Positions 1-64,000 of a stretch of 64,000 bases of DNA are shown in pieces. Both the position numbers and the translations under genes were made by a program. The stretch spans positions 6,366,501 to 6,430,500 of the forward strand of contig NZ_CP036319.1 in the NCBI RefSeq assembly GCF_007752935.1, given 5' to 3'. A model generated the notes under the pieces. The model did no database searches and had not been told where the DNA came from. It saw only the letters and a program-made list of their open reading frames with translations. Positions within the stretch are counted from its first letter, which is position 1. Each line of letters opens with the position of its first letter. This DNA comes from Crateriforma conspicua. GTDB lineage: Bacteria; Planctomycetota; Planctomycetia; Pirellulales; Pirellulaceae.

Positions 1-1
1 G

Positions 2-337
2 TCGTCCGGTTCGGCTCCCTTGCCTGACAATTACCCGGACGCCACGGCGTCGCTGATCGCCCTGGTACAAACCATCGGCGAAGGACTGGATGACGGGGAT
101 GTTGATTCCGTCCACGGTGAATTGCACGAGGTCGGGTACGCGATCGAGAATGTTGAAAAGTTGGCCAAGTCGTCCGAACAAAGCGAAGACGTGGTCTCGG
201 CGACCGGCACCCTGTTTGACGCCTTCAGCGAAATCGACGCGAAACTGCATGGACTGGAGGGCAAGGACTATTCCGATGTCAAAGACGATATCTCTGCCGC
301 GGTGAAGACGCTACAAGCCAGCCTGAACGACGAATGA
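2..337 (+). CDS. Hypothetical protein, C-terminal part (cut by left edge)
   Basis: The reading frame is open to the first bases of the window, so this is probably the 3' part of a longer gene. A TTG at 20 could serve as a start, but the Ser/Gly/Pro-rich residues before it look like the linker that follows a lipoprotein or secretion signal. The visible 111 residues are acidic and predicted mostly helical, with no Cys and no motif I recognise. The stop at 335-337 lies just before the next lipoprotein gene (start at 358), so the two are probably co-transcribed. Function unknown; a small periplasmic protein is a guess from the context. Confidence 0.6.
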   Translation, partial: SSGSAPLPDNYPDATASLIALVQTIGEGLDDGDVDSVHGELHEVGYAIENVEKLAKSSEQSEDVVSATGTLFDAFSEIDAKLHGLEGKDYSDVKDDISAAVKTLQASLNDE

Positions 338-357
338 TCAAAACGGAGACGTTCAAC

Positions 358-942
358 ATGAAATCGATTCCTCGCTTTCACAGGAACCTTTCGTCAGTGC
401 CGAAGCATTCAACGACCGCACCATGGGTTTGGCGTGTCGCACCAGCAATCACCCTGGCCGTCTGCGTCATGCTGACCGGATGCAATGATTCGTCCACACC
501 GACCGCGGTACAAAGCGATTTCTTGACCGATAATGCTCTGACCGACGCCATGTCGATCGAAGAAGCCGTGGAAAAGCTGCAGGACGCAGACGCCACCGCA
601 CCACTATCGCTAGCCATCGAAGGCATCATTTACGCCGGTGAACACGATCCGTTCCAGTCCGATAGTGCCGCATTCTTGATCTCCGAATTGCCCGATCCCA
701 GCCACGGCGACGGATCGCTGGAACACGTTAACAATTGCCCGTTCTGTAAACGTCGTGCCGAATCGGCAACCAAGGCGTTGGTAGAACTGCGGGGCGATGA
801 CGGTGAATTGATTGCCCACACGGCCCAAAAGGAATTGGGGGTCAGCAAGGGCGACCGGCTGAGCGTCGAAGGTGAATGCACGTTCAACCCCGAGATGAAT
901 CTGATCACCATCGCCGCGAAACGTATCCACCTGGATCGCTAA
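358..942 (+). CDS. Putative lipoprotein with CPFC motif
   Basis: A 194-residue protein with a long basic N-region, a hydrophobic segment and a lipobox ending LTGC (Cys42), which predicts lipid anchoring after export. I chose the ATG at 358 because a GGAG at 345-348 lies 9 bases upstream; an in-frame ATG at 334 overlapping the previous stop is the alternative. The C-terminal half carries a CPFC pair (about residues 127-130) followed by a beta-rich stretch with another Cys. The CxxC could bind metal or be redox active, but there is no thioredoxin fold signature. No family recognised. It follows the preceding small gene closely and probably shares its transcript. Confidence 0.75.
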   Translation: MKSIPRFHRNLSSVPKHSTTAPWVWRVAPAITLAVCVMLTGCNDSSTPTAVQSDFLTDNALTDAMSIEEAVEKLQDADATAPLSLAIEGIIYAGEHDPFQSDSAAFLISELPDPSHGDGSLEHVNNCPFCKRRAESATKALVELRGDDGELIAHTAQKELGVSKGDRLSVEGECTFNPEMNLITIAAKRIHLDR

Positions 943-1142
943 TCACACTGGGAGCGCGGATGTATCCCCGCATCGGTGCGTTTGTCGCGTCGCCACGATA
1001 ACGAACGGACGAGACGACACGTCAGCATCAGCGGGAATTCTCCTGACACCGGCCGACCGACCGGCACGGGGGTATGATGAGTGTTTGACTTTGGCCGTTT
1101 GCCAAGTCTTTCGCATCCGCGCCCCATTCATGCATCACACCT

Positions 1143-1907
1143 ATGCGACGTGCCATCCAATCTTTCGCGGTTTACCCTTTTCTACTGACGACCTTCGGCT
1201 TGCTGCTGCCCACGGCGACGCTTGGCGACGATTCATCGGCAACTGGCACGGCCAAGGACTTGTTCAACGGTAAAGACCTGACCGGTTGGCACGTCGATGT
1301 CCCCGATGCGGACGACAACCCTGACATCCAGCCATCATTTGTCGTCCGTGACGGCAAATTGGTCAGCATGGGCACGCCCCGTGGTCACCTGATCACCGAC
1401 CAATCGTATTCCGATTATCGGCTAGAGGTCGAATATCGCTTTGCGGGCAAACCGGGTAACTGTGGCGTGCTGGTTCACGCGTCCACTCCCAGGGCGCTGT
1501 ACAAGATGTTTCCGCAGTCCATCGAAGTGCAGATGATGCATGAAAACGCGGGCGACTTTTGGTGCATCCACGAAAACATCGTCGTCAGCGACATGGCGTC
1601 GCGACGACCGGGGGATCCGTCGACCTGGGGCGGCAAGCAGGGGCAAAGCCGACGCATCTTGAATTTGACCGACGGTTCGGAAAAGCCGCTGGGGCAATGG
1701 AACCGAATGGTCGTGGAATGTGCCGACGACCAGGTCAAGGTCTGGGTCAACGGCGACCTGGTCAACGAAGGCTTTGATTGCACGGCCGAGCAAGGCCAGA
1801 TCGCTCTGCAGGCCGAAGGCAGCGAGGTCGAATTTCGCAAGGTCCAACTGACGCCGATCCGGCAAATCAGCGATCAAGTTCCCGAAAACCAAGCAAGCGA
1901 CCAATGA
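1143..1907 (+). CDS. Secreted DUF1080 (3-keto-disaccharide hydrolase-like) protein
   Basis: A 254-residue protein with a cleavable signal peptide (hydrophobic core about residues 10-28) followed by one DUF1080 domain. Family hallmarks visible are the opening LFNGKDLTGWH near residue 40, the GNCGVLVH strand and the C-terminal WNRMVVE/VWVNG strands of a concanavalin-like jelly roll. DUF1080 proteins are greatly expanded in planctomycetes and some act on 3-keto sugars or bind glycans; the substrate here cannot be read from sequence. Its stop overlaps the ATG of the next small membrane protein (ATGA at 1904-1907), so the two are translationally coupled. Confidence 0.88.
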   Translation: MRRAIQSFAVYPFLLTTFGLLLPTATLGDDSSATGTAKDLFNGKDLTGWHVDVPDADDNPDIQPSFVVRDGKLVSMGTPRGHLITDQSYSDYRLEVEYRFAGKPGNCGVLVHASTPRALYKMFPQSIEVQMMHENAGDFWCIHENIVVSDMASRRPGDPSTWGGKQGQSRRILNLTDGSEKPLGQWNRMVVECADDQVKVWVNGDLVNEGFDCTAEQGQIALQAEGSEVEFRKVQLTPIRQISDQVPENQASDQ

Positions 1908-2170
1908 CGACCGGTCGATCCATCACGGACCTGAAGACTCTGCGACGTTTCCTTGGCGTCTGCACGCTGTTGAACTTTGGCATGCTGACGCTTGCGACCG
2001 GCATTTTATTGGCAGCCGGGGGAATGATTGCATCCCTGCATTCCCGTTGGTTCGGCTTGACCGAAGCAACGTTGTCGGTGATGTATTTTTCGTTCTTGGC
2101 CGGATACAAGCTGTTGATACTTGGCTTCAACCTAGTGCCGTATCTGGCACTACGATGCGTCGATCGTTGA
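1904..2170 (+). CDS. Small membrane protein, DUF6868-like
   Basis: An 88-residue protein starting at the ATG that overlaps the stop of the DUF1080 gene by four bases. It has two hydrophobic segments (about residues 18-40 and 60-80) around a polar LHSRWFGLTE loop, and ends FNLVPYLALR. The LRRFLG...LNFG...HSRWF pattern matches my recollection of the small DUF6868 inner-membrane family, whose function is unknown. The last 21 bases overlap the 3' end of the convergent DUF308 gene. A longer frame starting at 1778 is less likely because it would run through the DUF1080 coding region. Confidence 0.75.
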   Translation: MTTGRSITDLKTLRRFLGVCTLLNFGMLTLATGILLAAGGMIASLHSRWFGLTEATLSVMYFSFLAGYKLLILGFNLVPYLALRCVDR

Positions 2171-2710
2171 CCGCACCGCTTGGCCGGCTTGCTTCAACGT
2201 CATCGCAAGCCCGATCAGCGAAACACCGGTGAACAACAAATTGACACCGACCAGCACTCCGGTCGCCCATAGTCCAGACAGCGGCCACTGCATCCAAATC
2301 ATGATGCCCAAAGCCAGGGTCAATAGGCCACTGATCAACAGAGCGATCCAACCGGTCGCGGGACGAAAGCGGAACGAAGCCACGATTTTCCAAACGCCTT
2401 CGACGACAAAAAAGATCGTCAACAACAAGGCTAGGAAACTGAGCCCCAGAAGCGGATGCGCCAACACTCCCAAACCGGCGATCGCGGTGATTGCCCCCAG
2501 GATGATCATCGGCAATTTGTCGGACCAACCTTTGACCTGAATCGCGGCGACCACTTGCGCGATTCCCGCCAGAAGCATCAACGAACCAATCAGAAGAACG
2601 ACGGCGGTACCGGCGATGGCTGGCGCGGCAATCGCGACGCCCCCCATGACCGCCAGAACAATCCCCATCACCAACAGAGGTGTTGTCGAAATCACAGGTT
2701 GGTCATTCAT
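2150..2710 (-). CDS. HdeD/DUF308 family membrane protein
   Basis: A 186-residue, very hydrophobic protein with about six transmembrane segments arranged as repeated helix pairs, as in HdeD/DUF308 proteins (in E. coli HdeD is an acid-stress membrane protein). Motifs such as GGVAIAAPAIAGTAVVLLIG and a central GWSDK loop fit the family. I chose the ATG at 2710 because an AAGG lies about 8 bases upstream and the 25 residues before it are hydrophilic and not family-like; an upstream ATG at 2785 is possible. It is monocistronic by position. Its role in this organism is inferred only from the family. Confidence 0.82.
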   Translation of the reverse strand: MNDQPVISTTPLLVMGIVLAVMGGVAIAAPAIAGTAVVLLIGSLMLLAGIAQVVAAIQVKGWSDKLPMIILGAITAIAGLGVLAHPLLGLSFLALLLTIFFVVEGVWKIVASFRFRPATGWIALLISGLLTLALGIMIWMQWPLSGLWATGVLVGVNLLFTGVSLIGLAMTLKQAGQAVRSTIDAS

Positions 2711-2866
2711 CGCATCGCCTTGTGGGGTCAAATTCGCCGCATCGGTGCCTAGCCCACCCGGATCGATGACGACCCTGTTGCCCAAGATGGCTCGGCTGCG
2801 TCGATGATAACGCCATCGGCCGGCGTCGTCGAAGACCCCGGTACGACTTTGTCCGATCGGAACGAA

Positions 2867-4033
2867 TTAGCCCAACAAACGCACGCTTAACACACCATCG
2901 ATGTCGCGAATCGACTGAATGACGGAATCGGCGACGTCGCCATCCACGTCGATGATGGTGTACGCGGCATCCCCACGTGACTTGTTTAACAGGTCGGCAA
3001 TGTTCAGCCCGGCGTCGGCCAAGATGGTGGAGATTTGTCCAACCATGTTGGGCACGTTGTTGTTGGCAACGGTGATCCGTTTACCACTGCCACGCGGCAT
3101 GACGGCTTCGGGGAAATTGACCGAATTGCGAATCGTACCGTCTTCCAAATACTCGCGAACTTGATCGGCAACCATGATCGCACAGTTTTCTTCGGCCTCT
3201 TCGGTGGATGCGCCCAAGTGGGGAAACGAGATGACCTTTTTGTGTTGCAACAACTGACCGGTCGGAAAGTCGATCACGTACGATTGCAGATGCCCGCTGT
3301 CCAAAGCCGCAAGCACGGCATCGTCATCACAGATGCCGCCGCGGGCCAAGTTCACGATCACACCGCCGGCGGGCATCATGGCGATGCGTTCGGCGTTGAC
3401 CAGACCTTTGGTCGCATCGATCAATGGCACGTGAACCGAGATGCAATCGCACTGGCTGAACAAGTGATCCAGACTGACCGCTTGTTCGACTTTGCGTGAC
3501 AGCTTCCAAGCACTCTGCACGCTGATCTTTGGATCGTATCCGACGACTTTCATTCCCAAGGCTGATGCCGCGTTGGCGACACGAACCCCGATGGCCCCCA
3601 AACCAATCACCCCCAGCGTCTTGGACGGCAGTTCGCTGCCGACGTAGTTCTTTTTCCCGGCTTCGACTTCCTTGCTGATCTTCGCATCATCGCCTTCCAG
3701 GGTTCCGGCGAACTGCATCGCTGGATAGATGTTTCGCACCGCCATCAACAAACCGGCAACGACCAATTCTTTGACGGCGTTCGCATTGGCCCCCGGTGCG
3801 TTGAACACGGGAACACCTCGAGCGGTCATCTTGTCGACCGGAATGTTATTGACCCCTGCCCCGGCCCGACCGATGGCCGCCACGGTGTCGGGGATCTCCA
3901 TGTCGTGCATCTTGAACGACCGCAACAGAATGGCATCGGGTGTGGTGAATTCTGATGCGATCTCGTAACGGTCCTGCGGCAAACGCTTGAGGCCTTTGAC
4001 GGAGATATTGTTCAGGGTCAGGATCTTGTACAT
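2867..4033 (-). CDS. serA: D-3-phosphoglycerate dehydrogenase
   Basis: A 388-residue cytosolic NAD-dependent enzyme that oxidises 3-phosphoglycerate to 3-phosphohydroxypyruvate, the first step of serine biosynthesis. Visible features: substrate-domain motif GRAGAGVNNIP near residue 55, Rossmann loop GLGAIGVRVANAA near 145, the NLARGG segment with the catalytic Arg, and the PHLGASTEEAEENCA segment with the catalytic His. A C-terminal ACT domain (about residues 318-388) suggests feedback control, probably by serine. Length fits the short SerA type with one ACT domain. It lies 161 bases downstream of serC on the same strand, so the first two serine steps are neighbours and may share a transcript. 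Confidence 0.95.
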   Translation of the reverse strand: MYKILTLNNISVKGLKRLPQDRYEIASEFTTPDAILLRSFKMHDMEIPDTVAAIGRAGAGVNNIPVDKMTARGVPVFNAPGANANAVKELVVAGLLMAVRNIYPAMQFAGTLEGDDAKISKEVEAGKKNYVGSELPSKTLGVIGLGAIGVRVANAASALGMKVVGYDPKISVQSAWKLSRKVEQAVSLDHLFSQCDCISVHVPLIDATKGLVNAERIAMMPAGGVIVNLARGGICDDDAVLAALDSGHLQSYVIDFPTGQLLQHKKVISFPHLGASTEEAEENCAIMVADQVREYLEDGTIRNSVNFPEAVMPRGSGKRITVANNNVPNMVGQISTILADAGLNIADLLNKSRGDAAYTIIDVDGDVADSVIQSIRDIDGVLSVRLLG

Positions 4034-4194
4034 CGAAAAGGATCCGGTTGCGTGGAAAGTTGCATACGTGGGGCGTCAGAGGCCGCCAGATCGACGTCGA
4101 CCTGGTCGCGGCACAACGTCGAACCGAAGGATCTGATTGGCCGTCGGTTTGGACGGTCATGGGGCGGTCGGCCGCCCGGGAAAAAAGCCGGCGA

Positions 4195-5316
4195 TTAGCC
4201 GTTGGCTTTGGCAAAGTCTTTCATGAAGTTGGCCAACGTGTTCACACCTTCCACCGGCATTGCGTTGTAGATGCTGGCGCGAATCCCGCCGACGCTGCGG
4301 TGTCCCTTCAAAGCCGTCAAATCATGCTTAGCGGCTTCGGCGATGAAACTGGCCTGCAGATCATCGTTGGGCAAATTGAATGTCACGTTCATCAGTGAAC
4401 GCGCCTCGGTCTGGGCGTGACCGCGATAGAAACCGTTGCTTTGGTCGATCACCTGATACAGCGTTTGAGACTTTTCTTGATTCTGCTGTAGCATGGCATC
4501 CAAGCCGCCGATGTCATCCCGCAACCACTTGGCGATTTTGCCAAGGACGTAGATGGCGAAGGTCGGTGGGGTGTTCCATTCCGAATCGGCTTCGGCGTGG
4601 TTGTTGTAGTTCAGGTAACCCGGCAGATCCGCAGGGCTGCGTTGCAGCAAATCTTTGCGAACGACGACAACGGTGACGCCGGCCGGCCCGGCATTCTTTT
4701 GGGCACACGCATACAACAGCCCGTATTTGGAAATGTCCAAGGGGCGACACAGAAAATCGCTGGACGCGTCGCTGACCAAGGGGACCGAATCGGGACATGC
4801 CGGTTCGTCGGTGAACTGGACGCCTTGGATGGTTTCATTGCTGCAGTAGTACAGATACGCCGCATCGTCGGCGACCTGATAATCACCGGCCGCGGGCAGT
4901 CGATCGTAATTGGTTTCGCCGGCGTCATAGATCGATTCGGCAGCCCCTTCCTTCTTGGCTTCCTTGATCGCCTTTTTGCCCCACGATCCGGTCAACAGGT
5001 ACTGAGCGGTCTTTCCGGTGCCTCGCAACAGATTCGCGGGGATCATCGAAAACTGCAGCGCCGCACCGCCCTGTAAGAACAAGACTTCATAATCGTCGCT
5101 GATTCCCAGCAACTGACGCAGCGTCGCCTGGGCATCGTGCAACAGATCGACAAATCGTTTGTCCCGGTGGCTGATTTCCATAATGGACGCACCGGCACCG
5201 GGATAACACACCAGTTCATCCCGGACTTCTTCCAAGACCGACAACGGCAAAGCGGCCGGACCTGCGGAAAAGTTGAAAACGCGTTGCTGGGCGGAATCGG
5301 TCAGGGCTGAGCTCAT
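4195..5316 (-). CDS. serC: Phosphoserine aminotransferase
   Basis: A 373-residue fold-type I PLP enzyme that transaminates 3-phosphohydroxypyruvate with glutamate to give phosphoserine; it can also act in pyridoxine biosynthesis. The opening VFNFSAGPAALP is diagnostic, as are MEISHR, the LFLQGGA phosphate-binding turn, and AQKNAGPAG with the PLP-binding lysine. The HRSVGGIRASIYNA segment at the end forms part of the substrate site. I start at the ATG at 5316, since the extra N-terminal residues of a longer frame are Arg-rich and not family-like. Together with the downstream serA it supplies two of the three serine pathway steps; serB is not in view. Confidence 0.95.
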   Translation of the reverse strand: MSSALTDSAQQRVFNFSAGPAALPLSVLEEVRDELVCYPGAGASIMEISHRDKRFVDLLHDAQATLRQLLGISDDYEVLFLQGGAALQFSMIPANLLRGTGKTAQYLLTGSWGKKAIKEAKKEGAAESIYDAGETNYDRLPAAGDYQVADDAAYLYYCSNETIQGVQFTDEPACPDSVPLVSDASSDFLCRPLDISKYGLLYACAQKNAGPAGVTVVVVRKDLLQRSPADLPGYLNYNNHAEADSEWNTPPTFAIYVLGKIAKWLRDDIGGLDAMLQQNQEKSQTLYQVIDQSNGFYRGHAQTEARSLMNVTFNLPNDDLQASFIAEAAKHDLTALKGHRSVGGIRASIYNAMPVEGVNTLANFMKDFAKANG

Positions 5317-5646
5317 GGACTTGACGATCGGATGTGGGTTGAAGGTGGCAACGGGGACGCTGGACGATCCAAAGGAAACGAAGGATCGCGGACGGGTTCG
5401 GGACAGACGGCCGGATCGGCGTGCCACCACCGCCGGCAAATCCCGTCAACTCGTTGCGACCGGATTTTAGCCGGGATCCGAAAACACGAAAGGTTGGCTG
5501 AAACCGGAATGCCCCAGTCAGCCGTTCGGATCGGCTCCAGGGGGGACTATCATGCATTGTGCCCTATCCCGCGACCGGTGAACGGTCTCCAGCGTGGCCG
5601 TCTCGGTGCATCGAGGCAACCCAGGCGGTGCACCGTTCCGCCGCCG
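5317..5646 (+). other. Intergenic region between divergent serC and wzy-like genes
   Basis: A 330-base divergent interval that should hold promoters in both directions. I see no convincing sigma-70 boxes, no leader peptide and no strong hairpin. Frames that extend the wzy-like gene upstream through this region encode Arg/Gly-rich residues without membrane character and look non-coding. Confidence 0.5.
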
Positions 5647-7047
5647 ATGGATGCGTCGGATTCCAGTATTTGTCCCCCAATCATCCTTGAAATGATGCCC
5701 GAAGCCGTCGCCGACGCCGATGATTTCGCCGCCGACGCAGGCGGCGGCTGCAGCGGTTGGACCCGGCGATTGCTGTGGGCCAGCACGGCACTGGCGATCT
5801 TCGTCGGCCCGGTGGACATCGTCGCCGACGGCGGCACGATGACGGTCGGCCTGGACCCGGTCGTAGCCGTCAAATTGGGGACGGCGCTGATCGCAATGAT
5901 CTGGTCAGCCTGGGGCCTGGCGACCTGTCGCGGCGTCCGCGAATTGGTCCTGTCGATGCCGGCGTTGCTGCTGTTCGGGATCTTGTTCCTGGTATTGTTG
6001 GCCACACCACGGGCGGTCAGCTCGGCGTCGGCGGCCACCGCACTGATCAACACCACCTATGTGGTATTCATTGCCACGTCGCTGGTCGGCCTGGGCATCC
6101 GAGGCACCGTGTCGGCGATGACCGTCGGCATGTTTGTCTATACCTGTTGTGCCTGGGGGCTTTACCTGCTTTTGCCTCGCTATGGCGTGTTCCCCGAAGA
6201 CTTGGGCGGTGGGCTGATCGTCTATCGGCTCGGCGGCATGGGTCACCCCAACGGGGTCAGCCGTGCGATTTGCCTGGGCCTGATCCTTTCGGTGTGGCTG
6301 TGGAAATCCGGTCGAATCCCCACGCGTTGGTTTGCCCTGGTCGCACCCGTCTTCGCCGTCGCGGCTTATCTGGCGTGGAGCCGAACCAGCCTGGTGGCCA
6401 CGGCGATCGCGCTGCTGATTCTATGGGCCGACCAAATCCTTCGGCGCCGCGTGGTCGCGGCAATCACCGTACTGGCCATGGTCGGTATCACCGCACTGAC
6501 GGTCGCCTGGATGGCTGGGTACGGCGAATCGATCGCCGAAATCGCGTTGTCGAAATTGACCAAGACGGGCAGCACCGAAGAACTGACCACCGGAACGGGG
6601 CGTGCCGAGATCTGGGCCTACTCGATCGACCTGATTCGCCAAAGGCCATGGATCGGTCACGGATTCAATGCCGGCCCCACATTGCTGGAACGCTTTTCAC
6701 AGTCGACGCACAACGCGGTGCTGCACGCGTCCCTGGCCGGCGGCGTCGTTGCCGGCGGGTTCATGGTGGTGCTGTTGATCGTGACTTTGAATCTGTTTTT
6801 AACGGCCGGCCATCCGCTGATCCGTGCGGTGGCATTCTTTGTGTTGATCAGTTGCCTGTTGGAAGAAACCGTCTTGGAAACGTTTCCCGGCCCCTGCACG
6901 CTGACTTGGCTGATGTGTCTGTTCTACCCGACCTATGTATGGATGCAGCGACACAACCACGAAGCGTCGGACCTTGCGAACAAACGCCAACCGTTGCTGA
7001 CGACCCGCAGCACCGGAATCAGCACCAGCCCATCACCGTCGCATTAG
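5647..7047 (+). CDS. O-antigen ligase/polymerase (Wzy_C-like) membrane protein
   Basis: A protein of about 466 residues with 10-12 hydrophobic segments and a large periplasmic loop between residues about 290 and 360, the layout of Wzy polymerases and WaaL ligases. The loop ends with a conserved RAEIW...IGHGFNAG...STHNAVLHASLAGG pattern, matching the Wzy_C segment in which Arg and His act on lipid-linked sugars. Starts at 5647, 5692 and 5695 are all possible; none has a clear ribosome site. Polymerase versus ligase cannot be decided, but the facing Wzx, Wzz and glycosyltransferase genes argue for exopolysaccharide polymerisation. It overlaps the convergent glycosyltransferase gene by four bases. 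Confidence 0.82.
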   Translation: MDASDSSICPPIILEMMPEAVADADDFAADAGGGCSGWTRRLLWASTALAIFVGPVDIVADGGTMTVGLDPVVAVKLGTALIAMIWSAWGLATCRGVRELVLSMPALLLFGILFLVLLATPRAVSSASAATALINTTYVVFIATSLVGLGIRGTVSAMTVGMFVYTCCAWGLYLLLPRYGVFPEDLGGGLIVYRLGGMGHPNGVSRAICLGLILSVWLWKSGRIPTRWFALVAPVFAVAAYLAWSRTSLVATAIALLILWADQILRRRVVAAITVLAMVGITALTVAWMAGYGESIAEIALSKLTKTGSTEELTTGTGRAEIWAYSIDLIRQRPWIGHGFNAGPTLLERFSQSTHNAVLHASLAGGVVAGGFMVVLLIVTLNLFLTAGHPLIRAVAFFVLISCLLEETVLETFPGPCTLTWLMCLFYPTYVWMQRHNHEASDLANKRQPLLTTRSTGISTSPSPSH

Positions 7048-8336
7048 CGAAGGTCGCCACGAACGGTCTGTTCAAAGGCATCCACGATCCCGTCAGCAAT
7101 CTTGGCACAGCTGAAACGCTGATACATTTGCTGGGCTGAAACACGAACGTCGTCCTCGGATAAGCCGAAAGCCCAGTGCAGTGATTGTTCCAGCGAATCG
7201 GGATGTTCCAGCTCAAAACCGCCCTCGGCTGGATCCCCCGCCAAGACTTCCTCCGTCGCCGTCCCCCGACTGAAGCAGACCGGTGTTCCCGCGTAATAGC
7301 TTTCCAAGGCGGGTAATCCGAAACCTTCGATTTCACTGGACAACAGCAACGCGCGAGCCCTGCCGACGGTCATCTGCAACTGCCCGATCGGCATCGGCCC
7401 CGACAGTTCCACCGCGTGCAACTTCGCTATCAACGCCTGCGCTTCTTCATCCAAATGGCCGACCAAACGCAGGGTCGGTAAATCACGCCCGGTCGATTGG
7501 ATCTGTTGCCAACACCGCAACAACGACGTGGTTTTTTTATGCGGGGCACGCGACGCCATGTGAACGACATAGTCCTGCTTATCGAACCAGTGGTTCAAAC
7601 AGTTTTCCCAATGACTGCCTTCGTAGGTCACACGGACCGGAGGCATTTTGATTCGGTACCGCTCGGCAAATCGGTACAACTGCTGCGATGCGTTTTGCGA
7701 AACCGTCAACACACAGTCCAGTGACGCCAAACTGCGTTTGGTTTGGTTGATCCAAAACTGAAACGCCCGTCGGCTGCGGCTTTCGGGATAGTGGTCCGCA
7801 TAGTGTTGGACGATCGTGTCATGCATCGTTCCGACATTGGGAACACCGCCGCCGCCCCATGCCGATAGGTAACCCTTGGGGTAATACCACAAATCGACTT
7901 GCGGTTGACACCACCACCGATGCAACCGATCCACGGTCAAGCGGCCCAACGTCGTGTCGGTCCGCAACGGAATCCTGTCGGTCACGAATTGCGGTTCGGA
8001 TTGTCGGTGCGAACTGCGGCTGATGACTTGACGGACTTTTAGATCTTCACGCGATGCGAACTGCTGCATCACCGACTGGGTCATCGAAGTGATGCCCAAA
8101 CTGCGATCGCGGTGCGGGTTCTGGTCCGCCAAATACACCGCCACCGACAATGTTCGCTGCGAATCCGATGCCCCATCCTGCGAAGATTCCGAACCCACAA
8201 AATGCCCACGCCGAAAAGGCGAGGACTTTCGTGATTCAGTTTGTGATTGTTCCGTCAGTTCCATTCGTTTCGTTGGGGCGTCTCGGCTACGACCGGCAGA
8301 TTCAGCATTCGGACGACACGGGCCCGAACCGCTCAT
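7044..8336 (-). CDS. Glycosyltransferase, GT4/GT-B type
   Basis: A 430-residue cytosolic protein with the GT-B fold. The C-terminal donor domain shows the YVVHMASRAPHKKTTSLL strand, a SEIEGFGLPALESYYAGTPV block with the conserved Glu-x7-Glu pair of GT4 retaining enzymes, and a following ATEEVLAGDPAEGG. The acceptor domain begins after a roughly 60-residue polar N-terminal tail, so the true start may be the ATG at 8264 rather than 8336; with the upstream start the gene overlaps its upstream neighbour by 35 bases. It is probably the last gene of the run from the Wzz-like protein and would add one sugar of an exopolysaccharide repeat. The sugar is not predictable. Confidence 0.85.
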   Translation of the reverse strand: MSGSGPCRPNAESAGRSRDAPTKRMELTEQSQTESRKSSPFRRGHFVGSESSQDGASDSQRTLSVAVYLADQNPHRDRSLGITSMTQSVMQQFASREDLKVRQVISRSSHRQSEPQFVTDRIPLRTDTTLGRLTVDRLHRWWCQPQVDLWYYPKGYLSAWGGGGVPNVGTMHDTIVQHYADHYPESRSRRAFQFWINQTKRSLASLDCVLTVSQNASQQLYRFAERYRIKMPPVRVTYEGSHWENCLNHWFDKQDYVVHMASRAPHKKTTSLLRCWQQIQSTGRDLPTLRLVGHLDEEAQALIAKLHAVELSGPMPIGQLQMTVGRARALLLSSEIEGFGLPALESYYAGTPVCFSRGTATEEVLAGDPAEGGFELEHPDSLEQSLHWAFGLSEDDVRVSAQQMYQRFSCAKIADGIVDAFEQTVRGDLR

Positions 8337-9531
8337 CCGCCTGATGACCGTCGGAACCGATCGAATTGTTTAGCCCGACATCACGCCGAGCATTTTGGAT
8401 AGCTTCGCCAAGCTGGCATGCGGAAGCTTCGGGGGTTCGGTTAGCCACCGATTGCCTGGCCGACGACTGCAACTGCTTCCACTTGGATTCGTCGACTTGT
8501 TCAACCTGTTTGAACACCGCAGCCAGGGCGTGTTCCTCATCCGGATCATAGATCCAGCCATTTTCACCGTTTTCTATCAGTGTCTCGACCGCTTGGCTAT
8601 GACGACTGCCGACCACGGGTAACGCGGACGCTAATGCCTCATCAACGACCAATCCCCATTCATCGCCCAGCGTTGGAAACAGCAACAGGTCATTGGCAGC
8701 GTAGTGCTTTGACAATCGATCCGGTTCGCAATGACCATGAAGCCGGATCTGCAGATTGCCGGGCAATTCGGCCCCCGCGATCTGTTCCCGCAACGGGCCA
8801 TCGCCGACCAGATTCCAACACACCGACCGACCGCCGGATTGTCGGCAACGCTGGATCAACTGACGAAGTGCGACGTCGACGCCTTTTCGCTCGCTCAATT
8901 GCCCGACCGTCAGCACCTGCAGCGACGCATCGCCGGTGCGACCAACATCCGATTCGATGGCGCCGCGATAGGCTTTCCGTGGATCGGCGGCGTAATCCCA
9001 AGGCGACATTCGCTTGGCATCGGCGCCCAATGACAACAGCAAGCGTCGACAACTGGGACCGTTGAACGTCACCCAATCGGCCCGACGCAGCAGATGCCGC
9101 CGAACCCGCTGACGCAGCCACCCTCGCCCGGCTTCACTTCGCTGCGACGCATAAACGCTTAGCACGTGCACACACTCGGGCTGGCGACGACAGTAACGCT
9201 GGGCCAGCCAAGACCGAGCGCCCATTTCCAAGGAAACCACGGCATCGGGTGAAAGCTGCTTCAACTGCGATGCCGTATCCAACGGAATGTGAATGTAGTT
9301 TGGTTCCTGATACCCGCCTGGATGCTTGGCTGTTCGCGTGACGGTGCGGGTTCGTTGGACGATGACGTTCAAATCGTCCCACTGGGAATCCCACTGCCGG
9401 TTGGCTTCCATGGCGACCGATGACAATACGGTCAAACGCCGGACACGGCTGGCCAATTCCCGCAACACGGCCAAGTGATTGGGCGCAACGAAATTCACCA
9501 AAAAGACGACGTTTTGCTCCGCCAACCGCAT
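8302..9531 (-). CDS. Glycosyltransferase, GT4 type
   Basis: A 409-residue GT-B enzyme. The C-terminal donor domain has LTVGQLSERKGVDVALR (the typical second Rossmann strand), GDGPLREQI, and LLFPTLGDEWGLVVDEALASALPVVGSRHSQAVETLI, the GT4 Glu-x7-Glu region that contacts the sugar nucleotide. The N-terminal acceptor domain opens with VVFLVNFVAPNHLAVL. The gene starts 6 bases after the stop of the Wzz-like gene, so they form one transcription unit, and it slightly overlaps the next glycosyltransferase. Role by context: assembly of a lipid-linked exopolysaccharide repeat at the inner face of the membrane. Confidence 0.87.
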   Translation of the reverse strand: MRLAEQNVVFLVNFVAPNHLAVLRELASRVRRLTVLSSVAMEANRQWDSQWDDLNVIVQRTRTVTRTAKHPGGYQEPNYIHIPLDTASQLKQLSPDAVVSLEMGARSWLAQRYCRRQPECVHVLSVYASQRSEAGRGWLRQRVRRHLLRRADWVTFNGPSCRRLLLSLGADAKRMSPWDYAADPRKAYRGAIESDVGRTGDASLQVLTVGQLSERKGVDVALRQLIQRCRQSGGRSVCWNLVGDGPLREQIAGAELPGNLQIRLHGHCEPDRLSKHYAANDLLLFPTLGDEWGLVVDEALASALPVVGSRHSQAVETLIENGENGWIYDPDEEHALAAVFKQVEQVDESKWKQLQSSARQSVANRTPEASACQLGEAIQNARRDVGLNNSIGSDGHQADERFGPVSSEC

Positions 9532-9537
9532 GCTGAT

Positions 9538-11244
9538 CTACCGTGGCAATCCGACCACTTGGTCGTCCTTGGATTCGGTGTCCTCGATATCCCCGGTACT
9601 GTCATGAACCTCGGCACCATCATGCACTGGTTCATGAACCGAATGGTCCTGGTGTCCTTCGGTCGGCGCATCCCGCCCGCTTGATGATTCGCCACGTCCC
9701 ACCGCGTTGTTTGAATCGATATCGCCCGAAACATCAAACAAGCCACGCAGAACCGCCTGTCCCACGGCCAGTCCCATCGACATCATCGCGGCCAAAACAA
9801 CCAATACGCCACGTGACGGTGTCGCTTTCTTCAGCGAAAGCGTTGCGGGCTGAATGATGCTGATCTCGCTGACCTTTTCGCGATCCAACTCGGCAACACG
9901 GCGGGCCCGATCACGGTTTTCGGCGGCACGCATATAGTCGGCTTCGGCCAACGATGCTTCCCAAGAAAGCTTGGCCAACGCCGCTTCGTCCTTATTCAAC
10001 GTCGCCAATTGCAGTTTCAGTTGTTGCTTGGATTCCAACAGCGTCTTCTTCTTGGATTGCAACCCCGACAAGCGCGACGTCGTCGTCCGCTTGGTCAATT
10101 CCAATTGCTGACGGATCGGATTCAAAGCGACACGCGTTTGCGGTCGTTCCCCGACCTCGGACGCGGCGATCTCGGTAGCCGAGTCCAATTGTTCTTTCAG
10201 CGCCCGCACCTTCGGATGATTCGATTTCAGTTTCGAAGTCAACTCTTTGTACTCGACCTCCAAACCGTACAGCGTCTGTCGCATCGAATCGCCGGTCGCC
10301 TTGGGGATCCCGCTGATGGTTTCCGATTCGATCTCGGCAGGCAGGACCGCGATCTCTTGATCCAGCTGGTCCAATTCGGATCGCAGGCTGGCGATTTCAC
10401 TTTCGGTCGACAACAGGTCGCGGTCCACTTGGCTGATCAACCCGACCAGCGATGACTTGGCGGCTTCGATTTCCACCACCCCCATCTCGGTCTTCGTTTC
10501 GGCCAAACGCGTTTTAGCATCGGCCGCCAACGCAAAGGCTTGTTCGGATTCCTGGTCAAAGAACTCCACCGAACCGTCCGATTGATGGGCTTCGACGTGA
10601 TAGACCTGATACTGCTGCATCACGGCATTCAAGACGTCCCGCGACAAGAACGGTGATTCACTGCGTACGCCCAAGTTGACCGTGTAGACGTCGGGCGCCG
10701 AATAGACGTCCAACATCGATTCCAACGTCTTGCACGCCTGTTCCATTTCCAGTTGCGCGGCAACCTGTTCCTCAGTCATTTCGCCGTCGCCCGATGGCGG
10801 CGACTTGGGCAATGAAGCCGCCACGGATTGCATCGCCGATTGAATCCATCGGCTTAACCGACTGTGCGGCTCCATCATCCGCTGGGCGCCGATTTCGCGA
10901 ACCACGCGTTCGGCCAACGCACGACTGCGAAGCATTTCCCGAACCGAATTCACTTGGCTGGCCCGCGATTCCTGAAGCGACACCGTCGGGGTCAATGAAG
11001 TGGTGGGGTCCAACGCAACCGATCCCCGTCCCAGACGAACCAACAGTTGCCCCTGAGAATCAAACTTGGCGGGCAACAACAGGATCACCACGATCGACGT
11101 CGCGAAAATCAAGAATGCTAAAGCCAAAATCGACGGCCAATACCGCAAACATGCCGCGATGAGGTCTCGCAAACCCAGCGGAGCAAATTGGTCGTAAGCT
11201 TGGTTTCGTCGCACCACCACACACCTGTCGATAAGTCCAGACAT
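9538..11244 (-). CDS. Wzz/GumC-type polysaccharide chain-length protein
   Basis: A 568-residue inner-membrane protein of the polysaccharide co-polymerase class. One transmembrane helix lies near residues 33-55, then a Wzz domain with the PAKFDSQGQLLVRLGR segment, a long periplasmic coiled-coil region (about residues 160-450), and a second helix near 480-500 preceded by the Pro-rich IIQPATLSLKKATPSRG motif typical of GNVR/Wzz proteins. The cytoplasmic tail is acidic and His-rich and lacks the Walker motifs of a fused BY-kinase. It would set chain length together with the Wzy-like protein. It heads a close run with two glycosyltransferases. Confidence 0.9.
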   Translation of the reverse strand: MSGLIDRCVVVRRNQAYDQFAPLGLRDLIAACLRYWPSILALAFLIFATSIVVILLLPAKFDSQGQLLVRLGRGSVALDPTTSLTPTVSLQESRASQVNSVREMLRSRALAERVVREIGAQRMMEPHSRLSRWIQSAMQSVAASLPKSPPSGDGEMTEEQVAAQLEMEQACKTLESMLDVYSAPDVYTVNLGVRSESPFLSRDVLNAVMQQYQVYHVEAHQSDGSVEFFDQESEQAFALAADAKTRLAETKTEMGVVEIEAAKSSLVGLISQVDRDLLSTESEIASLRSELDQLDQEIAVLPAEIESETISGIPKATGDSMRQTLYGLEVEYKELTSKLKSNHPKVRALKEQLDSATEIAASEVGERPQTRVALNPIRQQLELTKRTTTSRLSGLQSKKKTLLESKQQLKLQLATLNKDEAALAKLSWEASLAEADYMRAAENRDRARRVAELDREKVSEISIIQPATLSLKKATPSRGVLVVLAAMMSMGLAVGQAVLRGLFDVSGDIDSNNAVGRGESSSGRDAPTEGHQDHSVHEPVHDGAEVHDSTGDIEDTESKDDQVVGLPR

Positions 11245-11361
11245 TGCCCCTGCCCGATGACATCTCTCGTTTCTATCGGAAAATCGAGTGTAATTGATGC
11301 CGTTTCATTCGCGCAGATTCAATTCCTTAGGCGGCGCAGAAAACCCCGCTATCCCGCACAC

Positions 11362-11919
11362 TTAGTGAGGATCGACTCCGAAATCCCGCATCCATCGCTG
11401 AACCTCGTCTTCGTCCAAGTCCGTTTCGTCTGGTTTTGACGATAATTCCGAGGCTCGGCCTGGCCCGCTGTGATCGTTTTGATCCTGCCCTGCTTTGGCC
11501 AGCCCGACACGCCCATCCAACAGGCGATCAAACCAAGTCTGCGATTCGAAAGCGGTCGCCCCCTTTCGCCGAGCGGCGGTCTGAATCCGCCGATCCGATG
11601 ACACGACGGCCAAGCCCTTGGGGGAATGATGTGAAGCGATCAACTGTTCAATCAGATCATCCGCTTCGTCATGATCCACGGCAAAACGCACATCAATCCC
11701 TTGATGTTCAAACCGGTCCGGTCGGCCGGCCGGCGGTTGGCGAGCGTCAAACACCACGCAACAACGCCGCGCAATTTTCGCCGGCAAGAATTGCACCAGA
11801 CGATTCAACAAACCCATGCGTTCGTGGTGCAACCATGCCTCCGTCGATCCGCGTCCGGGCGCGGCTACCGGCGCGATGATGTTGTATCCGTCGATCAGAA
11901 GCTTGAGCGATTTGGCCAT
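11362..11919 (-). CDS. NYN-domain (YacP-like) putative ribonuclease
   Basis: A 185-residue protein with a PIN-like NYN domain. The opening LKLLIDGYNII provides the first catalytic Asp. A CCVVFDAR strand, a DHDEADDLIEQLI helix with further acidic residues, and LAVVSSDRRIQTAARRKGA complete the acidic cluster of YacP/Rae1-like nucleases. I start at the ATG at 11919, because the Asp motif is then 8 residues from the N-terminus as in the family. The C-terminal 45 residues are polar and acidic. Family members cut RNA, often near ribosomes; why it sits between the Wzx and Wzz genes is unclear and may be chance. Confidence 0.82.
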   Translation of the reverse strand: MAKSLKLLIDGYNIIAPVAAPGRGSTEAWLHHERMGLLNRLVQFLPAKIARRCCVVFDARQPPAGRPDRFEHQGIDVRFAVDHDEADDLIEQLIASHHSPKGLAVVSSDRRIQTAARRKGATAFESQTWFDRLLDGRVGLAKAGQDQNDHSGPGRASELSSKPDETDLDEDEVQRWMRDFGVDPH

Positions 11920-11979
11920 GGCATTTGTCCGTTCGCCCAAGCCTAGCAAGATCAGCCGACTTGCCAACGACGTTCCGTC

Positions 11980-13317
11980 TTAGGCGACCGACGCGGGATG
12001 CTGGCGGTGGACATCGGCATAAACGATCGCCGAGATCCAAACGAGACAGATGATCTGTCCCACCAACGCGGAAAACGCGATCGCCACGGCGCCCCATTGA
12101 TCGATCAACAACAGCGTCAGCGTGACCATGGCGACCGCCGCAACGACACGACAAAGAATGGATGCCAGCGGACGTCCACGTCCTTTGACGTAACTATCCA
12201 GTCCTTGCAAGATTCCTTTTAGTGCGGACACCGGCGCCAACCACCATGCGAACTGAATCGCGGGCGAAAACTCCTCACCATAGACCAGCCGGACCATCGG
12301 TCCGATCAGGATCAAAAACGGCACCAGCGTCGCAGCCTGCACTGCAAGCGAACTGCCCAGAATCCGATGGACGTCCGCCGTTTTCAGACGGCGATTCGAA
12401 TCCGCCCCGGCATTGAACAAAAACAAACCCAGCGTGTTGGGGATCACGGTCAGTGGATAGACCACCGGCACCATGGCGGCGTAATACCCCTGAGTCACCA
12501 AGGATGTCAGCCACATCACCAACAACAGATCCAAGCGTTCGAACAGATCCGTTGCCAGCATGGAAACCCCATAGGGCCGGCTTTCACGAACCAGCGATCG
12601 CACCGGCGGCGACGACGCGCCACGCAGCGGCTGGGGCACCCCAATGACACACACCACCATCGACAAAGCGGACGCCGCGACGAACATCCAGCATGCGACA
12701 CGCAGATCCACGCCGAACGTCAAAAACGCAGCCAGCAACAGACCAGGAAATGCCGCCGCCGACATGAAACGACGCCAGTTGTAAGCGCGAAAGTCGCCCG
12801 AACCGCGATCGACCGCGGTCATGATCAACATCACATGCTGGCCAACCATGCTGAGCGAACAGATCAACGCCAGCGGCATCAAGAATCGCTTCTCCCCTGG
12901 CAAACCGACCACGTTCAACAACACGACCACCGCCATCGTGGCGATTCCCGTGGTCATGCCCAATCGCAGCGCCGCCCGCCGCAGCGGGTTTTGATTCGCC
13001 GGGACCTGCTCGTTCCCCGCATCAGCGGCGTAACGACAGATCACTTCCAGACCACCGAACAGTCCGACATACAGCAGCATTTGGACATACAAGACACAGG
13101 TCGCGTATTGGCCACGCCCCTCGGGCCCCAACAACCGCGCCAGCAAGATGCCCTGGCCCAGCTGAAGCGCGACGACCGCAAACGCAAAACCCACCGTCCA
13201 TACGAACGTGCTGCGTTGACGGACCTGATCCCAAGCGGCGCGAATCTTCCCCGGACGTTCCGGCGGCGGATCCACGGGCAAATCGGCGGGGTTCGAAAGG
13301 GTCGTATCGGTGGTCAT
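11980..13317 (-). CDS. Wzx-type polysaccharide flippase
   Basis: A 445-residue integral membrane protein with about 12 hydrophobic segments and a 30-residue cytoplasmic N-terminus. The ILLARLLGPEGRGQYAT segment early in the protein is the typical first motif of the polysaccharide-biosynthesis (MOP superfamily) exporters. It would move lipid-linked repeat units across the inner membrane for Wzy-dependent polymerisation. It follows the FHA gene by 16 bases and precedes the NYN gene by 60, so it belongs to the kinase-FHA-flippase run on the minus strand. Substrate unknown. Confidence 0.87.
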   Translation of the reverse strand: MTTDTTLSNPADLPVDPPPERPGKIRAAWDQVRQRSTFVWTVGFAFAVVALQLGQGILLARLLGPEGRGQYATCVLYVQMLLYVGLFGGLEVICRYAADAGNEQVPANQNPLRRAALRLGMTTGIATMAVVVLLNVVGLPGEKRFLMPLALICSLSMVGQHVMLIMTAVDRGSGDFRAYNWRRFMSAAAFPGLLLAAFLTFGVDLRVACWMFVAASALSMVVCVIGVPQPLRGASSPPVRSLVRESRPYGVSMLATDLFERLDLLLVMWLTSLVTQGYYAAMVPVVYPLTVIPNTLGLFLFNAGADSNRRLKTADVHRILGSSLAVQAATLVPFLILIGPMVRLVYGEEFSPAIQFAWWLAPVSALKGILQGLDSYVKGRGRPLASILCRVVAAVAMVTLTLLLIDQWGAVAIAFSALVGQIICLVWISAIVYADVHRQHPASVA

Positions 13318-13333
13318 CGTGGGGCGAGTATAG

Positions 13334-14206
13334 TCAGTCGATCCCGTCGATCACCTGCAAGTCGGGTGGGCTTTGGAATTGCACGATCTGATAGATCACC
13401 AATGCCACGACAAGTATGGCCAAAACGATGGCGCCGACCATCTTGGCCGTTTCAACCCAATCGGTGTCTGCCTTGGACGCCCGACGTTTTTTTGACCCTG
13501 CGAACGGTGATTCCGATGGCTTGCGGTCGGGCGACCGCGACGCTGCGGACGGGCGGCCGGTCGGTTCTTTCACCGCCGTATCGCTTTGACCGATCGACAC
13601 GTCCATCGAATCGGAATCGTCCCAATCGACGTCGACCGAATCGATGTCCAAGGATCGTTCATCGCCGTCATCGGACGCCGCTTCTTCACCGGCCGCGACA
13701 CGGCTTCGAATGTTTTCGTATCGCCTCTCTCGATCCGCATCGTCCTGTTTCTCCAGAAACGCGGCGATGTCGAACTCTTGCCACGCTTCGCCTTGGATCA
13801 TCGTGGGCGTATCGGCGGGTCCGTCCCCCGAGTCATCATCCGCCGGCGTCCCGGTCGCGGGTGTTCCAGTCGCACGAGTTCCGCTTGCGGGCGTGGTCGC
13901 GGCCACGGCCAGATCGAAAGCGACCTTGCCGCAACGCAGCTGGTCCCCGTCGCTTAGCTGGGTCCACTGCAGCGGCGGCAATTTCTCGTTGTTCAGCCGA
14001 GTTCCGCTGGTGCTGTTCAGATCCAACACGCGGACGCTTTCGGCACCATGATGAATCAGGCAATGCCGCCGGCTGACCGATTTGCTTTTCGGCCGAATCT
14101 GGCACTCGGCATGGCGGCCGATCATGTAGTAGCCGTGAGCAATGTCTGCAGTCAGACCGGCCCGGCTACCCTGTGCCAGAATCAGTTGCACGAACATGAC
14201 GGGCAA
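13334..14206 (-). CDS. FHA-domain membrane protein
   Basis: A 290-residue protein with an N-terminal forkhead-associated domain (about residues 5-95) that should bind phosphothreonine. The key residues are present: MIGRHAEC, SVSRRHC and NSTSGTRLNN. A low-complexity linker with a five-residue Thr-Pro/Arg-Ala-x-Gly repeat and an acidic stretch rich in Asp/Ser follows, then one C-terminal transmembrane helix (about 255-277) with a short tail. It lies 18 bases downstream of a Ser/Thr kinase gene, its likely partner, and 16 bases upstream of the flippase gene. A kinase-reader pair acting on exopolysaccharide export is a reasonable but untested reading. Confidence 0.86.
   Translation of the reverse strand: MPVMFVQLILAQGSRAGLTADIAHGYYMIGRHAECQIRPKSKSVSRRHCLIHHGAESVRVLDLNSTSGTRLNNEKLPPLQWTQLSDGDQLRCGKVAFDLAVAATTPASGTRATGTPATGTPADDDSGDGPADTPTMIQGEAWQEFDIAAFLEKQDDADRERRYENIRSRVAAGEEAASDDGDERSLDIDSVDVDWDDSDSMDVSIGQSDTAVKEPTGRPSAASRSPDRKPSESPFAGSKKRRASKADTDWVETAKMVGAIVLAILVVALVIYQIVQFQSPPDLQVIDGID
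13845..13889 (-). repeat. Three 15-bp coding repeats in the FHA linker
   Basis: Three imperfect 15-base units (13845-13859, 13860-13874, 13875-13889) encode the repeated Thr-Pro/Arg-Ala-Thr/Ser-Gly pattern in the linker of the FHA protein. Units differ at several bases, so the repeat is not very recent. Such linkers can vary in length between strains. Confidence 0.6.
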
Positions 14207-14224
14207 GACCCAAGCGTATGAAGG

Positions 14225-15757
14225 CTATTCGTCGACGATGATCAGGGTGCCGTCCTTGCTGTCGAACTGCTTCAACCGCGGCCTGGATTGCTCCAAAGGA
14301 CGAGAAAACGTGTAAGCCATCATGCCTAAAACGGCCACCAACGCCAAGGCGGCGAAAGCCAAACCGATCCCCAGCAAGACCTGCTGACTGTTGCCGCCGC
14401 CATCGGATGCCGGTTTTCCGCCCGCCGTACGACCGGCCGCACGTGGCGGCGGCGGCGGCGAAGCATGCCCCAACGGCCCCATCGAATCAACGGCGGACGC
14501 AGCCCCGGGAGCCGGCAAATCGGGCAGATCCGAAAAATCAAACCCGTCCAACGATTCGGTGGGATCGCCACTGAGGCCGCTTTCGTCGCCACCGCTGGAG
14601 GAGATGGAACTTTCCTCGAAAACCGTCTGCTGTCCCGACACGGCCATGGATGTGGTGTCATCGGGGTGTGCAAACGAACGCAGCGATCCCGTTTGATCCG
14701 TCATGGGAACCCCACGGATCTGCTTCAGCTGGACCAACAAGTCGGACATCGACGGCGGTCGATCCGAAGGCCGCTTGGCCATCATCCGCTTGATCAAATC
14801 GGCAACCGCGGCCGGACAATCATCACGCACCGACCGTACATCGGGCACCGGCGCAGTTTGGTGTTTCGCCAACCGCTGCTGTAACGAGCTGCCGCTGAAC
14901 GGCGGACGGCCGGTCAGCAGGAAATAGAACGTGCATCCCAGCGAATAGATATCGGCCCGCGAATCGATGCTGCGGCTGTCGATCGCTTGTTCCGGTGCCA
15001 CGTAATCGGCGGTCCCGGTCAGACGTTTGGACGATTTGCCGCCGTCATCGAAATTAAAACCAATGCGTGCCAGCCCCATGTCACTGACTTTGACAACGCC
15101 GTCACGCCCCAGCATCAAATTGGATGGTTTGATGTCACGGTGAATGATGCCCCGGGCGTGAGCATGCGAAAGGCCTTCGGCCGCTTGGCGAACCGCGTCA
15201 ATCGCGGTGGCGACGGGCATCACCCCGTCACGGGCGACTGCCTGCTGCAAATCGGCACCGTCAACATATTCCATGACGATATAAACTTTGCCGCCGGCTT
15301 CCGCACAATCGTACGCACGCACAATGTTCGGATGATCCAGCTGGGCCGATGCACGTGCCTCGTCTTTGAAACGCTGGATTCGACGTTCATCGGCCAACTG
15401 CTCGGACGGCAAAATCTTCAGCGCCATCAGACGCTTCATGATTTGGTGTTCCCCCAGAAACACCATCCCCATGCCGCCACGGCCCAACGGTCGCAGCAAC
15501 CGGTAACTGCCCAGATAGAAGCCCTTGCTTTTACCGGCCAGCACCTTCTGTGATTGCCAGTCGGTCAAAATCCCGGCCGCCACCAGACCCTCGGCCAAGC
15601 TTTCCGGGGTCAACGTGGTCTGATCGGCCAGCAACGATGCCACGACCTTCTTGACGTCGTCCAACTCCACCAGCCCACCGGCCATCGCACGCCGGACGAA
15701 TCCGCGCGAAGCGTCATCTAGCAGGGTGGGATTCGGGGTCGATGGTTGACCAGACAT
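14225..15757 (-). CDS. Membrane-anchored Ser/Thr protein kinase
   Basis: A 510-residue kinase with an N-terminal helical region of about 75 residues, a Hanks-type domain (about residues 84-345) and a C-terminal transmembrane helix near 470-493 with a short extracytoplasmic tail. Catalytic motifs are intact: P-loop LGRGGMGMVF, MALKIL lysine, HRDIKPSNLML, and GTADYVAPEQ in the activation loop. The magnesium loop reads DMG instead of DFG, a common variation in planctomycete kinases. A Gly/Pro/Ser-rich juxtamembrane linker includes a short polyproline run. It probably forms an operon with the FHA protein 18 bases downstream, and may phosphorylate Thr sites that the FHA domain reads. Confidence 0.92.
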   Translation of the reverse strand: MSGQPSTPNPTLLDDASRGFVRRAMAGGLVELDDVKKVVASLLADQTTLTPESLAEGLVAAGILTDWQSQKVLAGKSKGFYLGSYRLLRPLGRGGMGMVFLGEHQIMKRLMALKILPSEQLADERRIQRFKDEARASAQLDHPNIVRAYDCAEAGGKVYIVMEYVDGADLQQAVARDGVMPVATAIDAVRQAAEGLSHAHARGIIHRDIKPSNLMLGRDGVVKVSDMGLARIGFNFDDGGKSSKRLTGTADYVAPEQAIDSRSIDSRADIYSLGCTFYFLLTGRPPFSGSSLQQRLAKHQTAPVPDVRSVRDDCPAAVADLIKRMMAKRPSDRPPSMSDLLVQLKQIRGVPMTDQTGSLRSFAHPDDTTSMAVSGQQTVFEESSISSSGGDESGLSGDPTESLDGFDFSDLPDLPAPGAASAVDSMGPLGHASPPPPPRAAGRTAGGKPASDGGGNSQQVLLGIGLAFAALALVAVLGMMAYTFSRPLEQSRPRLKQFDSKDGTLIIVDE

Positions 15758-15928
15758 GAAGTCGCCGAGACGTGTGATTCGTGGGCCCGCAACTCACGGG
15801 AACCTCATAGTGTAATGCCTTGCCCTCGATGATCGTCCCCCTTAAGCCCGCGTCACGAGGTGCTTTACGGCCTTCTCAATGAAGTTTGAATGAAGGTCGC
15901 CGTTTTTGATGGAAAAACGAAATCTTCC

Positions 15929-16753
15929 TCAGCCGGAGGGTGCACTTTGATGCCCGTGGGACGCCTCGATCGCCCCCGGGTCGTTTGGACCGTACCAGAC
16001 CGACTTCAAGAACAAACCGTTCGGCGGAGCGGTGGGACCGGCCAGTTCACGCTTTTTTTCAGCCAACAATTCCGTCACCCAGCACGGCGGATGCTTGCCC
16101 AGCCCCACATAGATCAGCGTCCCCACAATATTGCGGACCATGTTGTACAAAAACCCATCGGCCTGAACCTCGATCGCCAAACGCGATTCGCCCCACGGCC
16201 CGTCGGGCAACGGGATGATGTCACACGCGGTCACGTGACGGACCGTGGTGGTTCGCGGGGCCCCGGCCGATTGAAAGCACGCAAAATCCTTGCGCCCGAC
16301 GATCAACTGGGCCGCTTCGGCCATGGCATCCAAGTCGACCCGTTTTCGCAGCCGATACCAGTACCGGTGTTCCAGCGGATTGCGGTTGCCGCCGTTTTGC
16401 AATTGGTACCGATACCGCTTGCTGACCGAATCACGAATCGCATGGAAATCGTCCGGCGCGTCGACCGCATCGGTGACCAAGATCGAATCCGGCAGGGCCA
16501 CATTGATCGCCGTGGCCAGTTTTTGGGCCGGCGCATTCCATCGCGGCATCGTACAGCTGGCGACCTGGGCGATCGCGTGAACGCCGGCATCGGTCCGCCC
16601 GCTGCCGACGACATGAACACGCGCGCCGGCCAACTTCGCGACCGACCGTTCCAACCAACCCTGGATCGTCATGCGACCGGGTTGAATTTGCCAGCCGCTG
16701 AAATCGGTGCCGTCATAGGCGACGGTCAACTTGAACGTTCGTGGCGACGTCAT
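15929..16753 (-). CDS. truA: tRNA pseudouridine synthase A
   Basis: A 274-residue enzyme that converts uridines 38-40 of the tRNA anticodon stem to pseudouridine. It opens with FKLTVAYDGTDFSGWQIQPG, contains the catalytic aspartate in GSGRTDAGVHA, and has the later RHVTACDI and FLYNMVRNIVGTLIYVG segments typical of TruA. I chose the ATG at 16753, giving the usual N-terminus; ten further residues are possible if the ATG at 16783 is used. It starts 40 bases after the end of asd on the same strand, so co-transcription is likely although the functions are unrelated. Confidence 0.95.
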   Translation of the reverse strand: MTSPRTFKLTVAYDGTDFSGWQIQPGRMTIQGWLERSVAKLAGARVHVVGSGRTDAGVHAIAQVASCTMPRWNAPAQKLATAINVALPDSILVTDAVDAPDDFHAIRDSVSKRYRYQLQNGGNRNPLEHRYWYRLRKRVDLDAMAEAAQLIVGRKDFACFQSAGAPRTTTVRHVTACDIIPLPDGPWGESRLAIEVQADGFLYNMVRNIVGTLIYVGLGKHPPCWVTELLAEKKRELAGPTAPPNGLFLKSVWYGPNDPGAIEASHGHQSAPSG

Positions 16754-16793
16754 GTAACCCATTCGGCCGTCGGCCGCGGACAAGCCACCCTGA

Positions 16794-17813
16794 TCACGAC
16801 GATGCGGCCGCCAGTTTCTGAATCAACAATTCAGCAATCTGCACGGCGTTGGTCGCAGCACCCTTTCGCAAGTTGTCGCTGACACACCAGAACGCCAGAC
16901 CATTGGGCGAACTGAGATCCTTGCGAACGCGGCCGACGAATACATCGTCCTTGCCCTCACAATCCTGTGGCATCGGATACTGCTTGTTGTCCAAGTCATC
17001 GACCAACGTCACGCCGGGTGCCGCCGCAAACAATTCTCGCGCCTTGTCGACGGAAATCGGGTCGGCGGTTTCCACCAGGATTGATTCGCTGTGGCCGATC
17101 GTGACCGGGACGCGCACACAGGTGGGACAAACAACAATATCGTCGTCGCCCATAATTTTGCGTGTCTCGTACACCATCTTCATTTCTTCACTGGTGTACC
17201 CCGCTTCCTTTTCCGATCCGATTTGTGGAATCAAGTTGAACGCGATCGGATACTGAAACGTCTTGGCCGGATGCGTCTTGCCGGTCAGGGCGCTGCGGGT
17301 GCTGTCGTACAGTTCTTCGTTTCCGGCCAAGCCGGCGCCACTGGTCGCCTGATACGTGCTAACGACAACGCGACGCACCGGGCAGTGGCGGTGCAGCGCC
17401 GCCAGTGCAACCACCATCTGGGTTGTGCTGCAGTTGGGACTGGCAATGATTCCCTGATGGTCATGAATCGCTTCCGGATTGACTTCGGGGATGACCAAAG
17501 GAACCTTGGGATCCATCCGCCAATAACCGCTTTCGTCGACGACCACCGCGCCGGCGTCGGTCGCCCACGAAGCAAATTCCGCAGACACTTCATCCGGCGT
17601 GCTGGCGACCACGATGTCGATCCCCTGAAACGCATCGGGTTCCAGCAATTGGACCTTCAACGTTTCGTCCGCAAACCGGACCTCTTTGCCGACGCTGCGC
17701 TGGGACGCCAACAGCTTCAAGCGATTGATGGGCAGTTTGCGAAGGGCCAACTGTTCCAAAACGATCCGGCCGACGGCACCGGTGGCACCGACGACGGCTA
17801 AGTTGACTGACAA
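16794..17813 (-). CDS. asd: Aspartate-semialdehyde dehydrogenase
   Basis: A 339-residue NADPH-dependent enzyme that reduces aspartyl phosphate to aspartate semialdehyde, the branch point to lysine, diaminopimelate, methionine and threonine. The N-terminal NLAVVGATGAVGRIVLEQL is the nucleotide-binding loop; ASPNCSTTQMV holds the catalytic Cys, and the later RVPVTIGHSES segment holds the catalytic His. Length and motifs fit the short bacterial Asd type. It precedes truA by 40 bases. The upstream 400 bases lack an obvious leader peptide or lysine-riboswitch-like structure. Confidence 0.95.
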   Translation of the reverse strand: MSVNLAVVGATGAVGRIVLEQLALRKLPINRLKLLASQRSVGKEVRFADETLKVQLLEPDAFQGIDIVVASTPDEVSAEFASWATDAGAVVVDESGYWRMDPKVPLVIPEVNPEAIHDHQGIIASPNCSTTQMVVALAALHRHCPVRRVVVSTYQATSGAGLAGNEELYDSTRSALTGKTHPAKTFQYPIAFNLIPQIGSEKEAGYTSEEMKMVYETRKIMGDDDIVVCPTCVRVPVTIGHSESILVETADPISVDKARELFAAAPGVTLVDDLDNKQYPMPQDCEGKDDVFVGRVRKDLSSPNGLAFWCVSDNLRKGAATNAVQIAELLIQKLAAASS

Positions 17814-18220
17814 CGTCGTGATCCTTTGAATTGCAGGATGAAGGTGAATTGGACGGTATGCATCAGGTGTGGCCCGAATCGACGGGGCAACACGATGGAT
17901 GTCGCGAAACAGACAGAATGAAACGGACGCCCACCCTCAGGTTCGGCCCGTCATCGCCGCCGCCCGGTTCGTCCCGATGGCCCGTCGACGCGGCGACATC
18001 CATCATCCTGATCGGTCGTCAAGCGTCCGCAAGCGGCATCCGAATTTCCCCAGAAAACCGCCGTCCGGGGAAAGAAAACATCCGCCTGGATCTTGGTTTC
18101 GTCAATAACCGGCGCACGAAAAGACCCTTCGGGGCGACACAAAATCGCCGGGAAGGGTCGTCGTTTCAGCCGTACGCGCCCGGGTTCCAGCTGCGGGCGT
18201 TGGGCTCGCAAAAGCCTCGA
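17814..18220 (-). other. Intergenic region between asd and the SUMF1-fold gene
   Basis: A 407-base interval. Long frames through it encode compositionally odd, Arg/Pro/Ser-rich peptides and look non-coding. It should contain the asd promoter on the minus strand, which I cannot place with confidence, and it holds a strong hairpin at 18123-18159 described separately. Confidence 0.5.
18119..18159 (-). terminator. Putative rho-independent terminator of the SUMF1-fold gene
   Basis: Inverted repeat GACCCTTC (18123-18130) and GAAGGGTC (18152-18159), with a further GCGA/TCGC pairing inside and a loop rich in A. On the minus strand the stem is followed directly by TTTT, fitting a terminator 60 bases after the gene that ends at 18221. 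Confidence 0.6.
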
Positions 18221-19435
18221 TCAGTTGTCCATGTTCTCGATCGCTTCGGGCAACGATTCGTCGACCAGGCCCCAGCCGCCCCGACCACCTTGAATCCGTG
18301 ACTGAACGGCATCCTTGGTTTCTTCGTCGTTGGCGTCCCAGAACAGATTGATCTTTTCGTCGGCCAATGGTTCCAACGATCGGAACAAACGGAACCCGAC
18401 GCCTCGCGATGGGTCGCTGGTGTGCCACCAGGGGCTGACGGGGAAGTTCGGGTCTTCGCTTTTCCAATCATCGTCGTTGCTGGCCAAGCGTGCCGCGCTG
18501 CGAAGATCCGGCGGGTCCATTTCCCAGGATCCTCCACGAGCCACGGCGGGCCATGGCGTTTCCGGCCACTGGACCGATTCGATCGCATCGACCGGTTGCT
18601 TGTCGGCCAGTCGGGCGTAACCGTCTTCGCTGTACAGATCAACGACCCATTCAGCGGCGTTGCCGTGCATGTCATACAGACCAAACGCATTGGGCTTCTT
18701 CGTCGCGACCAAGCCCGGTCCGTCCAATGCGTTGTCGAAGTACCACGCGTAATCATCAATATCGTCCGCGGTGTCGCCGAAACTGTACGCGGTGGTGGTT
18801 CCCGCGCGAGCAGCGTATTCCCATTCGGCCTCGGTCGGCAAGCGGAACTGTTGGTTGGTGATCCGCGAAAGCCACTTGGTGAACTGTTTGGCCGCATAGA
18901 CCGTCATGGTCACCGCGGGTTGCATCGGTTCTTCGCCGTATTCGTAGGTGAAGGTCGGATCGTACAGCTCGGTCGGTGCCGTGATCGCATCGGTCATGTT
19001 GTCATCACTGACGGTGCGTTCGCCACGGGCTTCGAAGTCTTTGAAGATCGAATACATGCGCATGTATTCCTTGTACTGCTGCCAAGTCACTTCGGTCTTG
19101 GCGACCCACATCGGTGCCACTTCGACTTTGACCTGAGGGCCTTCGTCATCATTGCGGTCTTCTTCCGAATCGGGACTGCCCATTTGGTAGGTCCCGCCGG
19201 AAACCGGAATCATTTCAAACTCGATGTCGGTCCCCGGAATTCGAACCGTGTAAGGCACCATGTACCCCTGGTCCACTTTGACCGACGGACCGTCGGCCGG
19301 CTTTTCGTCGGCGATACCGGGCGTCGCTGCGGTCGCATGGGTGGTCAAGCCGACCAATGCGGCCAACGCGATGAACAAAGAAGGTCGCGGCAAAGAAAAT
19401 CGTGGCACGTGCATCGAACTTTGATGGATAGTCAT
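18221..19435 (-). CDS. Secreted SUMF1/FGE-fold protein (non-canonical)
   Basis: A 404-residue protein with a signal peptide (hydrophobic core about residues 18-36) and one formylglycine-generating-enzyme/SUMF1 domain. Typical motifs are present: FEMIPVSGGTYQMGS, a VTWQQYKEYM helix, RLPTEAEWEYAARAGT, NAFGLYDMHGNAAEWVVD and GVGFRLFRSL. The active-site Cys pair of true FGE is absent: no Cys occurs in the RGGSW to GFRLFR section, so sulfatase activation by this protein is unlikely. The last 45 residues are polar and acidic. Planctomycetes carry many such SUMF1-fold proteins, probably with binding roles. Starts at 19435 or 19414 are both plausible. Confidence 0.85.
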   Translation of the reverse strand: MTIHQSSMHVPRFSLPRPSLFIALAALVGLTTHATAATPGIADEKPADGPSVKVDQGYMVPYTVRIPGTDIEFEMIPVSGGTYQMGSPDSEEDRNDDEGPQVKVEVAPMWVAKTEVTWQQYKEYMRMYSIFKDFEARGERTVSDDNMTDAITAPTELYDPTFTYEYGEEPMQPAVTMTVYAAKQFTKWLSRITNQQFRLPTEAEWEYAARAGTTTAYSFGDTADDIDDYAWYFDNALDGPGLVATKKPNAFGLYDMHGNAAEWVVDLYSEDGYARLADKQPVDAIESVQWPETPWPAVARGGSWEMDPPDLRSAARLASNDDDWKSEDPNFPVSPWWHTSDPSRGVGFRLFRSLEPLADEKINLFWDANDEETKDAVQSRIQGGRGGWGLVDESLPEAIENMDN

Positions 19436-19693
19436 GAAGAAGAAACTTTGGGGGAAGGCGGGTCGAGCCTATTTCAGGCGGGCAGGAAAGCAACCGTGTC
19501 GGTGAAAACCACGCCCCGGATGTTCAGGTTCGCCAGACATCCGCGACGCCGACCGGAAAGCTTGCCCCCATTGTCAGCAGAAACCCGACGAAACGCCAGC
19601 GTGGTGCGCCATTTCCGGTCGCCTGCGACCTTCCGTATCAGCATCACCTCCGGACGTTTCGTTACGCCAGGAAAAACTGTCAGTCTGTGATCC

Positions 19694-21334
19694 TTATCGG
19701 TCCAAGTGGTCGGGGCGTTTGCCCAGCAGGACCTGCAAATCTTGCGTTTGTCCATCACGAATCACTTCCAAACGCACGTTCGCCCCCGCCATGGCGTTAC
19801 CGATCAACCGCATCAGGTGCCCGACGTCGGTGACGGTCACGCCGTCAACGGCACGGATGATGTCCCCGGGCAACACGCCGGCACGCCCCGCGGGTGAATC
19901 GGGCGGATTGACCTGTTCCACCCTGGCACCGCGGATCCGAAGGTCTTCGCCGATGATCGAATCGTCGTCCACCTGCGCCAGCTGAACGCCCAGCCAACCG
20001 CGTTGGACCACACCGGTCAAACGAATCTTGTCGTACACCTTGCGAACGACATTGCTGGGGATCGAAAAACTGACGCCCTGATAGGTTTCTCCGACGATCG
20101 CGGTGTTGATCCCGACCAGGGTGCCACGAGCGTCGACCAGCGGCCCGCCACTGTTGCCCGGGTTGACCGCCACGTCGCTTTGCATGAAGTCTTGGTATTC
20201 CTCGCGAGCCCCGTAGTGATTCGACGCGCGGACCATGCGATGTTTGCCGCTCAGAATCCCGAACGTCACTGTCCGGTCCAGCCCGAACGGACTTCCCACC
20301 GCCCAAACCGGCGAACCGACTTTGCATCGATCGCTGTCGCCCCAACGAATCGGAATCAAACGGTCCGCATCGATTTTCAGCACCGCCAAGTCCGTCAGCG
20401 AATCGCTGCCCAAAACCGTGGCGGGCAAACGGCGTCCGTCCGAAAGGGTCACCGAAATCTGGTCGCCTTCGGAGATGACGTGCCGGTTGGTCAAGACATA
20501 GCCGGCCTGGTCCACGATCACGCCGCTGCCCTGGTCCGACGGCGAACTGCTGCCGCCGGGCAACAAGGCCGACAATGCGTCACCGGACGGGTCAACGCGA
20601 CGTTGGACATCGATATGGACGACGCTGGGGCCGACCGTGGCCGTCACCATCTGGTACGCGTCGCTGAGTGCATCCAGCGAAACGTTCTTCAGCCCATCAA
20701 TGCCTGTTTCGTATTCGGCCCGCAACTCGCCACGGTGCCATGCGTAACGGATCTCTTCCACAATCCGGGGAACGGCATAGCGTGCCGTCGCCAGCAAGAC
20801 CAACATCGTGGCCATCAGAAAAAGACTTTGTGTCAGTGCGTCCGAACCACCCTGGGCCCGGGCTTTTGATCGCCCGCGTTCAGCTGAACCGCCCTGCGAT
20901 GTGGCCGGCGAAGACGTCCCGCCGAAAGCCGACGGCGGAGCCAAGGTTGCTGGGGCATTCAACGCAGGCCCAGGTTCATTTGCGGATTCCGGAGTCGGAT
21001 TCAACGCAGGCGCCGCATCAAAGGCGCGGCGAAATTGGTCGACTTGATCCTCGGCTGCCTCGACTTCCGAAACGCCGATGTCGACATGTGAATCGTTTTC
21101 TGCCGTCGAAACCTTGCCCAATCCCCCTTCGCCGACGCCATCGTCAAATCGCCAAATCTGGCCCTCCGGCGTCCCACCGGTCGCCGGGTCTTCCCTCGGA
21201 TCGGGTGCGGTCGCCCAAACGTGGTGGACGGCGGAATCGCCTGTGACGACCGAATCGTCGTCCTTGCCCGACATCGGCGGTGACGCCTGCTGTGGCAACT
21301 CGTGTTCTACTCGATCGGCAGGATCATTCGTCAT
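19694..21334 (-). CDS. Membrane-anchored HtrA/DegP-type serine protease with PDZ domain
   Basis: A 546-residue protein with an unusually long acidic N-terminal region (about 165 residues, probably cytoplasmic), one transmembrane helix near 175-195, a trypsin-like protease domain and a single PDZ domain (about 440-540). The catalytic triad reads clearly as His285 (TNRHV), Asp315 (LTDLAVL) and Ser395 (NPGNSGGPLV). This layout resembles DegS/HtrA-like surveillance or quality-control proteases facing the periplasm. I chose the ATG at 21334 over an upstream one at 21400 because the extra residues are not typical. It stands alone between the SUMF1-fold gene and the divergent uronate isomerase. Confidence 0.92.
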   Translation of the reverse strand: MTNDPADRVEHELPQQASPPMSGKDDDSVVTGDSAVHHVWATAPDPREDPATGGTPEGQIWRFDDGVGEGGLGKVSTAENDSHVDIGVSEVEAAEDQVDQFRRAFDAAPALNPTPESANEPGPALNAPATLAPPSAFGGTSSPATSQGGSAERGRSKARAQGGSDALTQSLFLMATMLVLLATARYAVPRIVEEIRYAWHRGELRAEYETGIDGLKNVSLDALSDAYQMVTATVGPSVVHIDVQRRVDPSGDALSALLPGGSSSPSDQGSGVIVDQAGYVLTNRHVISEGDQISVTLSDGRRLPATVLGSDSLTDLAVLKIDADRLIPIRWGDSDRCKVGSPVWAVGSPFGLDRTVTFGILSGKHRMVRASNHYGAREEYQDFMQSDVAVNPGNSGGPLVDARGTLVGINTAIVGETYQGVSFSIPSNVVRKVYDKIRLTGVVQRGWLGVQLAQVDDDSIIGEDLRIRGARVEQVNPPDSPAGRAGVLPGDIIRAVDGVTVTDVGHLMRLIGNAMAGANVRLEVIRDGQTQDLQVLLGKRPDHLDR

Positions 21335-21804
21335 CGCGCAACCAAAAACGAAACCATCGACATTAGGGAAAAAGCCGGACGCCCGTGACGGAATCATCAT
21401 TCCACCACCATCCGACCGACGTTACTGTCGCACCCCCATTCGCCCCGGCAATCCCGCGTGACAGCAAAATCAGGGCATCGGGCGGACGTGTTGGGAACCA
21501 CGGTCGACGATATCCTGACGCTGTGCCGTGGCGGGCCACCGGACCCGTCCAGTGTAACGGTGCGGCATCGGGGACGAGTGATAAACTGTGCAGAAACGGC
21601 GGTTCCCATGCCGCCCGCGCCTGATATTCCGACTCAGCCCTACACCGTTCAGGCCGATTTTCAGTTTTGCCGCAACCGGATCGGCCGGGCCGCCCCGAAT
21701 CCGGTGGGGTCGCCCCCGAACGTTCGTGGCCAAAAATTTTGCTTCCCACGCCACCCCGTACGACAGTCCCGCAACCCGTCCCAAGCGTTATCACCCGATT
21801 GATC
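21335..21804 (+). other. Intergenic region between divergent htrA-like and uronate isomerase genes
   Basis: A 470-base divergent interval. Open frames on both strands have no start context and encode unlikely Arg/Pro-rich peptides. Promoters for both flanking genes must lie here, but I cannot assign boxes, and I see no repeat or strong hairpin. Confidence 0.5.
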
Positions 21805-23403
21805 ATGCCGCATCCCATCAGCCAGACGATCTACCAAGCCCTCGCCGATATCGAATTGGTCGATCCGCACACCCACATCAATCCGCACGCACCGGCGTCC
21901 AAGTCGCTGGCCGACCTGCTGGGATACCACTACTACACCGAACTGGCCCATTCGGCCGGCATGCCCAAAGACCAGATCGAAGACGATTCGATCGGCCCCG
22001 ATGAACTGGTCGCCCGACTGGTCAAAGGCCTTTGGCCGATTGAAAACACGGTTCAGTATCGATGGTTCATCGAGATTTGCCGGAAACTTTTCGACGTCGA
22101 CTGTCGAACGATTGATTCTGAAAATCTGGAGACGATCACCGCGGCAGCGGCCGACAAGTTTGCATCCCCGAATTGGGCCGACACCGTGCTGTCCCGCAGC
22201 AACGTCCGCGCGGTCTTTCTGACCAACGACTTCGACGATGATCTGCAAGGTTTCGACACCGCCAAATACATTCCTTGTCTGCGGACGGACGATCTTGTCT
22301 TTCACCTTGCCAAGCCAGAAACACGCCAGCGTTTGACCGACTGCAGCGGCATCGAACTGACCGGATCGCTGGACAGTCTGCGTTCGGCTTTGAAACAACG
22401 GTTCGAACACTTCACCGCCTCCGGTGCAAAAGCCTGTGCCATATCGTTGCCCCCCACTTTCGAGCCGCAACAGGTCAGCGACGGTCGAGCCGAAACGGCT
22501 TGGGAAAGCGTTTTGCGTCAAGGCATCTTGGCCGACGATTCACACCACACCGCGTTGTCACGTTTCGTCTTTTGGACGCTGGCCGAACTGTGCGATGAAT
22601 TCGGCTTGCCGTTCGATCTGATGATCGGTGTGAATCGCGGTGTGTACGAGTCCGGCGTTTTCCAAGGTCAAGACCTGTACGATTCGCGGGTTTCGCTGAT
22701 CCAGTACAAAGCCCTATTCAACGCCTTCCCCAAGGTCACCTTCCCGGTGTCCGTGTTGGCCAGCGTCACCAATCAAGAATTGGTCAGCTATGCATGGATT
22801 TTCCCGAACGTGGTCACCAACGGACACTGGTGGTACAGCAACACGCCGTCATTCATCGCCCGCGATGCGATGGCACGCTTGGAAGCGATCCCGCAAACCA
22901 AGCAGATCGGCTACTACAGCGACGCGTACAAATTGGAATTCGTGTGGCCCAAGTTCGACATGTACCGCCAGGTGCTGTCCAACTTGCTGGCCGAACACTT
23001 TGTCGGTTTCCTGGGTTGGTCCGAAGAACAGGCGATCGCCCTGGGCCATCGTGTGCTGCGTGGGAACGTCGAAGACATCTTCAACATCGAATCGACCCAC
23101 GACGGCGAACTGGATCCACGACCAACCGACGACGAATTGACCGCAGTGGGTCGCCCCGATGTCGTGATCGGTGACCGCAACGATCCGCCCGATGCGGCGT
23201 CGGTTGCATCGGAATTGGATGCCGAACCGTTGGACGTCGGCGACTTGACCGGGTCCGAAGACGAAACCAGCACGAATATCCGTCCCCTGGGCGGTGATTC
23301 ACAGTTTGTTGCGGACGATTCGGACTTGCGTCTGAAGAACGATCCGCGAACGGGCGAACCGACCCTGCCGGTCGACGAAGACGAAACCGACAAACCGTCC
23401 TAA
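21805..23403 (+). CDS. uxaC: Glucuronate/uronate isomerase family protein with acidic C-terminal extension
   Basis: A 532-residue protein of the amidohydrolase superfamily. The N-terminal IELVDPHTHINP supplies the metal-binding His-x-His, and the RWFIEICRKLF, DLMIGVNRG and VVTNGHWWYSNTPSFI segments match the uronate isomerase fold. UxaC converts glucuronate to fructuronate at the entry to hexuronate catabolism; relatives of uncertain substrate are common in planctomycetes, so the symbol is provisional. The core ends near residue 432; about 100 extra residues, very rich in Asp, Glu, Pro and Thr, follow and are not part of the known fold. The ATG at 21805 is chosen because the preceding in-frame residues are not family-like. 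Confidence 0.8.
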   Translation: MPHPISQTIYQALADIELVDPHTHINPHAPASKSLADLLGYHYYTELAHSAGMPKDQIEDDSIGPDELVARLVKGLWPIENTVQYRWFIEICRKLFDVDCRTIDSENLETITAAAADKFASPNWADTVLSRSNVRAVFLTNDFDDDLQGFDTAKYIPCLRTDDLVFHLAKPETRQRLTDCSGIELTGSLDSLRSALKQRFEHFTASGAKACAISLPPTFEPQQVSDGRAETAWESVLRQGILADDSHHTALSRFVFWTLAELCDEFGLPFDLMIGVNRGVYESGVFQGQDLYDSRVSLIQYKALFNAFPKVTFPVSVLASVTNQELVSYAWIFPNVVTNGHWWYSNTPSFIARDAMARLEAIPQTKQIGYYSDAYKLEFVWPKFDMYRQVLSNLLAEHFVGFLGWSEEQAIALGHRVLRGNVEDIFNIESTHDGELDPRPTDDELTAVGRPDVVIGDRNDPPDAASVASELDAEPLDVGDLTGSEDETSTNIRPLGGDSQFVADDSDLRLKNDPRTGEPTLPVDEDETDKPS

Positions 23404-23431
23404 TCATCATCGGTCAACGAACGTTTTCACC

Positions 23432-23460
23432 CCGCATCGACGCGGCAAGCGTCGATGCGG
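23432..23460. terminator. Hairpin between convergent genes, possible bidirectional terminator
   Basis: A perfect 12-bp stem: CCGCATCGACGC (23432-23443), five-base loop, GCGTCGATGCGG (23449-23460). It lies between the plus-strand uronate isomerase (ends 23403) and the minus-strand leuA (ends 23526), the expected place for a shared terminator. There is no clear U-run on either side, so termination may need other factors. Confidence 0.55.
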
Positions 23461-23525
23461 ATGGACGTGACCGAAACGTCCCGTGGGATCACTGTCCCAG
23501 CGACGACAGCGATGATGGCGGCGGA

Positions 23526-25067
23526 TCAAGCGTCGCCGGTGTCCGCCGGTCGGCTTTCGCCGATCCGATTCAACGCATTCAACATCGCCAGGATCGTACT
23601 TTCGACGCTGTCGGTGCTGACACCAATGCCGCGATAGGACTGGCCCTTGTATTCAACTTCCAGGTTGACTTCACCGATGGCGTCCCGGCCCAGCGTGGCA
23701 CTGCGGACTTGAAAGTCTTTGCAGATCAGTTGCACACCGGTGATCTTTTCGACCGCCCAAAATGCGGCGTCGATCGGACCATCACCTTGTTCGGCCTGGG
23801 CTGTGTGTTCTTCGTCGCCCTTACGAAGCGTCACCGACACCTTGGGTGTCTTGTTGCGACTGCTGGTGACTTCATAATCGACCAGCGACCACTCCTCCGG
23901 CACACTGCCGCTGATTTGTTGCTGGACCAAAGCGATGATGTCACCGTCATAGATCTCTTTTTTCTTGTCGGCCAGATCCTTGAAACGTTCAAAGACCTGC
24001 TGAAGCTGTTCGCCGGTCAAGGTCAGCCCCAACGTCTTGGCGCGATCGGCAAGTGCGGCGCGTCCGCTGTGCTTGCCCAACACCAAATCGGTCTTCGTGA
24101 ATCCGACCTCTTCGGGCGACATGATTTCGTACGTGCTGCGTTCCTTCAGCATGCCGTCTTGATGAATGCCAGATTCATGAGCGAACGCATTGCGACCAAC
24201 GATGGCTTTGTTGCGTGGGATCGCTTGTCCGGTGACTTTGCTGACCAGTCGACTGGTGGGCAACAAACGCTTGGAATCGATCCCCGTTTCGCATTGATAG
24301 AAATCGCCACGGGTCTTCATCGCCATCACGACTTCTTCCAACGCGGCGTTGCCGGCGCGTTCACCGATGCCGTTGATGGTGCATTCGATCTGCCCTGCCC
24401 CGGCGGCGACGCCGGCCAGGCTGTTGGCCACGCCCATGCCCAAATCGTCGTGACAGTGCATGCTGATCACCGCTTTGTCGATGTTGGGCACCTTTTGTCG
24501 AAGCAATTTGATCCGGTCATAGATTTCACCCGGCGTCGCGTAACCCACCGTGTCGGGAATGTTGACGGTGGTCGCCCCGGCATCGATCGCCGCTTCGACC
24601 ACCCGGCACAGAAAATCCGGTTCGGTACGAAAGGCGTCCTCAGGTGAAAATTCGACGTCATCGCAATAGCCTGCGGCGCGGCGGACGCCGGTCACCGCAC
24701 GCTGGACGATTTCGTCCGGCGACATTCGCAACTTGAACTCGCGGTGAATCGCGCTGGTGGCCAAGAAAACGTGGATCCGGGCCGCAGGTGCCGTCTTGAG
24801 TGCCTCCCAAGCCGCATCGATGTCTTTTTCGTTGCAGCGGGCCAAACCGCAGATCGTGGCCCCACGCACGGTGCCGGCAATCTGTTTGACGGATTCAAAG
24901 TCTCCCGGCGAAGCGATCGGAAAACCGGCTTCGATGATGTCCACGCCCAAATCCGCCAACGCCTGAGCAACCTCTAGCTTTTCGGCCAGATTCATGCTGC
25001 AACCCGGCGATTGTTCGCCGTCGCGAAGCGTTGTGTCGAAAATGCGGATGTAACGAGACGAAGACAT
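23526..25067 (-). CDS. leuA: 2-isopropylmalate synthase
   Basis: A 513-residue enzyme that condenses acetyl-CoA with 2-oxoisovalerate, the committed step of leucine biosynthesis. The DRE-TIM metallolyase domain shows [14 protein letters not shown], the metal-binding [14 protein letters not shown] and [14 protein letters not shown], followed by [11 protein letters not shown]. The C-terminal LeuA dimer domain (about residues 375-505), which binds the feedback inhibitor leucine, is complete. The ATG at 25067 has an AGGAAA ribosome site upstream. The gene is preceded by a leucine-rich leader peptide and terminator hairpin, so it should be controlled both by enzyme feedback and by transcription attenuation. 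No other leu gene is adjacent. Confidence 0.96.
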
Positions 25068-25113
25068 GATTTGGTTTCCTTTCAGGAACCGATGAAACGA
25101 CAAACGAAGTCAT

Positions 25114-25146
25114 AAAAAAAACCCGAGTCGCGATGACTCGGGTTTT
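25114..25146 (-). terminator. leuA attenuator terminator
   Basis: On the minus strand, a perfect 12-bp stem (25135-25146 with 25118-25129) with a five-base loop runs into eight consecutive U residues (25114-25121). It lies between the leucine leader peptide and leuA, 47 bases before the leuA start, so it must be read through for leuA expression. This is the terminator limb of a leucine attenuator. Confidence 0.88.
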
Positions 25147-25185
25147 CCGTGTTCGGGGATCCGACCGTTTCCGGCTACACAAACC
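25141..25185 (-). promoter_or_regulatory. Possible antiterminator pairing in the leuA leader
   Basis: On the minus strand GGTTTGTGT (25177-25185) can pair with ACAC-GGA-AAACC (25141-25152), leaving a three-base bulge. This pairing uses the first bases of the terminator stem, so the two structures exclude each other. The first element starts 4 bases after the leader stop codon, where a ribosome finishing the peptide would cover it. Found by eye; folding energies were not computed. Confidence 0.5.
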
Positions 25186-25189
25186 TTCA

Positions 25190-25252
25190 TCATCCGACGC
25201 AGGGGCGTCGCAACAATAGCAGGCTCGGTAGCAGTTGGGTGCGGGTCGTCAT
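25190..25252 (-). CDS. leuL: Leucine leader peptide of the leuA attenuator
   Basis: A 20-codon frame on the minus strand, ATG at 25252, TGA at 25190-25192. Residues 7-14 read LLPSLLLL, giving six Leu codons within eight (25211-25234; CTG, CTA, CTG, CTA, TTG, TTG). It ends 44 bases before a perfect terminator stem, exactly the arrangement of leu attenuators: low charged tRNA-Leu stalls the ribosome on the Leu codons, frees the upstream arm to form an antiterminator, and allows leuA transcription. No Shine-Dalgarno site is visible, and the predicted transcription start is at or next to the ATG, so the peptide is probably translated from a leaderless message. Confidence 0.85.
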   Translation of the reverse strand: MTTRTQLLPSLLLLRRPCVG

Positions 25253-25259
25253 GATCAAA

Positions 25260-25289
25260 AGTATGGTCAAAGATCCGGGGATGTGTAAA
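25260..25289 (-). promoter_or_regulatory. Putative sigma-70-type promoter of leuL-leuA
   Basis: On the minus strand TTTACA (-35, 25284-25289) and CATACT (-10, 25260-25265) are separated by 18 bases. Transcription would begin around 25253-25254, immediately at the ATG of the leader peptide, which fits the absence of a ribosome site there. Confidence 0.55.
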
Positions 25290-25309
25290 GCCTAGACAGA
25301 ATACGCCCG

Positions 25310-25355
25310 TCGGGGTTCATCCGGTGACGCGATTCTGCCGTCGACCGAACCCCGA
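25310..25355. repeat. Inverted repeat between flhB and the leu leader
   Basis: TCGGGGTTC (25310-25318) and GAACCCCGA (25347-25355) form a perfect 9-bp stem around a 28-base loop, in which GGT/ACC may pair further. It starts 21 bases after the flhB stop on the minus strand, so it may end the flagellar transcript before the leu promoter. No U-run follows; a protein-binding site is also possible. Confidence 0.4.
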
Positions 25356-25375
25356 CTGGGCGGGTCCGACAATGC

Positions 25376-26452
25376 CTAGGCGGCCTGCGGCATCTTGCGT
25401 CCCTGCAATTGATAGACGTACCGCAACACCTCGGCGACCGCCTGGTACTGTTCCGGCGGAACAACGTCACCGGTTTCGACGTTCTTGTACAAAAACTGCG
25501 CAAGCGGTTTACGTTCGACGACGGGGATGCCGTTTTCAAGCGCCACGCGTCGGATCCGCTGGGCCAATACCCCGGCCCCCTTGGCCAGCACCACCGGCGC
25601 CGGCATCGTGACCGGATCGTACTGAATCGCGATCGCCAACTCCGTCGGGTTGCTGACCACCACATCAGCCTTGGGAACATTCTGGCCGATCTCGTTCATG
25701 GCGATCTGTCGCTGCACTTGGCGGCGACGTGCGGCCACCTGTGGATCGCCCTCGGTCTCCTTCATTTCATCCCGCAATTCCTGATCGGTCATCATCAGGT
25801 CTTGCTCAAACTTCCATTTTTGAAACGCGTATTCCAAGATCGCCAAAATCGTCAGTGCCGCACCGATATACAGACACACTTCGACCAACACTTGGAACAG
25901 AGTCCTTGCGACCTGACCGATCGTCATGGTGGCCATGCCCAGCAACGCTTCATAGCGACGACGAACGGCGAAGAACGCCACCACGCCGATGATCGCGACT
26001 TTGAACAATCCAAAGGTCAAACGCATCACACCCTGCAAAGAGAAGATTCGTTTGGCACCCGACAGCGGACTGATGTTGCTGAGCTTGGGAACCAGCTTGT
26101 CGGGCGAAATCATCAAGCCGACCTGTGTCACATTCACCAACACGCCGGCGGCAAACATCACCAACAGGAAAGGCACCGCGGCCAACCCCAGTCGCGCCGC
26201 ATGAGTCATCAGATGCCGCGACGCGCCGGCGGGCCCACCCAGTGACAAACGCGGCTTGGACAAACCCTCGGTCACCGCAATCCCAATTTGCGTGGCGGCA
26301 GCATCGCCCAGAAACCACAGCGCCGCCAATGCCGACAACAGCATCAACGCACTGGCCAAATCTTGGCTCTTGACGACCTGGCCCTTCTCACGCGCCTGGC
26401 GCCGCTTTCGGTCGGTTGCAAAATGTTTCTTGTCACCACCGGAATCAGCCAT
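25376..26452 (-). CDS. flhB: Flagellar type III export protein FlhB
   Basis: A 358-residue inner-membrane protein of the flagellar export gate that controls the switch from rod/hook to filament substrates. The N-terminus is hydrophilic and basic (KHFATDRKRRQAREKGQVVKSQDL, typical of FlhB), followed by four transmembrane segments and a C-terminal cytoplasmic domain. The autocleavage site reads NPTE rather than the usual NPTH, with the expected VVSNPT and AIAIQYDP flanks. It is the last gene of the minus-strand fliP-fliQ-fliR-flhB run, 3 bases after fliR. A 4-TM architecture and length are normal. Confidence 0.94.
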   Translation of the reverse strand: MADSGGDKKHFATDRKRRQAREKGQVVKSQDLASALMLLSALAALWFLGDAAATQIGIAVTEGLSKPRLSLGGPAGASRHLMTHAARLGLAAVPFLLVMFAAGVLVNVTQVGLMISPDKLVPKLSNISPLSGAKRIFSLQGVMRLTFGLFKVAIIGVVAFFAVRRRYEALLGMATMTIGQVARTLFQVLVEVCLYIGAALTILAILEYAFQKWKFEQDLMMTDQELRDEMKETEGDPQVAARRRQVQRQIAMNEIGQNVPKADVVVSNPTELAIAIQYDPVTMPAPVVLAKGAGVLAQRIRRVALENGIPVVERKPLAQFLYKNVETGDVVPPEQYQAVAEVLRYVYQLQGRKMPQAA

Positions 26453-26455
26453 CGC

Positions 26456-27247
26456 CTACCACAGCTCCTGCAAGCGTGCGACCGCGATGCCCAGTTCGGT
26501 TCGGAAAACGTAGCCCACCGTCCCCATGGTCAGCGATGTGACGACCAACATCGCCAAAGCATTGATACTTAATCCGATCGCCAACACGTTCAGCTGTGGC
26601 AACGTGCGGCTGACCAAACCCGTGATCAGATTACTCAGCAGCAACGCCCCGACCACGGGCGCGGCCACACGGATCCCCGCGATCATTCCCGACGTCAACT
26701 GCGTCAGAATCAGATCCATCATCGCCGAATCCAGCACCACATTACCGGCCGGCATTGATCGAAAGCTATCGACCAGGACGTTCAGCAACACACGATGGCC
26801 GCCGATCAACAACAAGACCGCGGTCACCATCATGCCGACCAACTTAGCCAATGTCGGCACGCTACTTTGTGATGTGGAATCGATCGACTGGCCCAGCTGC
26901 ATCCCGCCGGTGCCGGAAATCGTTTCGCCGGCCAACTGGATCCCGGTCACGATCAATTGCACCGTGGCCCCGATCAACATCCCCACCAACGCCTCACGAC
27001 CAATCGCAACGGCCAGATCCACCAAGTTGTCGATGCTCGGCAATCGCGCCGGATCGGTCATGTCCACCACCGTCGGCACCAACAAAGCGGTCAACATGAT
27101 CGCGAACATCGCGCGGACCCGCTTGGGAACCCCTGCGCTGATCGCCGGCATCGCCATCAACAAGGTGCTCAGCCGCGTCAGCACCAGTACACAGACCACC
27201 AGATGATCGACCAGCCACTGTGACAGATCGCGGGTCGCTTCCATCAA
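26456..27247 (-). CDS. fliR: Flagellar type III export protein FliR
   Basis: A 263-residue membrane protein with about six hydrophobic segments, a component of the FliPQR export gate. The VLVLTRLSTLLMAMPAISAGVPKRVRAMFAI segment near residue 20 is typical of FliR, as is the GQSIDSTSQSSVPTLAKL loop near 130. It overlaps fliQ by four bases (27244-27247) and precedes flhB by 3, so the three genes are tightly coupled. Expression should follow the flagellar hierarchy, but no promoter motif specific to it is visible. Confidence 0.94.
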   Translation of the reverse strand: MMEATRDLSQWLVDHLVVCVLVLTRLSTLLMAMPAISAGVPKRVRAMFAIMLTALLVPTVVDMTDPARLPSIDNLVDLAVAIGREALVGMLIGATVQLIVTGIQLAGETISGTGGMQLGQSIDSTSQSSVPTLAKLVGMMVTAVLLLIGGHRVLLNVLVDSFRSMPAGNVVLDSAMMDLILTQLTSGMIAGIRVAAPVVGALLLSNLITGLVSRTLPQLNVLAIGLSINALAMLVVTSLTMGTVGYVFRTELGIAVARLQELW

Positions 27248-27507
27248 GGATTCCCCGCGTTTTCAAACACCGTGCGAGTGAATTCGACCATGCGAGCCAA
27301 CAGCCACGGCGTACAAACGACCAAAACGACGGCCATCGACAGAATCTTGGGCACAAAGGCCACCGTTTGATCTTGGATCTGAGTCAAACCTTGTATCAGA
27401 CCGATCAACAGCCCGGCCGCCATCCCGACGATCAACATGGGCGCGGCAATCAACATCGCCGACATCAGCGATTCGCGAACCAGATCGGTAGCAAAGGAAG
27501 CGTCCAT
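27244..27507 (-). CDS. fliQ: Flagellar type III export protein FliQ
   Basis: An 87-residue protein with two transmembrane helices, the standard FliQ size. The sequence APMLIVGMAAGLLIGLIQGLTQIQDQTVAFVPKIL matches the conserved core joining the two helices. FliQ assembles around FliP and FliR to form the helical export gate in the inner membrane. It overlaps fliR by four bases, showing translational coupling, and lies 84 bases downstream of fliP. Confidence 0.94.
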   Translation of the reverse strand: MDASFATDLVRESLMSAMLIAAPMLIVGMAAGLLIGLIQGLTQIQDQTVAFVPKILSMAVVLVVCTPWLLARMVEFTRTVFENAGNP

Positions 27508-27591
27508 GCGTCGTCATCGTCAATCAAAAAGGCAGAATATCCATCGGTGCACTGGCCCGACGATCCGTCGCCCGGCGCAGGTCGATCTGGT

Positions 27592-28443
27592 CTATCCGAA
27601 ACTATTCATCAGCATGTGAACAACCAAATTCCAGCCGTCCACCAACACAAATAACAACAACTTGAACGGCAGCGAGATCACCGCCGGTGGCAACATCAAC
27701 ATCCCCATCGAAATCGTCACGCTGGCGACCACCAAGTCGACGATCAAGAACGGCAAGTAAATTTGAAAGCCCATCAAGAACGCGATCTTCAATTCGCTCA
27801 AGATGAACGCAGGCAACATGACGCGAATCGGCACGTCTTCGAATCCACTGGGCACCGGCCCATCGGGATCCATGTAGTTCAAAAACAGCAACACGTCTTC
27901 ATGATTTTCCGCCTGATCGATCTGCCGAGCCATGAACCGCCGAATCGGCAATGCCCCCGCCTCAAACGCCTCGGTCAACGACATTTCAATTTCGGGATCG
28001 GTGTACGGCTTGATCGCGTCGTCGTACACCTCGTTCCAAACCGGCGTCATGACGAACAGCGTCATGAACAATGCAACACTGGTCATCACCTGGCTGGGCG
28101 GCAACGACTGCAAACCGATCGCCTGTCGCAGCAATCCCAACACGATCACGATGCGGACATAACAGGTCGTCATCAACAGCACCGCGGGCGCCAGACTTAA
28201 CACAGTCAGCAACAACAAAATCTGCAAACTGCTGGCCATGCCCTCGGGACTGGTCCATTTTTCCGGACCGCCGCCCAAGAAGTCCAACGATTCGGGCGTC
28301 AACTCGACCGGCTGCCTTGGCAATACCGTCGCGTCCGCCATGGGGACGATGTCCGACGCGGCACCGTCTTGCCCCCAAGCGACCGGGGCGCAGCACCCAA
28401 CCCAGACAAGCAACAGCAGTCCGGCGGTACGCATCGGGATCAA
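27592..28443 (-). CDS. fliP: Flagellar type III export protein FliP
   Basis: A 283-residue protein with an N-terminal signal peptide and four hydrophobic segments. The conserved FliP core is clear: LLTVLSLAPAVLLMTTCYVRIVIVLGLLRQAIG, then PPSQVMTSVALFMTLFVMTPVW, and IRVMLPAFILSELKIAFLMGFQIYLPFLIVDLVVASVTISMGMLMLPP. FliP forms the pentameric pore of the flagellar export gate. It is the first gene of the local run. No fliO or fliN precedes it: the next gene upstream (28627-29454) is a surface protein, so the rest of the flagellar genes must lie elsewhere. Confidence 0.95.
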   Translation of the reverse strand: MIPMRTAGLLLLVWVGCCAPVAWGQDGAASDIVPMADATVLPRQPVELTPESLDFLGGGPEKWTSPEGMASSLQILLLLTVLSLAPAVLLMTTCYVRIVIVLGLLRQAIGLQSLPPSQVMTSVALFMTLFVMTPVWNEVYDDAIKPYTDPEIEMSLTEAFEAGALPIRRFMARQIDQAENHEDVLLFLNYMDPDGPVPSGFEDVPIRVMLPAFILSELKIAFLMGFQIYLPFLIVDLVVASVTISMGMLMLPPAVISLPFKLLLFVLVDGWNLVVHMLMNSFG

Positions 28444-28626
28444 TTCAGGTCACTCCGTTGACCATGGAAGGCATTGAACCGTTCACGACGAAGAGTCGCA
28501 AAATCGTGAATTTCGTTCAAGTCAGATTGCCGGACGTCCGACCGGCGACGTGAAACACAGCAGTTTCCCACCAAAATCCCACGCCGCGGTCGGCGTCAAA
28601 CGCCAGACGGAACACCGCCCATGGCA

Positions 28627-29454
28627 TCAGCTGTAAATGGTTTCAAAGTTGTCTGATGCTGCGACCGCATTGAAACCGTTGGCATAAAACCCGGTGCCAT
28701 TGACGTCCAAGACGTCGTCGTCGGCACCACCATCCAGGTCGGCAAAGACGGCATCGGACGCATCGATACGCAACCGATCGTTGCCGCTGGAAAGCTGAAC
28801 ATCCAACTCATCCACGTCGATCCCGAACAGACTGACGTAGTCGTTGTGGCGGCCGGAGTTCACATCCAAGTGGTCGGCGTCCAAGTAGGACGCGACGAAC
28901 GTGTCAAAGCCGTCACCCATGTCGGCTTCCAGCTTCCCACCGACATCGATGTTGCGCATCCACCAATAATCATTGCCGTCTTGCCAAGCGTCATCGTCCA
29001 AATCGATGTCGTTCAACACGGTGACATCCATCATCGTGATGCGATCATTGCCCCGCCCGGTGCGGATTTCCAGATCACTGTGGGTGAACGCATTCATTCG
29101 AACGTCGCGTATCAACACGTGATCGTCGCCGCCGTTCAATTCGATTCGCAAATCGTCCAGCGAAACCCACTGGGACCCGGTGTAGAACTTCGTCGCAAGG
29201 ACGTACGACGCTTGTCCCTCAATCGTGGTCGCCGCCCCGCCGTGGTTCAGTCCGTTGATGTGCAAATAGTCTCCGATCTGGCGCACCTCCACACCGTTGG
29301 ACAAACCGTCGCCGGTCAATTCGACATCCATCCGGCTTCCGGAAATGTCGACGTCCACCGCGACATCGCCGGCCATCAGCTTGCGACTTTCCAGTGGCTG
29401 GACTCCCAAACGACGCGGCCGCACGCTGCGGCGATGGTTGTGGCGTTTCATCAT
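28627..29454 (-). CDS. LEPR-XLL-type surface protein with acidic Gly-Asp repeats
   Basis: A 275-residue protein. Its N-terminus (RRLGVQPLESRKLMAGD) is a variant of the LEPR-XLL signal found at the start of many large planctomycete exported proteins. The rest is acidic and beta-rich, with spaced GGDDHV, GRGNDR and GGADDDVLD motifs that resemble calcium-binding RTX-like turns and other parallel-beta repeats. No catalytic motif is visible. It starts with ATG ATG behind a GGGGAGA ribosome site and is divergent from the GntR operon. Likely a cell-envelope or extracellular protein; it is much smaller than the giant members of the class. Confidence 0.72.
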   Translation of the reverse strand: MMKRHNHRRSVRPRRLGVQPLESRKLMAGDVAVDVDISGSRMDVELTGDGLSNGVEVRQIGDYLHINGLNHGGAATTIEGQASYVLATKFYTGSQWVSLDDLRIELNGGDDHVLIRDVRMNAFTHSDLEIRTGRGNDRITMMDVTVLNDIDLDDDAWQDGNDYWWMRNIDVGGKLEADMGDGFDTFVASYLDADHLDVNSGRHNDYVSLFGIDVDELDVQLSSGNDRLRIDASDAVFADLDGGADDDVLDVNGTGFYANGFNAVAASDNFETIYS

Positions 29455-29607
29455 TACTGTCTCCCCGATTTTTAAATTGGAAATCGGTGTCCGGGCCGGA
29501 ACATCCGGGTCCGCTGATGCCGAGTCGACGTCAGCGGCGATTCACCCGCGACACCGTTGGCTAAGCGGTGCCCGCGGGCGGCTGTGACAGACCGATCGGA
29601 AAAAAAC

Positions 29608-29654
29608 TTGACCCCGCCGCCACCAACCGCTACTGTACTAGTTACCTAGAACAG
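29608..29654 (+). promoter_or_regulatory. Promoter with palindromic operator of the GntR-ABC operon
   Basis: TTGACC (29608-29613) and TACTGT (29631-29636), 17 bases apart, form a likely promoter. A 22-base palindrome, CTGTnCTAG-N4-CTAGnACAG (29633-29654), overlaps the -10 box and transcription start and runs into the AGGAGG ribosome site (29653-29658). The position suggests that the regulator encoded just downstream represses its own operon. Confidence 0.68.
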
Positions 29655-29666
29655 GAGGCCAATTCG

Positions 29667-30068
29667 ATGCTGTTCCATATCGACCCCAGCAACGGGGTCG
29701 CCATTTACGACCAAGTCGTCCGCCAAGTGAAGTTTGCCGTCGCCGACGGTGTGCTACGCGAAGGCGAAATGGCACCCAGCGTCCGCGAACTTTCCCGACA
29801 ACTGACCATCAACCCCAACACGGTCGCCCGGGCGTACAACCAATTGCAGACCGACGGCGTGCTGGAATCGATTCGCGGCACCGGGTTGGCCGTCAAGAAA
29901 AGGGCCACCGATCGGTGTCGAAAGGAACGTGACGCGATCGTCAGTGCCCGCATCGGCCAAGCGATCGACGAAGCCCTTCGCAGCGGTCTTGCCGTGGGCC
30001 AGGTGCGTGACCTGGTTGAACAAGCCCTGATCCAGTCCAACGTTTCCCAACCGGAGGCCCAATCATGA
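29667..30068 (+). CDS. GntR family transcriptional regulator, YtrA subfamily
   Basis: A 133-residue protein with a winged-helix DNA-binding domain (about residues 8-78) and only a short C-terminal helical part, as in the YtrA subfamily that controls ABC transporter operons. The AIYDQVVRQVKFAVADGVLREGEMAPSVRELSRQLTINPNTVARAYNQLQTDGVLESIRGTG pattern is diagnostic (shown here only as family signature: key parts are PSVREL, NPNTVARAY and the RGTG wing). The ATG at 29667 has an excellent AGGAGG 8 bases upstream. It overlaps the ABC ATPase start by four bases. A palindrome over its promoter is the likely operator. Confidence 0.92.
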   Translation: MLFHIDPSNGVAIYDQVVRQVKFAVADGVLREGEMAPSVRELSRQLTINPNTVARAYNQLQTDGVLESIRGTGLAVKKRATDRCRKERDAIVSARIGQAIDEALRSGLAVGQVRDLVEQALIQSNVSQPEAQS

Positions 30069-31039
30069 ATGCCCCCTCACCCGCCTCGGCCATCCGGTTC
30101 CAATCGGTCATCAAACGCTACCGCAAAACGACCGCGGTTGATCAAGTCAGCTTCGACGTGCCGTCGGGCGTCGTGTTCGCTTTGCTGGGCGACAATGGCG
30201 CGGGAAAAACGACGTCGATCAAAGCCATGTTGGGAACCGTCCGCATCGACGGCGGCAGCATTCGCGTGCTGGGTTGTGACCCGGTCGCCGACAGTGTGGC
30301 ATTGCGACACCGCATCGGCATCGTTCCCGAACAACCGTCGCTGTACGACTGGATGACGGTCGACGAAACGGGCTGGTTTGCCGCCGGCTTTCACGCCGAA
30401 GGCTTCTTAGCCCGCTATCGCGAATCCATTCGCCGATTCGGTATCGCGCCGGGCAAGAGAATTCGCGAATTGTCCAAAGGCATGAAAGCCAAAGTGGCCC
30501 TGTCTCTGGCAACCGCACACGAACCGGAACTGTTGATCTTGGACGAACCCACGTCGGGCTTGGACCCGATGGTCCGGCGTGAATTTCTGGAAAGCATGAT
30601 CGAACGTGCGGCAACGGGCCAAACGGTGTTTCTGTCCAGCCACCAGATCAACGAAGTCGAACGAGTCGCCGACCATGTCGCGTTGATGAAACAAGGCCGG
30701 TTGGTGCACTGCGAGTCATTGGAATCACTGAAACGCAACACCCGTGAATTGCTGGTCAACGTGACCGATACCGGTGTCCCGTCACCGCTGGGTGGTGACA
30801 ACGTCATCAGCGCCAACCGAACGGGTCGGCAATGGCGATTGCTGGTTCGTGACGTGACCGATTCGCAAATTGCGGAGATTGAAAACAGCGAATTCGTCGA
30901 CCGCTGCAGTGTCAACGAGCCATCGCTCGAGGAGATCTTTGTCGGCTATATCGGCGAATCGATGTCGACCGATGATGGAATGACCCAGCCACGCCCCCAA
31001 AGTGACGATCAACCCCTTGCACCGGAGGTTTCGTCATGA
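30065..31039 (+). CDS. ABC transporter ATP-binding protein
   Basis: A 324-residue ABC ATPase. Walker A is GDNGAGKTT, the signature reads LSKGMKAK, Walker B is LLILDEPTSGLDP, and the H-loop is SSHQINEVE. The C-terminal part after about residue 220 resembles the regulatory extension seen in ABC-2 export or antibiotic/lipid-related ATPases. It is translationally coupled to the GntR regulator before it and the permease after it (4-base ATGA overlaps at 30065-30068 and 31036-31039). The substrate is unknown; YtrA-type operons often respond to cell-envelope stress. Confidence 0.93.
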   Translation: MNAPSPASAIRFQSVIKRYRKTTAVDQVSFDVPSGVVFALLGDNGAGKTTSIKAMLGTVRIDGGSIRVLGCDPVADSVALRHRIGIVPEQPSLYDWMTVDETGWFAAGFHAEGFLARYRESIRRFGIAPGKRIRELSKGMKAKVALSLATAHEPELLILDEPTSGLDPMVRREFLESMIERAATGQTVFLSSHQINEVERVADHVALMKQGRLVHCESLESLKRNTRELLVNVTDTGVPSPLGGDNVISANRTGRQWRLLVRDVTDSQIAEIENSEFVDRCSVNEPSLEEIFVGYIGESMSTDDGMTQPRPQSDDQPLAPEVSS

Positions 31040-33825
31040 GTGTGATCACCGAACCGGGATTTGGACGTCTGTTGTGGAAGGAATGGCGCATCGCTCGCAG
31101 CTTTGCGATCGTCCTGGCCGTCATTGGCGTCGGATTGTTGGCGATGGCCGCCTTTCTGGGCCGCGGCAGTGGTGACAGTTACACGATCGGAATGGCGGCG
31201 TTGGCCACCGGATTGCCGCTGATCGCGTTGGCCGGCATGGTGGCGACCGCTTTTGCCGCCGAACATGAAAACGGCACGGGAATCCTGCAACGATCGTTGC
31301 CGACATCGGTTTCCGCCGTCGTACTGTCGAAACTGATCGTCGCCGTGGTCGTTTCGTTGATTCTGTTTGCGATTCTGGCTTTCACCGCGGTGGCGTTGGC
31401 GGCCCCCGACAAAGTCGATCTTGGCAACCTAAGCGTGGTGGTCGCGGCCATTGAAATGACCGCCTGGGGCATGCTGATATCGATGCTCAGCCGACGTCCG
31501 CTGGTCGCTTTGGTCCTGGCCGCCATGCTGGCAGTGGTGACCGCGTTTGCGATGGTTAGCCTGGCCGATTATCTGGCATGGACGTTCGGTTGGACGGGCA
31601 CGCTATGGAACACCCAATCGCAAAACAATGCCTTGCGAATGGTGATGCGTTTGATCGCCGTGTCGGTGGTGGCCGCATTGGCCGTTCGATCGTCCGGTGC
31701 CTGGTTTGACGACCGAGCCGCCGACTGGGGCCGCGCCGGTCAAGGGCTATTGGGCCGAGACACCGATGCATTGGCCAGTCGATCGGAAAAGGTCGCCACG
31801 GGTGCCCTGGCGCGACTTGGACGATTGGTCTGGTGCCAGTATCGCTCGGCACCCGGGATCTGGATCGGACTGACTGCGGTGACTTTGCTGATGGTGTACC
31901 TGATTCGTCGCGACGAACACGGCGTCGCTTTGTTTTTGACGCTTGGCGGTTCACTGTTCGGCGGCATCACGCTGGGCCTTTCGTCCGCCGAAAAGCGATT
32001 CTTGTTCGCCCAACCGATTCGGCCACGTTTTCACTGGTTGGCGACCCTGGTGTTGCCCGGCGCGATCGTTGCGTTGTTCTGCATCGCATTGATGATGATG
32101 GATTGGCGTCGCCGCGAGTATTGGTTATTGTGTTTTGGTCCCCTGGCCGGATTCGCGGTCGGTCAATTGATCTCGCGTTTCGCCAAGTCAGGACTGATCG
32201 GATTCGGTTTGTCGCTGTTGACCGGCGTGCTAGTCATCTTCTGGATCTCGTTTGCGATGATCCTGGCGATCCCGTTTTGGGTCGCCGTCCTTCCGCTGAT
32301 CGTCTTTGCGTTCTTGGCGACTTTTCTGACCGCAAAGGGTTGGCTGTACCAATGGGACGACCGTGCACATCGCCGTTGGCTGGCCGTCTGCATCGGAGTG
32401 CCGGCGGTATTGATCCTGGCATTGGTGGCCGCGTTCCGAGCTTACGAAATACCGGCGGTCACTGCGCAACAGATCGCGGCATTGTCATTGCCCGATCTGC
32501 CACGCCAAGACCAAGGCAAAACGGCTGCATTCCTGCGGATGATTGACCCAAAGATCCATGGCAGACTCGGTGCTTCCTGGGGCGCGGGAATGTATGCCTA
32601 CGATCCCATTGCGGAGGTCGATGTCGACGTCCTCAGCGAAGCCTTGCAAGAAAACCGCATCGCATTGCCGACGGACACCGATCGCGTTCGAATTCGGCAT
32701 GCGCTGGGAAAACTCAGCCTTGACACCCAACTTGCCGCACGCCGGGCCATTGCCGACGGTGACAGCCAAGCGGCGCAGAAATACTTGCAATCTCTGATCC
32801 GCTTGAAAGCGTTGGCACAAGATGTTGGGTACGGCTATTTTCAGCAAGACAACGCTTGGCTGATACTCCAATGGGCAACCATGCCGTCGACCGAGCCCGC
32901 AGCGATTCAGGGCATCATCGATCAGCTGACGCCTTTGGTGCCCGATAAAAAGTCGGCCCTGCGGTCACAGGCTCTGCAGAGCCATTTCCTTCAACAGTTG
33001 GCCGCCAACGATTCGGATTTCTTCAATCGGATTTGGGATCCGACCACGCGCCGTGGTCTGATCGTCACCTCGTGGATGCCTTGGGAGCGTCAGCGTTTGA
33101 AACGCTTTGTGGACCACCAGATTATCCAATCGACTCAATCGCTTCGCCGTATGGCCGATATTATGGAGCGAAATCAACGCCCCGATTCCGAAGACTCGTT
33201 TGTCCGCCAGACGTACATCGGTGATCCGCATTTGCTGGTCCCCACCTATGAGTTCCAACTTCAAGACGCCCCGACGTTCCTGCGATCGGTCCAGATGGAC
33301 CGCGCGTTGATTGTTCGGATGGCCATTTTGCTGTGGCAAAAGACTCACGACGGACGACTTCCTTCCGCTATCACCGACCTGAGCGATATCGTCGATGACG
33401 ACGTCATGATCGATCCGGCACAGGGCCAGCCGTTCCTGATCGTTGCCGGTCAAGCTGCGCAGGTGGCCATTGCAGAAGGCGGCGTCTGGGATGGCGATTA
33501 CTGGGAGCAGATTGAGGACGTGCAAGCGGCACTTGTCTCGCCACAATTTGCAGTTGAGATTGCCGAGAACAGCACGCTGGAGCATCCACGTTTGAAGATC
33601 GTCGGTGCTGATTCATCGGTCTATGACTTGGCGGATTTGCTGGCACGCGACACCGTGGTGGATGGACGCTATGCCCATGGAGCGCTGTATTACTATCGCC
33701 GTGCCACTTCCTACCCAATTCCCACGTTGGACATCGAATCTCCCACGTTGGACATCGAATCGGCGTTGAATACCGATCGCCAGACGATTTCCATCGGCGA
33801 TGTCCAGGACGCAGCAGATGACTGA
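31036..33825 (+). CDS. ABC-2-type permease fused to a large C-terminal domain
   Basis: A 929-residue protein. The first half (to about residue 475) has roughly twelve hydrophobic segments in two blocks and begins LLWKEWRIARSF, typical of ABC-2 permeases; it should pair with the ATPase encoded just upstream. The second half (about 480-929) is soluble, helical, and contains an RMAILLWQKTHDGRLPSAI...DPAQGQPFLI section that recurs in planctomycete membrane proteins of unknown role. Its end carries a duplicated PTLDIES heptapeptide. An ordinary permease of this class is 250-550 residues, so the extension is unusual. Starts with ATG overlapping the ATPase stop. Confidence 0.85.
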   Translation: MSVITEPGFGRLLWKEWRIARSFAIVLAVIGVGLLAMAAFLGRGSGDSYTIGMAALATGLPLIALAGMVATAFAAEHENGTGILQRSLPTSVSAVVLSKLIVAVVVSLILFAILAFTAVALAAPDKVDLGNLSVVVAAIEMTAWGMLISMLSRRPLVALVLAAMLAVVTAFAMVSLADYLAWTFGWTGTLWNTQSQNNALRMVMRLIAVSVVAALAVRSSGAWFDDRAADWGRAGQGLLGRDTDALASRSEKVATGALARLGRLVWCQYRSAPGIWIGLTAVTLLMVYLIRRDEHGVALFLTLGGSLFGGITLGLSSAEKRFLFAQPIRPRFHWLATLVLPGAIVALFCIALMMMDWRRREYWLLCFGPLAGFAVGQLISRFAKSGLIGFGLSLLTGVLVIFWISFAMILAIPFWVAVLPLIVFAFLATFLTAKGWLYQWDDRAHRRWLAVCIGVPAVLILALVAAFRAYEIPAVTAQQIAALSLPDLPRQDQGKTAAFLRMIDPKIHGRLGASWGAGMYAYDPIAEVDVDVLSEALQENRIALPTDTDRVRIRHALGKLSLDTQLAARRAIADGDSQAAQKYLQSLIRLKALAQDVGYGYFQQDNAWLILQWATMPSTEPAAIQGIIDQLTPLVPDKKSALRSQALQSHFLQQLAANDSDFFNRIWDPTTRRGLIVTSWMPWERQRLKRFVDHQIIQSTQSLRRMADIMERNQRPDSEDSFVRQTYIGDPHLLVPTYEFQLQDAPTFLRSVQMDRALIVRMAILLWQKTHDGRLPSAITDLSDIVDDDVMIDPAQGQPFLIVAGQAAQVAIAEGGVWDGDYWEQIEDVQAALVSPQFAVEIAENSTLEHPRLKIVGADSSVYDLADLLARDTVVDGRYAHGALYYYRRATSYPIPTLDIESPTLDIESALNTDRQTISIGDVQDAADD
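33721..33762 (+). repeat. 21-bp tandem duplication in the permease gene
   Basis: Two adjacent 21-base units (33721-33741 and 33742-33762) differ only in the last base and encode PTLDIES twice in frame. Near identity suggests a recent slippage or unequal-exchange event, and copy number may differ between strains. Confidence 0.85.
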
Positions 33826-33969
33826 CCGATAAATCCTGAAGGGAATGGAATTGGTGGACGAAAAGGGATCGTCGAATCGGAGGGTCGCAAGCTAAACTGA
33901 AGGCTGCCCCATTTGGGTCGCGAACATCTCGCCGGCTTCCCTCCTTCTTTTCGCCCGCCTTCGCCTTCC

Positions 33970-35268
33970 GTGCCACTGACCCTGACTTGTTCGAAGTGCG
34001 GCCAAAAGCTGTCCATCGCGGACGAGCTGAAGGGCAAGCAGGTACAGTGCCCGAAGTGCCAGGAAATCTATCTGGTCGAAAAACGACAACCGGCCAAAAC
34101 CGCTGCGTCCAAGCCTGCCGCGCCGGCAAAAGCGGCATCGCCGAAGCGACCGGCCACGGATCCGCCGAAACCGACACGCAGCACGACCGCACCAAAGCCC
34201 CAGTCCACCGCGACCGGCAAATCAACCGCAAAGCCGACGTCCAAGACCGCCGATGATCCATCGATCACGGTGTGTCCGAAATGTCATTCGAAGATGCGTT
34301 TGCCCGTCGCCCCGGGCGTGAACCATTTCATGTGCCCCAAGTGTTCGGCCACGATCACGGTCCGTACGCCCGAAGTGGAAATCCCGTCCGAACCGTTGGC
34401 CCAGGTTTCGTCGATCGATGACGATCCCTTTGCGGACCTGCCGGATGCTGGTGCGCCAGCACCGACAAGGTCATCACCACTTTCATCGAGACATGGTTTT
34501 CCGTCTGCACCGGCGCCGGCTGCGAATCCCTATGCATCGTCGGGTGGTTACACGCCGCCGCGTCGCAGTTCCGGCGGGTCGGCAAAATCGACGGGCCTGT
34601 TGGGGCCGGGCTTGCTGATCGCGATCCCCTATGGCCTGGGCACATTGTCAACGCTTGCGATTATGGGAATCGCGATCGCCAACCGGGACGAAGTAACGAA
34701 TCCTCGCGACTTCAACGTGATGATCGTCCTGTTCTCGGGACTGCTGATCAATTTCTTTTTGGTCTTGGCCGGTTCGATTCGGATGATCACCGGCGGGGCG
34801 AAGTGGGTCGGCTATGTGACGTGCATCGCCGCGTTGCTGCCGACACTGTGCCTGGCCGGAATGTGTTTGGGGCTGATCCTGTACCCGTTCGCGATCGGCG
34901 GTTCGATCTGGGGCTTGGTCGCGTTGTCGTCTCAAGGCAGCGTGTCGTCACGTCGCGGCGGATCGTCGGGGCCGTACCGTCAGTCGGGTGACAGCGGCAG
35001 TGCGTCGGATTATTTGCGACGCGCCGAAGACGAAATGGGAAAGCAACCCAAGGACAACACACCGGACAACAGCCTGAAGGCAATCGGTTTCATCATCGGT
35101 GGCGTCGTCTTATTGGGGATCGCGGCGGTCGGGTTGTACGGGATGTACTTGCATTTCAACGGCGAAGCCGAAGCACGACGCCCCGGCCGGGCGATCGGCG
35201 GCATTCTATTTTGCAGCATCACCGGTTTCAGTTTGCTGGGCCGCGGGCTGGCCTATTACATGAATTGA
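33970..35268 (+). CDS. Zinc-ribbon membrane protein
   Basis: A 432-residue protein with an N-terminal zinc ribbon (CSKCGQKL...CPKC), a Lys/Ala/Pro/Thr-rich linker, a second zinc ribbon (VCPKCHSKMRLP...MCPKCSATI, about residues 98-125), a Pro/Ser-rich section and then five or so transmembrane segments. The GTG at 33970 is chosen because it places the first Cys-x2-Cys seven residues from the N-terminus, as in similar planctomycete proteins; a TTG at 33913 is the alternative. Such MJ0042-like zinc-ribbon membrane proteins are common in planctomycetes and have no known function. It seems to be transcribed alone. Confidence 0.8.
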   Translation: MPLTLTCSKCGQKLSIADELKGKQVQCPKCQEIYLVEKRQPAKTAASKPAAPAKAASPKRPATDPPKPTRSTTAPKPQSTATGKSTAKPTSKTADDPSITVCPKCHSKMRLPVAPGVNHFMCPKCSATITVRTPEVEIPSEPLAQVSSIDDDPFADLPDAGAPAPTRSSPLSSRHGFPSAPAPAANPYASSGGYTPPRRSSGGSAKSTGLLGPGLLIAIPYGLGTLSTLAIMGIAIANRDEVTNPRDFNVMIVLFSGLLINFFLVLAGSIRMITGGAKWVGYVTCIAALLPTLCLAGMCLGLILYPFAIGGSIWGLVALSSQGSVSSRRGGSSGPYRQSGDSGSASDYLRRAEDEMGKQPKDNTPDNSLKAIGFIIGGVVLLGIAAVGLYGMYLHFNGEAEARRPGRAIGGILFCSITGFSLLGRGLAYYMN

Positions 35269-35419
35269 AACGATTGCATGGGATCTTTGGCGGGACTTTG
35301 CGGGCCGGCATGGCAGCTGCATCATTCCGACACGGTTGTGACCTAGCTTTGAAAGCCGGCGTCAACGCTCCAGACAACGCCGATACGCCGTCTTTCCCGG
35401 TCCGTCCGCGCTGCCCGCC

Positions 35420-38230
35420 ATGTCATCCCGTCGCCCGTCACCACCGCCAAGCGACGCCACCATTGGCCCCGGATCCGCCGGCCCCATCGCCGATGCCAAA
35501 TCGTCGGAATCACCAGCGGACCAAACCAAGGTCGGCGGTCCGCCAAGCCGTTCATCCGGATCGGGCGAAAAAGCATCTTATGGCTCCGGTGCATCGCGAC
35601 GTCCCCGACGTTCGGCCCGCCATCGCAAGCGGCAAACAGGTTCAGACGCATCCGCAAAGTCTTCGCTGAAGGGCGAACCGGTTCTCACCGGTGATTCCCA
35701 ACCGGCCACCAACCAACGCTACCGCATCACGGGTGAAATCGGGCGCGGCGGTTGGGGTGTGGTGCAACGTGCGTTCGATCGACAACTTCAACGCACTGTT
35801 GCCATCAAGCGAATCACTGAATCGGCGAACATCACCGCAACGGTACGGCAACGATTCTTGCACGAAGCCAGGATCACCAGCCAACTGCAGCATCCGGGCA
35901 TCGTTCCGGTTCACGAGTTGGACGAAGGCCAGGCCGGAAGTCATGCGTCCTATGTGATGAAGTTGTTGGACGGACACCCGCTTCGCCAATCGATCCGCGA
36001 CACCCACGCTTCGCGTTCGGCACAATACCAATCCAGCACCTGGTCCCATCGCGAAGCCATTCTGCCGCTGCTGGAGCGTTTCATTGATGTTTGCGAAGCG
36101 GTCGCCTATGCGCACCAGCAAGGTGTCATTCACCGCGACTTGAAACCGGCCAATGTCATGGTCGGACGCTTCGGCGAAACCATCGTCGTCGACTGGGGAC
36201 TGGCCAAACGCATCGACGGGGCCGACGCCGCACGCGATGTTTCAGCCATCGAATCCGACTTGAATGCTGCCGGCGACCTGCTGGAATTACCGATCGATGA
36301 CTCGGCGCGCACCACGGCCGGTGCCGTCGTCGGTACACCGGCCTACATGTCGCCCGAACAAGCGTGCGGCCAGACCGACACGCTGACCGCCGCCACCGAC
36401 ATCTATTCCTTGGGCGTCATGCTGCACGAAATCGCCGTCGGCAGGCATCCATTCGCTGGCCAAGGCGTGGACGACGTGCTGACGGCGGTGCGAGCCGGAC
36501 GCTGGGATGCTGCAAGGCTTCGATGCCGACACGTGCCGCGTGCCCTGTCAGCGATCTGCGATACGGCGATGCAGTTGGATCCCAGTCATCGTTATCCCAC
36601 CGCTGAAGCTTTGGCCGCCGACGTTCGCCGTTTCATCGCAGGCGAAAAAGTCAGCGCGCATCGCGAAACCACCATCGACGTCCTATCGCGGTGGTGTCGG
36701 CGACACCGTGCGATTGCCGCAACCATATCGATTGCGATGGCGATGCTGTTGGTCGTCGCATTGGTGTTCGGATTTTTCATTCGACAAGCACAATTGAATG
36801 AGCGGCATGCACGTATCGCGGCCCAACAGTCCCATCGCAACGCCCTTCGCCGACTGGACCAGAGTCGACGTGCGGCCGACGCGTGGCTGATCGACCTGAG
36901 CGGTTCGCTTCAGTTCTACCCGGGACTCGATCCGGTGCGATCCGAATTGATCGAACAAGCCATCGTCCATTACGAGTCCCTGCTGCGAGAAGAAGCCCCC
37001 ACTGAATTGGGGCCTGAGCTGCAACTCGTGCCCGTCCGGTTGCAGCATTACGGCCGATTGCAGCAGTCAAAACTGTACCTGCGTCTGAGCGACCTTCACC
37101 GTATCGCTGGACACCTTCAGCAAGCCGACGCCGCGTACCGCAGTGCCCAAACAGTAGCGAAATCCGTACAGTCCGGCCGACTTTCGCCATCGGACCGTAT
37201 CGATCATCGCGTCCATCGGATCAACCTGGACATCGCGCAGATGCTGATCGATCCGGAAACCGCAAGCGACATTGACGGCCATCAACGCTGGCTGACCTGG
37301 CAACTTCGACGCCAAGGCATCGACAATCCGACGTCGGCTCCGGGAACCAAACAGTCGTTGGATTTCGATCTGGCCAATGTGCTCGCCCGCCTGCATTTGG
37401 TCGCCTGCAGACGTTGGCAAACAAACGAATCACCCACTTGCACCGGAGAAACACTGACGCAAGCCCGACTAGCTCATCAATGGTCCGCGTGGTTGTCCCG
37501 GCACCGTGGCACCGCAGCCGATCATCGCCTGATGGAAACGGCCGCAGTCGCACGAGCCGATGCGTTACACCACCTAGGACAACTGGACGACGAACGGTTG
37601 GTGTGGCAAGAGTTGATTGCTGCGATGCAGCGAATCGCCCAAGACCATCCGAACCGCGTCGACTATCGACAGTCGATTGCCCACGGGCGTCTGCGGTTGG
37701 CCGGATTGATGACCGATGCCGGCGGCCAAAGATCCGAAGCATCACAGATGTATCGATTGGCCATCGACGATCTTCGGAGGTCTCGATCGCTGACCGATGG
37801 TGATGGGTTCTGCCAAACCAACCTGGCTGCGGCAGAACACAGCCTGGCAACTCTGTTGATGAAAGCCGACGGCTTTGTCGACGATCAAACGCCCCCCGGT
37901 CCGAGCGATCTGGAAGCACGTCGCTTGCTGGAAAACAGCCTGTCCCGACGACAACGTTTATTGCAGACCGCTCCTGGTGTGCGTCACCTGTCGGATGTTG
38001 CGGAAGTGCTGGCGACCCTAACAAATATTAGCAACGTCGATCCCGACCAGCGACGTTTGTGGGCAACCCAAGCCGACGTCGCTTACCAGATGTTGCAGGA
38101 ACATTCGGAATTGACGCCGCGACAGTCCGAACAATGGTCGACTGTTCGCCGGGTGATCGATGGGTCCGACGCCTCAGTCGAAACTTCAACCGTCAACGCC
38201 AACGAGTCAAAACCCCGCGGGTTGCCTTAG
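35420..38230 (+). CDS. Receptor-like Ser/Thr protein kinase with TPR-like C-terminal region
   Basis: A 936-residue kinase. A 100-residue disordered Ser/Pro/Arg-rich N-terminus precedes a Hanks-type domain (about 105-410) with P-loop IGRGGWGVV, AIKR lysine, HRDLKPANVMV and GTPAYMSPEQ. The magnesium loop is DWG instead of DFG, as often in planctomycetes. A long insert of Asp/Ala-rich residues sits in the activation region. One transmembrane helix (about 430-453) is followed by a roughly 480-residue helical part with repeated YRSAQ/ YRLAIDD-like helices resembling TPRs, probably periplasmic. It likely senses an envelope signal. No obvious partner gene is adjacent, although a TonB-dependent receptor follows after 271 bases. 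Confidence 0.9.
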   Translation: MSSRRPSPPPSDATIGPGSAGPIADAKSSESPADQTKVGGPPSRSSGSGEKASYGSGASRRPRRSARHRKRQTGSDASAKSSLKGEPVLTGDSQPATNQRYRITGEIGRGGWGVVQRAFDRQLQRTVAIKRITESANITATVRQRFLHEARITSQLQHPGIVPVHELDEGQAGSHASYVMKLLDGHPLRQSIRDTHASRSAQYQSSTWSHREAILPLLERFIDVCEAVAYAHQQGVIHRDLKPANVMVGRFGETIVVDWGLAKRIDGADAARDVSAIESDLNAAGDLLELPIDDSARTTAGAVVGTPAYMSPEQACGQTDTLTAATDIYSLGVMLHEIAVGRHPFAGQGVDDVLTAVRAGRWDAARLRCRHVPRALSAICDTAMQLDPSHRYPTAEALAADVRRFIAGEKVSAHRETTIDVLSRWCRRHRAIAATISIAMAMLLVVALVFGFFIRQAQLNERHARIAAQQSHRNALRRLDQSRRAADAWLIDLSGSLQFYPGLDPVRSELIEQAIVHYESLLREEAPTELGPELQLVPVRLQHYGRLQQSKLYLRLSDLHRIAGHLQQADAAYRSAQTVAKSVQSGRLSPSDRIDHRVHRINLDIAQMLIDPETASDIDGHQRWLTWQLRRQGIDNPTSAPGTKQSLDFDLANVLARLHLVACRRWQTNESPTCTGETLTQARLAHQWSAWLSRHRGTAADHRLMETAAVARADALHHLGQLDDERLVWQELIAAMQRIAQDHPNRVDYRQSIAHGRLRLAGLMTDAGGQRSEASQMYRLAIDDLRRSRSLTDGDGFCQTNLAAAEHSLATLLMKADGFVDDQTPPGPSDLEARRLLENSLSRRQRLLQTAPGVRHLSDVAEVLATLTNISNVDPDQRRLWATQADVAYQMLQEHSELTPRQSEQWSTVRRVIDGSDASVETSTVNANESKPRGLP

Positions 38231-38501
38231 ACGAAACGTGGCTGGGGTTTCACGGCCCGTTCAACGGAGCAATCGATTGCCTGCGTGAAGTTTCTGGCCA
38301 CCTTCTCCCCCAAATTGCCGGGCAGAGCTGAACACCGGCGATCATTTGGACGACACCTGGAAGTAGCGACAACGGCGCGACGGCTGTCTCACCCTCCCGC
38401 AGCCGAACCACTGTCCGTTTCAATCGCCAAGGTGAAAACAGCCGATACGGATCATCCCGGCCAAGCCTGGAATACGCTGTCGGACGAAGAAAGGAATCTT
38501 C

Positions 38502-40859
38502 ATGGCCCTCCCCCAAAAAAGCGTCCGTCTGCGTTTGCTAGCAGTCGTGCTGGCATCAATCGGCGGATGGATTGCTGGGGCCGGCCCTGATCGATTCGGT
38601 GCATCAGCCCAGCCACCAATACCGGATGCTTTTGCGATACCGCCGGATGCCGGCGCAGACACGTTCGATCTTCAGCAGCCGATCCGGCCGGGTGATGCGG
38701 GACGAAAACAACGGAACAACGGACAAAAACGCACCGAGGCGGCTGACCAAGCGGTGGCCGCCGATGCCCGAATCGCCAAGCTGTTTGGTGAAGTCTCTCA
38801 GATCGACGAACTGCCGACCGACCGTCGCAGCCAAGCCCAATCGCCGGCCGCCGATGCCGTGTTTGCCGCCGAAGCAACCGGTCGGAAAACCGCCGACATC
38901 GGTGACTTGTTGAAACGATCCAAGTCAGCTCATGGAGTTTCCATCCAACACCGCACACCGATCGTCAGCGACACGCGGGTCCGGGGCCAACGGGTCGGGC
39001 AAGTCTTGGCATCTGGGTCTTACTGGGCGCCGGCCCGGATGGACTTGGACACGATGATGAACAAGATCGACAGCCGGCTGATCGAAGACACGATCCTGAT
39101 TAAGGGTCCCTATGCGGCACGATATGGCCCCGGATTCCGCTTTGTCGATTTGGAGTTCATTCATACGCCGCGTTACGACGGTGGACCAGAAATCCATGGC
39201 ATGACCAGTGCCACGTACAACACCAACGGCGAACAGTGGTACGGACGTCAATCGATCTGGGGCGGCAGCGATCGATACGGCTATCACATCAGCTATGGCC
39301 ACCAAACCGGCAACGACTATGAAACGGGGGCCGGATTCACGATTCCCACCAGCTATAAATCGCGTGATTTGTTTGTGGCGATGGGACACGACCTGTCCGA
39401 CAGCGAAAGCATTGAATTCAACCTGCTGCGGTTGGACCAAACCGATGTCGAATTCCCAGGACTGGTGTTCGATTTGAACTTCCTGGTCACCGACGGCTAC
39501 GAAATCACCTACACCGACACCAATCCTTACATCGGAGAACGCTTCACCGCGGAAGTCTGGTACAACCGAACGCGATTCGAAGGCGACACCCTGCGTCCAG
39601 GCAAAAACGACCAGATCCCGACCTTGGTATTCGACTTGGAATCGCCTTCCGGCTTTGACGGCTATGCCGTGACCGACGGTGATGCCCTGTCAGGTGGCTA
39701 TCGATTGGAAAACACGTTCGGATGGCAAAATTGGTGCGGGCAAGAAGGCCAGTGGGCAATCGGCACCGACATGATCCTGCTAAATCAGGAACTGAACGAT
39801 ATCGAACCACTGGCGCCGCCGGACGACAACAACTTTCCGATCCCACGCAGCCACTCGGTCGACATCGGTTTCTATGTCGAAGACGTTGAAAAGGTCAGCC
39901 ACCAGTTGACCATGACGGCCGGCGCGCGGATTGACGCGGTGTTTACCGATTCGCGCGACATCGTCGACGGCGTTCCCGCCACCATGTCGGATTTGAAGGA
40001 CAGCGAATTGGATCAACAGTTCCTGTTGGGTTCCGCCTATCTGACCGCTGAATACGAATTGATCGACGGTTGGGCGGTCGAAGCGGGTCTGGGCACCGCG
40101 CATCGCCCGCCGACGTTGACTGAGATGTACGCTGACAATTCCTTCATTGGTTCGCTTCAACGCGGGCTGACATTCTTGGAAGGCGATCCGCAACTGAGTT
40201 CCGAAAAGCTATATCAGATCGACCTGGGAACCCATTACACCGACGAACAGTTTCGCTTGGGCTTGTTTGGCCACCACGCGTGGATCCACGACTACATCAC
40301 CTATGACTTGGTATCCCCCGCCGGTGCCATCGATGGATTTCCGCAAGGTGCAGCCTTGGTCAACACCGATTTGGCAACCCTGGCCGGATTCGAAACCTAT
40401 GGTCAGTACGATGCCAATCGGATGGTCAGCCTGTTCGGCATCCTGTCGTTCGTCGAAGGCCGCGATCATTCACGAAATAAGCCCGCGCGACAGTATTCGG
40501 GAACGTTCCGCAGTGATGTCGACAAGGATGAAGAACCGCTTCCTGGCATAGCGCCGCTGGAAGCCCGACTGGGAATCTTGCTGCAAGACCCATCGCCCGA
40601 GCGTCGCTGGGGAATCGAATTCTTGACACGGATCGTCGACAACCAGGACCGCATCGCGGACAGCTTGGAAGAAATCGAAACACCGGGCTTTACCGTCTAC
40701 AACCTGCGAACCTATGCCAGGTTCAATCAATGGCTGGTAACCGCAGGTGTCGAAAATCTTTCCGACAAATTTTATCGGGAACACATCGACTATCGTTCCG
40801 GGCTGGGTGTCTTTCGTCCCGGCATCGGGTTCTACGCCGGGGCTCAGGTCAACTACTAG
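38502..40859 (+). CDS. TonB-dependent outer-membrane receptor
   Basis: A 785-residue protein with a signal peptide and an unusually long 120-residue Pro/Ala/Asp-rich region before the plug domain. The plug begins near VSIQHRTPIVSDTRVRGQRVGQVL and contains the ILIKGPYAARYGPGF segment typical of plug domains; the rest is a 22-strand beta-barrel rich in alternating aromatic residues. The GLGTAHRPPTLTEMY and VENLSDKFYREH segments match the conserved C-terminal barrel motifs. A GAAAGGA lies upstream of the ATG. Ligand is unknown: no siderophore, cobalamin or sugar genes are adjacent, and no cobalamin riboswitch is seen in the 271 bases upstream. Confidence 0.92.
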   Translation: MALPQKSVRLRLLAVVLASIGGWIAGAGPDRFGASAQPPIPDAFAIPPDAGADTFDLQQPIRPGDAGRKQRNNGQKRTEAADQAVAADARIAKLFGEVSQIDELPTDRRSQAQSPAADAVFAAEATGRKTADIGDLLKRSKSAHGVSIQHRTPIVSDTRVRGQRVGQVLASGSYWAPARMDLDTMMNKIDSRLIEDTILIKGPYAARYGPGFRFVDLEFIHTPRYDGGPEIHGMTSATYNTNGEQWYGRQSIWGGSDRYGYHISYGHQTGNDYETGAGFTIPTSYKSRDLFVAMGHDLSDSESIEFNLLRLDQTDVEFPGLVFDLNFLVTDGYEITYTDTNPYIGERFTAEVWYNRTRFEGDTLRPGKNDQIPTLVFDLESPSGFDGYAVTDGDALSGGYRLENTFGWQNWCGQEGQWAIGTDMILLNQELNDIEPLAPPDDNNFPIPRSHSVDIGFYVEDVEKVSHQLTMTAGARIDAVFTDSRDIVDGVPATMSDLKDSELDQQFLLGSAYLTAEYELIDGWAVEAGLGTAHRPPTLTEMYADNSFIGSLQRGLTFLEGDPQLSSEKLYQIDLGTHYTDEQFRLGLFGHHAWIHDYITYDLVSPAGAIDGFPQGAALVNTDLATLAGFETYGQYDANRMVSLFGILSFVEGRDHSRNKPARQYSGTFRSDVDKDEEPLPGIAPLEARLGILLQDPSPERRWGIEFLTRIVDNQDRIADSLEEIETPGFTVYNLRTYARFNQWLVTAGVENLSDKFYREHIDYRSGLGVFRPGIGFYAGAQVNY

Positions 40860-41054
40860 GCGAAGCGTCGGGATCTTGATTTCCCACCCATTCCGGACAT
40901 TCCGCAACACCGATGCAACCGTGCGTCACGCATTCGCGGACCGCACCGCCCGATCCGGGGTGTCACAAAGCGTGACCTAGGCTTCTGGCAAGTACTGCGC
41001 GTCAAACGCTTGGACGTTGATGCGTTCGCCGTTGCCCTCATCACCTACGTGCCC

Positions 41055-42002
41055 ATGACTGTGACACCGACCGCCGGCCCGATCGGATCCCCCGCCACGC
41101 CATCGGCCGCTCTGGCGCACCATGACGCCGAAGCCACCATCGAACACGCCGGCCAAGTGACGCCGGTCGAAGCAATCGGCGAAGAATCTTGCTTGGTGCA
41201 AATCTATCCCGCCGATGTGATCGATGGCATGCTGTCGCTCGATTCCGGGGGACTGTCGATCGGCCGCGACATTGTTTGCGACCTGGCGTTGGACGACACC
41301 AGCGTTTCCCGCCGCCATGCCGAAATCACGCTGGACGACCAAGGCCACTGGATCACCGATCACGGCAGCACCAATGGCACGCTGGTCAATGGCGTGCGGG
41401 TGGACCACGTCCGGTTGCAATCCGGCGATCGAATCACGATCGGAAGCTTTATCTTCAAATACCTTTCGGCCGGCAGCGTCGAAAGCCAGTATCACGAAAC
41501 CGTCTATCAATCGCTCACGCGTGACGCCCTGACGGGGACACTGAACAAGCGGGTGCTGTTGGATTCACTGCGACGTGAAATCGCCCGTTCACGGCGTGAT
41601 CACCGTCCGATCGCGATTGCCATGATGGACATCGATCACTTCAAAAGCGTGAACGATACGCATGGGCACTTGGTCGGCGATGAAGTGCTTCGTGAATTCG
41701 GACGCCGGCTTTCGGCCGAATGCCGCGAAGACGACGTGCTGGCACGCTACGGCGGCGAAGAGTTCTCGTTGCTAATGGCTTCCACCAGCCGCGAAGAATC
41801 GCTACAGATCACCGAACGTTGTCGCTGCTGCATCGCCGACACACCGTTCGAAACCGCGGCGGGTGCACTGTCGGTGTCCGCCAGCTTTGGAATCGCAATC
41901 TATTGCGGTGAAGAAAAGTCATCACCCAATGAGCTTCTACAGATTGCCGACATGCGTCTGTACGATGCCAAACGTGGTGGCCGAAACCGCGTCATCGGCT
42001 AG
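41055..42002 (+). CDS. FHA-GGDEF diguanylate cyclase
   Basis: A 315-residue cytosolic protein with an FHA domain (about residues 50-135; LSIGRD, SVSRRHAEI and GSTNGTLVNG motifs) and a GGDEF domain (about 150-312). The active site reads RYGGEEF, expected to make cyclic di-GMP from GTP. An RxxD inhibitory site (RE-DD) lies five residues before GGEEF, so product feedback should work. The FHA domain would tie cyclase activity to a phosphothreonine signal, perhaps from one of the nearby Ser/Thr kinases. I start at the ATG at 41055; a TTG at 41010 is less likely. Confidence 0.92.
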   Translation: MTVTPTAGPIGSPATPSAALAHHDAEATIEHAGQVTPVEAIGEESCLVQIYPADVIDGMLSLDSGGLSIGRDIVCDLALDDTSVSRRHAEITLDDQGHWITDHGSTNGTLVNGVRVDHVRLQSGDRITIGSFIFKYLSAGSVESQYHETVYQSLTRDALTGTLNKRVLLDSLRREIARSRRDHRPIAIAMMDIDHFKSVNDTHGHLVGDEVLREFGRRLSAECREDDVLARYGGEEFSLLMASTSREESLQITERCRCCIADTPFETAAGALSVSASFGIAIYCGEEKSSPNELLQIADMRLYDAKRGGRNRVIG

Positions 42003-42144
42003 AGCAGACACCGACATCACACGCACGAGAAGCGACGTCCGAACTTAAATCCCCCAGGCATGATTCCGGGGCGATAGAATTGGCCGCCGTGCCTGCTTGT
42101 CCCATCCCGGCCATCCAACCAATGTCCCAACGGGTGCCCCAAAC

Positions 42145-42744
42145 ATGGACGCCGAAAACGCCATCCCCAAGCGACTGTACATCATCATCATTCTGCTGGG
42201 GGTTTTGATGATCTTGGGTGGGACGTTGTTTGGCATCGTCTTGCCGATCTATCGATCGTATCGGTCGGGGCACACGATCATCAGTCAATCCGTCGGTAAC
42301 GACGAAACGATCACCGTCGACCTTGATCCTCAGATGAACCCCATCCGGATCGGCGGGCGCATTGATTACTGGGCTCCGTCACAACAGCGTGATATGGAAT
42401 CGATCACCATTCATGCGACGCTACGTCATCAAGACGAAATGATCTGGGACAAGAACATCGCCGTCGGCCGAGGTTTCGATCACGACGACGACCGTTTCGT
42501 GCGTGCCGGCGATGTCCACCAAGGATACAACCTGGAAACGTTTCACATTGATGCGTCCGACCAGTACCAGTACCGGCAAACGGTGACGTTGCCCGACGGC
42601 TATCGCCTGCAACAAATCAACCTGGAAATCCGCCGCAACGTCCAACCGGTGGATGTGACGGCGATCATCATCGGCGCCGTGTTGATTCCCTTGGGCATCG
42701 CCGCGATTTTGATCACGGCACTCCTTTGGGCCCGCCAGGGGTGA
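42145..42744 (+). CDS. Hypothetical membrane protein with two TM helices
   Basis: A 199-residue protein with a transmembrane helix at about residues 11-32, a roughly 125-residue extracytoplasmic beta-rich section, and a second helix at about 172-194. The middle part has a repeated strand pattern (TITVDLDPQMNPIRIGGRI...), but I recognise no family. The ATG at 42145 is preferred; a TTG at 42097 would add 16 residues. It follows the GGDEF gene by 142 bases and converges on the sulfatase gene, with 46 bases between. A role cannot be assigned. Confidence 0.68.
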   Translation: MDAENAIPKRLYIIIILLGVLMILGGTLFGIVLPIYRSYRSGHTIISQSVGNDETITVDLDPQMNPIRIGGRIDYWAPSQQRDMESITIHATLRHQDEMIWDKNIAVGRGFDHDDDRFVRAGDVHQGYNLETFHIDASDQYQYRQTVTLPDGYRLQQINLEIRRNVQPVDVTAIIIGAVLIPLGIAAILITALLWARQG

Positions 42745-42790
42745 ACGCAATTGCCGTCACCCCGACGCACCGTCGTCGATCCCTCGCGAA

Positions 42791-44245
42791 TCAGAACTGA
42801 AAGCCCGACAAGTCCAGCGGATCATTCATCGCCGCTTGCTGTTGTCGCAGCTGAGCGAACAAATCTTCGATGATCGGTCGTGAATCGGCATCGCCCGCCA
42901 AGTCATGCATCTCTTTCGGGTCGGCCTGGATGTCGTACAACCGAACCACGCCGGCTTTGGGATAAACGATCAGTTTGTGATGATCGGTTCGGACGCTGCG
43001 TTGCAGATCCAGATAGGCACCGTAGACGGTATCGTACTGACTGGGCTGCCCGTCCAGCATTGGCAAGAGGCTTTGGAATTCCACGTGCTGTGGCTTTTCG
43101 ACACCGGCCAAATCCAATGTGGTGGGCATCACATCCTGCAAGTAGATCGGCTGGTCGACTTTTCGGCCGCCTTCGACATCAGGACCGACCACAAAGAACG
43201 GCACGCGGACGCTGTGATCGTAAAGGTTTTGCTTTCCCATCAATCCGTGCTGGCCACACGCCAGTCCATGGTCTGCCGTGAAGAAGATCCACGTATTATC
43301 GGCTTTGCCACTGTCGTCGATCGCTTGCAAGATCCGTCCGATCATTGCGTCCATGTGCGTGATGATCGCGTAATACTCTTGCCGATTGACTTGGACCGAA
43401 TACGGTGTCCGAGGGAACGGTGCCAACCGGGCGTCACGTAATTTGCGTCCACACCCCATCAGATCGGCGTGGGGATATAGCGGCAAAAAGTTCTCCGGTA
43501 CTTTGATCTGTTCCACCGGATAACGATCCACATACTCTTGTGGCGACTGCCGCGGATCGTGAGGCGCGTTGAACGCCAAGTACATGAAGAATGGTTCGTC
43601 CCGACCGGCGGCCTGGGCCAAGTAGTCCTCGCTGTGATTGGCGACGACTTCGCTCCAGTGGGTTCCGCCCTCCCAGAAGCCACCGAACTTTGGATCCGAT
43701 GGTGACCAGTTGTGGTCGTCCGTTCCTAAAGGTCGGTTGTATCCCTGCGGGGTATCCTTGGGCATGCCAGGGCGAATGTCCTTGGCCACATCAAAGGCCT
43801 TTTCCGCATCCGCTTTACAGTGCCATTTGCCCGTCATGTAAGTGCGATATCCTGCCGCCTTTAGATACTCGCTCCACCAACGCCCTTCCTGACGTTCCTG
43901 TTCGCTTCGGTTCCAAATCTCGTTGGCGTTCCAAACAAAGCGGCCGCTGTTGAGCATCGTTCGGCTGGCCACACACACCGCACCGCTCCACGACCCCATG
44001 TTGTAGGCGTGGGTGAACGTCGTCCCGCGACGTGCCAGCGAATCCAAGTGGGGCGTTTGGACTTCGGCGTTGTTCCAGCTGCCGATGGTTTGAAAACACT
44101 GGTCGTCGGCGAAGATGAAAACGATGTTGGGCCGTTCCGATTGCGGGGCGTCTTCGGCCGCAACGGCGGGGCGGCTGACCGCCGTTGCAAGTGCCAACAC
44201 CGCCCAAAACGCGGTCATCGATTTGGCGAATCGGACATAATTCAT
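42791..44245 (-). CDS. Secreted sulfatase
   Basis: A 484-residue type I sulfatase with a signal peptide (cleavage near VAAED). The start RPNIVFIFADDQ gives metal-binding Asp residues, and GAVCVASRTMLNSGR carries the C-x-A-S-R motif whose Cys is converted to formylglycine. Other family motifs are TGKWHC and FTADHGLACGQHGLMGKQNLYDHSVRVPF. It should hydrolyse sulfate esters, probably of algal polysaccharides, in the periplasm or outside; the substrate class is not readable. I start at the ATG at 44245, after which the signal peptide begins. It is probably transcribed alone. The required formylglycine-generating enzyme is not in the window. Confidence 0.93.
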   Translation of the reverse strand: MNYVRFAKSMTAFWAVLALATAVSRPAVAAEDAPQSERPNIVFIFADDQCFQTIGSWNNAEVQTPHLDSLARRGTTFTHAYNMGSWSGAVCVASRTMLNSGRFVWNANEIWNRSEQERQEGRWWSEYLKAAGYRTYMTGKWHCKADAEKAFDVAKDIRPGMPKDTPQGYNRPLGTDDHNWSPSDPKFGGFWEGGTHWSEVVANHSEDYLAQAAGRDEPFFMYLAFNAPHDPRQSPQEYVDRYPVEQIKVPENFLPLYPHADLMGCGRKLRDARLAPFPRTPYSVQVNRQEYYAIITHMDAMIGRILQAIDDSGKADNTWIFFTADHGLACGQHGLMGKQNLYDHSVRVPFFVVGPDVEGGRKVDQPIYLQDVMPTTLDLAGVEKPQHVEFQSLLPMLDGQPSQYDTVYGAYLDLQRSVRTDHHKLIVYPKAGVVRLYDIQADPKEMHDLAGDADSRPIIEDLFAQLRQQQAAMNDPLDLSGFQF

Positions 44246-44355
44246 GGCGGGATCTCGGTGGGAATGGAGTGGATGGGTCGGTAACGATCGAAGATTCGTC
44301 GACGAACTTTCCCGTACTTTAATCCCTGCCGGGCACACCGGCACCGTAGGCGCGG

Positions 44356-44397
44356 GTTGCCGGAATCACGTTGCCGGAATCACCTTGCCGGCATCAC
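44356..44397. repeat. Three tandem 14-bp repeats upstream of the sulfatase
   Basis: GTTGCCGGAATCAC occurs twice exactly (44356-44369, 44370-44383) and once more with two changes (44384-44397). It lies in the 179-base gap between the BCCT stop and the sulfatase start. It may be a variable-number repeat or a set of regulator half-sites. Confidence 0.8.
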
Positions 44398-44424
44398 GCG
44401 CTCAAGACGAAACGGCATGACGGC

Positions 44425-46194
44425 TCAGCCGGTCGAATCACGCCGCAACGAGAGCAACAATCCGACCCCCGCAAGCAGGATGATGACCGCCATGGGCAAG
44501 GCGGCCGCGATCGAAACGGCCTGAAACGCCTTCAAGCCACCGACAGCCAACAGCGACGCTGCCACCAAGCCTTCGGAGATCGCCCAGAACAGGCGGGTCC
44601 CGATGGGCGGATCCAAGTCGCCACCCGACGCGATGATGTCGATCACCATGGATGCCGAATCTGACGACGTGACGAAAAACAAGACAATGCAAATGGTCGC
44701 GATCCCCACGGACAGTGTGGTGATCCAAGCCGACGAAAACATTCCGTCCAGCATCACGAACAACACCGTGGGCAACGTGGCGATTTGCCCCGTGTGATCC
44801 GCCGTGACGATCGTCGAATTCAGATACTCCACCGCCGTCAACGGTTTCGTCTGTGCGACAAACGTGCCGTCTTCGCCCAACTCAGGCTGACCTTCGTCGT
44901 CCAGCACGGCGACTTCATAAGTCGGCGTGGACGGAAGCGGGATGTCGTCGCTCTGCTGGGCGATGACTCGCTCTTTCTGGACTTCGGCATGCTGTTGCAA
45001 CGCCGCGTTACCGAACGCCGTCAGCCAAGCGATGCCGACCAACGTGGGAACCAGCAACGTCCCGATGACAAATTCGCGAATCGTTCGACCGCGAGAAACC
45101 CGTGCGATGAACATGCCCACAAACGGCGACCATGCGATCCACCAAGCCCAGTAAAACACGGTCCAATCGTTCAACCATTGAACGCCATCGTCATCCAGCA
45201 CGCCCGTTCGAAACGCATGGGTCGGCAACATCTGCAGATACGCACCGATGTTATCCAAGAAACCAGCCAGGTAACGGGAAACACCGACTCCGGCAATAAC
45301 CGCCAGCAACAGCACAAGGGCAAGCGACATGTTCCCTTCGCTCAATCGCCGGATACCGGTATTCAGCCCCAAGCACACCGACACCGTGGCGACCAAAGTG
45401 ATCGCCGCGATCAGAATCGTCTGAACAAGCGGACTGTTGTTCCAATTGAAAAGGAAGGCCAAACCGGCGTTGACCTGACGTGCCCCGACACCCAACGACG
45501 TGGCCACTCCGATCATCGTGGCGACGATCGTGGCGACATCGATCGCATCGCCCAGCAATCCATCCACCCGCTTACCGAAAATCGGCGAAAGCAGTGATCG
45601 GAAACTGAGCGGTTGCTGATGCCGAAACGAGTAGTAGGCCAACGACAATCCGACGGCGCAGTACAACGCCCACGGATGAATCCCCCAATGAAAGATCGTC
45701 GTCGCCATCGCAACTCGTGATGCCGAAGCGTCGGCGGGAAAGCCGGGAGGAGTCTGCAGATAATGCGAAATCGGCTCGGCAACACTGTAGAAAAGCAGCC
45801 CGATGCCCATCCCGGCGCTGAATAGCATCGAAAACCAAGCTGCCAAACCGAATTCCGGCTGCTCGTCGGGACGGCCCAACCGAATCTTGCCGTAGGGGCC
45901 GAAAGCCAAAAACAACGAAAACGCCAGCGACGCGTTCATGATGCCGACGTAAAACCAGCCAAAATGCTGGCCAATGGAATCCCGTACCCGGGTCAATCGG
46001 TCGACCGACCATAGTTCGGGCAGAACGACCGCCGACAACACCATCCCCAGGATCACCGTTGCCGCGACCGGAAATACAACCGGATGCACGCGGAACAGTT
46101 GTTTCCAAGACTTGGTCGGGGTGTTTATCGCAAGATCGGTCGCCGGGTCGTTCGATCCGGCGACCGTTTTGTTGTCATCGCCAATGGGATTCAC
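44425..46194 (-). CDS. BCCT-family glycine betaine/choline/carnitine transporter
   Basis: A 589-residue sodium- or proton-coupled carrier with 12 transmembrane segments. Signature segments include FSAGMGIGLLFYSVAEPISHY, the glycine-rich GVGARQVN region, and WTVFYWAWWIAWSPFVGMFIARVSRGRTIREF, which holds the aromatic substrate box of BetP-like carriers. A hydrophilic insert of about 70 residues (near 400-470, with Gln/Glu-rich stretches) enlarges one loop. It starts 11 bases after the stop of the dimethylglycine methyltransferase gene, so it should share the betaine operon: the cell imports the solute it also makes. Substrate is inferred as glycine betaine from the context. Confidence 0.93.
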   Translation of the reverse strand: MNPIGDDNKTVAGSNDPATDLAINTPTKSWKQLFRVHPVVFPVAATVILGMVLSAVVLPELWSVDRLTRVRDSIGQHFGWFYVGIMNASLAFSLFLAFGPYGKIRLGRPDEQPEFGLAAWFSMLFSAGMGIGLLFYSVAEPISHYLQTPPGFPADASASRVAMATTIFHWGIHPWALYCAVGLSLAYYSFRHQQPLSFRSLLSPIFGKRVDGLLGDAIDVATIVATMIGVATSLGVGARQVNAGLAFLFNWNNSPLVQTILIAAITLVATVSVCLGLNTGIRRLSEGNMSLALVLLLAVIAGVGVSRYLAGFLDNIGAYLQMLPTHAFRTGVLDDDGVQWLNDWTVFYWAWWIAWSPFVGMFIARVSRGRTIREFVIGTLLVPTLVGIAWLTAFGNAALQQHAEVQKERVIAQQSDDIPLPSTPTYEVAVLDDEGQPELGEDGTFVAQTKPLTAVEYLNSTIVTADHTGQIATLPTVLFVMLDGMFSSAWITTLSVGIATICIVLFFVTSSDSASMVIDIIASGGDLDPPIGTRLFWAISEGLVAASLLAVGGLKAFQAVSIAAALPMAVIILLAGVGLLLSLRRDSTG

Positions 46195-46205
46195 GGGGCG
46201 GTGCT

Positions 46206-47054
46206 TCAGGATGAGACTGGTTTTTGAAACAGAAAGATGCCCCAGGCCAGATGGCCCGCTTTGCCGCCGTCAATCCAGTGCCGCAGACCCGCTTTCATTC
46301 GCGTCAGATAGTCGGGCGAAATGGACTCCTTCAAGCGTTCTCCTTCCGCCTCCGTAGTGGCAAGCACCCGTGCGTAGTGACGCGCCAACTGCTCGGTCAT
46401 GGGCTGAAACCCCAGGTCGTTCCAGCCAAGGCTTTCGGCGGTCCGCTGATAAAACCCGGGTGACCCAAGATCCGTCAAATGAATCCGCGACAAAATCGGA
46501 TCCAATACTCCTTCGGGACAGCCATCGGATTGCATCGGATCGGTCATCACAAACCGACCGTTGCACCGGAGCACTCGATCGACCTCCTGCAAAACCTTGA
46601 CGCGATCACCGCTGTGCAAGATGGCGTCTTGCGACCAGACGACGTCCACACTGGCATCGTCCAGCGGAATCGCTTCAAAGCTTCCGTCGATGACTTCGAT
46701 GCGATCCTGTAACCCCGCCTCGGCATTCATTTCGCGGTGCCGACGATTTTCGGCTTCGCTCAAATTCAGCCCGATCACTCGACAGCCGAATCGCTTGGCC
46801 AAGTAGCGTGCGGCGCCGCCGTAGCCACAACCGATATCCAAAACGACCGACGATTCATCCAGCGGACCGATGCGATCCGCCATCGCTTCCACCGTCCGTC
46901 GACTGGCGGTGCGGATCGGGTCGTCTTCGCTTTCGTACAAGCCGACGTGGATGTCTTCGCCACCCCAAACCTGTGCGTAAAACGCGTCCGCGTCGTCGCT
47001 GTTGTAATACTGGCGTGCCGTTTCGGTCGTCTGGCCGTAGGTGGTACCGCTCAT
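46206..47054 (-). CDS. sdmt: Sarcosine/dimethylglycine N-methyltransferase
   Basis: A 282-residue SAM-dependent methyltransferase that would perform the last methylations from sarcosine or dimethylglycine to glycine betaine. The SAM-binding loop is VLDIGCGYGGAARYLA near residue 70; the start (GQTTETARQYYNSDDADAFYAQVWGGEDIHVGLY) and the C-terminal YLTRMKAGLRHWIDGGKAGHLAWGIFLFQKP match known SDMTs. It overlaps the GSMT gene by four bases and precedes the BCCT gene by 11. This separate-gene arrangement follows the halophile type, in which GSMT and SDMT are distinct enzymes. Confidence 0.93.
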   Translation of the reverse strand: MSGTTYGQTTETARQYYNSDDADAFYAQVWGGEDIHVGLYESEDDPIRTASRRTVEAMADRIGPLDESSVVLDIGCGYGGAARYLAKRFGCRVIGLNLSEAENRRHREMNAEAGLQDRIEVIDGSFEAIPLDDASVDVVWSQDAILHSGDRVKVLQEVDRVLRCNGRFVMTDPMQSDGCPEGVLDPILSRIHLTDLGSPGFYQRTAESLGWNDLGFQPMTEQLARHYARVLATTEAEGERLKESISPDYLTRMKAGLRHWIDGGKAGHLAWGIFLFQKPVSS

Positions 47055-47977
47055 CGTTGAACTCCTTCACCACCGGCGTCGGTGACGTCTTCGTCGTCGT
47101 AGTCGATGTGGCCCGCGTCGGCCGGTGCCCTCTGATCCTTGGGCAACAAGCTGTGGTAACACTTTTCCGCCACGTGAACAAAGAAATCAGGGTCTGCTTC
47201 GTGATACGTCTCCTGGAAATCCCCGTAGGTGTCCACACGCTGGAACCCGACCTGCCGCATCAGGTCGATCGTGTACTGCTTTCGCAGGGGGAACATATTC
47301 AGGTGGTACGTCGATCCGTCAGGGAACTGGTAGCAAAAACGGGCCAAACCTTCGTCCATGTGTTCGGGTCGGGCCGAAACTTGATCGCCACAATAGTAGT
47401 ACTGATGCTTTGAATCGAAACCATGATCCAGGATGGAGTCATAGTTCCGCTGGTCGATCACCAGCACGCCGTCGTGCTTCAGGGCCGAGTAAAATTCCGC
47501 CAAGGCCTTGCGACGGTCGCGATCCGAAAACAGGTGCGTGAACGAATTTCCCAAACAGATCACGGCATCAAATCGCCCGGTCACGTCACGGTTCAACCAT
47601 CGCCAATCGGCCTGGATGGTTCGCAGCACGTGGCCCCGCCGGCGGCCGTTTTCGAACGCTTTGGCCAGCATGTAGGGGCTGCCGTCGGCACTGACGACCT
47701 CAAAACCGGCTTCGATCAGCCGAACCGAGTGAAAACCGGTGCCGGTGGCCACATCCAGGACCTTCCGGACGCCGCGTTTACGCAGTTCCTCGATGAAAAA
47801 ATTACCCTCCGATTCCATCCGCTGATCCCAATCGATCAGCTCGTCCCACTTCTCGACAAACCCCCGGACGTATTCGTCGGTGTACTTGTTGGTGTCGCGA
47901 ATGGAGGTCGGATCGTCACCGTATTGTTGGGGATGGTAATCCAATAAGGAATTTTCGGTATCAGACGGCACAGGCAC
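47051..47977 (-). CDS. gsmt: Glycine/sarcosine N-methyltransferase
   Basis: A 308-residue SAM-dependent methyltransferase for the first steps from glycine to sarcosine and dimethylglycine. VLDVATGTGFHSVRL is the SAM loop; EKWDELIDWDQRMESEG and VICLGNSFTHLFSDRDRRKALAEFYSAL match bacterial and halophile GSMTs. Starts are GTG: the one at 47977 lies very close to a GAGGGA site, while a GTG two codons on (47971) has better spacing. It is the first gene of the gsmt-sdmt-BCCT operon, consistent with osmoadaptation by making and importing glycine betaine. A 14-base palindrome 88 bases upstream is a likely operator. Confidence 0.93.
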   Translation of the reverse strand: MPVPSDTENSLLDYHPQQYGDDPTSIRDTNKYTDEYVRGFVEKWDELIDWDQRMESEGNFFIEELRKRGVRKVLDVATGTGFHSVRLIEAGFEVVSADGSPYMLAKAFENGRRRGHVLRTIQADWRWLNRDVTGRFDAVICLGNSFTHLFSDRDRRKALAEFYSALKHDGVLVIDQRNYDSILDHGFDSKHQYYYCGDQVSARPEHMDEGLARFCYQFPDGSTYHLNMFPLRKQYTIDLMRQVGFQRVDTYGDFQETYHEADPDFFVHVAEKCYHSLLPKDQRAPADAGHIDYDDEDVTDAGGEGVQR

Positions 47978-48064
47978 TCTCCCTCAGCTGTGAACAGGCA
48001 AACGGCCGGGCAGCGGCTCGGATGTCTTGGAAACCCAAGCGGGCCCAATCGCCACTGCAAAGTA

Positions 48065-48078
48065 TTTTGATCTCAAAA
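48065..48078. promoter_or_regulatory. Palindrome upstream of the betaine operon, likely MarR-type operator
   Basis: TTTTGA-TC-TCAAAA is a perfect 6-bp inverted repeat with a 2-base centre, in the 299-base divergent gap between gsmt and the MarR-family gene. A TTGAGT hexamer at 48085-48090 (minus strand) could be the -35 box of gsmt, which would place the palindrome inside the promoter. The TTGA-N2-TCAA core resembles sites bound by MarR proteins. A further TCAAAG half-site follows at 48086-48091. Confidence 0.55.
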
Positions 48079-48276
48079 CTTTCGACTCAAAGCAACAGCA
48101 GCCTAAAGGATACGGCTCGAAAGGTACAACGCCCTTTCGGTTGACCGGCGATATTTGTCGTTCAGATCAGGCTCCACGCGCCGTTGACGCATCGCTTCGG
48201 GGGTTTTGCAATTTACAATTCCATTTGGCCATGACGTCGCCAATCGATCAGCCCACCGAGCCCCGTACCGCGTGCC

Positions 48277-48918
48277 TTGTCTTCACAGCCACAATCTTCC
48301 CCGCCCGTTGCGGCCGACCCAACGGCCGGCAACGAGGGTGCCCCCCATCGTCCGCCACCAACGCCCGCGGATCCGCTGAGCCTGGAAAACCAGATCGTCG
48401 CTTCGATTCGAAAGATCATCCGTGCCGTCGACTTGCATTCACGGCACCTTGTCGGCGGACACGGACTGACCGGACCGCAACTGGCCGTGTTGCAAGTGAT
48501 CACCGGGCACGCGCCGATATCGCCCAGCGCGGTGGCGAAACAGGTCCACCTGAGCCAGGCCACCGTGACGGGGATCGTCCAGCGTTTGGAAAAAAGGCAA
48601 CTGGTTGCTCGCCAGCCCAGTCAATCCGATCGACGATCGGTATTGATCACGCCCACCACCACGGGCCAGGATCTATTGGCGGCTTCCCCATCGTTGCTGC
48701 AGGACCGTTTCCGCGAAGCACTGTCGGGACTAGAACCCTGGGAACAAACACAGATGCTGGCGACACTGCAACGCATCGCCAGCCTGATGGACGCTGATGC
48801 CATCGACGCGGCGCCGCACCTGACGCCGGGTGACATCACGGTCGACGATTCGCGGGCGACACGCAGTGGTGAAGTCGAACGAACGTCGCAGGGTGACGGC
48901 GCGGAACCGACGTCCTGA
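48277..48918 (+). CDS. MarR-family regulator, CosR/EctR-like
   Basis: A protein of up to 213 residues with a MarR winged helix (about 40-175). LENQIVASIRKIIRAVDLHSRHLVGGHGLTGPQLAVL, AVAKQVHLSQATVTGIV and SDRRSV/LI form the dimer helix, recognition helix and wing; the sequence resembles CosR/EctR, MarR proteins that control compatible-solute genes in halophiles. N-terminal 30 residues are Pro/Ala-rich, and the start is uncertain: I see only a TTG at 48277. It is divergent from the betaine operon, which it may repress at low osmolarity. The C-terminal 40 residues are polar and outside the fold. Confidence 0.82.
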   Translation: MSSQPQSSPPVAADPTAGNEGAPHRPPPTPADPLSLENQIVASIRKIIRAVDLHSRHLVGGHGLTGPQLAVLQVITGHAPISPSAVAKQVHLSQATVTGIVQRLEKRQLVARQPSQSDRRSVLITPTTTGQDLLAASPSLLQDRFREALSGLEPWEQTQMLATLQRIASLMDADAIDAAPHLTPGDITVDDSRATRSGEVERTSQGDGAEPTS

Positions 48919-48954
48919 CGGATCCCCATCGGTCGGTGCCAATCGCAACTTACG

Positions 48955-50013
48955 TCAATCGCAACTTACTTGAACCTTCGCCGGAGCTCCCGTTTCAACC
49001 GATTCGGCCGCCGCCTGGCACATGGCAACCGACCAACGTCCGTCGATCCCGGTGCAATGCAGCGGCTTGTCTTGGACGATGGCCTGACACACCCGTTCGA
49101 TCTGGTCTTCCAATTCGAACAATTCACCGGTCGGCTTGTCGATCGGAACCGTGAACACCTCATTGCCGTCAAAGGCTCGCAACTGAAACGTCGGGTGACG
49201 GGTGCGGTCCATCGCGCCGCTCCAAGACGCCCACAGCGCGCCCTTGGTCCCGGTAACTTTGACGGTTTGGTGATGTTCAAAAGCGGCCAACGTTTGACTG
49301 ACCACGGCATACGGGCCGCCGTCAAATCGCATGATCGCGCTGAAGTTATCCTGCAGTTCGGGATGATCGACTTGCCGCGAACTGGCATTCGCGTAGATCG
49401 TCTGCGGATCGCCGGCGGATTGTAGGTACCAACGTGCCAAATCAAAAAAGTGGATGGGTTCTTCCAAGATCCAGTTGCCGACACGATTGATGTCATACCG
49501 CCAACCACCACTGCCCTGCCGATACGGATTGCGTGACAGTTCCACCAAGCAGTAACGGGGCTGGCCGATAAAGCCTTCGTCGATCATCGATTTGACTTCG
49601 CCCCACATCGACGACAGACGTAATTCATGCCCGACGCATAGCAAGCGATCTCGGCTTTCGGCCAATTCGATCATCGACGTGCACTGCAACACATCCAGCC
49701 CCATCGGCTTTTCCAACAACAGGTGTTTGCCGGATTCCAAAACAGCCGTCGCCACGTCCAAATGCAAGTCGCTGGGAACAACCACATCGACAACATCCAA
49801 ATCCTCTCGAGATGCCAATTCGCGAAAATCGGTCGTGACCCAAGCATCCGGGTAAGCCGCCTGTGCCGCCTTGGCCGATGCTTCGCTGTGCGTGGCGATG
49901 GCGGCCAGCGATGCTTGACCACATTTGGTGATGGCGTCGGCATGGTGTTGGCCCCACGCGCCGAAGCCGACCAATCCGAATTTCACGGATGCGTCTTGGT
50001 TCTCTGCACTCAT
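48955..50013 (-). CDS. Gfo/Idh/MocA-family NAD(P)-dependent oxidoreductase
   Basis: A 352-residue cytosolic protein with an N-terminal Rossmann domain (FGLVGFGAWGQHHADAI) and a C-terminal GFO_IDH_MocA domain. The LLLEKPMGLDV segment with its conserved EKP lysine, and NWILEEPIHFFDLARWYL as the second-domain helix, fit sugar or inositol dehydrogenases. The last 20 residues include VAMCQAAAESVE. Substrate not predictable. It starts 4 bases within the end of the TAT-exported relative encoded upstream (50010-50013 overlap), so the two are translationally coupled and may work on the same sugar route. Confidence 0.9.
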   Translation of the reverse strand: MSAENQDASVKFGLVGFGAWGQHHADAITKCGQASLAAIATHSEASAKAAQAAYPDAWVTTDFRELASREDLDVVDVVVPSDLHLDVATAVLESGKHLLLEKPMGLDVLQCTSMIELAESRDRLLCVGHELRLSSMWGEVKSMIDEGFIGQPRYCLVELSRNPYRQGSGGWRYDINRVGNWILEEPIHFFDLARWYLQSAGDPQTIYANASSRQVDHPELQDNFSAIMRFDGGPYAVVSQTLAAFEHHQTVKVTGTKGALWASWSGAMDRTRHPTFQLRAFDGNEVFTVPIDKPTGELFELEDQIERVCQAIVQDKPLHCTGIDGRWSVAMCQAAAESVETGAPAKVQVSCD

Positions 50014-51356
50014 TGGATTTCAAATCCTTGTCGATACTCTCGGGTCATCAATTGGTTTGCAATGTCGTCGCCGATCACCCGCTCGGATTCCGCATCCCAG
50101 CGAATCGGACGGTCCAATCGAAGTGTCAAGTTGGCCAAATGACAGGTCGTCAGCGTTCGATGGTGCGATGAAAAATCGCTGATCGGTTGCCGGCGTGTCC
50201 GCATGCAATCAAAGAAGTTGGCCATGTGAGTCGTCGGCAAGCTTCCACCGTATAAGGACCTTAACGACGATTCGGCGATGGGTTTGTCGGCCAACTGATC
50301 CACCGGAATCCCTTCCAGTGTGCCGCGGTTCACAAAAAAACGCCCGGACTGGCCTTCGAACGTGATTCCGTTTCGCGAACTATCGATCACCATTTCTATA
50401 CCGTCATCGAATTCGGCGGTCACCGAATAATCCACCGGCGTACTGTAGGTGTCGTCGCGACTGGGCATGCCACGCGAATCCAGCGTCTGGTTCCAGTCGG
50501 CCGTTCCGCGAATTGATACCGGTCCGCCACCTTCATGACCGATCGCCCACTGGGCGATGTCCACATGATGCGCTCCCCAATCGGAGATTTGACCTCCGGC
50601 ATATTCGTACCAAAACCGAAACGTTCGGTGGCACCGTTGTTGAATGTACTTGGCCACCGGTGCAGGCCCCTGCCATGCATTCCAGTCCAACTTTGGTGGC
50701 ACCGGTTCTGTGGCAAAAGGACCGCCGCGACGTCCCGAACCGATCCCACACTGAACACGTCGCACTTTACCGATTCGTCCGTCGCGAACCATTGCAATGG
50801 CGGTCAGAAATCTTGATTCGTATTCGCTGCGTTGCTGAGTGCCGACTTGGAACACTTGCCCCGTTTCGTCAATGACCTTTCGCAGCAACTTGCCTTCATC
50901 AATCGTCACCGTCACTGGTTTTTCGCAGTAGACGTCTTTACCGCTTCGCAATGCTTCGACCGCAATTTTGACATGCCAGTGGTCGGGCGTTCCGATCAAT
51001 ACGGCGTCGATGTCGTCACGGTCGATGATGCGTCGATAGTCGGCGATCGTCTCGGGACGCTGTTTTCCGACCCAACCGGTGACCGCATCACGGGCCACTC
51101 CGTCGACATCACACACGGCCACCAAATCCGCGTGTTTTTGAGCTTGCAGTGCGATTGCGATTCCACGTCCACGGCGTGGCTTGCCGTTACCGGCATCCGG
51201 CTGATACCCCACGCCGACAACCGCCACACGGGGACGATCATTCTTGTCTTGCGTCCCCAACGCGTGATCGCTTGGGTACGCGACGGTCGTCGCGCCGATC
51301 GCGGCAATCGATCGAGCAAGGAATACACGACGCGTCGACATTCGGCCTTTCATCAT
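50010..51356 (-). CDS. TAT-exported Gfo/Idh/MocA-family oxidoreductase
   Basis: A 448-residue member of the Gfo/Idh/MocA family with a twin-arginine signal at the N-terminus (STRRVFLARSIAAIG), so it should be exported folded with its cofactor bound. The Rossmann motif is VAVVGVGYQPDAGNG, CEKPVTVTIDEGK holds the conserved EKP, and GGQISDWGAHHVDIAQWAIG is the second-domain helix with the catalytic His. Such exported forms are typical of planctomycetes. The start at 51356 or 51353 precedes the ATG at 51341. It overlaps the cytosolic relative downstream by four bases and is divergent from the TauD gene. Confidence 0.9.
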   Translation of the reverse strand: MMKGRMSTRRVFLARSIAAIGATTVAYPSDHALGTQDKNDRPRVAVVGVGYQPDAGNGKPRRGRGIAIALQAQKHADLVAVCDVDGVARDAVTGWVGKQRPETIADYRRIIDRDDIDAVLIGTPDHWHVKIAVEALRSGKDVYCEKPVTVTIDEGKLLRKVIDETGQVFQVGTQQRSEYESRFLTAIAMVRDGRIGKVRRVQCGIGSGRRGGPFATEPVPPKLDWNAWQGPAPVAKYIQQRCHRTFRFWYEYAGGQISDWGAHHVDIAQWAIGHEGGGPVSIRGTADWNQTLDSRGMPSRDDTYSTPVDYSVTAEFDDGIEMVIDSSRNGITFEGQSGRFFVNRGTLEGIPVDQLADKPIAESSLRSLYGGSLPTTHMANFFDCMRTRRQPISDFSSHHRTLTTCHLANLTLRLDRPIRWDAESERVIGDDIANQLMTREYRQGFEIQ

Positions 51357-51609
51357 CGTCACCACGGGATCCTGAGTTTCTTTTGATGGATCGTCGACGT
51401 TACGTCCACACGAAGCGTGCATGGCAACGCCGTTTCCAAAATCGTAACGCCGACCAGGCCGCCCGTTGGGTCAACCAACCCAAAAAGTTCCGCTTGGCAC
51501 GACCGGCTCTGCGACGTGTTAGACTGCGGGCCCCACCTGGTCGCAGCAGATTCGCGATCACGAATTGCCCCACCCGCCTTTCTCTCGCTTTGCAAGGGAG
51601 CCGTCATCG

Positions 51610-52620
51610 ATGCCACCGATGAATGACTGCAAGCTGTTGGAACTCGACACACAGCAAACCTGGGACGACACACGTTTCCCGATCGCGTACGGCCCAGAAA
51701 ATCCCGCGATGGATTTGAACGACACGGTCGCTTGGGTCGGCGAAAACCGCGAATCGCTGTTGCTGCAGTGCACCCGTCACGGTGCCGTCGCATTACGCGG
51801 ATTCCCCACTGACACGGTCGAATCGTTTGATCAAGTCATTCGCGCCTTGGAGGTTGAAAACTTTCCGTACGAACGTTCGCTGTCCAACGCCGTTCGGATC
51901 AACCGAACTGAGCGAGTGTTTTCAGCCAACGAAGCACCGCCGGAGGTGCAGATCTTCTTCCATCACGAGATGGCACAAACGCCGCTGTACCCTCAATACA
52001 TTTTCTTCTATTGCGAAATCGCGGCCGAACAAGGTGGTGCAACGCCACTGTGCCGCAGCGACGTGCTGTACGAAAAGCTGCAACAACGTTGTCCCGACTT
52101 TTGTGCCGCGTGCGAACGTCACGGTCTGCAATACACCAACGTCATGCCCGGCAGCGATGACCCGACATCGGGAATGGGACGCAGTTGGCAAAAAACCTTG
52201 GGCGTCGAAACGCGGGACGATGCAGAAGCACGATTGCGGACGCTCGGTTACAGCTTTCTCTGGCAGGACGACGGATGCTTGAAAGCCGTCACACCACCGT
52301 TGCCCGCGGTGATGGAAGTGTCCCCAGGACGCAAGACGTTCTTCAATCAATTGATCGCGGCATATTGCGGGTGGAAAGACGCCCGCAATGATCCATCCAA
52401 AGCCATTCGTTTTGGCGATGGATCACCGCTGGATGCCGACGCCGTTGCCGTCGCGATCGAACTGTCCGATGAACTGGCGTACGACCACGCTTGGCAACAA
52501 GGCGATGTCGTCTTGTTGGATAATCGTGTGGCGATGCACGCCCGGCGATCATTCGTGGGAACGCGAAAGGTCGTCGCTTCGCTGGCTGAAATGCAGACTC
52601 AGTCGCTGGTGACCGCGTGA
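51610..52620 (+). CDS. TauD/TfdA-family Fe(II)/2-oxoglutarate dioxygenase
   Basis: A 336-residue enzyme. The first metal-binding motif is FFHHEMAQT (His-x-Glu type, as in the SyrP-like clade), and the second His is in DNRVAMHARRSFVGTRKV, with the Arg that binds 2-oxoglutarate. The GAVALRGFP segment near residue 60 is typical. Family members hydroxylate or cleave small molecules such as taurine, aryl ethers or amino acids; SyrP-type members hydroxylate amino acids. The gene overlaps the MFS gene start by four bases (GTGA) and belongs to a three-gene operon. Substrate unknown. A GGGAG site lies upstream of the ATG at 51610. Confidence 0.9.
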   Translation: MPPMNDCKLLELDTQQTWDDTRFPIAYGPENPAMDLNDTVAWVGENRESLLLQCTRHGAVALRGFPTDTVESFDQVIRALEVENFPYERSLSNAVRINRTERVFSANEAPPEVQIFFHHEMAQTPLYPQYIFFYCEIAAEQGGATPLCRSDVLYEKLQQRCPDFCAACERHGLQYTNVMPGSDDPTSGMGRSWQKTLGVETRDDAEARLRTLGYSFLWQDDGCLKAVTPPLPAVMEVSPGRKTFFNQLIAAYCGWKDARNDPSKAIRFGDGSPLDADAVAVAIELSDELAYDHAWQQGDVVLLDNRVAMHARRSFVGTRKVVASLAEMQTQSLVTA

Positions 52621-53915
52621 GCGGCGTTGCCCCCGATACACCGGAAACCGACACCGGTCCGTGGTACCGCGGCGTGACGCGATACCAATGGTTGGTGCTG
52701 GCGATTGCTTGTGCGGGCTGGGTTTTCGACGTTTACGAAGGCCAGATTTTCAATCTGACCCGAAACGACCTGTTGGGCGATCTGCTGGAAAACCCCGAGG
52801 CTGGGCGACAGTTTTGGGGCGACGCCTTCCTGGCGATCTTTCTGGCGGGCGGAACCATTGGCGGATTGCTGTTCGGTTCGCTGGCCGATCGATACGGCCG
52901 CAGCCCGATCATGATCGTGACGATCCTGATGTATTCCCTGTTCAGCGGGCTGACGTACTTTGCCAACGACATCTACACCGTTGGCGTGTTGCGTTTCTTG
53001 GTCGCCCTGGGGATCGGTGGCGAATGGGCGGTCGCCGCCAGCCTGGTCAGCGAAGTGTTTCCCAAACGTGCCCGCGCCCAGGCATCAGGAATCTTCCACG
53101 CCAGCAGTATCCTTGGCACTTGGCTGGCCGCACTCGCGGCCATGTTGGTGGGAGTTCATTGGCGTTATGCATACTTACTGGGCGTTCTACCCGCGCTGTT
53201 GATCGTTTGGGTTCGGGCCAGTGTTAAAGAGCCCGAGCGCTGGCGGGCCCAGAAGAATTCCGAACACGCGAATCAACTTGGCAGCTTCAATACGCTATTG
53301 CTGGATCCTCGATGGGGCTCAGTCGCAATCCGTGGAATGTTGTTGGCTGCGGTGGGACTGGGAACATTCTGGGCGGTAACGGTTGCCGGCCAGGACTTGA
53401 TGCGTGAATTGTTGTTGTCCAACGGTGTGGACGAAGACACCGCGGGCAGCCGAGCCAAGTTCGCCTATGGGATCGTTCAAGCGGCCGGTGGCGGCCTGGG
53501 ATTGTTGTCGTTCGGTCCGCTGTGTGCCAAGTTCGGACGTAAACCGACCTTCATTGCGTTTCAAGCGTTGGCGCTATTGATCGTGCCGATCACCTGTTTT
53601 GTCCCGCAAACCTATTGGCAGCTGATCGTCTTGATGCCCATCTTCGGATTCTTGACACTGGGGATGCACAGCGGTTTTGCGATCTATTTCCCGGAATTGT
53701 TCCCGACCCGGATTCGCGCCACCGGTGCAAGCTTTTGTTTCAATGGTGGCCGCCTGATGGCTGTTCCGGTTTTGCTGTTAAGCGGTTGGCTGAAAGACCT
53801 GGACACGATCTCACTGCCGACCGCGGTGACGGTTTTGTCATCATTGTTCATTGTCGGAATTCTAATCATGTTAACGTTGCCCGAGACCCGACAACGTGAT
53901 TTGATCGAAGACTAA
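52617..53915 (+). CDS. Major facilitator superfamily transporter
   Basis: A 432-residue permease with 12 transmembrane segments. The motif GSLADRYGRSPIMI between helices 2 and 3 is the classical MFS signature (GxLaDrxGRk), and LRFLVALGIGGEWAVAASLVSEVFPKRARAQASGI matches the aromatic-acid/metabolite:H+ symporter type. It starts at a GTG that overlaps the dioxygenase stop, so it should be co-translated and probably imports the dioxygenase substrate. A TSUP permease follows after 7 bases. Substrate class is inferred only from the neighbours. Confidence 0.92.
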   Translation: MSGVAPDTPETDTGPWYRGVTRYQWLVLAIACAGWVFDVYEGQIFNLTRNDLLGDLLENPEAGRQFWGDAFLAIFLAGGTIGGLLFGSLADRYGRSPIMIVTILMYSLFSGLTYFANDIYTVGVLRFLVALGIGGEWAVAASLVSEVFPKRARAQASGIFHASSILGTWLAALAAMLVGVHWRYAYLLGVLPALLIVWVRASVKEPERWRAQKNSEHANQLGSFNTLLLDPRWGSVAIRGMLLAAVGLGTFWAVTVAGQDLMRELLLSNGVDEDTAGSRAKFAYGIVQAAGGGLGLLSFGPLCAKFGRKPTFIAFQALALLIVPITCFVPQTYWQLIVLMPIFGFLTLGMHSGFAIYFPELFPTRIRATGASFCFNGGRLMAVPVLLLSGWLKDLDTISLPTAVTVLSSLFIVGILIMLTLPETRQRDLIED

Positions 53916-53922
53916 ACCGACC

Positions 53923-54687
53923 ATGGATGACACCACCACGATGATTCTGATTGCGACCGTGGCCGCGATCGCAGGATTCGCCCACAGCGCGATCGGTTTC
54001 GGATTTGGAATCGTGTCGCTGTCCTTGTTGCCATTGATCGTGGATGTGCGTCAATCACACATCGTCGTTTCGACCGCAAGTGTTCCGGTCATTCTGATGG
54101 CCGCGTGGTCGTTTCGGCGTGGGTTGAATTGGCGAGACATTCGTCCGGCCGTTATCGGCGCGATCGTTTTTCTTCCCGTCGGTCTAGTGCTGTTTGAAAT
54201 GATGCCGATGGGGTGGTTGGTGCGTGTGACGGGACTGGCAATCCTGCTGATGGTCCTGATGAATTACCGCAACCGGCACCGGAAAACCGACAGCGACACG
54301 GACGGACCGGGAATCGTCCCCGCGGAAGCAGCGACCACCTGGCCCTGTTTCATCGCCGGCGGACTGGGCGGCTTTCTGGCCGGAGCGGTCAGCATTGCAG
54401 GTCCGCCGATGGCCGCATTCGGATTGAAACAAGGCTGGCCAGCAGAACGATTCAAAGCGTTCATGAACTTTTACCTGTTGGTCGTCGCGATGTACAAAGT
54501 CGGCGGGATGGTGGTGCGAAACCTGATTGATCGCGAAGCTCTGACCCAGGCTTGCTGGCTGGCCCCCGCAGCGGTGATCGGAATCGTGGTCGGCGCCAAA
54601 GCCAGCCGTCACTTTTCCAGCCGCTGGACCGAGGCTTTGGTCACGACCAGCCTGCTGGCCATCGCGGTGTACTTCATCGTCGGCTGA
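53923..54687 (+). CDS. TSUP-family (TauE/SafE) membrane permease
   Basis: A 254-residue protein with 7-8 hydrophobic segments and the TauE/SafE pattern: AGFAHSAIGFGFGIVSLSLLPLIVD at the N-terminus and GGLGGFLAGAVSIAGPPMAAFGLKQGWP in the middle, the two internal repeats of the family. TSUP proteins export or import sulfite, sulfoacetate or other organosulfur compounds. It starts 7 bases after the MFS gene. Together with a TauD-type dioxygenase and an importer, it would fit release and export of sulfite from a sulfonate, which is only an inference. Confidence 0.9.
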   Translation: MDDTTTMILIATVAAIAGFAHSAIGFGFGIVSLSLLPLIVDVRQSHIVVSTASVPVILMAAWSFRRGLNWRDIRPAVIGAIVFLPVGLVLFEMMPMGWLVRVTGLAILLMVLMNYRNRHRKTDSDTDGPGIVPAEAATTWPCFIAGGLGGFLAGAVSIAGPPMAAFGLKQGWPAERFKAFMNFYLLVVAMYKVGGMVVRNLIDREALTQACWLAPAAVIGIVVGAKASRHFSSRWTEALVTTSLLAIAVYFIVG

Positions 54688-54738
54688 TCGACCAACCGAC
54701 CAGTGATCGATTCGCCGCAACCATTGACGGTATACGAA

Positions 54739-55707
54739 TCAATCGATGTTCCCGCCGCCGGCCGCAATCGAAAGCACCACTTTCATGTGTTTTCCATCGG
54801 CGGCGACGTCAAAAGCGTCTTGGCACTGATCCAGGCGATACCGTGCGGTGATCATCGAATCGACTTCGATTGCATCGTGACGCATCGCTTCGATGGCCGG
54901 TTCAAACGGCCCACACCGACTGCCCACAACCGTGATTTCATCAATCACCAGCGGAGCCAGTGACGCGGCATGAGGTGCCGCCACGGTTGTCTTTAGCACC
55001 AACGTTCCGCGAGGCCGCAGCCATTTCATCGCTGTGTCGATGCCGGTCGGGCTGCCACAGCATTCAACGGCCAAGTCGACATCACGCGTCTCGGGAACAT
55101 CGTCCCGGTCGCAGGTTTCGATTCCCAATGATTCAAAACGTTGCCGCTTCGGCGCATGCTTTCCCACCACCGTCACATGACAGCCGTGATGACGCAAGAC
55201 TTGCGCACACAGATAGGCCAAGCGGCCATCGCCGATCACGACACACTGCGGAGCGCCGGACAAATCGACCTGAGCCGGAATTTGAAAAGCGGCCGCCAGC
55301 GGTTCGACCAGCGTGGCACGGTCGTCGCTGACATCATCGGGAACCAAATGCAGATTTCGCTCCGGCACACAAACCTGTTCCGCGAACGCGCCGTCATGGT
55401 TCAAGATGCCCAAGACCGATCGGTGGGGACAATGTGTCGGCCGGCCCGCCCGACAGGTCGGGCATTGGTGGCAACTGCAATTGATTTCTCCTACCACGCG
55501 ACGACCGGCAAAGGAACCCTCGCGGGCCAGCCCGACAAACTCATGACCGGGCACGCCGCGAAACCCCATGTACCCGGCCCGAAGCTGAAGATCGGTTTCG
55601 CAGATCCCCGCCTGGATGACGTCAACGACCACTTCCCCCTGCCCCGGGTCCACCTGGTGGTCATCGATGGCGGTGATTCGACCGTCGTCTAGGTACAAAG
55701 CCTGCAT
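54739..55707 (-). CDS. Zinc-dependent alcohol dehydrogenase (MDR family)
   Basis: A 322-residue medium-chain dehydrogenase/reductase. ICETDLQLRAGYMGFRGVPGHEFVG contains the catalytic-zinc Cys and His, NCSCHQCPTCRAGRPTHC holds the four Cys of the structural zinc, and VIGDGRLAYLCAQVLR is the nucleotide-binding loop. It should oxidise an alcohol or polyol with NAD(P). I start at the ATG at 55707; a frame from 55821 adds unlikely basic residues. It is convergent with the TSUP gene, so it is not part of that operon, but it could act on products of nearby oxidoreductases. Slightly shorter than typical members. Confidence 0.9.
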   Translation of the reverse strand: MQALYLDDGRITAIDDHQVDPGQGEVVVDVIQAGICETDLQLRAGYMGFRGVPGHEFVGLAREGSFAGRRVVGEINCSCHQCPTCRAGRPTHCPHRSVLGILNHDGAFAEQVCVPERNLHLVPDDVSDDRATLVEPLAAAFQIPAQVDLSGAPQCVVIGDGRLAYLCAQVLRHHGCHVTVVGKHAPKRQRFESLGIETCDRDDVPETRDVDLAVECCGSPTGIDTAMKWLRPRGTLVLKTTVAAPHAASLAPLVIDEITVVGSRCGPFEPAIEAMRHDAIEVDSMITARYRLDQCQDAFDVAADGKHMKVVLSIAAGGGNID

Positions 55708-55992
55708 GGCAGGATCGTCGATGGGTGGGAAACGAGCGGGACGCCGAAACAGAACACGAATCAGGGCCAGCGGATTGTAGCACGTGACGATTTGTATCAT
55801 CCGAACCCGGCGGGGCCCCAACTTGTGAACGCCCTGCCGGGGGCATAAAACATGCCCTACGAGCCGCGATACCGTTGCACAAGGCGGCGGTGAACGCCAG
55901 CGGTCGATGGCCGCATGCTAGAGAATCGGTCCTTGACCCGCGGTATGGTTCCCCAACCGAACTTTTCCCTTTCTTCAAGAGAGAGCAACCTA

Positions 55993-57168
55993 ATGTCTCA
56001 ACGGCCATTGAATGTTGGAATGATCGGCGGCGGTGGCGGCGCCTTTATCGTCCAGCCTCACCAGCGTTCGATTCACTTTGACGGAACCCGCCGGGTGACC
56101 TGTGCTGCACTGCACCCCGATCCCAAGGTGGCCAAACAGGAAGCGGAAGCTTGGGAATACCCGCTGGTCGGATACGAAAGTTACGACCAGATGATCGAAG
56201 AAGAGTCCAAGAAGCCGGTCGGCGAACGGATCGATTATGCCCTGATCGTCACGCCGAACCATGTCCACTTTGATCCCGCCATCAAGTGCGTCAAAGCCGG
56301 CATCCCGGTCTTTTGCGAAAAGCCGTTGACGCTGAATTTGGACGAAGCCAAACAGCTGGTCGCGGCCGTCGAAGAACACAAGGTCCCGTTCTGTGTTTCG
56401 CACACTTACCTGGGTCACTGGACCAGCCGTTTCGCACGCTTCATCGTCACCAGCGGCTTGATCGGCGACGTCCGCTTCGTGGATTCGCGTTACCTGCAGG
56501 GCTGGTTGGCCGAACGCACCGAAGACACCGGTTCGGTCCAGGCCGAATGGCGTGTGGACCCCAAGAAGTCCGGTGCCAGCCTGTGCGGCGGCGACATCGG
56601 AACCCACGCTCTGATGCAACTGCGTTACGTCACCGGTCTGGATGTCACCCGAGTCCAGGCCAACTTGGAAACGTTCGTTCAGGGCCGCGTTTTGGACGAT
56701 CACTTCACGACCTATTGCGAACTGTCCAACGGCGGCAAGGCGCTTGTTCGTGCGACCCAGATCGCGATCGGTCACAAGAACGACCTGGGCATTGAAGTCA
56801 ACGGATCCAAGGGAACGCTTTCTTGGCGACAAGAATTCCCCGAAGAACTGACGATCTGCCTGCCCGGTCAACCGGACCGCACCTACTTCCGCGCCAGCGT
56901 GACCGCCAACGATGGCTTCTTGGGCGACCTGCCGGAAGACTTGATGGCCGAGCCGAACATTCCCGCCGGTCACCCCGAAGCATTCCACGACGCGTTCGCG
57001 CGTTTGCACCGCTGTTTCGAACAAGACGTCCGCGCGTACAACGATGGCAAACCATTCGATTGCGACGGCAGCAAGTACGCCAACGTCTATGACGGATTGA
57101 TTGGCATGCAGTTCATCGATGCCGCCGTCCGCAGCAATCAAGAAAACGGTGCCTGGGTCGATATGTAA
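55993..57168 (+). CDS. Gfo/Idh/MocA-family oxidoreductase
   Basis: A 391-residue cytosolic member of the family. LNVGMIGGGGGAFIVQPHQRSIHFDG is the Rossmann loop with an unusual five-Gly run, FCEKPLTLNLDEAKQL contains the EKP lysine, and SLCGGDIGTHALMQLRYVTGLDVT the second-domain helix with the catalytic Asp/His. The ATG at 55993 has a GAGAG about 8 bases upstream. Longer than the neighbour at 48955 and only distantly similar in its C-terminal part. It resembles members annotated in sugar or inositol metabolism; substrate unknown. A hairpin at 57219-57253 likely ends its transcript. Confidence 0.9.
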   Translation: MSQRPLNVGMIGGGGGAFIVQPHQRSIHFDGTRRVTCAALHPDPKVAKQEAEAWEYPLVGYESYDQMIEEESKKPVGERIDYALIVTPNHVHFDPAIKCVKAGIPVFCEKPLTLNLDEAKQLVAAVEEHKVPFCVSHTYLGHWTSRFARFIVTSGLIGDVRFVDSRYLQGWLAERTEDTGSVQAEWRVDPKKSGASLCGGDIGTHALMQLRYVTGLDVTRVQANLETFVQGRVLDDHFTTYCELSNGGKALVRATQIAIGHKNDLGIEVNGSKGTLSWRQEFPEELTICLPGQPDRTYFRASVTANDGFLGDLPEDLMAEPNIPAGHPEAFHDAFARLHRCFEQDVRAYNDGKPFDCDGSKYANVYDGLIGMQFIDAAVRSNQENGAWVDM

Positions 57169-57218
57169 TTCCCATCGCACCAACGCCGCGCGACGGATCG
57201 TGGTCAACCATCGATCGC

Positions 57219-57253
57219 AACGCCGAGATTTCCAATTCCGGAATCTCGGCGTT
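57219..57253 (+). terminator. Hairpin downstream of the oxidoreductase gene
   Basis: AACGCCGAGATT (57219-57230) and AATCTCGGCGTT (57242-57253) form a perfect 12-bp stem with an 11-base loop, 51 bases after the stop. The following CTTC is not a U-run, so this may be a factor-assisted terminator or an RNA-stabilising hairpin. Confidence 0.55.
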
Positions 57254-57368
57254 CTTCATGCGCCATCATCGCATTCAGTGGACGGCGTGGGGTTTAGGCA
57301 TAGGCTATCAATCGCCAACGATGCCAGGCATTGATTCAGCATTTCAACCCACTGCAACCAACCGGCCG

Positions 57369-57827
57369 CTAGGCGGGGAACCACTGATACAGCATCAGGT
57401 AAACCAACACGCCGGTCACCGACACATACATCCAAATGGGATAGGCGTAGCGAACCAGACGTTTGTGCGCCACGATGCGACGCTTGTAAGCCAGGTAAAC
57501 CGCACGCAGTGCCAGCACCGGAACGGCCATCGCCAACAACAGGTGTGGAATCAGGATCGCAAAGTAAGCGATGCGTGCGGCCGGCGGCGCATCGGCCGGA
57601 AACTTCTTATTCGGTTCACCCGTGGTGACCTGAAGAGCGACTTTATGCAGCAGATACGCGGCCAAAAAGAGTCCGCTGACCACCACGGCGGCGATCATCA
57701 AATTGCGATGCTTCCGCCACTGTTTCTGTTTGATTTTGACCAGCCCGGCGACCAACAACCCGATGGCACAAAGATTCAACGCTGCGGTCACATGGGGCAA
57801 ATTGGCCGCTAAAAATTCCCACGACAT
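57369..57827 (-). CDS. DUF420 membrane protein
   Basis: A 152-residue protein with four transmembrane segments and conserved His in HRNLMIAAVVVSGLFLAAYLLHKVALQ and HLLLAMAVPVLALRAVYLA, as in DUF420 (YozB/CtaM-like) proteins encoded beside cytochrome oxidase genes and suspected of a role in oxidase assembly. The ATG at 57827 puts the first helix near residue 14. It starts 13 bases after the stop of the SCO gene, so it is the last gene of the heme/copper maturation run. The conserved His residues suggest heme or metal contact. Confidence 0.88.
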   Translation of the reverse strand: MSWEFLAANLPHVTAALNLCAIGLLVAGLVKIKQKQWRKHRNLMIAAVVVSGLFLAAYLLHKVALQVTTGEPNKKFPADAPPAARIAYFAILIPHLLLAMAVPVLALRAVYLAYKRRIVAHKRLVRYAYPIWMYVSVTGVLVYLMLYQWFPA

Positions 57828-57840
57828 ACTTGGCGGATCC

Positions 57841-58497
57841 TTAGGTCTGATCGTCCAGCATTCCACGAATGCTTTCTTTTAACTTGTCCATCTGCCGCGG
57901 TTCTGGCCAACTGTAGAAACCTTCGATTTCCCCAGCGGCATCGACCAGGGCAAATCGTTCGGTATGGAACTGTTTGTCGACCGGCTGGCGAAAGATCTCC
58001 GCGCCCACACGGCGGATGTAATCCAAGTCCCCGGTCATGAACAACCACTGGTCTTTGTCGGCACCGAACCGGGTGGCGTATTCACGCAAAACTTCCGGTG
58101 TATCAGTTTCGGGGTCGACGCTGATGGCAACAAAACGCACGCCCTGCCCTTCGAATTCGTCCTGCAATTCGCGCAGCTTTTGATTTTGGCTGACACAAAT
58201 GCTGGGACACGTGCTGTAGAAAAAGCTGACCACATACGGCCGCCCCTTCAGGTCTTCGCTGCTGACTTTCCGGCCGCTGCGTTCGATCAGTTCAAACCGG
58301 CTAAGCCAAGCTTCGTCTTCCGGCGGCTTGCTTGGTTCGTCGTTGCGTGTCGCGTCCACATCCAACGGTTGGTCATTGGTGAAGACGACCGCACCTTCGG
58401 GAACTTCATTCGGGGCGTTTTGACGCGAAGCGCGAAGGACCAGGCCGGCAATCAAACCGGCAGCCAAAATAAAGACGATGTTCAGTGCAACTTTCAT
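57841..58497 (-). CDS. SCO1/SenC-type copper chaperone
   Basis: A 218-residue membrane-anchored thioredoxin-fold protein that delivers copper to the CuA site of cytochrome c oxidase or keeps it reduced. One N-terminal transmembrane helix (about residues 4-22) precedes the soluble domain. The copper ligands are intact: Cys97 and Cys101 in YSTCPSICVS and His178 in DKQFHTERF. The SVDPETDTPEVLREYATRFG segment is also typical. I start at the ATG at 58497; the open frame extends upstream for 1.2 kb without a plausible start and is antisense to, or a shadow of, ctaB. Confidence 0.93.
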   Translation of the reverse strand: MKVALNIVFILAAGLIAGLVLRASRQNAPNEVPEGAVVFTNDQPLDVDATRNDEPSKPPEDEAWLSRFELIERSGRKVSSEDLKGRPYVVSFFYSTCPSICVSQNQKLRELQDEFEGQGVRFVAISVDPETDTPEVLREYATRFGADKDQWLFMTGDLDYIRRVGAEIFRQPVDKQFHTERFALVDAAGEIEGFYSWPEPRQMDKLKESIRGMLDDQT

Positions 58498-58727
58498 GTT
58501 CGCTTTGTCCGATTCGAAGGATTCATGATTGCTGACCTGATGAATGAATTCCGCTATCGATCTTCCGCCGCGTGTTTTGCTGTGGATGGATCGCGTTGGC
58601 GATTTATCGATCACCGGCGGATGCAACACCCGCTGTTCCGCACAAGCGACATACCGGCCGTGCATGCTTTCGCGACGATCGGTCGTGACAGGCGACGCCG
58701 GCTTTGCGACGTCGTTGCCATCAAGGT

Positions 58728-59876
58728 TCAGGCCGACGCCAGTATGCACACGGTGGTGACCAGCAAAACGGCGGGCAAGGTCAGCAAGGATGACCGCAAC
58801 ATTGTGCGGCTGATGTCGTCGGCCGGACATGCGGCAAATCGACAGGACGCTTTCCAAAGCGGCCAGCACGCTGCCAAAACAGCCAGCGCCCCGGCGATAT
58901 TCCACCACACCAGACCGCCCTGCAGACACAAGACCAATCCACAACCGGCGATGGCCAACGTCCCGATCAAACTTTGGATCGCAGCCGAACGGCCCGTCGG
59001 GTCGGATCCGGTCGTCATACAGAATCCCGCCTCCTTGTACTGACGACGATACAGCCAAGCGATCGACATGAAGTGCGGGTATTGCCAGGCCGCCAAAACG
59101 CCGAACAGCAACCATGGCGTCGGATCCGCCAAGCGTCCCCCCGCGGCCGTGAACCCCATCAACACGGGCAACGCTCCGGCAACGGCGCCCACGGTCGTGT
59201 TCCATGCGGTCCGCGTTTTCATTGGCGTGTAAACCAACACGTACAACGCCCACGTTGCGATCCCCACGATGGCCGGCGCCGCGCCGAACATCGCCCACAA
59301 CAGGACGGTACCGCCCAGGCCCCAGAACAGGGCCCAGCCGATCGCGGCAGCCGCCGACATCCGACCGGCGGGCAACGGCCGACCGGACGTGCGGACCATG
59401 CGGCGGTCGATTACCCGTTCCCAAATTTGGTTGGCCGCACCGGCACTGGCGGCAACACCGCCGGTCCCGATCAACAGCCACAGCATTGCGACCACCGACA
59501 AACCGCCGGTTCCCTCGGGACGCAAAGCCGCACCGATCATCGCTGTCGCGACCGTGGTCACCAGAATCATGGTCACGATCCGAGGCTTGGAAAGAACTAA
59601 GACGTCCGACCAAAAACCCGCGTCCGATTGACGACGAGGCACTGCAGCGTCCCGACAGTCGGCCGGGTCCACGGACGAGGGCACCGCGTGGCCCAGACCG
59701 CCGGGCTGCAGAGGCTGCTCCGATTCGGCCGACCAAGATGACGGATCCGCCGACTTGGCGGTTTCGGCAATCAGCATCGCGTTGGACAAGGGCTTGTTCG
59801 TCGGTAAGGAGGGTGAACCGGCGTCGATGGCCACAGATGATCGACAGACTGGATGAACGGGCGAGACATCGGCCAT
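58728..59876 (-). CDS. ctaB: Protoheme IX farnesyltransferase (heme O synthase)
   Basis: A 382-residue UbiA-family membrane enzyme that attaches farnesyl to heme B to give heme O. The allylic diphosphate site is ANQIWERVIDRRMVRTSGRPLPAG; its first acidic position is Glu where most members have Asp. The VLVYTPMKTRTAWNTTVGAVAGALPVLMGF block matches CtaB/CyoE. The N-terminal 90 residues before the first helix are hydrophilic and unusually long; the ATG at 59876 is chosen, but 59777 would give a shorter tail. It follows ctaA by 50 bases and is followed by SCO, forming a heme A and copper maturation run. Confidence 0.92.
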   Translation of the reverse strand: MADVSPVHPVCRSSVAIDAGSPSLPTNKPLSNAMLIAETAKSADPSSWSAESEQPLQPGGLGHAVPSSVDPADCRDAAVPRRQSDAGFWSDVLVLSKPRIVTMILVTTVATAMIGAALRPEGTGGLSVVAMLWLLIGTGGVAASAGAANQIWERVIDRRMVRTSGRPLPAGRMSAAAAIGWALFWGLGGTVLLWAMFGAAPAIVGIATWALYVLVYTPMKTRTAWNTTVGAVAGALPVLMGFTAAGGRLADPTPWLLFGVLAAWQYPHFMSIAWLYRRQYKEAGFCMTTGSDPTGRSAAIQSLIGTLAIAGCGLVLCLQGGLVWWNIAGALAVLAACWPLWKASCRFAACPADDISRTMLRSSLLTLPAVLLVTTVCILASA

Positions 59877-59926
59877 GGGCCGGCCCAACCCGCCAGGGTG
59901 TTTACCGCAAATCCGCGTCAAAGGCA

Positions 59927-60994
59927 TCAGACGGCCGCGGCGACCGACGTCTGCGGCTTCGTCGCATCGACCGGCACGGCCACGCCACGATCCGAAACCG
60001 CCGCCTCGGCGTGCCGGCAACGCAAGACCATCAACGACAACGATACGGCCAGGGCCAAAATCAACGACCCGATGGCCACGTGCCCGGTCACAATCCAGGA
60101 TTCAACGAACCCTTTGGCGCGAACCAGAAACCCATCGGCTCCCGGCATCCATCGTAGGAACGACGGAAAACCGTAGTTAACGACCCAGGTGCCTAAGCCC
60201 AAAACGATCTGCAGTGCGACAAAGATTACCAAAGCCGACGCCAGACGCGAGAGCGTCAAATCGCCGCACCCCCTAATCAGAGGCCAAAGCAGGGCCGCGA
60301 AAACCAAAATTCCCAAGGCGATCAACATGTGGGCGACCGCCAGGGCGGCAAACCCGTCCGGCGAAGCCCCCGGCTGGGCGTGACGCAACATCGCCCCCAA
60401 GACAAGTTGGCCATAGCTGGCCACCGCCAACACCCCGGCAGCCGCCACCGTCAACCGTCCGGGCCGTCGTGTTTGCTCTGCCTCACTGATTTCGCCGCTC
60501 GCTTGGCGACGCCACCACCGGCTGCTGCCGACAACCGCGGCGGCCGCCAACGCAAAAAAGGCCGGGCCGACACAGCCGTGAATCATCGCCAAAACCTGGT
60601 CGCTCATCACAACCCGCAAACCGCCCAAGACTCCCTGTGCGATTACGGCGATCAAAATGGCGAAGCACAACATGACGAACCAAAAGCGGTCTTCTTTCCG
60701 CCAAGCGGCCCACAACAACGCGATCGCCACCAATCCCACCACACTGCCCAGCAACCGGTGCCCGTGTTCGACCATGATGTCGAAAGGCCCCGACAGCCAA
60801 GTCGAAAGCGGATAAAGAAACAGGTTGTAGCCGTAGGTCCCCGGCCAATCCGGTACCGACATACCGGCGTCGTAGGTGGTGACCAATCCGCCGATCCAAA
60901 TCAACGGCCAGGCCAAAGCGATCAACAGCCAAGCCAATCGCCGGACGATCCGGGTGGATTCAACGGGATCGGTTTGTTTCAGGCTGTCGGTCAT
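59927..60994 (-). CDS. ctaA: Heme A synthase
   Basis: A 355-residue protein with eight transmembrane segments that oxidises heme O to heme A. The four heme-ligand His motifs are present: EHGHRLLGS near residue 78, a MIHGCVGP motif, VAHMLIALG in the second half and TGHVAIGS near the end, matching COX15/CtaA. The start MTDSLKQTDPVESTRIVRRLAWLLI is normal. It precedes ctaB by 50 bases on the same strand. Heme A is needed for an aa3-type oxidase, so the organism should have one although its genes lie outside the window. Confidence 0.94.
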   Translation of the reverse strand: MTDSLKQTDPVESTRIVRRLAWLLIALAWPLIWIGGLVTTYDAGMSVPDWPGTYGYNLFLYPLSTWLSGPFDIMVEHGHRLLGSVVGLVAIALLWAAWRKEDRFWFVMLCFAILIAVIAQGVLGGLRVVMSDQVLAMIHGCVGPAFFALAAAAVVGSSRWWRRQASGEISEAEQTRRPGRLTVAAAGVLAVASYGQLVLGAMLRHAQPGASPDGFAALAVAHMLIALGILVFAALLWPLIRGCGDLTLSRLASALVIFVALQIVLGLGTWVVNYGFPSFLRWMPGADGFLVRAKGFVESWIVTGHVAIGSLILALAVSLSLMVLRCRHAEAAVSDRGVAVPVDATKPQTSVAAAV

Positions 60995-61089
60995 CGTTTC
61001 AACAAAGTCGTCGGTGCAAAGCGATCCGGCGGAATCGACGCCTTCGGACGTCCCACCGCCCGTTTCGCCGTCGACACCGTTTCGCGTCG

Positions 61090-61287
61090 TTAAGTTTTTC
61101 GTCGGTCAAAAAAAATTTCGCCCGTGATGCCTCCCAGCACACAGCCGCCGGCTCCGAAAATCGCTCCGGCGACCAAGCCGTCTTGGCCTAACAGGAACAT
61201 CAAACCGATGCCCAGGGCCAAACCCAACAGTGCGCCCACGGTGCGGTAATTGTCTCGGCTCAATTGGTGATCTCCGTCGCCAGTCAA
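61090..61287 (-). CDS. Small Gly-rich membrane protein
   Basis: A 65-residue protein with two hydrophobic stretches rich in Gly and Ala (GALLGLALGIGLMFLLG and LVAGAIFGAGGCVLGGITG) ending in a basic tail. The start codon is uncertain: only a TTG at 61287 or 61263 fits, so the exact N-terminus may be shorter. It lies between ctaA and the cytochrome c gene on the same strand, where small assembly or structural proteins often occur. No family recognised; composition suggests a membrane-inserted hairpin. Confidence 0.5.
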   Translation of the reverse strand: MTGDGDHQLSRDNYRTVGALLGLALGIGLMFLLGQDGLVAGAIFGAGGCVLGGITGEIFFDRRKT

Positions 61288-61380
61288 TTCGGCTCGTTGC
61301 GGACAAACAATCTTGGGGACCCTTTCAGATCGTCAGGATTCTCAATCCGCCGCCGCCGTCAACAGGCGGTCAATTCAGGT

Positions 61381-62790
61381 TCAGCCGGCCGGTGGGATAT
61401 CAACGGACGAATTCGCGATACCCGATGGCACCGCATTCGATTCATGCGGTGCACCCGCGTTCCATGCCAGCGGCCCCATTTTATCGCCCCCGGGATCCGA
61501 CGCGGCGGCCGTATCGGCCGGTGCCGCCCCCTGTCCCAGCGACTGGACGTATGCGACCAGTGCCCAGATTTGACGCGGGCTCAGCGACGTGCCATCGCCC
61601 TGTTCGGAAATCATGACCGCCGGCATCGGGGAACCGGCGATCCCTTGCGAAATGATTCGATAGATAGCTTCGGGCGTCCCGGCCCCGCGATAAACGCCGT
61701 CGGACAACCGGCGTGGCAGCACCGGACGCGGTGGCAAGGCTCCCAGTGCACGCACCGGCGCCAACGCCTGGGTATCGTCGGGACTGATGCCGATCCGCGA
61801 CGTGTATTCTTTTGTCCAATCGTCATAGTCCAGGGTCGGCACGTCCGCACGTCCGCCTTTGCCGTGACAGCCCACACAGTTGGCATAGACGCCTTCGTAA
61901 ACATCGCGTCCCATCGCCACCGCTTCGTCGGACCACTGGAATTTCTTCGCGTCCGCGGCGCCCACCTGCAACAAGTCCTGTGGCACTTGGGGCACATCGA
62001 CCACTTCGTCGGACGCGTCCCGCCATTGGCCGACGACGTCATCCAGAACGTCGGCGATGACATCGGCCGCTTCGGTGCCACGTCCGCCTTCGCTTTCAAA
62101 GACCATCGCCAGATTCAGATCGTCCTCCGGCGGCGTGTCTTCGTACCCCAATTCGTCCACCGCGACGGCCATCAATTCACGTTCCGTCTCCCCGCGAACC
62201 GACAGGTAAATCGTGTAGTCGACCAGCGTTTGCCGTTGCTCAAGACTGAGAATTCGGTAGGACGGCATCGACGTCCCGGGGATACCTCGCTTCAACAAAT
62301 CCAGCAGATCCTCGCGCGTCGGCTTGGACCGCCGCTCGGTCGATTTCCATTTGAAAACACCACGCCGAAAATCGCGTGGATAGGGATTCTGATACAGCGA
62401 TGCGGGCCCATTGCCGCTGCCCGACACGCCGTGACAAATCACACAATGTTCGCGATACAGCCCGCGGTGCTGGTCGGCCTGGTCGCTGCTGATTTTGCCG
62501 ATCGCCAGTTCCAGGTTGTCCACATCGCGAAGAATCGACGATTGTTCATCGTCCAGCCAATCCGACGGCCAGCGTGGTTCCAGCGGCGTCCCGAACAATT
62601 CGGTGATCACCGATTGAACATGTTCGGCCGCGACATCTGCGGGGATGTCCCGCGTTTTTTCCAGCGACAACGCGTACAGAAGATTGGGATCGAACTGGTC
62701 GACCGTCTTTTCGCAACCGACCCAAGCCGCGACCGACAAAGCGGCGGCTAAACAGATCAAGATCGGGCGACGAGAATAACGAAACGTCAT
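61381..62790 (-). CDS. Diheme c-type cytochrome, lipoprotein-like
   Basis: A 469-residue exported protein with two CxxCH heme sites: CVICHG near residue 118 and CVGCHG near 310, each followed by a Met candidate. The N-terminus is hydrophobic and ends AAWVGC, an imperfect lipobox that may anchor it. Between the domains is an acidic linker. The C-terminal domain has the PMPAVMISEQG...PRQIWALVAYVQSLG end of a class I cytochrome c. It should carry electrons to a terminal oxidase. I start at the ATG at 62790. It is encoded between the cupredoxin-like gene and the heme A genes. Confidence 0.9.
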   Translation of the reverse strand: MTFRYSRRPILICLAAALSVAAWVGCEKTVDQFDPNLLYALSLEKTRDIPADVAAEHVQSVITELFGTPLEPRWPSDWLDDEQSSILRDVDNLELAIGKISSDQADQHRGLYREHCVICHGVSGSGNGPASLYQNPYPRDFRRGVFKWKSTERRSKPTREDLLDLLKRGIPGTSMPSYRILSLEQRQTLVDYTIYLSVRGETERELMAVAVDELGYEDTPPEDDLNLAMVFESEGGRGTEAADVIADVLDDVVGQWRDASDEVVDVPQVPQDLLQVGAADAKKFQWSDEAVAMGRDVYEGVYANCVGCHGKGGRADVPTLDYDDWTKEYTSRIGISPDDTQALAPVRALGALPPRPVLPRRLSDGVYRGAGTPEAIYRIISQGIAGSPMPAVMISEQGDGTSLSPRQIWALVAYVQSLGQGAAPADTAAASDPGGDKMGPLAWNAGAPHESNAVPSGIANSSVDIPPAG

Positions 62791-62923
62791 GGCGGGAAAG
62801 GCAGAAGAATTTCGCAGGGTTGGGATCACCCATTGAACCGCCAAGCGGCGTCTTTGCAAACGCCGCGTATCGTCGCATGCCGCGGAAAACCGGCGGCTTC
62901 GGTTCAAAAATTGCCGCTGCGAA

Positions 62924-63751
62924 TCACTCGCCCGACAGTGCGTCGGCCGGGACCGTCACGGTGCCCATGTCGTTCATGCCGGGTTCGATTTCGACTTCGA
63001 ATCGCGAACGACGCCATGATTCGGACTTGCCATCGATCGTGACTTCATCGATTCGGCCCGCTTCGTGAAAGATGCGGAACGTCAGTTCTTCGCCGGCCGG
63101 CAAGCCTTCGATTTCGATCATTCCGTCTTCATCGCTGACCGCAGCGAACGGATGCTCCAAGACAACCACATAGGCCTTCATCCAAGGGTGGATGTTGCAT
63201 TCGACGGGAATCGGTGCCGGTTCGGCTTCGACCAAATCCACCGACTTCTCTTGGCCGGTCGGGATGGTGAAGTTCTGGGGATCGTTACGCAGGAAGTTCA
63301 AGTTCGCGTTGTGGCCGACCGGATCGGGGTTGGTGACCGTCAATTCGTCGCCGGTTTGCGCAATGATGTACCGAGGTTCGAAACGGCAGTTTTCGTTGGC
63401 CAACACGTGATTCGCACCTGCGGGCTCGGTTTCCGGCAAATCGGGAGTCCCACGACCGGTGTACACGTACACCACCGCGTTCTTGATGCCTTTGTTGGTC
63501 GGATTGACGATCAGCGCCTCATTGGTCAGTCCGTGTTTGCCACAGAACTGGACGTCCTTGTTGACGTCGATCGGCGCCGGTTTGACCGGGTCACCGCCAT
63601 AGACCAATTGCATCCGCAGGGTCCCGGTTTCGGCCCTGAGGGCACTGACGTTCGACAGACAGGCGGCTGCGGCAAGCAACGCGGGCAGGCAAAAGGATGT
63701 CGCGATCTTCAAAGCTGAATTCTCCACTGACGGGAAAAACGGTTGGGTCAT
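62924..63751 (-). CDS. Secreted cupredoxin-like protein
   Basis: A 275-residue exported protein with a signal peptide (hydrophobic core about residues 13-34). The C-terminal half contains a type 1 copper-like set: His147 in VGHNANL, and Cys185, His188 and Met191 in ECNIHPWMK, spaced as in plastocyanin/azurin. Upstream of this lies a beta-rich domain with a conserved CGKHG near residue 70. The last 60 residues form a beta sandwich. It could transfer electrons to the cytochrome encoded next, or bind copper for oxidase assembly. The ATG at 63751 is chosen; the 19 extra residues from 63808 are not signal-like. Confidence 0.82.
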   Translation of the reverse strand: MTQPFFPSVENSALKIATSFCLPALLAAAACLSNVSALRAETGTLRMQLVYGGDPVKPAPIDVNKDVQFCGKHGLTNEALIVNPTNKGIKNAVVYVYTGRGTPDLPETEPAGANHVLANENCRFEPRYIIAQTGDELTVTNPDPVGHNANLNFLRNDPQNFTIPTGQEKSVDLVEAEPAPIPVECNIHPWMKAYVVVLEHPFAAVSDEDGMIEIEGLPAGEELTFRIFHEAGRIDEVTIDGKSESWRRSRFEVEIEPGMNDMGTVTVPADALSGE

Positions 63752-64000
63752 TGGAAGGTGTCGTTTCGTCAATCCGGACGGGCACTGAACGTGGCCAGGA
63801 CACGACACGTTAATCGATAATGTTCAATCAAGGGTGATGTACGGCGGCCGATCTCCGCGGTGATGCTTTTCCGCCCATGCTCTGGCCAGGCCCACGCGAA
63901 CCGATCAGCCCCTGCGGATGACAGCAATATAAATGCCGTCGGGTGGATGTGACGGTCATGCAACACGCCCAAGTCCACCAAGCAATCGCTGCGGTGGAAA
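63752..64000. other. Upstream region of the cupredoxin-like gene and right edge
   Basis: 249 bases to the window edge. A minus-strand frame open to the edge (stop at 63769-63771) encodes about 77 residues with no recognisable family and a rare ATA codon; it could be the tail of a cut gene but is more likely non-coding. The promoter of the respiratory run should be here. Confidence 0.4.

Follow-up and report, generated by a model that had tools for sequence, protein, structure and literature searches.

The analysed window, a stretch of 64,000 nucleotides from the planctomycete Crateriforma conspicua, whose genome is a single contig of 7.18 Mb, contains the gene for 2-isopropylmalate synthase (leuA), identified by equivalog matches to NF002086 and TIGR00973. 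The upstream neighbour flhB has the same orientation and ends 123 nt before the ATG of a short leader ORF, and 3′ of the leuA end there is a gene in convergent orientation that matches glucuronate isomerase below the cut-off. The encoded FlhB protein (window 25376–26452, minus strand) reads NPTE at the place of the autocleavage motif, which usually is NPTH.

For the region between flhB and leuA, a leucine attenuator had been proposed from the sequence alone, and the features of the site are compiled in Table 1. Direct reading and a script re-check both recovered the claimed 20-codon frame with six Leu codons in positions 7–14 and a stop codon behind it. The claimed promoter-like pair was also found by both approaches, at 25289–25260, and it was the only sigma-70-like pair in 25060–25480 (shuffle mean 0.1). 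Its −10 hexamer CATACT deviates from the consensus and ends 7 nt 5′ of the leader ATG, a spacing on which the original prediction did not comment. The claimed leuA ribosome site is present as an AAGGA just 5′ of the ATG at 25067, and 122 nt separate the leader stop codon from the leuA start. The hairpin and the U-run of the original prediction are real, but its count of a 12-bp stem followed by eight U used four bases twice. The terminator consists either of a 12-bp stem with four further U, or of a GC-rich core of 8 bp plus an A-tract and eight U. The sharing of these four bases is probably also the reason why a simple terminator scan of 25060–25480 listed no terminator. In a dinucleotide-shuffle test, the region 25255–25104 folded 4.75 SD better than its shuffled versions, and none of 200 shuffles was as good.

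Table 1. Features of the leader region and the leuA gene in the window
Feature	Position	Strand	Basis
−35-like hexamer TTTACA	25284..25289	−	direct reading, script re-check, promoter scan
−10-like hexamer CATACT, 18-nt spacer from the −35	25260..25265	−	direct reading, script, promoter scan
Leader ORF MTTRTQLLPSLLLLRRPCVG with stop TGA, 20 codons	ATG 25252 to TGA 25190	−	direct reading, script; Leu-rich leaders conserved
Putative regulatory Leu codons, codons 7–14, 6/8 Leu: CTG CTA.. CTG CTA TTG TTG	25211..25234	−	script-checked
Strand 2, predicted antiterminator 5′ half GATGATGAAGGTTTGTGT, stop codon inside	25177..25194	−	duplex with strand 3, folds
Strand 3, predicted antiterminator 3′ half ACACGGAAAACCCGAGTCATC, including the 5′ arm of the terminator plus three bases of its loop	25132..25152	−	
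Terminator hairpin AAAACCCGAGTC - ATCGC - GACTCGGGTTTT	25118..25146	−	direct reading, script; conserved with compensatory changes
U-run of the intrinsic terminator, eight U, four also paired in the 12-bp stem	25114..25121	−	
leuA, 2-isopropylmalate synthase, 513 aa, presumed regulated gene	23526..25067	−	NCBIfam NF002086 749 bits, TIGR00973 712 bits

The conservation of the leader was analyzed with genomes of increasing distance. A leader was defined as a short ORF with at least five Leu in ten residues, located at most 480 nt upstream of the LeuA motif. LeuA was searched for in 119 genomes of the family, 97 of the order, 118 of the class, and 119 of the phylum, in samples that overlap, and upstream stretches were fetched for part of the genomes with a match. 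Of the family genomes, 118 contained a LeuA-like match, from which 90 stretches were retrieved ahead of motif filtering; later searches contributed four additional family loci. At the level of the order, 51 of the loci with matches were taken, at that of the class 28, and at that of the phylum 24. Nine loci without the LeuA motif were dropped before counting, and five shuffles per locus were used as control. A Leu-rich leader preceded leuA in 72 of the 93 loci of the family Pirellulaceae (shuffles 21/465, reverse strand 6/93), in 32 of 45 loci from the rest of the order (shuffles 8/225, reverse strand 0/45), and in 25 of 28 loci from other orders of the class (shuffles 7/140, reverse strand 0/28). 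Hence, the leader signal is strong within the class Planctomycetia. Outside the class, taken as a whole, it is not clearly above chance (7/22; shuffles 10/110, reverse strand 2/22), and at least two loci there (L144 and L159) have a leader, a terminator, and a strand 2:3 duplex near −27 kcal/mol. Because the same layout recurs in the relatives, the arrangement in the window is far above chance.

With a relaxed criterion (at least three Leu, CTG starts allowed), 11 of the 21 family misses had a weaker leader together with a terminator, compared to none of 210 shuffles of the same 21 loci; 10 of the 93 family loci had neither a leader nor a terminator within 480 nt. ORFs with at least five Leu in ten residues were rare upstream of the control genes (ilvB 1/29, trpE 3/29, hisG 1/27, cimA 2/28). 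When named public genomes were added and duplicates removed, an enlarged set of 243 loci with 171 leaders was obtained, for which 24 duplicates and one too-short locus had been discarded. The leader peptides have a median length of 19 aa, and their sequences vary widely except for Leu. Three order-level loci without a Leu-rich leader (L107, L113, and L179) have upstream ORFs that share a motif like WLVLRRP or HLVLRRP.

The codon usage of the leaders differs strongly from that of the genes they precede. CTA makes up 275 of the 1214 Leu codons of leaders (23%), compared to 68 of 4610 (1.5%) in the leuA bodies, which were counted in the longer loci; this is an enrichment of about 15-fold, in which the codons are not independent observations. 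At least one CTA codon was present in 129 of the 171 leaders. It is hard to explain a shift of this size by selection on the peptide. The stop codon TAG was used by 118 of the 171 leaders versus 42 of 150 leuA genes.

A hairpin with a T-run was found 3′ of the leader stop in 156 of the 171 leaders versus 16 of 171 shuffled segments. The distance from the stop to the 5′ arm of the terminator has a median of 38 nt, and that from the last Leu codon to the stop a median of six codons (156 leaders); together, both values fit masking by a ribosome. In an alignment of 48 leaders, 93.6% of the terminator cells were paired, double changes had occurred in 10 of the 11 pairs, and none of 500 shuffles was as high on any of five covariation measures. 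The comparison with related genomes suggested in the original prediction was thus in its favor, as the leader frame, the Leu codons, and the terminator with compensatory changes turned out to be conserved through the class Planctomycetia.

Promoter spacing had a narrower distribution. In the close group, defined as relatives with a LeuA about 75% identical or more, the −10 of the best promoter was located 5–8 nt before the leader ATG in 29 of 36 cases (shuffles 5%). Most of the 36 ATG leaders of this group have a TTGAC-type −35 with a spacer of 17–18 nt at the place of the −35 of the window. Outside the close group, the −10 had this position in 9 of 90 cases (4/33, 1/17, 2/23, and 2/17), and the best promoter was usually further upstream, and a leaderless start was therefore rejected as a general trait. 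For the window, a leaderless leader mRNA is predicted because the −10 lies only 7 nt before the leader ATG, and judged from the promoter positions the leaderless leader looks like a feature of a Rhodopirellula-like clade.

The original prediction also named an element able to pair with the hairpin, and this element was recovered. In the window, GAUGAU-GAA-GGUUUGUGU pairs with ACACGGAAAACC-CGA-GUCAUC with −15.8 kcal/mol, and the alternative pairing is conserved according to the energy tests described below. When the leader was covered to just past the Leu codons, the strand 2:3 helix was present in the computed fold before strand 4 emerges, and when a ribosome was placed at the stop codon, the terminator formed. 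Without translation, the stretch of Leu codons can fold onto strand 2 and thereby sequester it. Once transcribed in full, the leader is more stable in the terminator fold than in the antiterminator fold, and thus function would depend on co-transcriptional timing. Between the end of the last Leu codon (25211) and strand 2 there are 16 nt, and the leader stop codon (25192–25190) lies within strand 2, so that a ribosome finishing the leader would cover strand 2. Ribosomes cover 12–15 nt downstream. A value of about 12 nt is given in an excerpt of PMC4833913. Strand 2 should be accessible when the ribosome stalls in codons 7–14, and masked when it has reached the stop codon.

This location of strand 2, a point beyond the original prediction, is common among the leaders. 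The consensus of the 48 leaders reads GGCCnTAGGG at the stop and AACCCCGAGGCC at the 5′ arm of the terminator, showing that the stop-codon region mimics the 3′ arm of the terminator. Fifteen leaders without terminator were dropped before the strand-pairing tests, three more before the rigid-position scan, and six more before the duplex-energy test. In 145 of 156 leaders, the segment forming the best duplex with the 5′ arm of the terminator overlapped the stretch from −12 to +15 around the stop. For 118 non-redundant leaders, the mean strand 2:3 energy of the own pairs was −21.7 kcal/mol, compared to −17.5 kcal/mol for re-dealt pairs (SD 0.30; best of 2000, −18.6), −14.8 kcal/mol for strand 3 with shuffled strand 2, and −11.3 kcal/mol for strand 3 with the Leu-codon segment. 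When re-dealing was restricted to the same group, none of 5000 re-deals was as good as the own pairs in the family, order, class, and named groups; in the close group, to which the window belongs, 389 of 5000 matched the own value, a weak difference in a group whose leaders are alike. Compared with the partner taken from the most similar other locus, the own one paired better 100 times and worse 42 times.

In the rigid-position scan of 129 leaders, the strongest antidiagonal was the register seen by eye. The covariation of the antiterminator in the rigid register of the MAFFT alignment was not significant, as 15, 418, 128, 203, and 64 of 500 shuffles reached the five measures, although pairing in this alignment was highest at slide 0 (66.3%, next 61.2%). 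Bulges and register shifts may be the cause of this result. The proposed check of alternative folds thus had two outcomes: the energy tests support the antiterminator helix, whereas the rigid covariation count does not reach significance. We regard the predicted helix as supported by the free-register pairing energy and do not claim classical covariation for it.

The conservation of the leader, the codons, the terminator, and the pairing supports the attenuator interpretation of the original prediction, and the site is very probably a leucine-specific, ribosome-mediated transcription attenuator of leuA. Sequence comparison is the source for the leader, its codon bias, the terminator, the 2:3 complementarity, the position of the stop codon, and the promoter spacing. 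From these features we infer the transcription start, stalling, termination, and read-through, which might be connected as follows. RNA polymerase would start at or next to the leader AUG, and ribosomes would directly enter a leader mRNA that probably is leaderless. With ample charged Leu-tRNA, the ribosome would reach the stop codon and cover strand 2 (25194–25177), strand 3 would pair with strand 4, and transcription would end at 25114, upstream of leuA. Under a shortage of charged Leu-tRNA, the ribosome would stall in codons 7–14 (25234–25211), strand 2 would pair with strand 3, the terminator would be blocked, and leuA would be transcribed. Without any translation, the Leu-codon stretch would sequester strand 2, and termination would be favored.

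Three other explanations were considered. The hairpin is a good terminator, and flhB has the same orientation and ends close to the leader, which makes read-through possible; hence it might be a plain constitutive terminator that insulates leuA from the upstream flagellar genes, next to an ORF that is Leu-rich by chance. However, Leu leaders recur throughout the class; their codons are biased, and the terminator follows them at a distance that varies rather little. In most leaders, the 5′ arm can also pair at the stop codon, and such ORFs are rare upstream of the control genes, so that this explanation is extremely improbable. The short and Leu-rich peptides would also be compatible with a functional small hydrophobic peptide, e.g., a membrane microprotein, that does not act as a sensor. 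This explanation has hardly any probability either: apart from Leu, the peptide sequences differ widely, the bias to the rare CTA would be left unexplained, and the leaders of cimA and of DAHP synthase are rich in Ile and in aromatic residues, respectively, in line with the product of the pathway.

Translation of the leader might instead act on the translation of leuA, by reinitiation or by freeing the ribosome site. Effects of leader genes on downstream translation have been proposed generally in an excerpt of PMC4833913, which also describes leader genes 10–11 bp before starts as over-represented in Planctomycetes, among others, and an excerpt on the actinobacterial LEU element (PMC1262725) describes a further case. 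In contrast, the leader stop in the window is 122 nt away from the leuA start, 156 of the 171 leaders have an intrinsic terminator behind them, and by inspection the Leu codons of the window are not complementary to the AAGGA stretch of leuA. Translational control is therefore a very improbable explanation, and transcription attenuation remains the preferred reading of the leuA site.

A covariance model was built from the 48 leuA leaders alone, without cimA or DAHP-synthase sites. Its best match in the genome of the window was the leuA site (45.6 bits), and the other matches were the opposite strand of this site and four weak sites. A match before a panC-like gene (by eye; 30 bits) was discarded, no leader being seen, and so was a cimA match of 16.7 bits with an unconvincing candidate leader (three Ile in ten, no clean start). 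When 60 genomes of the family were scanned with strict filters and a cut-off of E ≤ 0.001, 49 of them had matches. Among the 77 matches listed, 65 were at leuA (37, in 37 genomes), cimA (17), DAHP synthase (10), or a replacement leuA of class II (1); one was on the opposite strand of a DAHP-synthase site, and 11 were not placed, most of which look like ordinary terminators. At this threshold and with these filters, the leuA site was found in only 37 of the 60 genomes, and the leuA matches are partly a result of the construction of the model. One unplaced match at a contig edge (L497) has, by eye, an Ile run and a stop context like those at cimA.

The cimA gene encodes citramalate synthase (TIGR00977). 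Leaders with at least four Ile in ten residues preceded 11 of the 29 family cimA loci, versus 2/29 on the reverse strand and 2/145 in shuffles, one cimA row having been dropped before the count. When at least three Ile in 12 residues ahead of a terminator were required, 19 of the 29 family loci qualified, as did 18 of 28 additional loci (family 7/8, outside the family 11/20); these counts, which have no shuffle control, are based on the best of several ORFs. Ile-rich leader ORFs with a terminator are seen at L304, L319, L323, L325, L454, and other cimA loci. Stop contexts at cimA, e.g., GCGGGCTTAGG, resemble the leuA design by eye.

The DAHP-synthase sites (L427, L436, L444, L470, L472, L476, L477, L481, L489, and L496) all have a terminator. 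By automatic read-out, eight of the ten have an aromatic leader (three to nine F, Y, or W in ten residues), and the remaining two (L470 and L489) also show one. At least six aromatic residues in ten occurred in 6/10 upstream stretches versus 1/200 shuffles; at least four occurred in 7/10 versus 56/200 shuffles, with 1/10 on the reverse strand. By hand count, F, Y, and W are all present in seven of the ten leaders, e.g., FYWFYF, a composition that might allow the leaders to respond to Phe, Tyr, and Trp alike. At these sites, strand 2 does not seem to overlap the stop codon but to be located about 20 nt 5′ of it.

The replacement leuA is located in genome G055 (L490, G055:C1:1144500-1149840), where a leader MTNNLLLSLLLLRRLSGGR with a terminator and, by eye, a promoter-like pair precedes a class-II 2-isopropylmalate synthase (NF002991, 830 bits); the best class-I leuA match of this genome is only 32% identical. 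The presence of a Leu leader at a non-orthologous replacement gene argues for function.

Three other genes (28 ilvB, 29 trpE, and 27 hisG loci, after two, one, and three rows, respectively, had been dropped) were examined for leaders of their own pathway. At ilvB, there was no Ile or Val signal: at least four Ile or Val were found in 1/28 loci each; at least four Leu occurred in 12/28 loci (reverse strand 2/28, shuffles 31/140), a mild excess that shrinks to 1/29 for at least five Leu. At trpE, at least two Trp in eight residues were found in 4/29 loci (reverse strand 7/29, shuffles 28/145), and at hisG at least three His in 2/27 (reverse strand 0/27, shuffles 10/135). One hisG locus (L412 in G027) has a single His-rich ORF, MTLNHTKSGHHHSHAHHPRV, with a T-run behind it, and none of the other 26 hisG loci has an ORF with as many His.

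From the model matches and the leader compositions, it seems probable that the Planctomycetia have an undescribed ancient attenuation regulon of one architecture, which would comprise leuA or its replacement (Leu), cimA (Ile), and DAHP synthase (mixed aromatic), with a stop-borne antiterminator at leuA and, by eye, at cimA, and a leaderless leuA leader in the Rhodopirellula-like clade. If this is true, the DAHP-synthase leaders would read all three aromatic products at once. The model also yields candidate regulatory leaders for the isoleucine and aromatic pathways, which likewise go beyond the original prediction. A class-wide attenuator implies a tight coupling of transcription and translation in Planctomycetia, bacteria for which a separation of the nucleoid had once been discussed on account of their unusual cell plan. 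With the leaderless leader, nature would provide a simple way to examine how ribosomes load onto nascent RNA.

Among the open-licence papers searched, none was found that by title, beginning of the abstract, or term counts treats leuA or cimA attenuation in Planctomycetes, in agreement with the original prediction, and in an excerpt of PMC4833913 planctomycete leader genes are treated only statistically. With Rfam 15, no gathering match was obtained anywhere in the window, hence none to a T-box or another catalogued riboswitch. The window reached 20.4 bits with RF00512 (Leu_leader), whose gathering score is 50, and gathering scores were reached at none of 20 related loci (13 leuA, three cimA, three DAHP synthase, and one class-II leuA).

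The site has the general features of attenuators, namely a short leader ORF rich in codons for the end product, an intrinsic terminator, and, by free-register energy, a mutually exclusive antiterminator. The leuL leader of E. coli contains a CUA run, and with the proteobacterial leuL (RF00512) the planctomycete leaders share a series of Leu codons in which the rare CUA occurs, a terminator before leuA, and mutually exclusive pairing. They differ from it by the location of strand 2 on the stop codon, a leader of about 19–20 codons, and the leaderless mRNA predicted in the window's clade.

Actinobacterial leuA leaders are known from PMC1262725 and PMC8079986, of which excerpts are used here. The leuL1 leader MRFGLLLLSCRGEGL of S. 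lividans is leaderless, Leu-rich, located before leuA, and without a typical terminator (PMC8079986); in the LEU element, a pseudoknot is formed in which Leu codons pair with the leuA ribosome site (PMC1262725). Mutants of S. coelicolor are inconsistent with classical attenuation according to these reports. As far as these excerpts go, both groups have a Leu-rich leader before leuA, and leuL1 is leaderless, as is predicted for the window, whereas the planctomycete leaders are followed by a terminator whose 5′ arm has an alternative partner. The window does not fit the LEU element, as the terminator is present and, by inspection, Leu codons and AAGGA lack complementarity.

In the trp attenuator of E. 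coli, a three-strand logic operates, and the ribosome masks strand 2 when it reaches the stop codon. The masking of strand 2 by a ribosome at the stop would be alike in both systems; in the planctomycete leaders, the stop codon lies inside strand 2 in most cases, and the amino acid is Leu, or Ile and aromatic residues at the sister loci. The site would thus represent a known kind of mechanism in a lineage without a report found. As judged from the comparisons, its special features would be an antiterminator on the stop codon, a leaderless leader specific to one clade, and related leaders at genes of the Ile and aromatic pathways.
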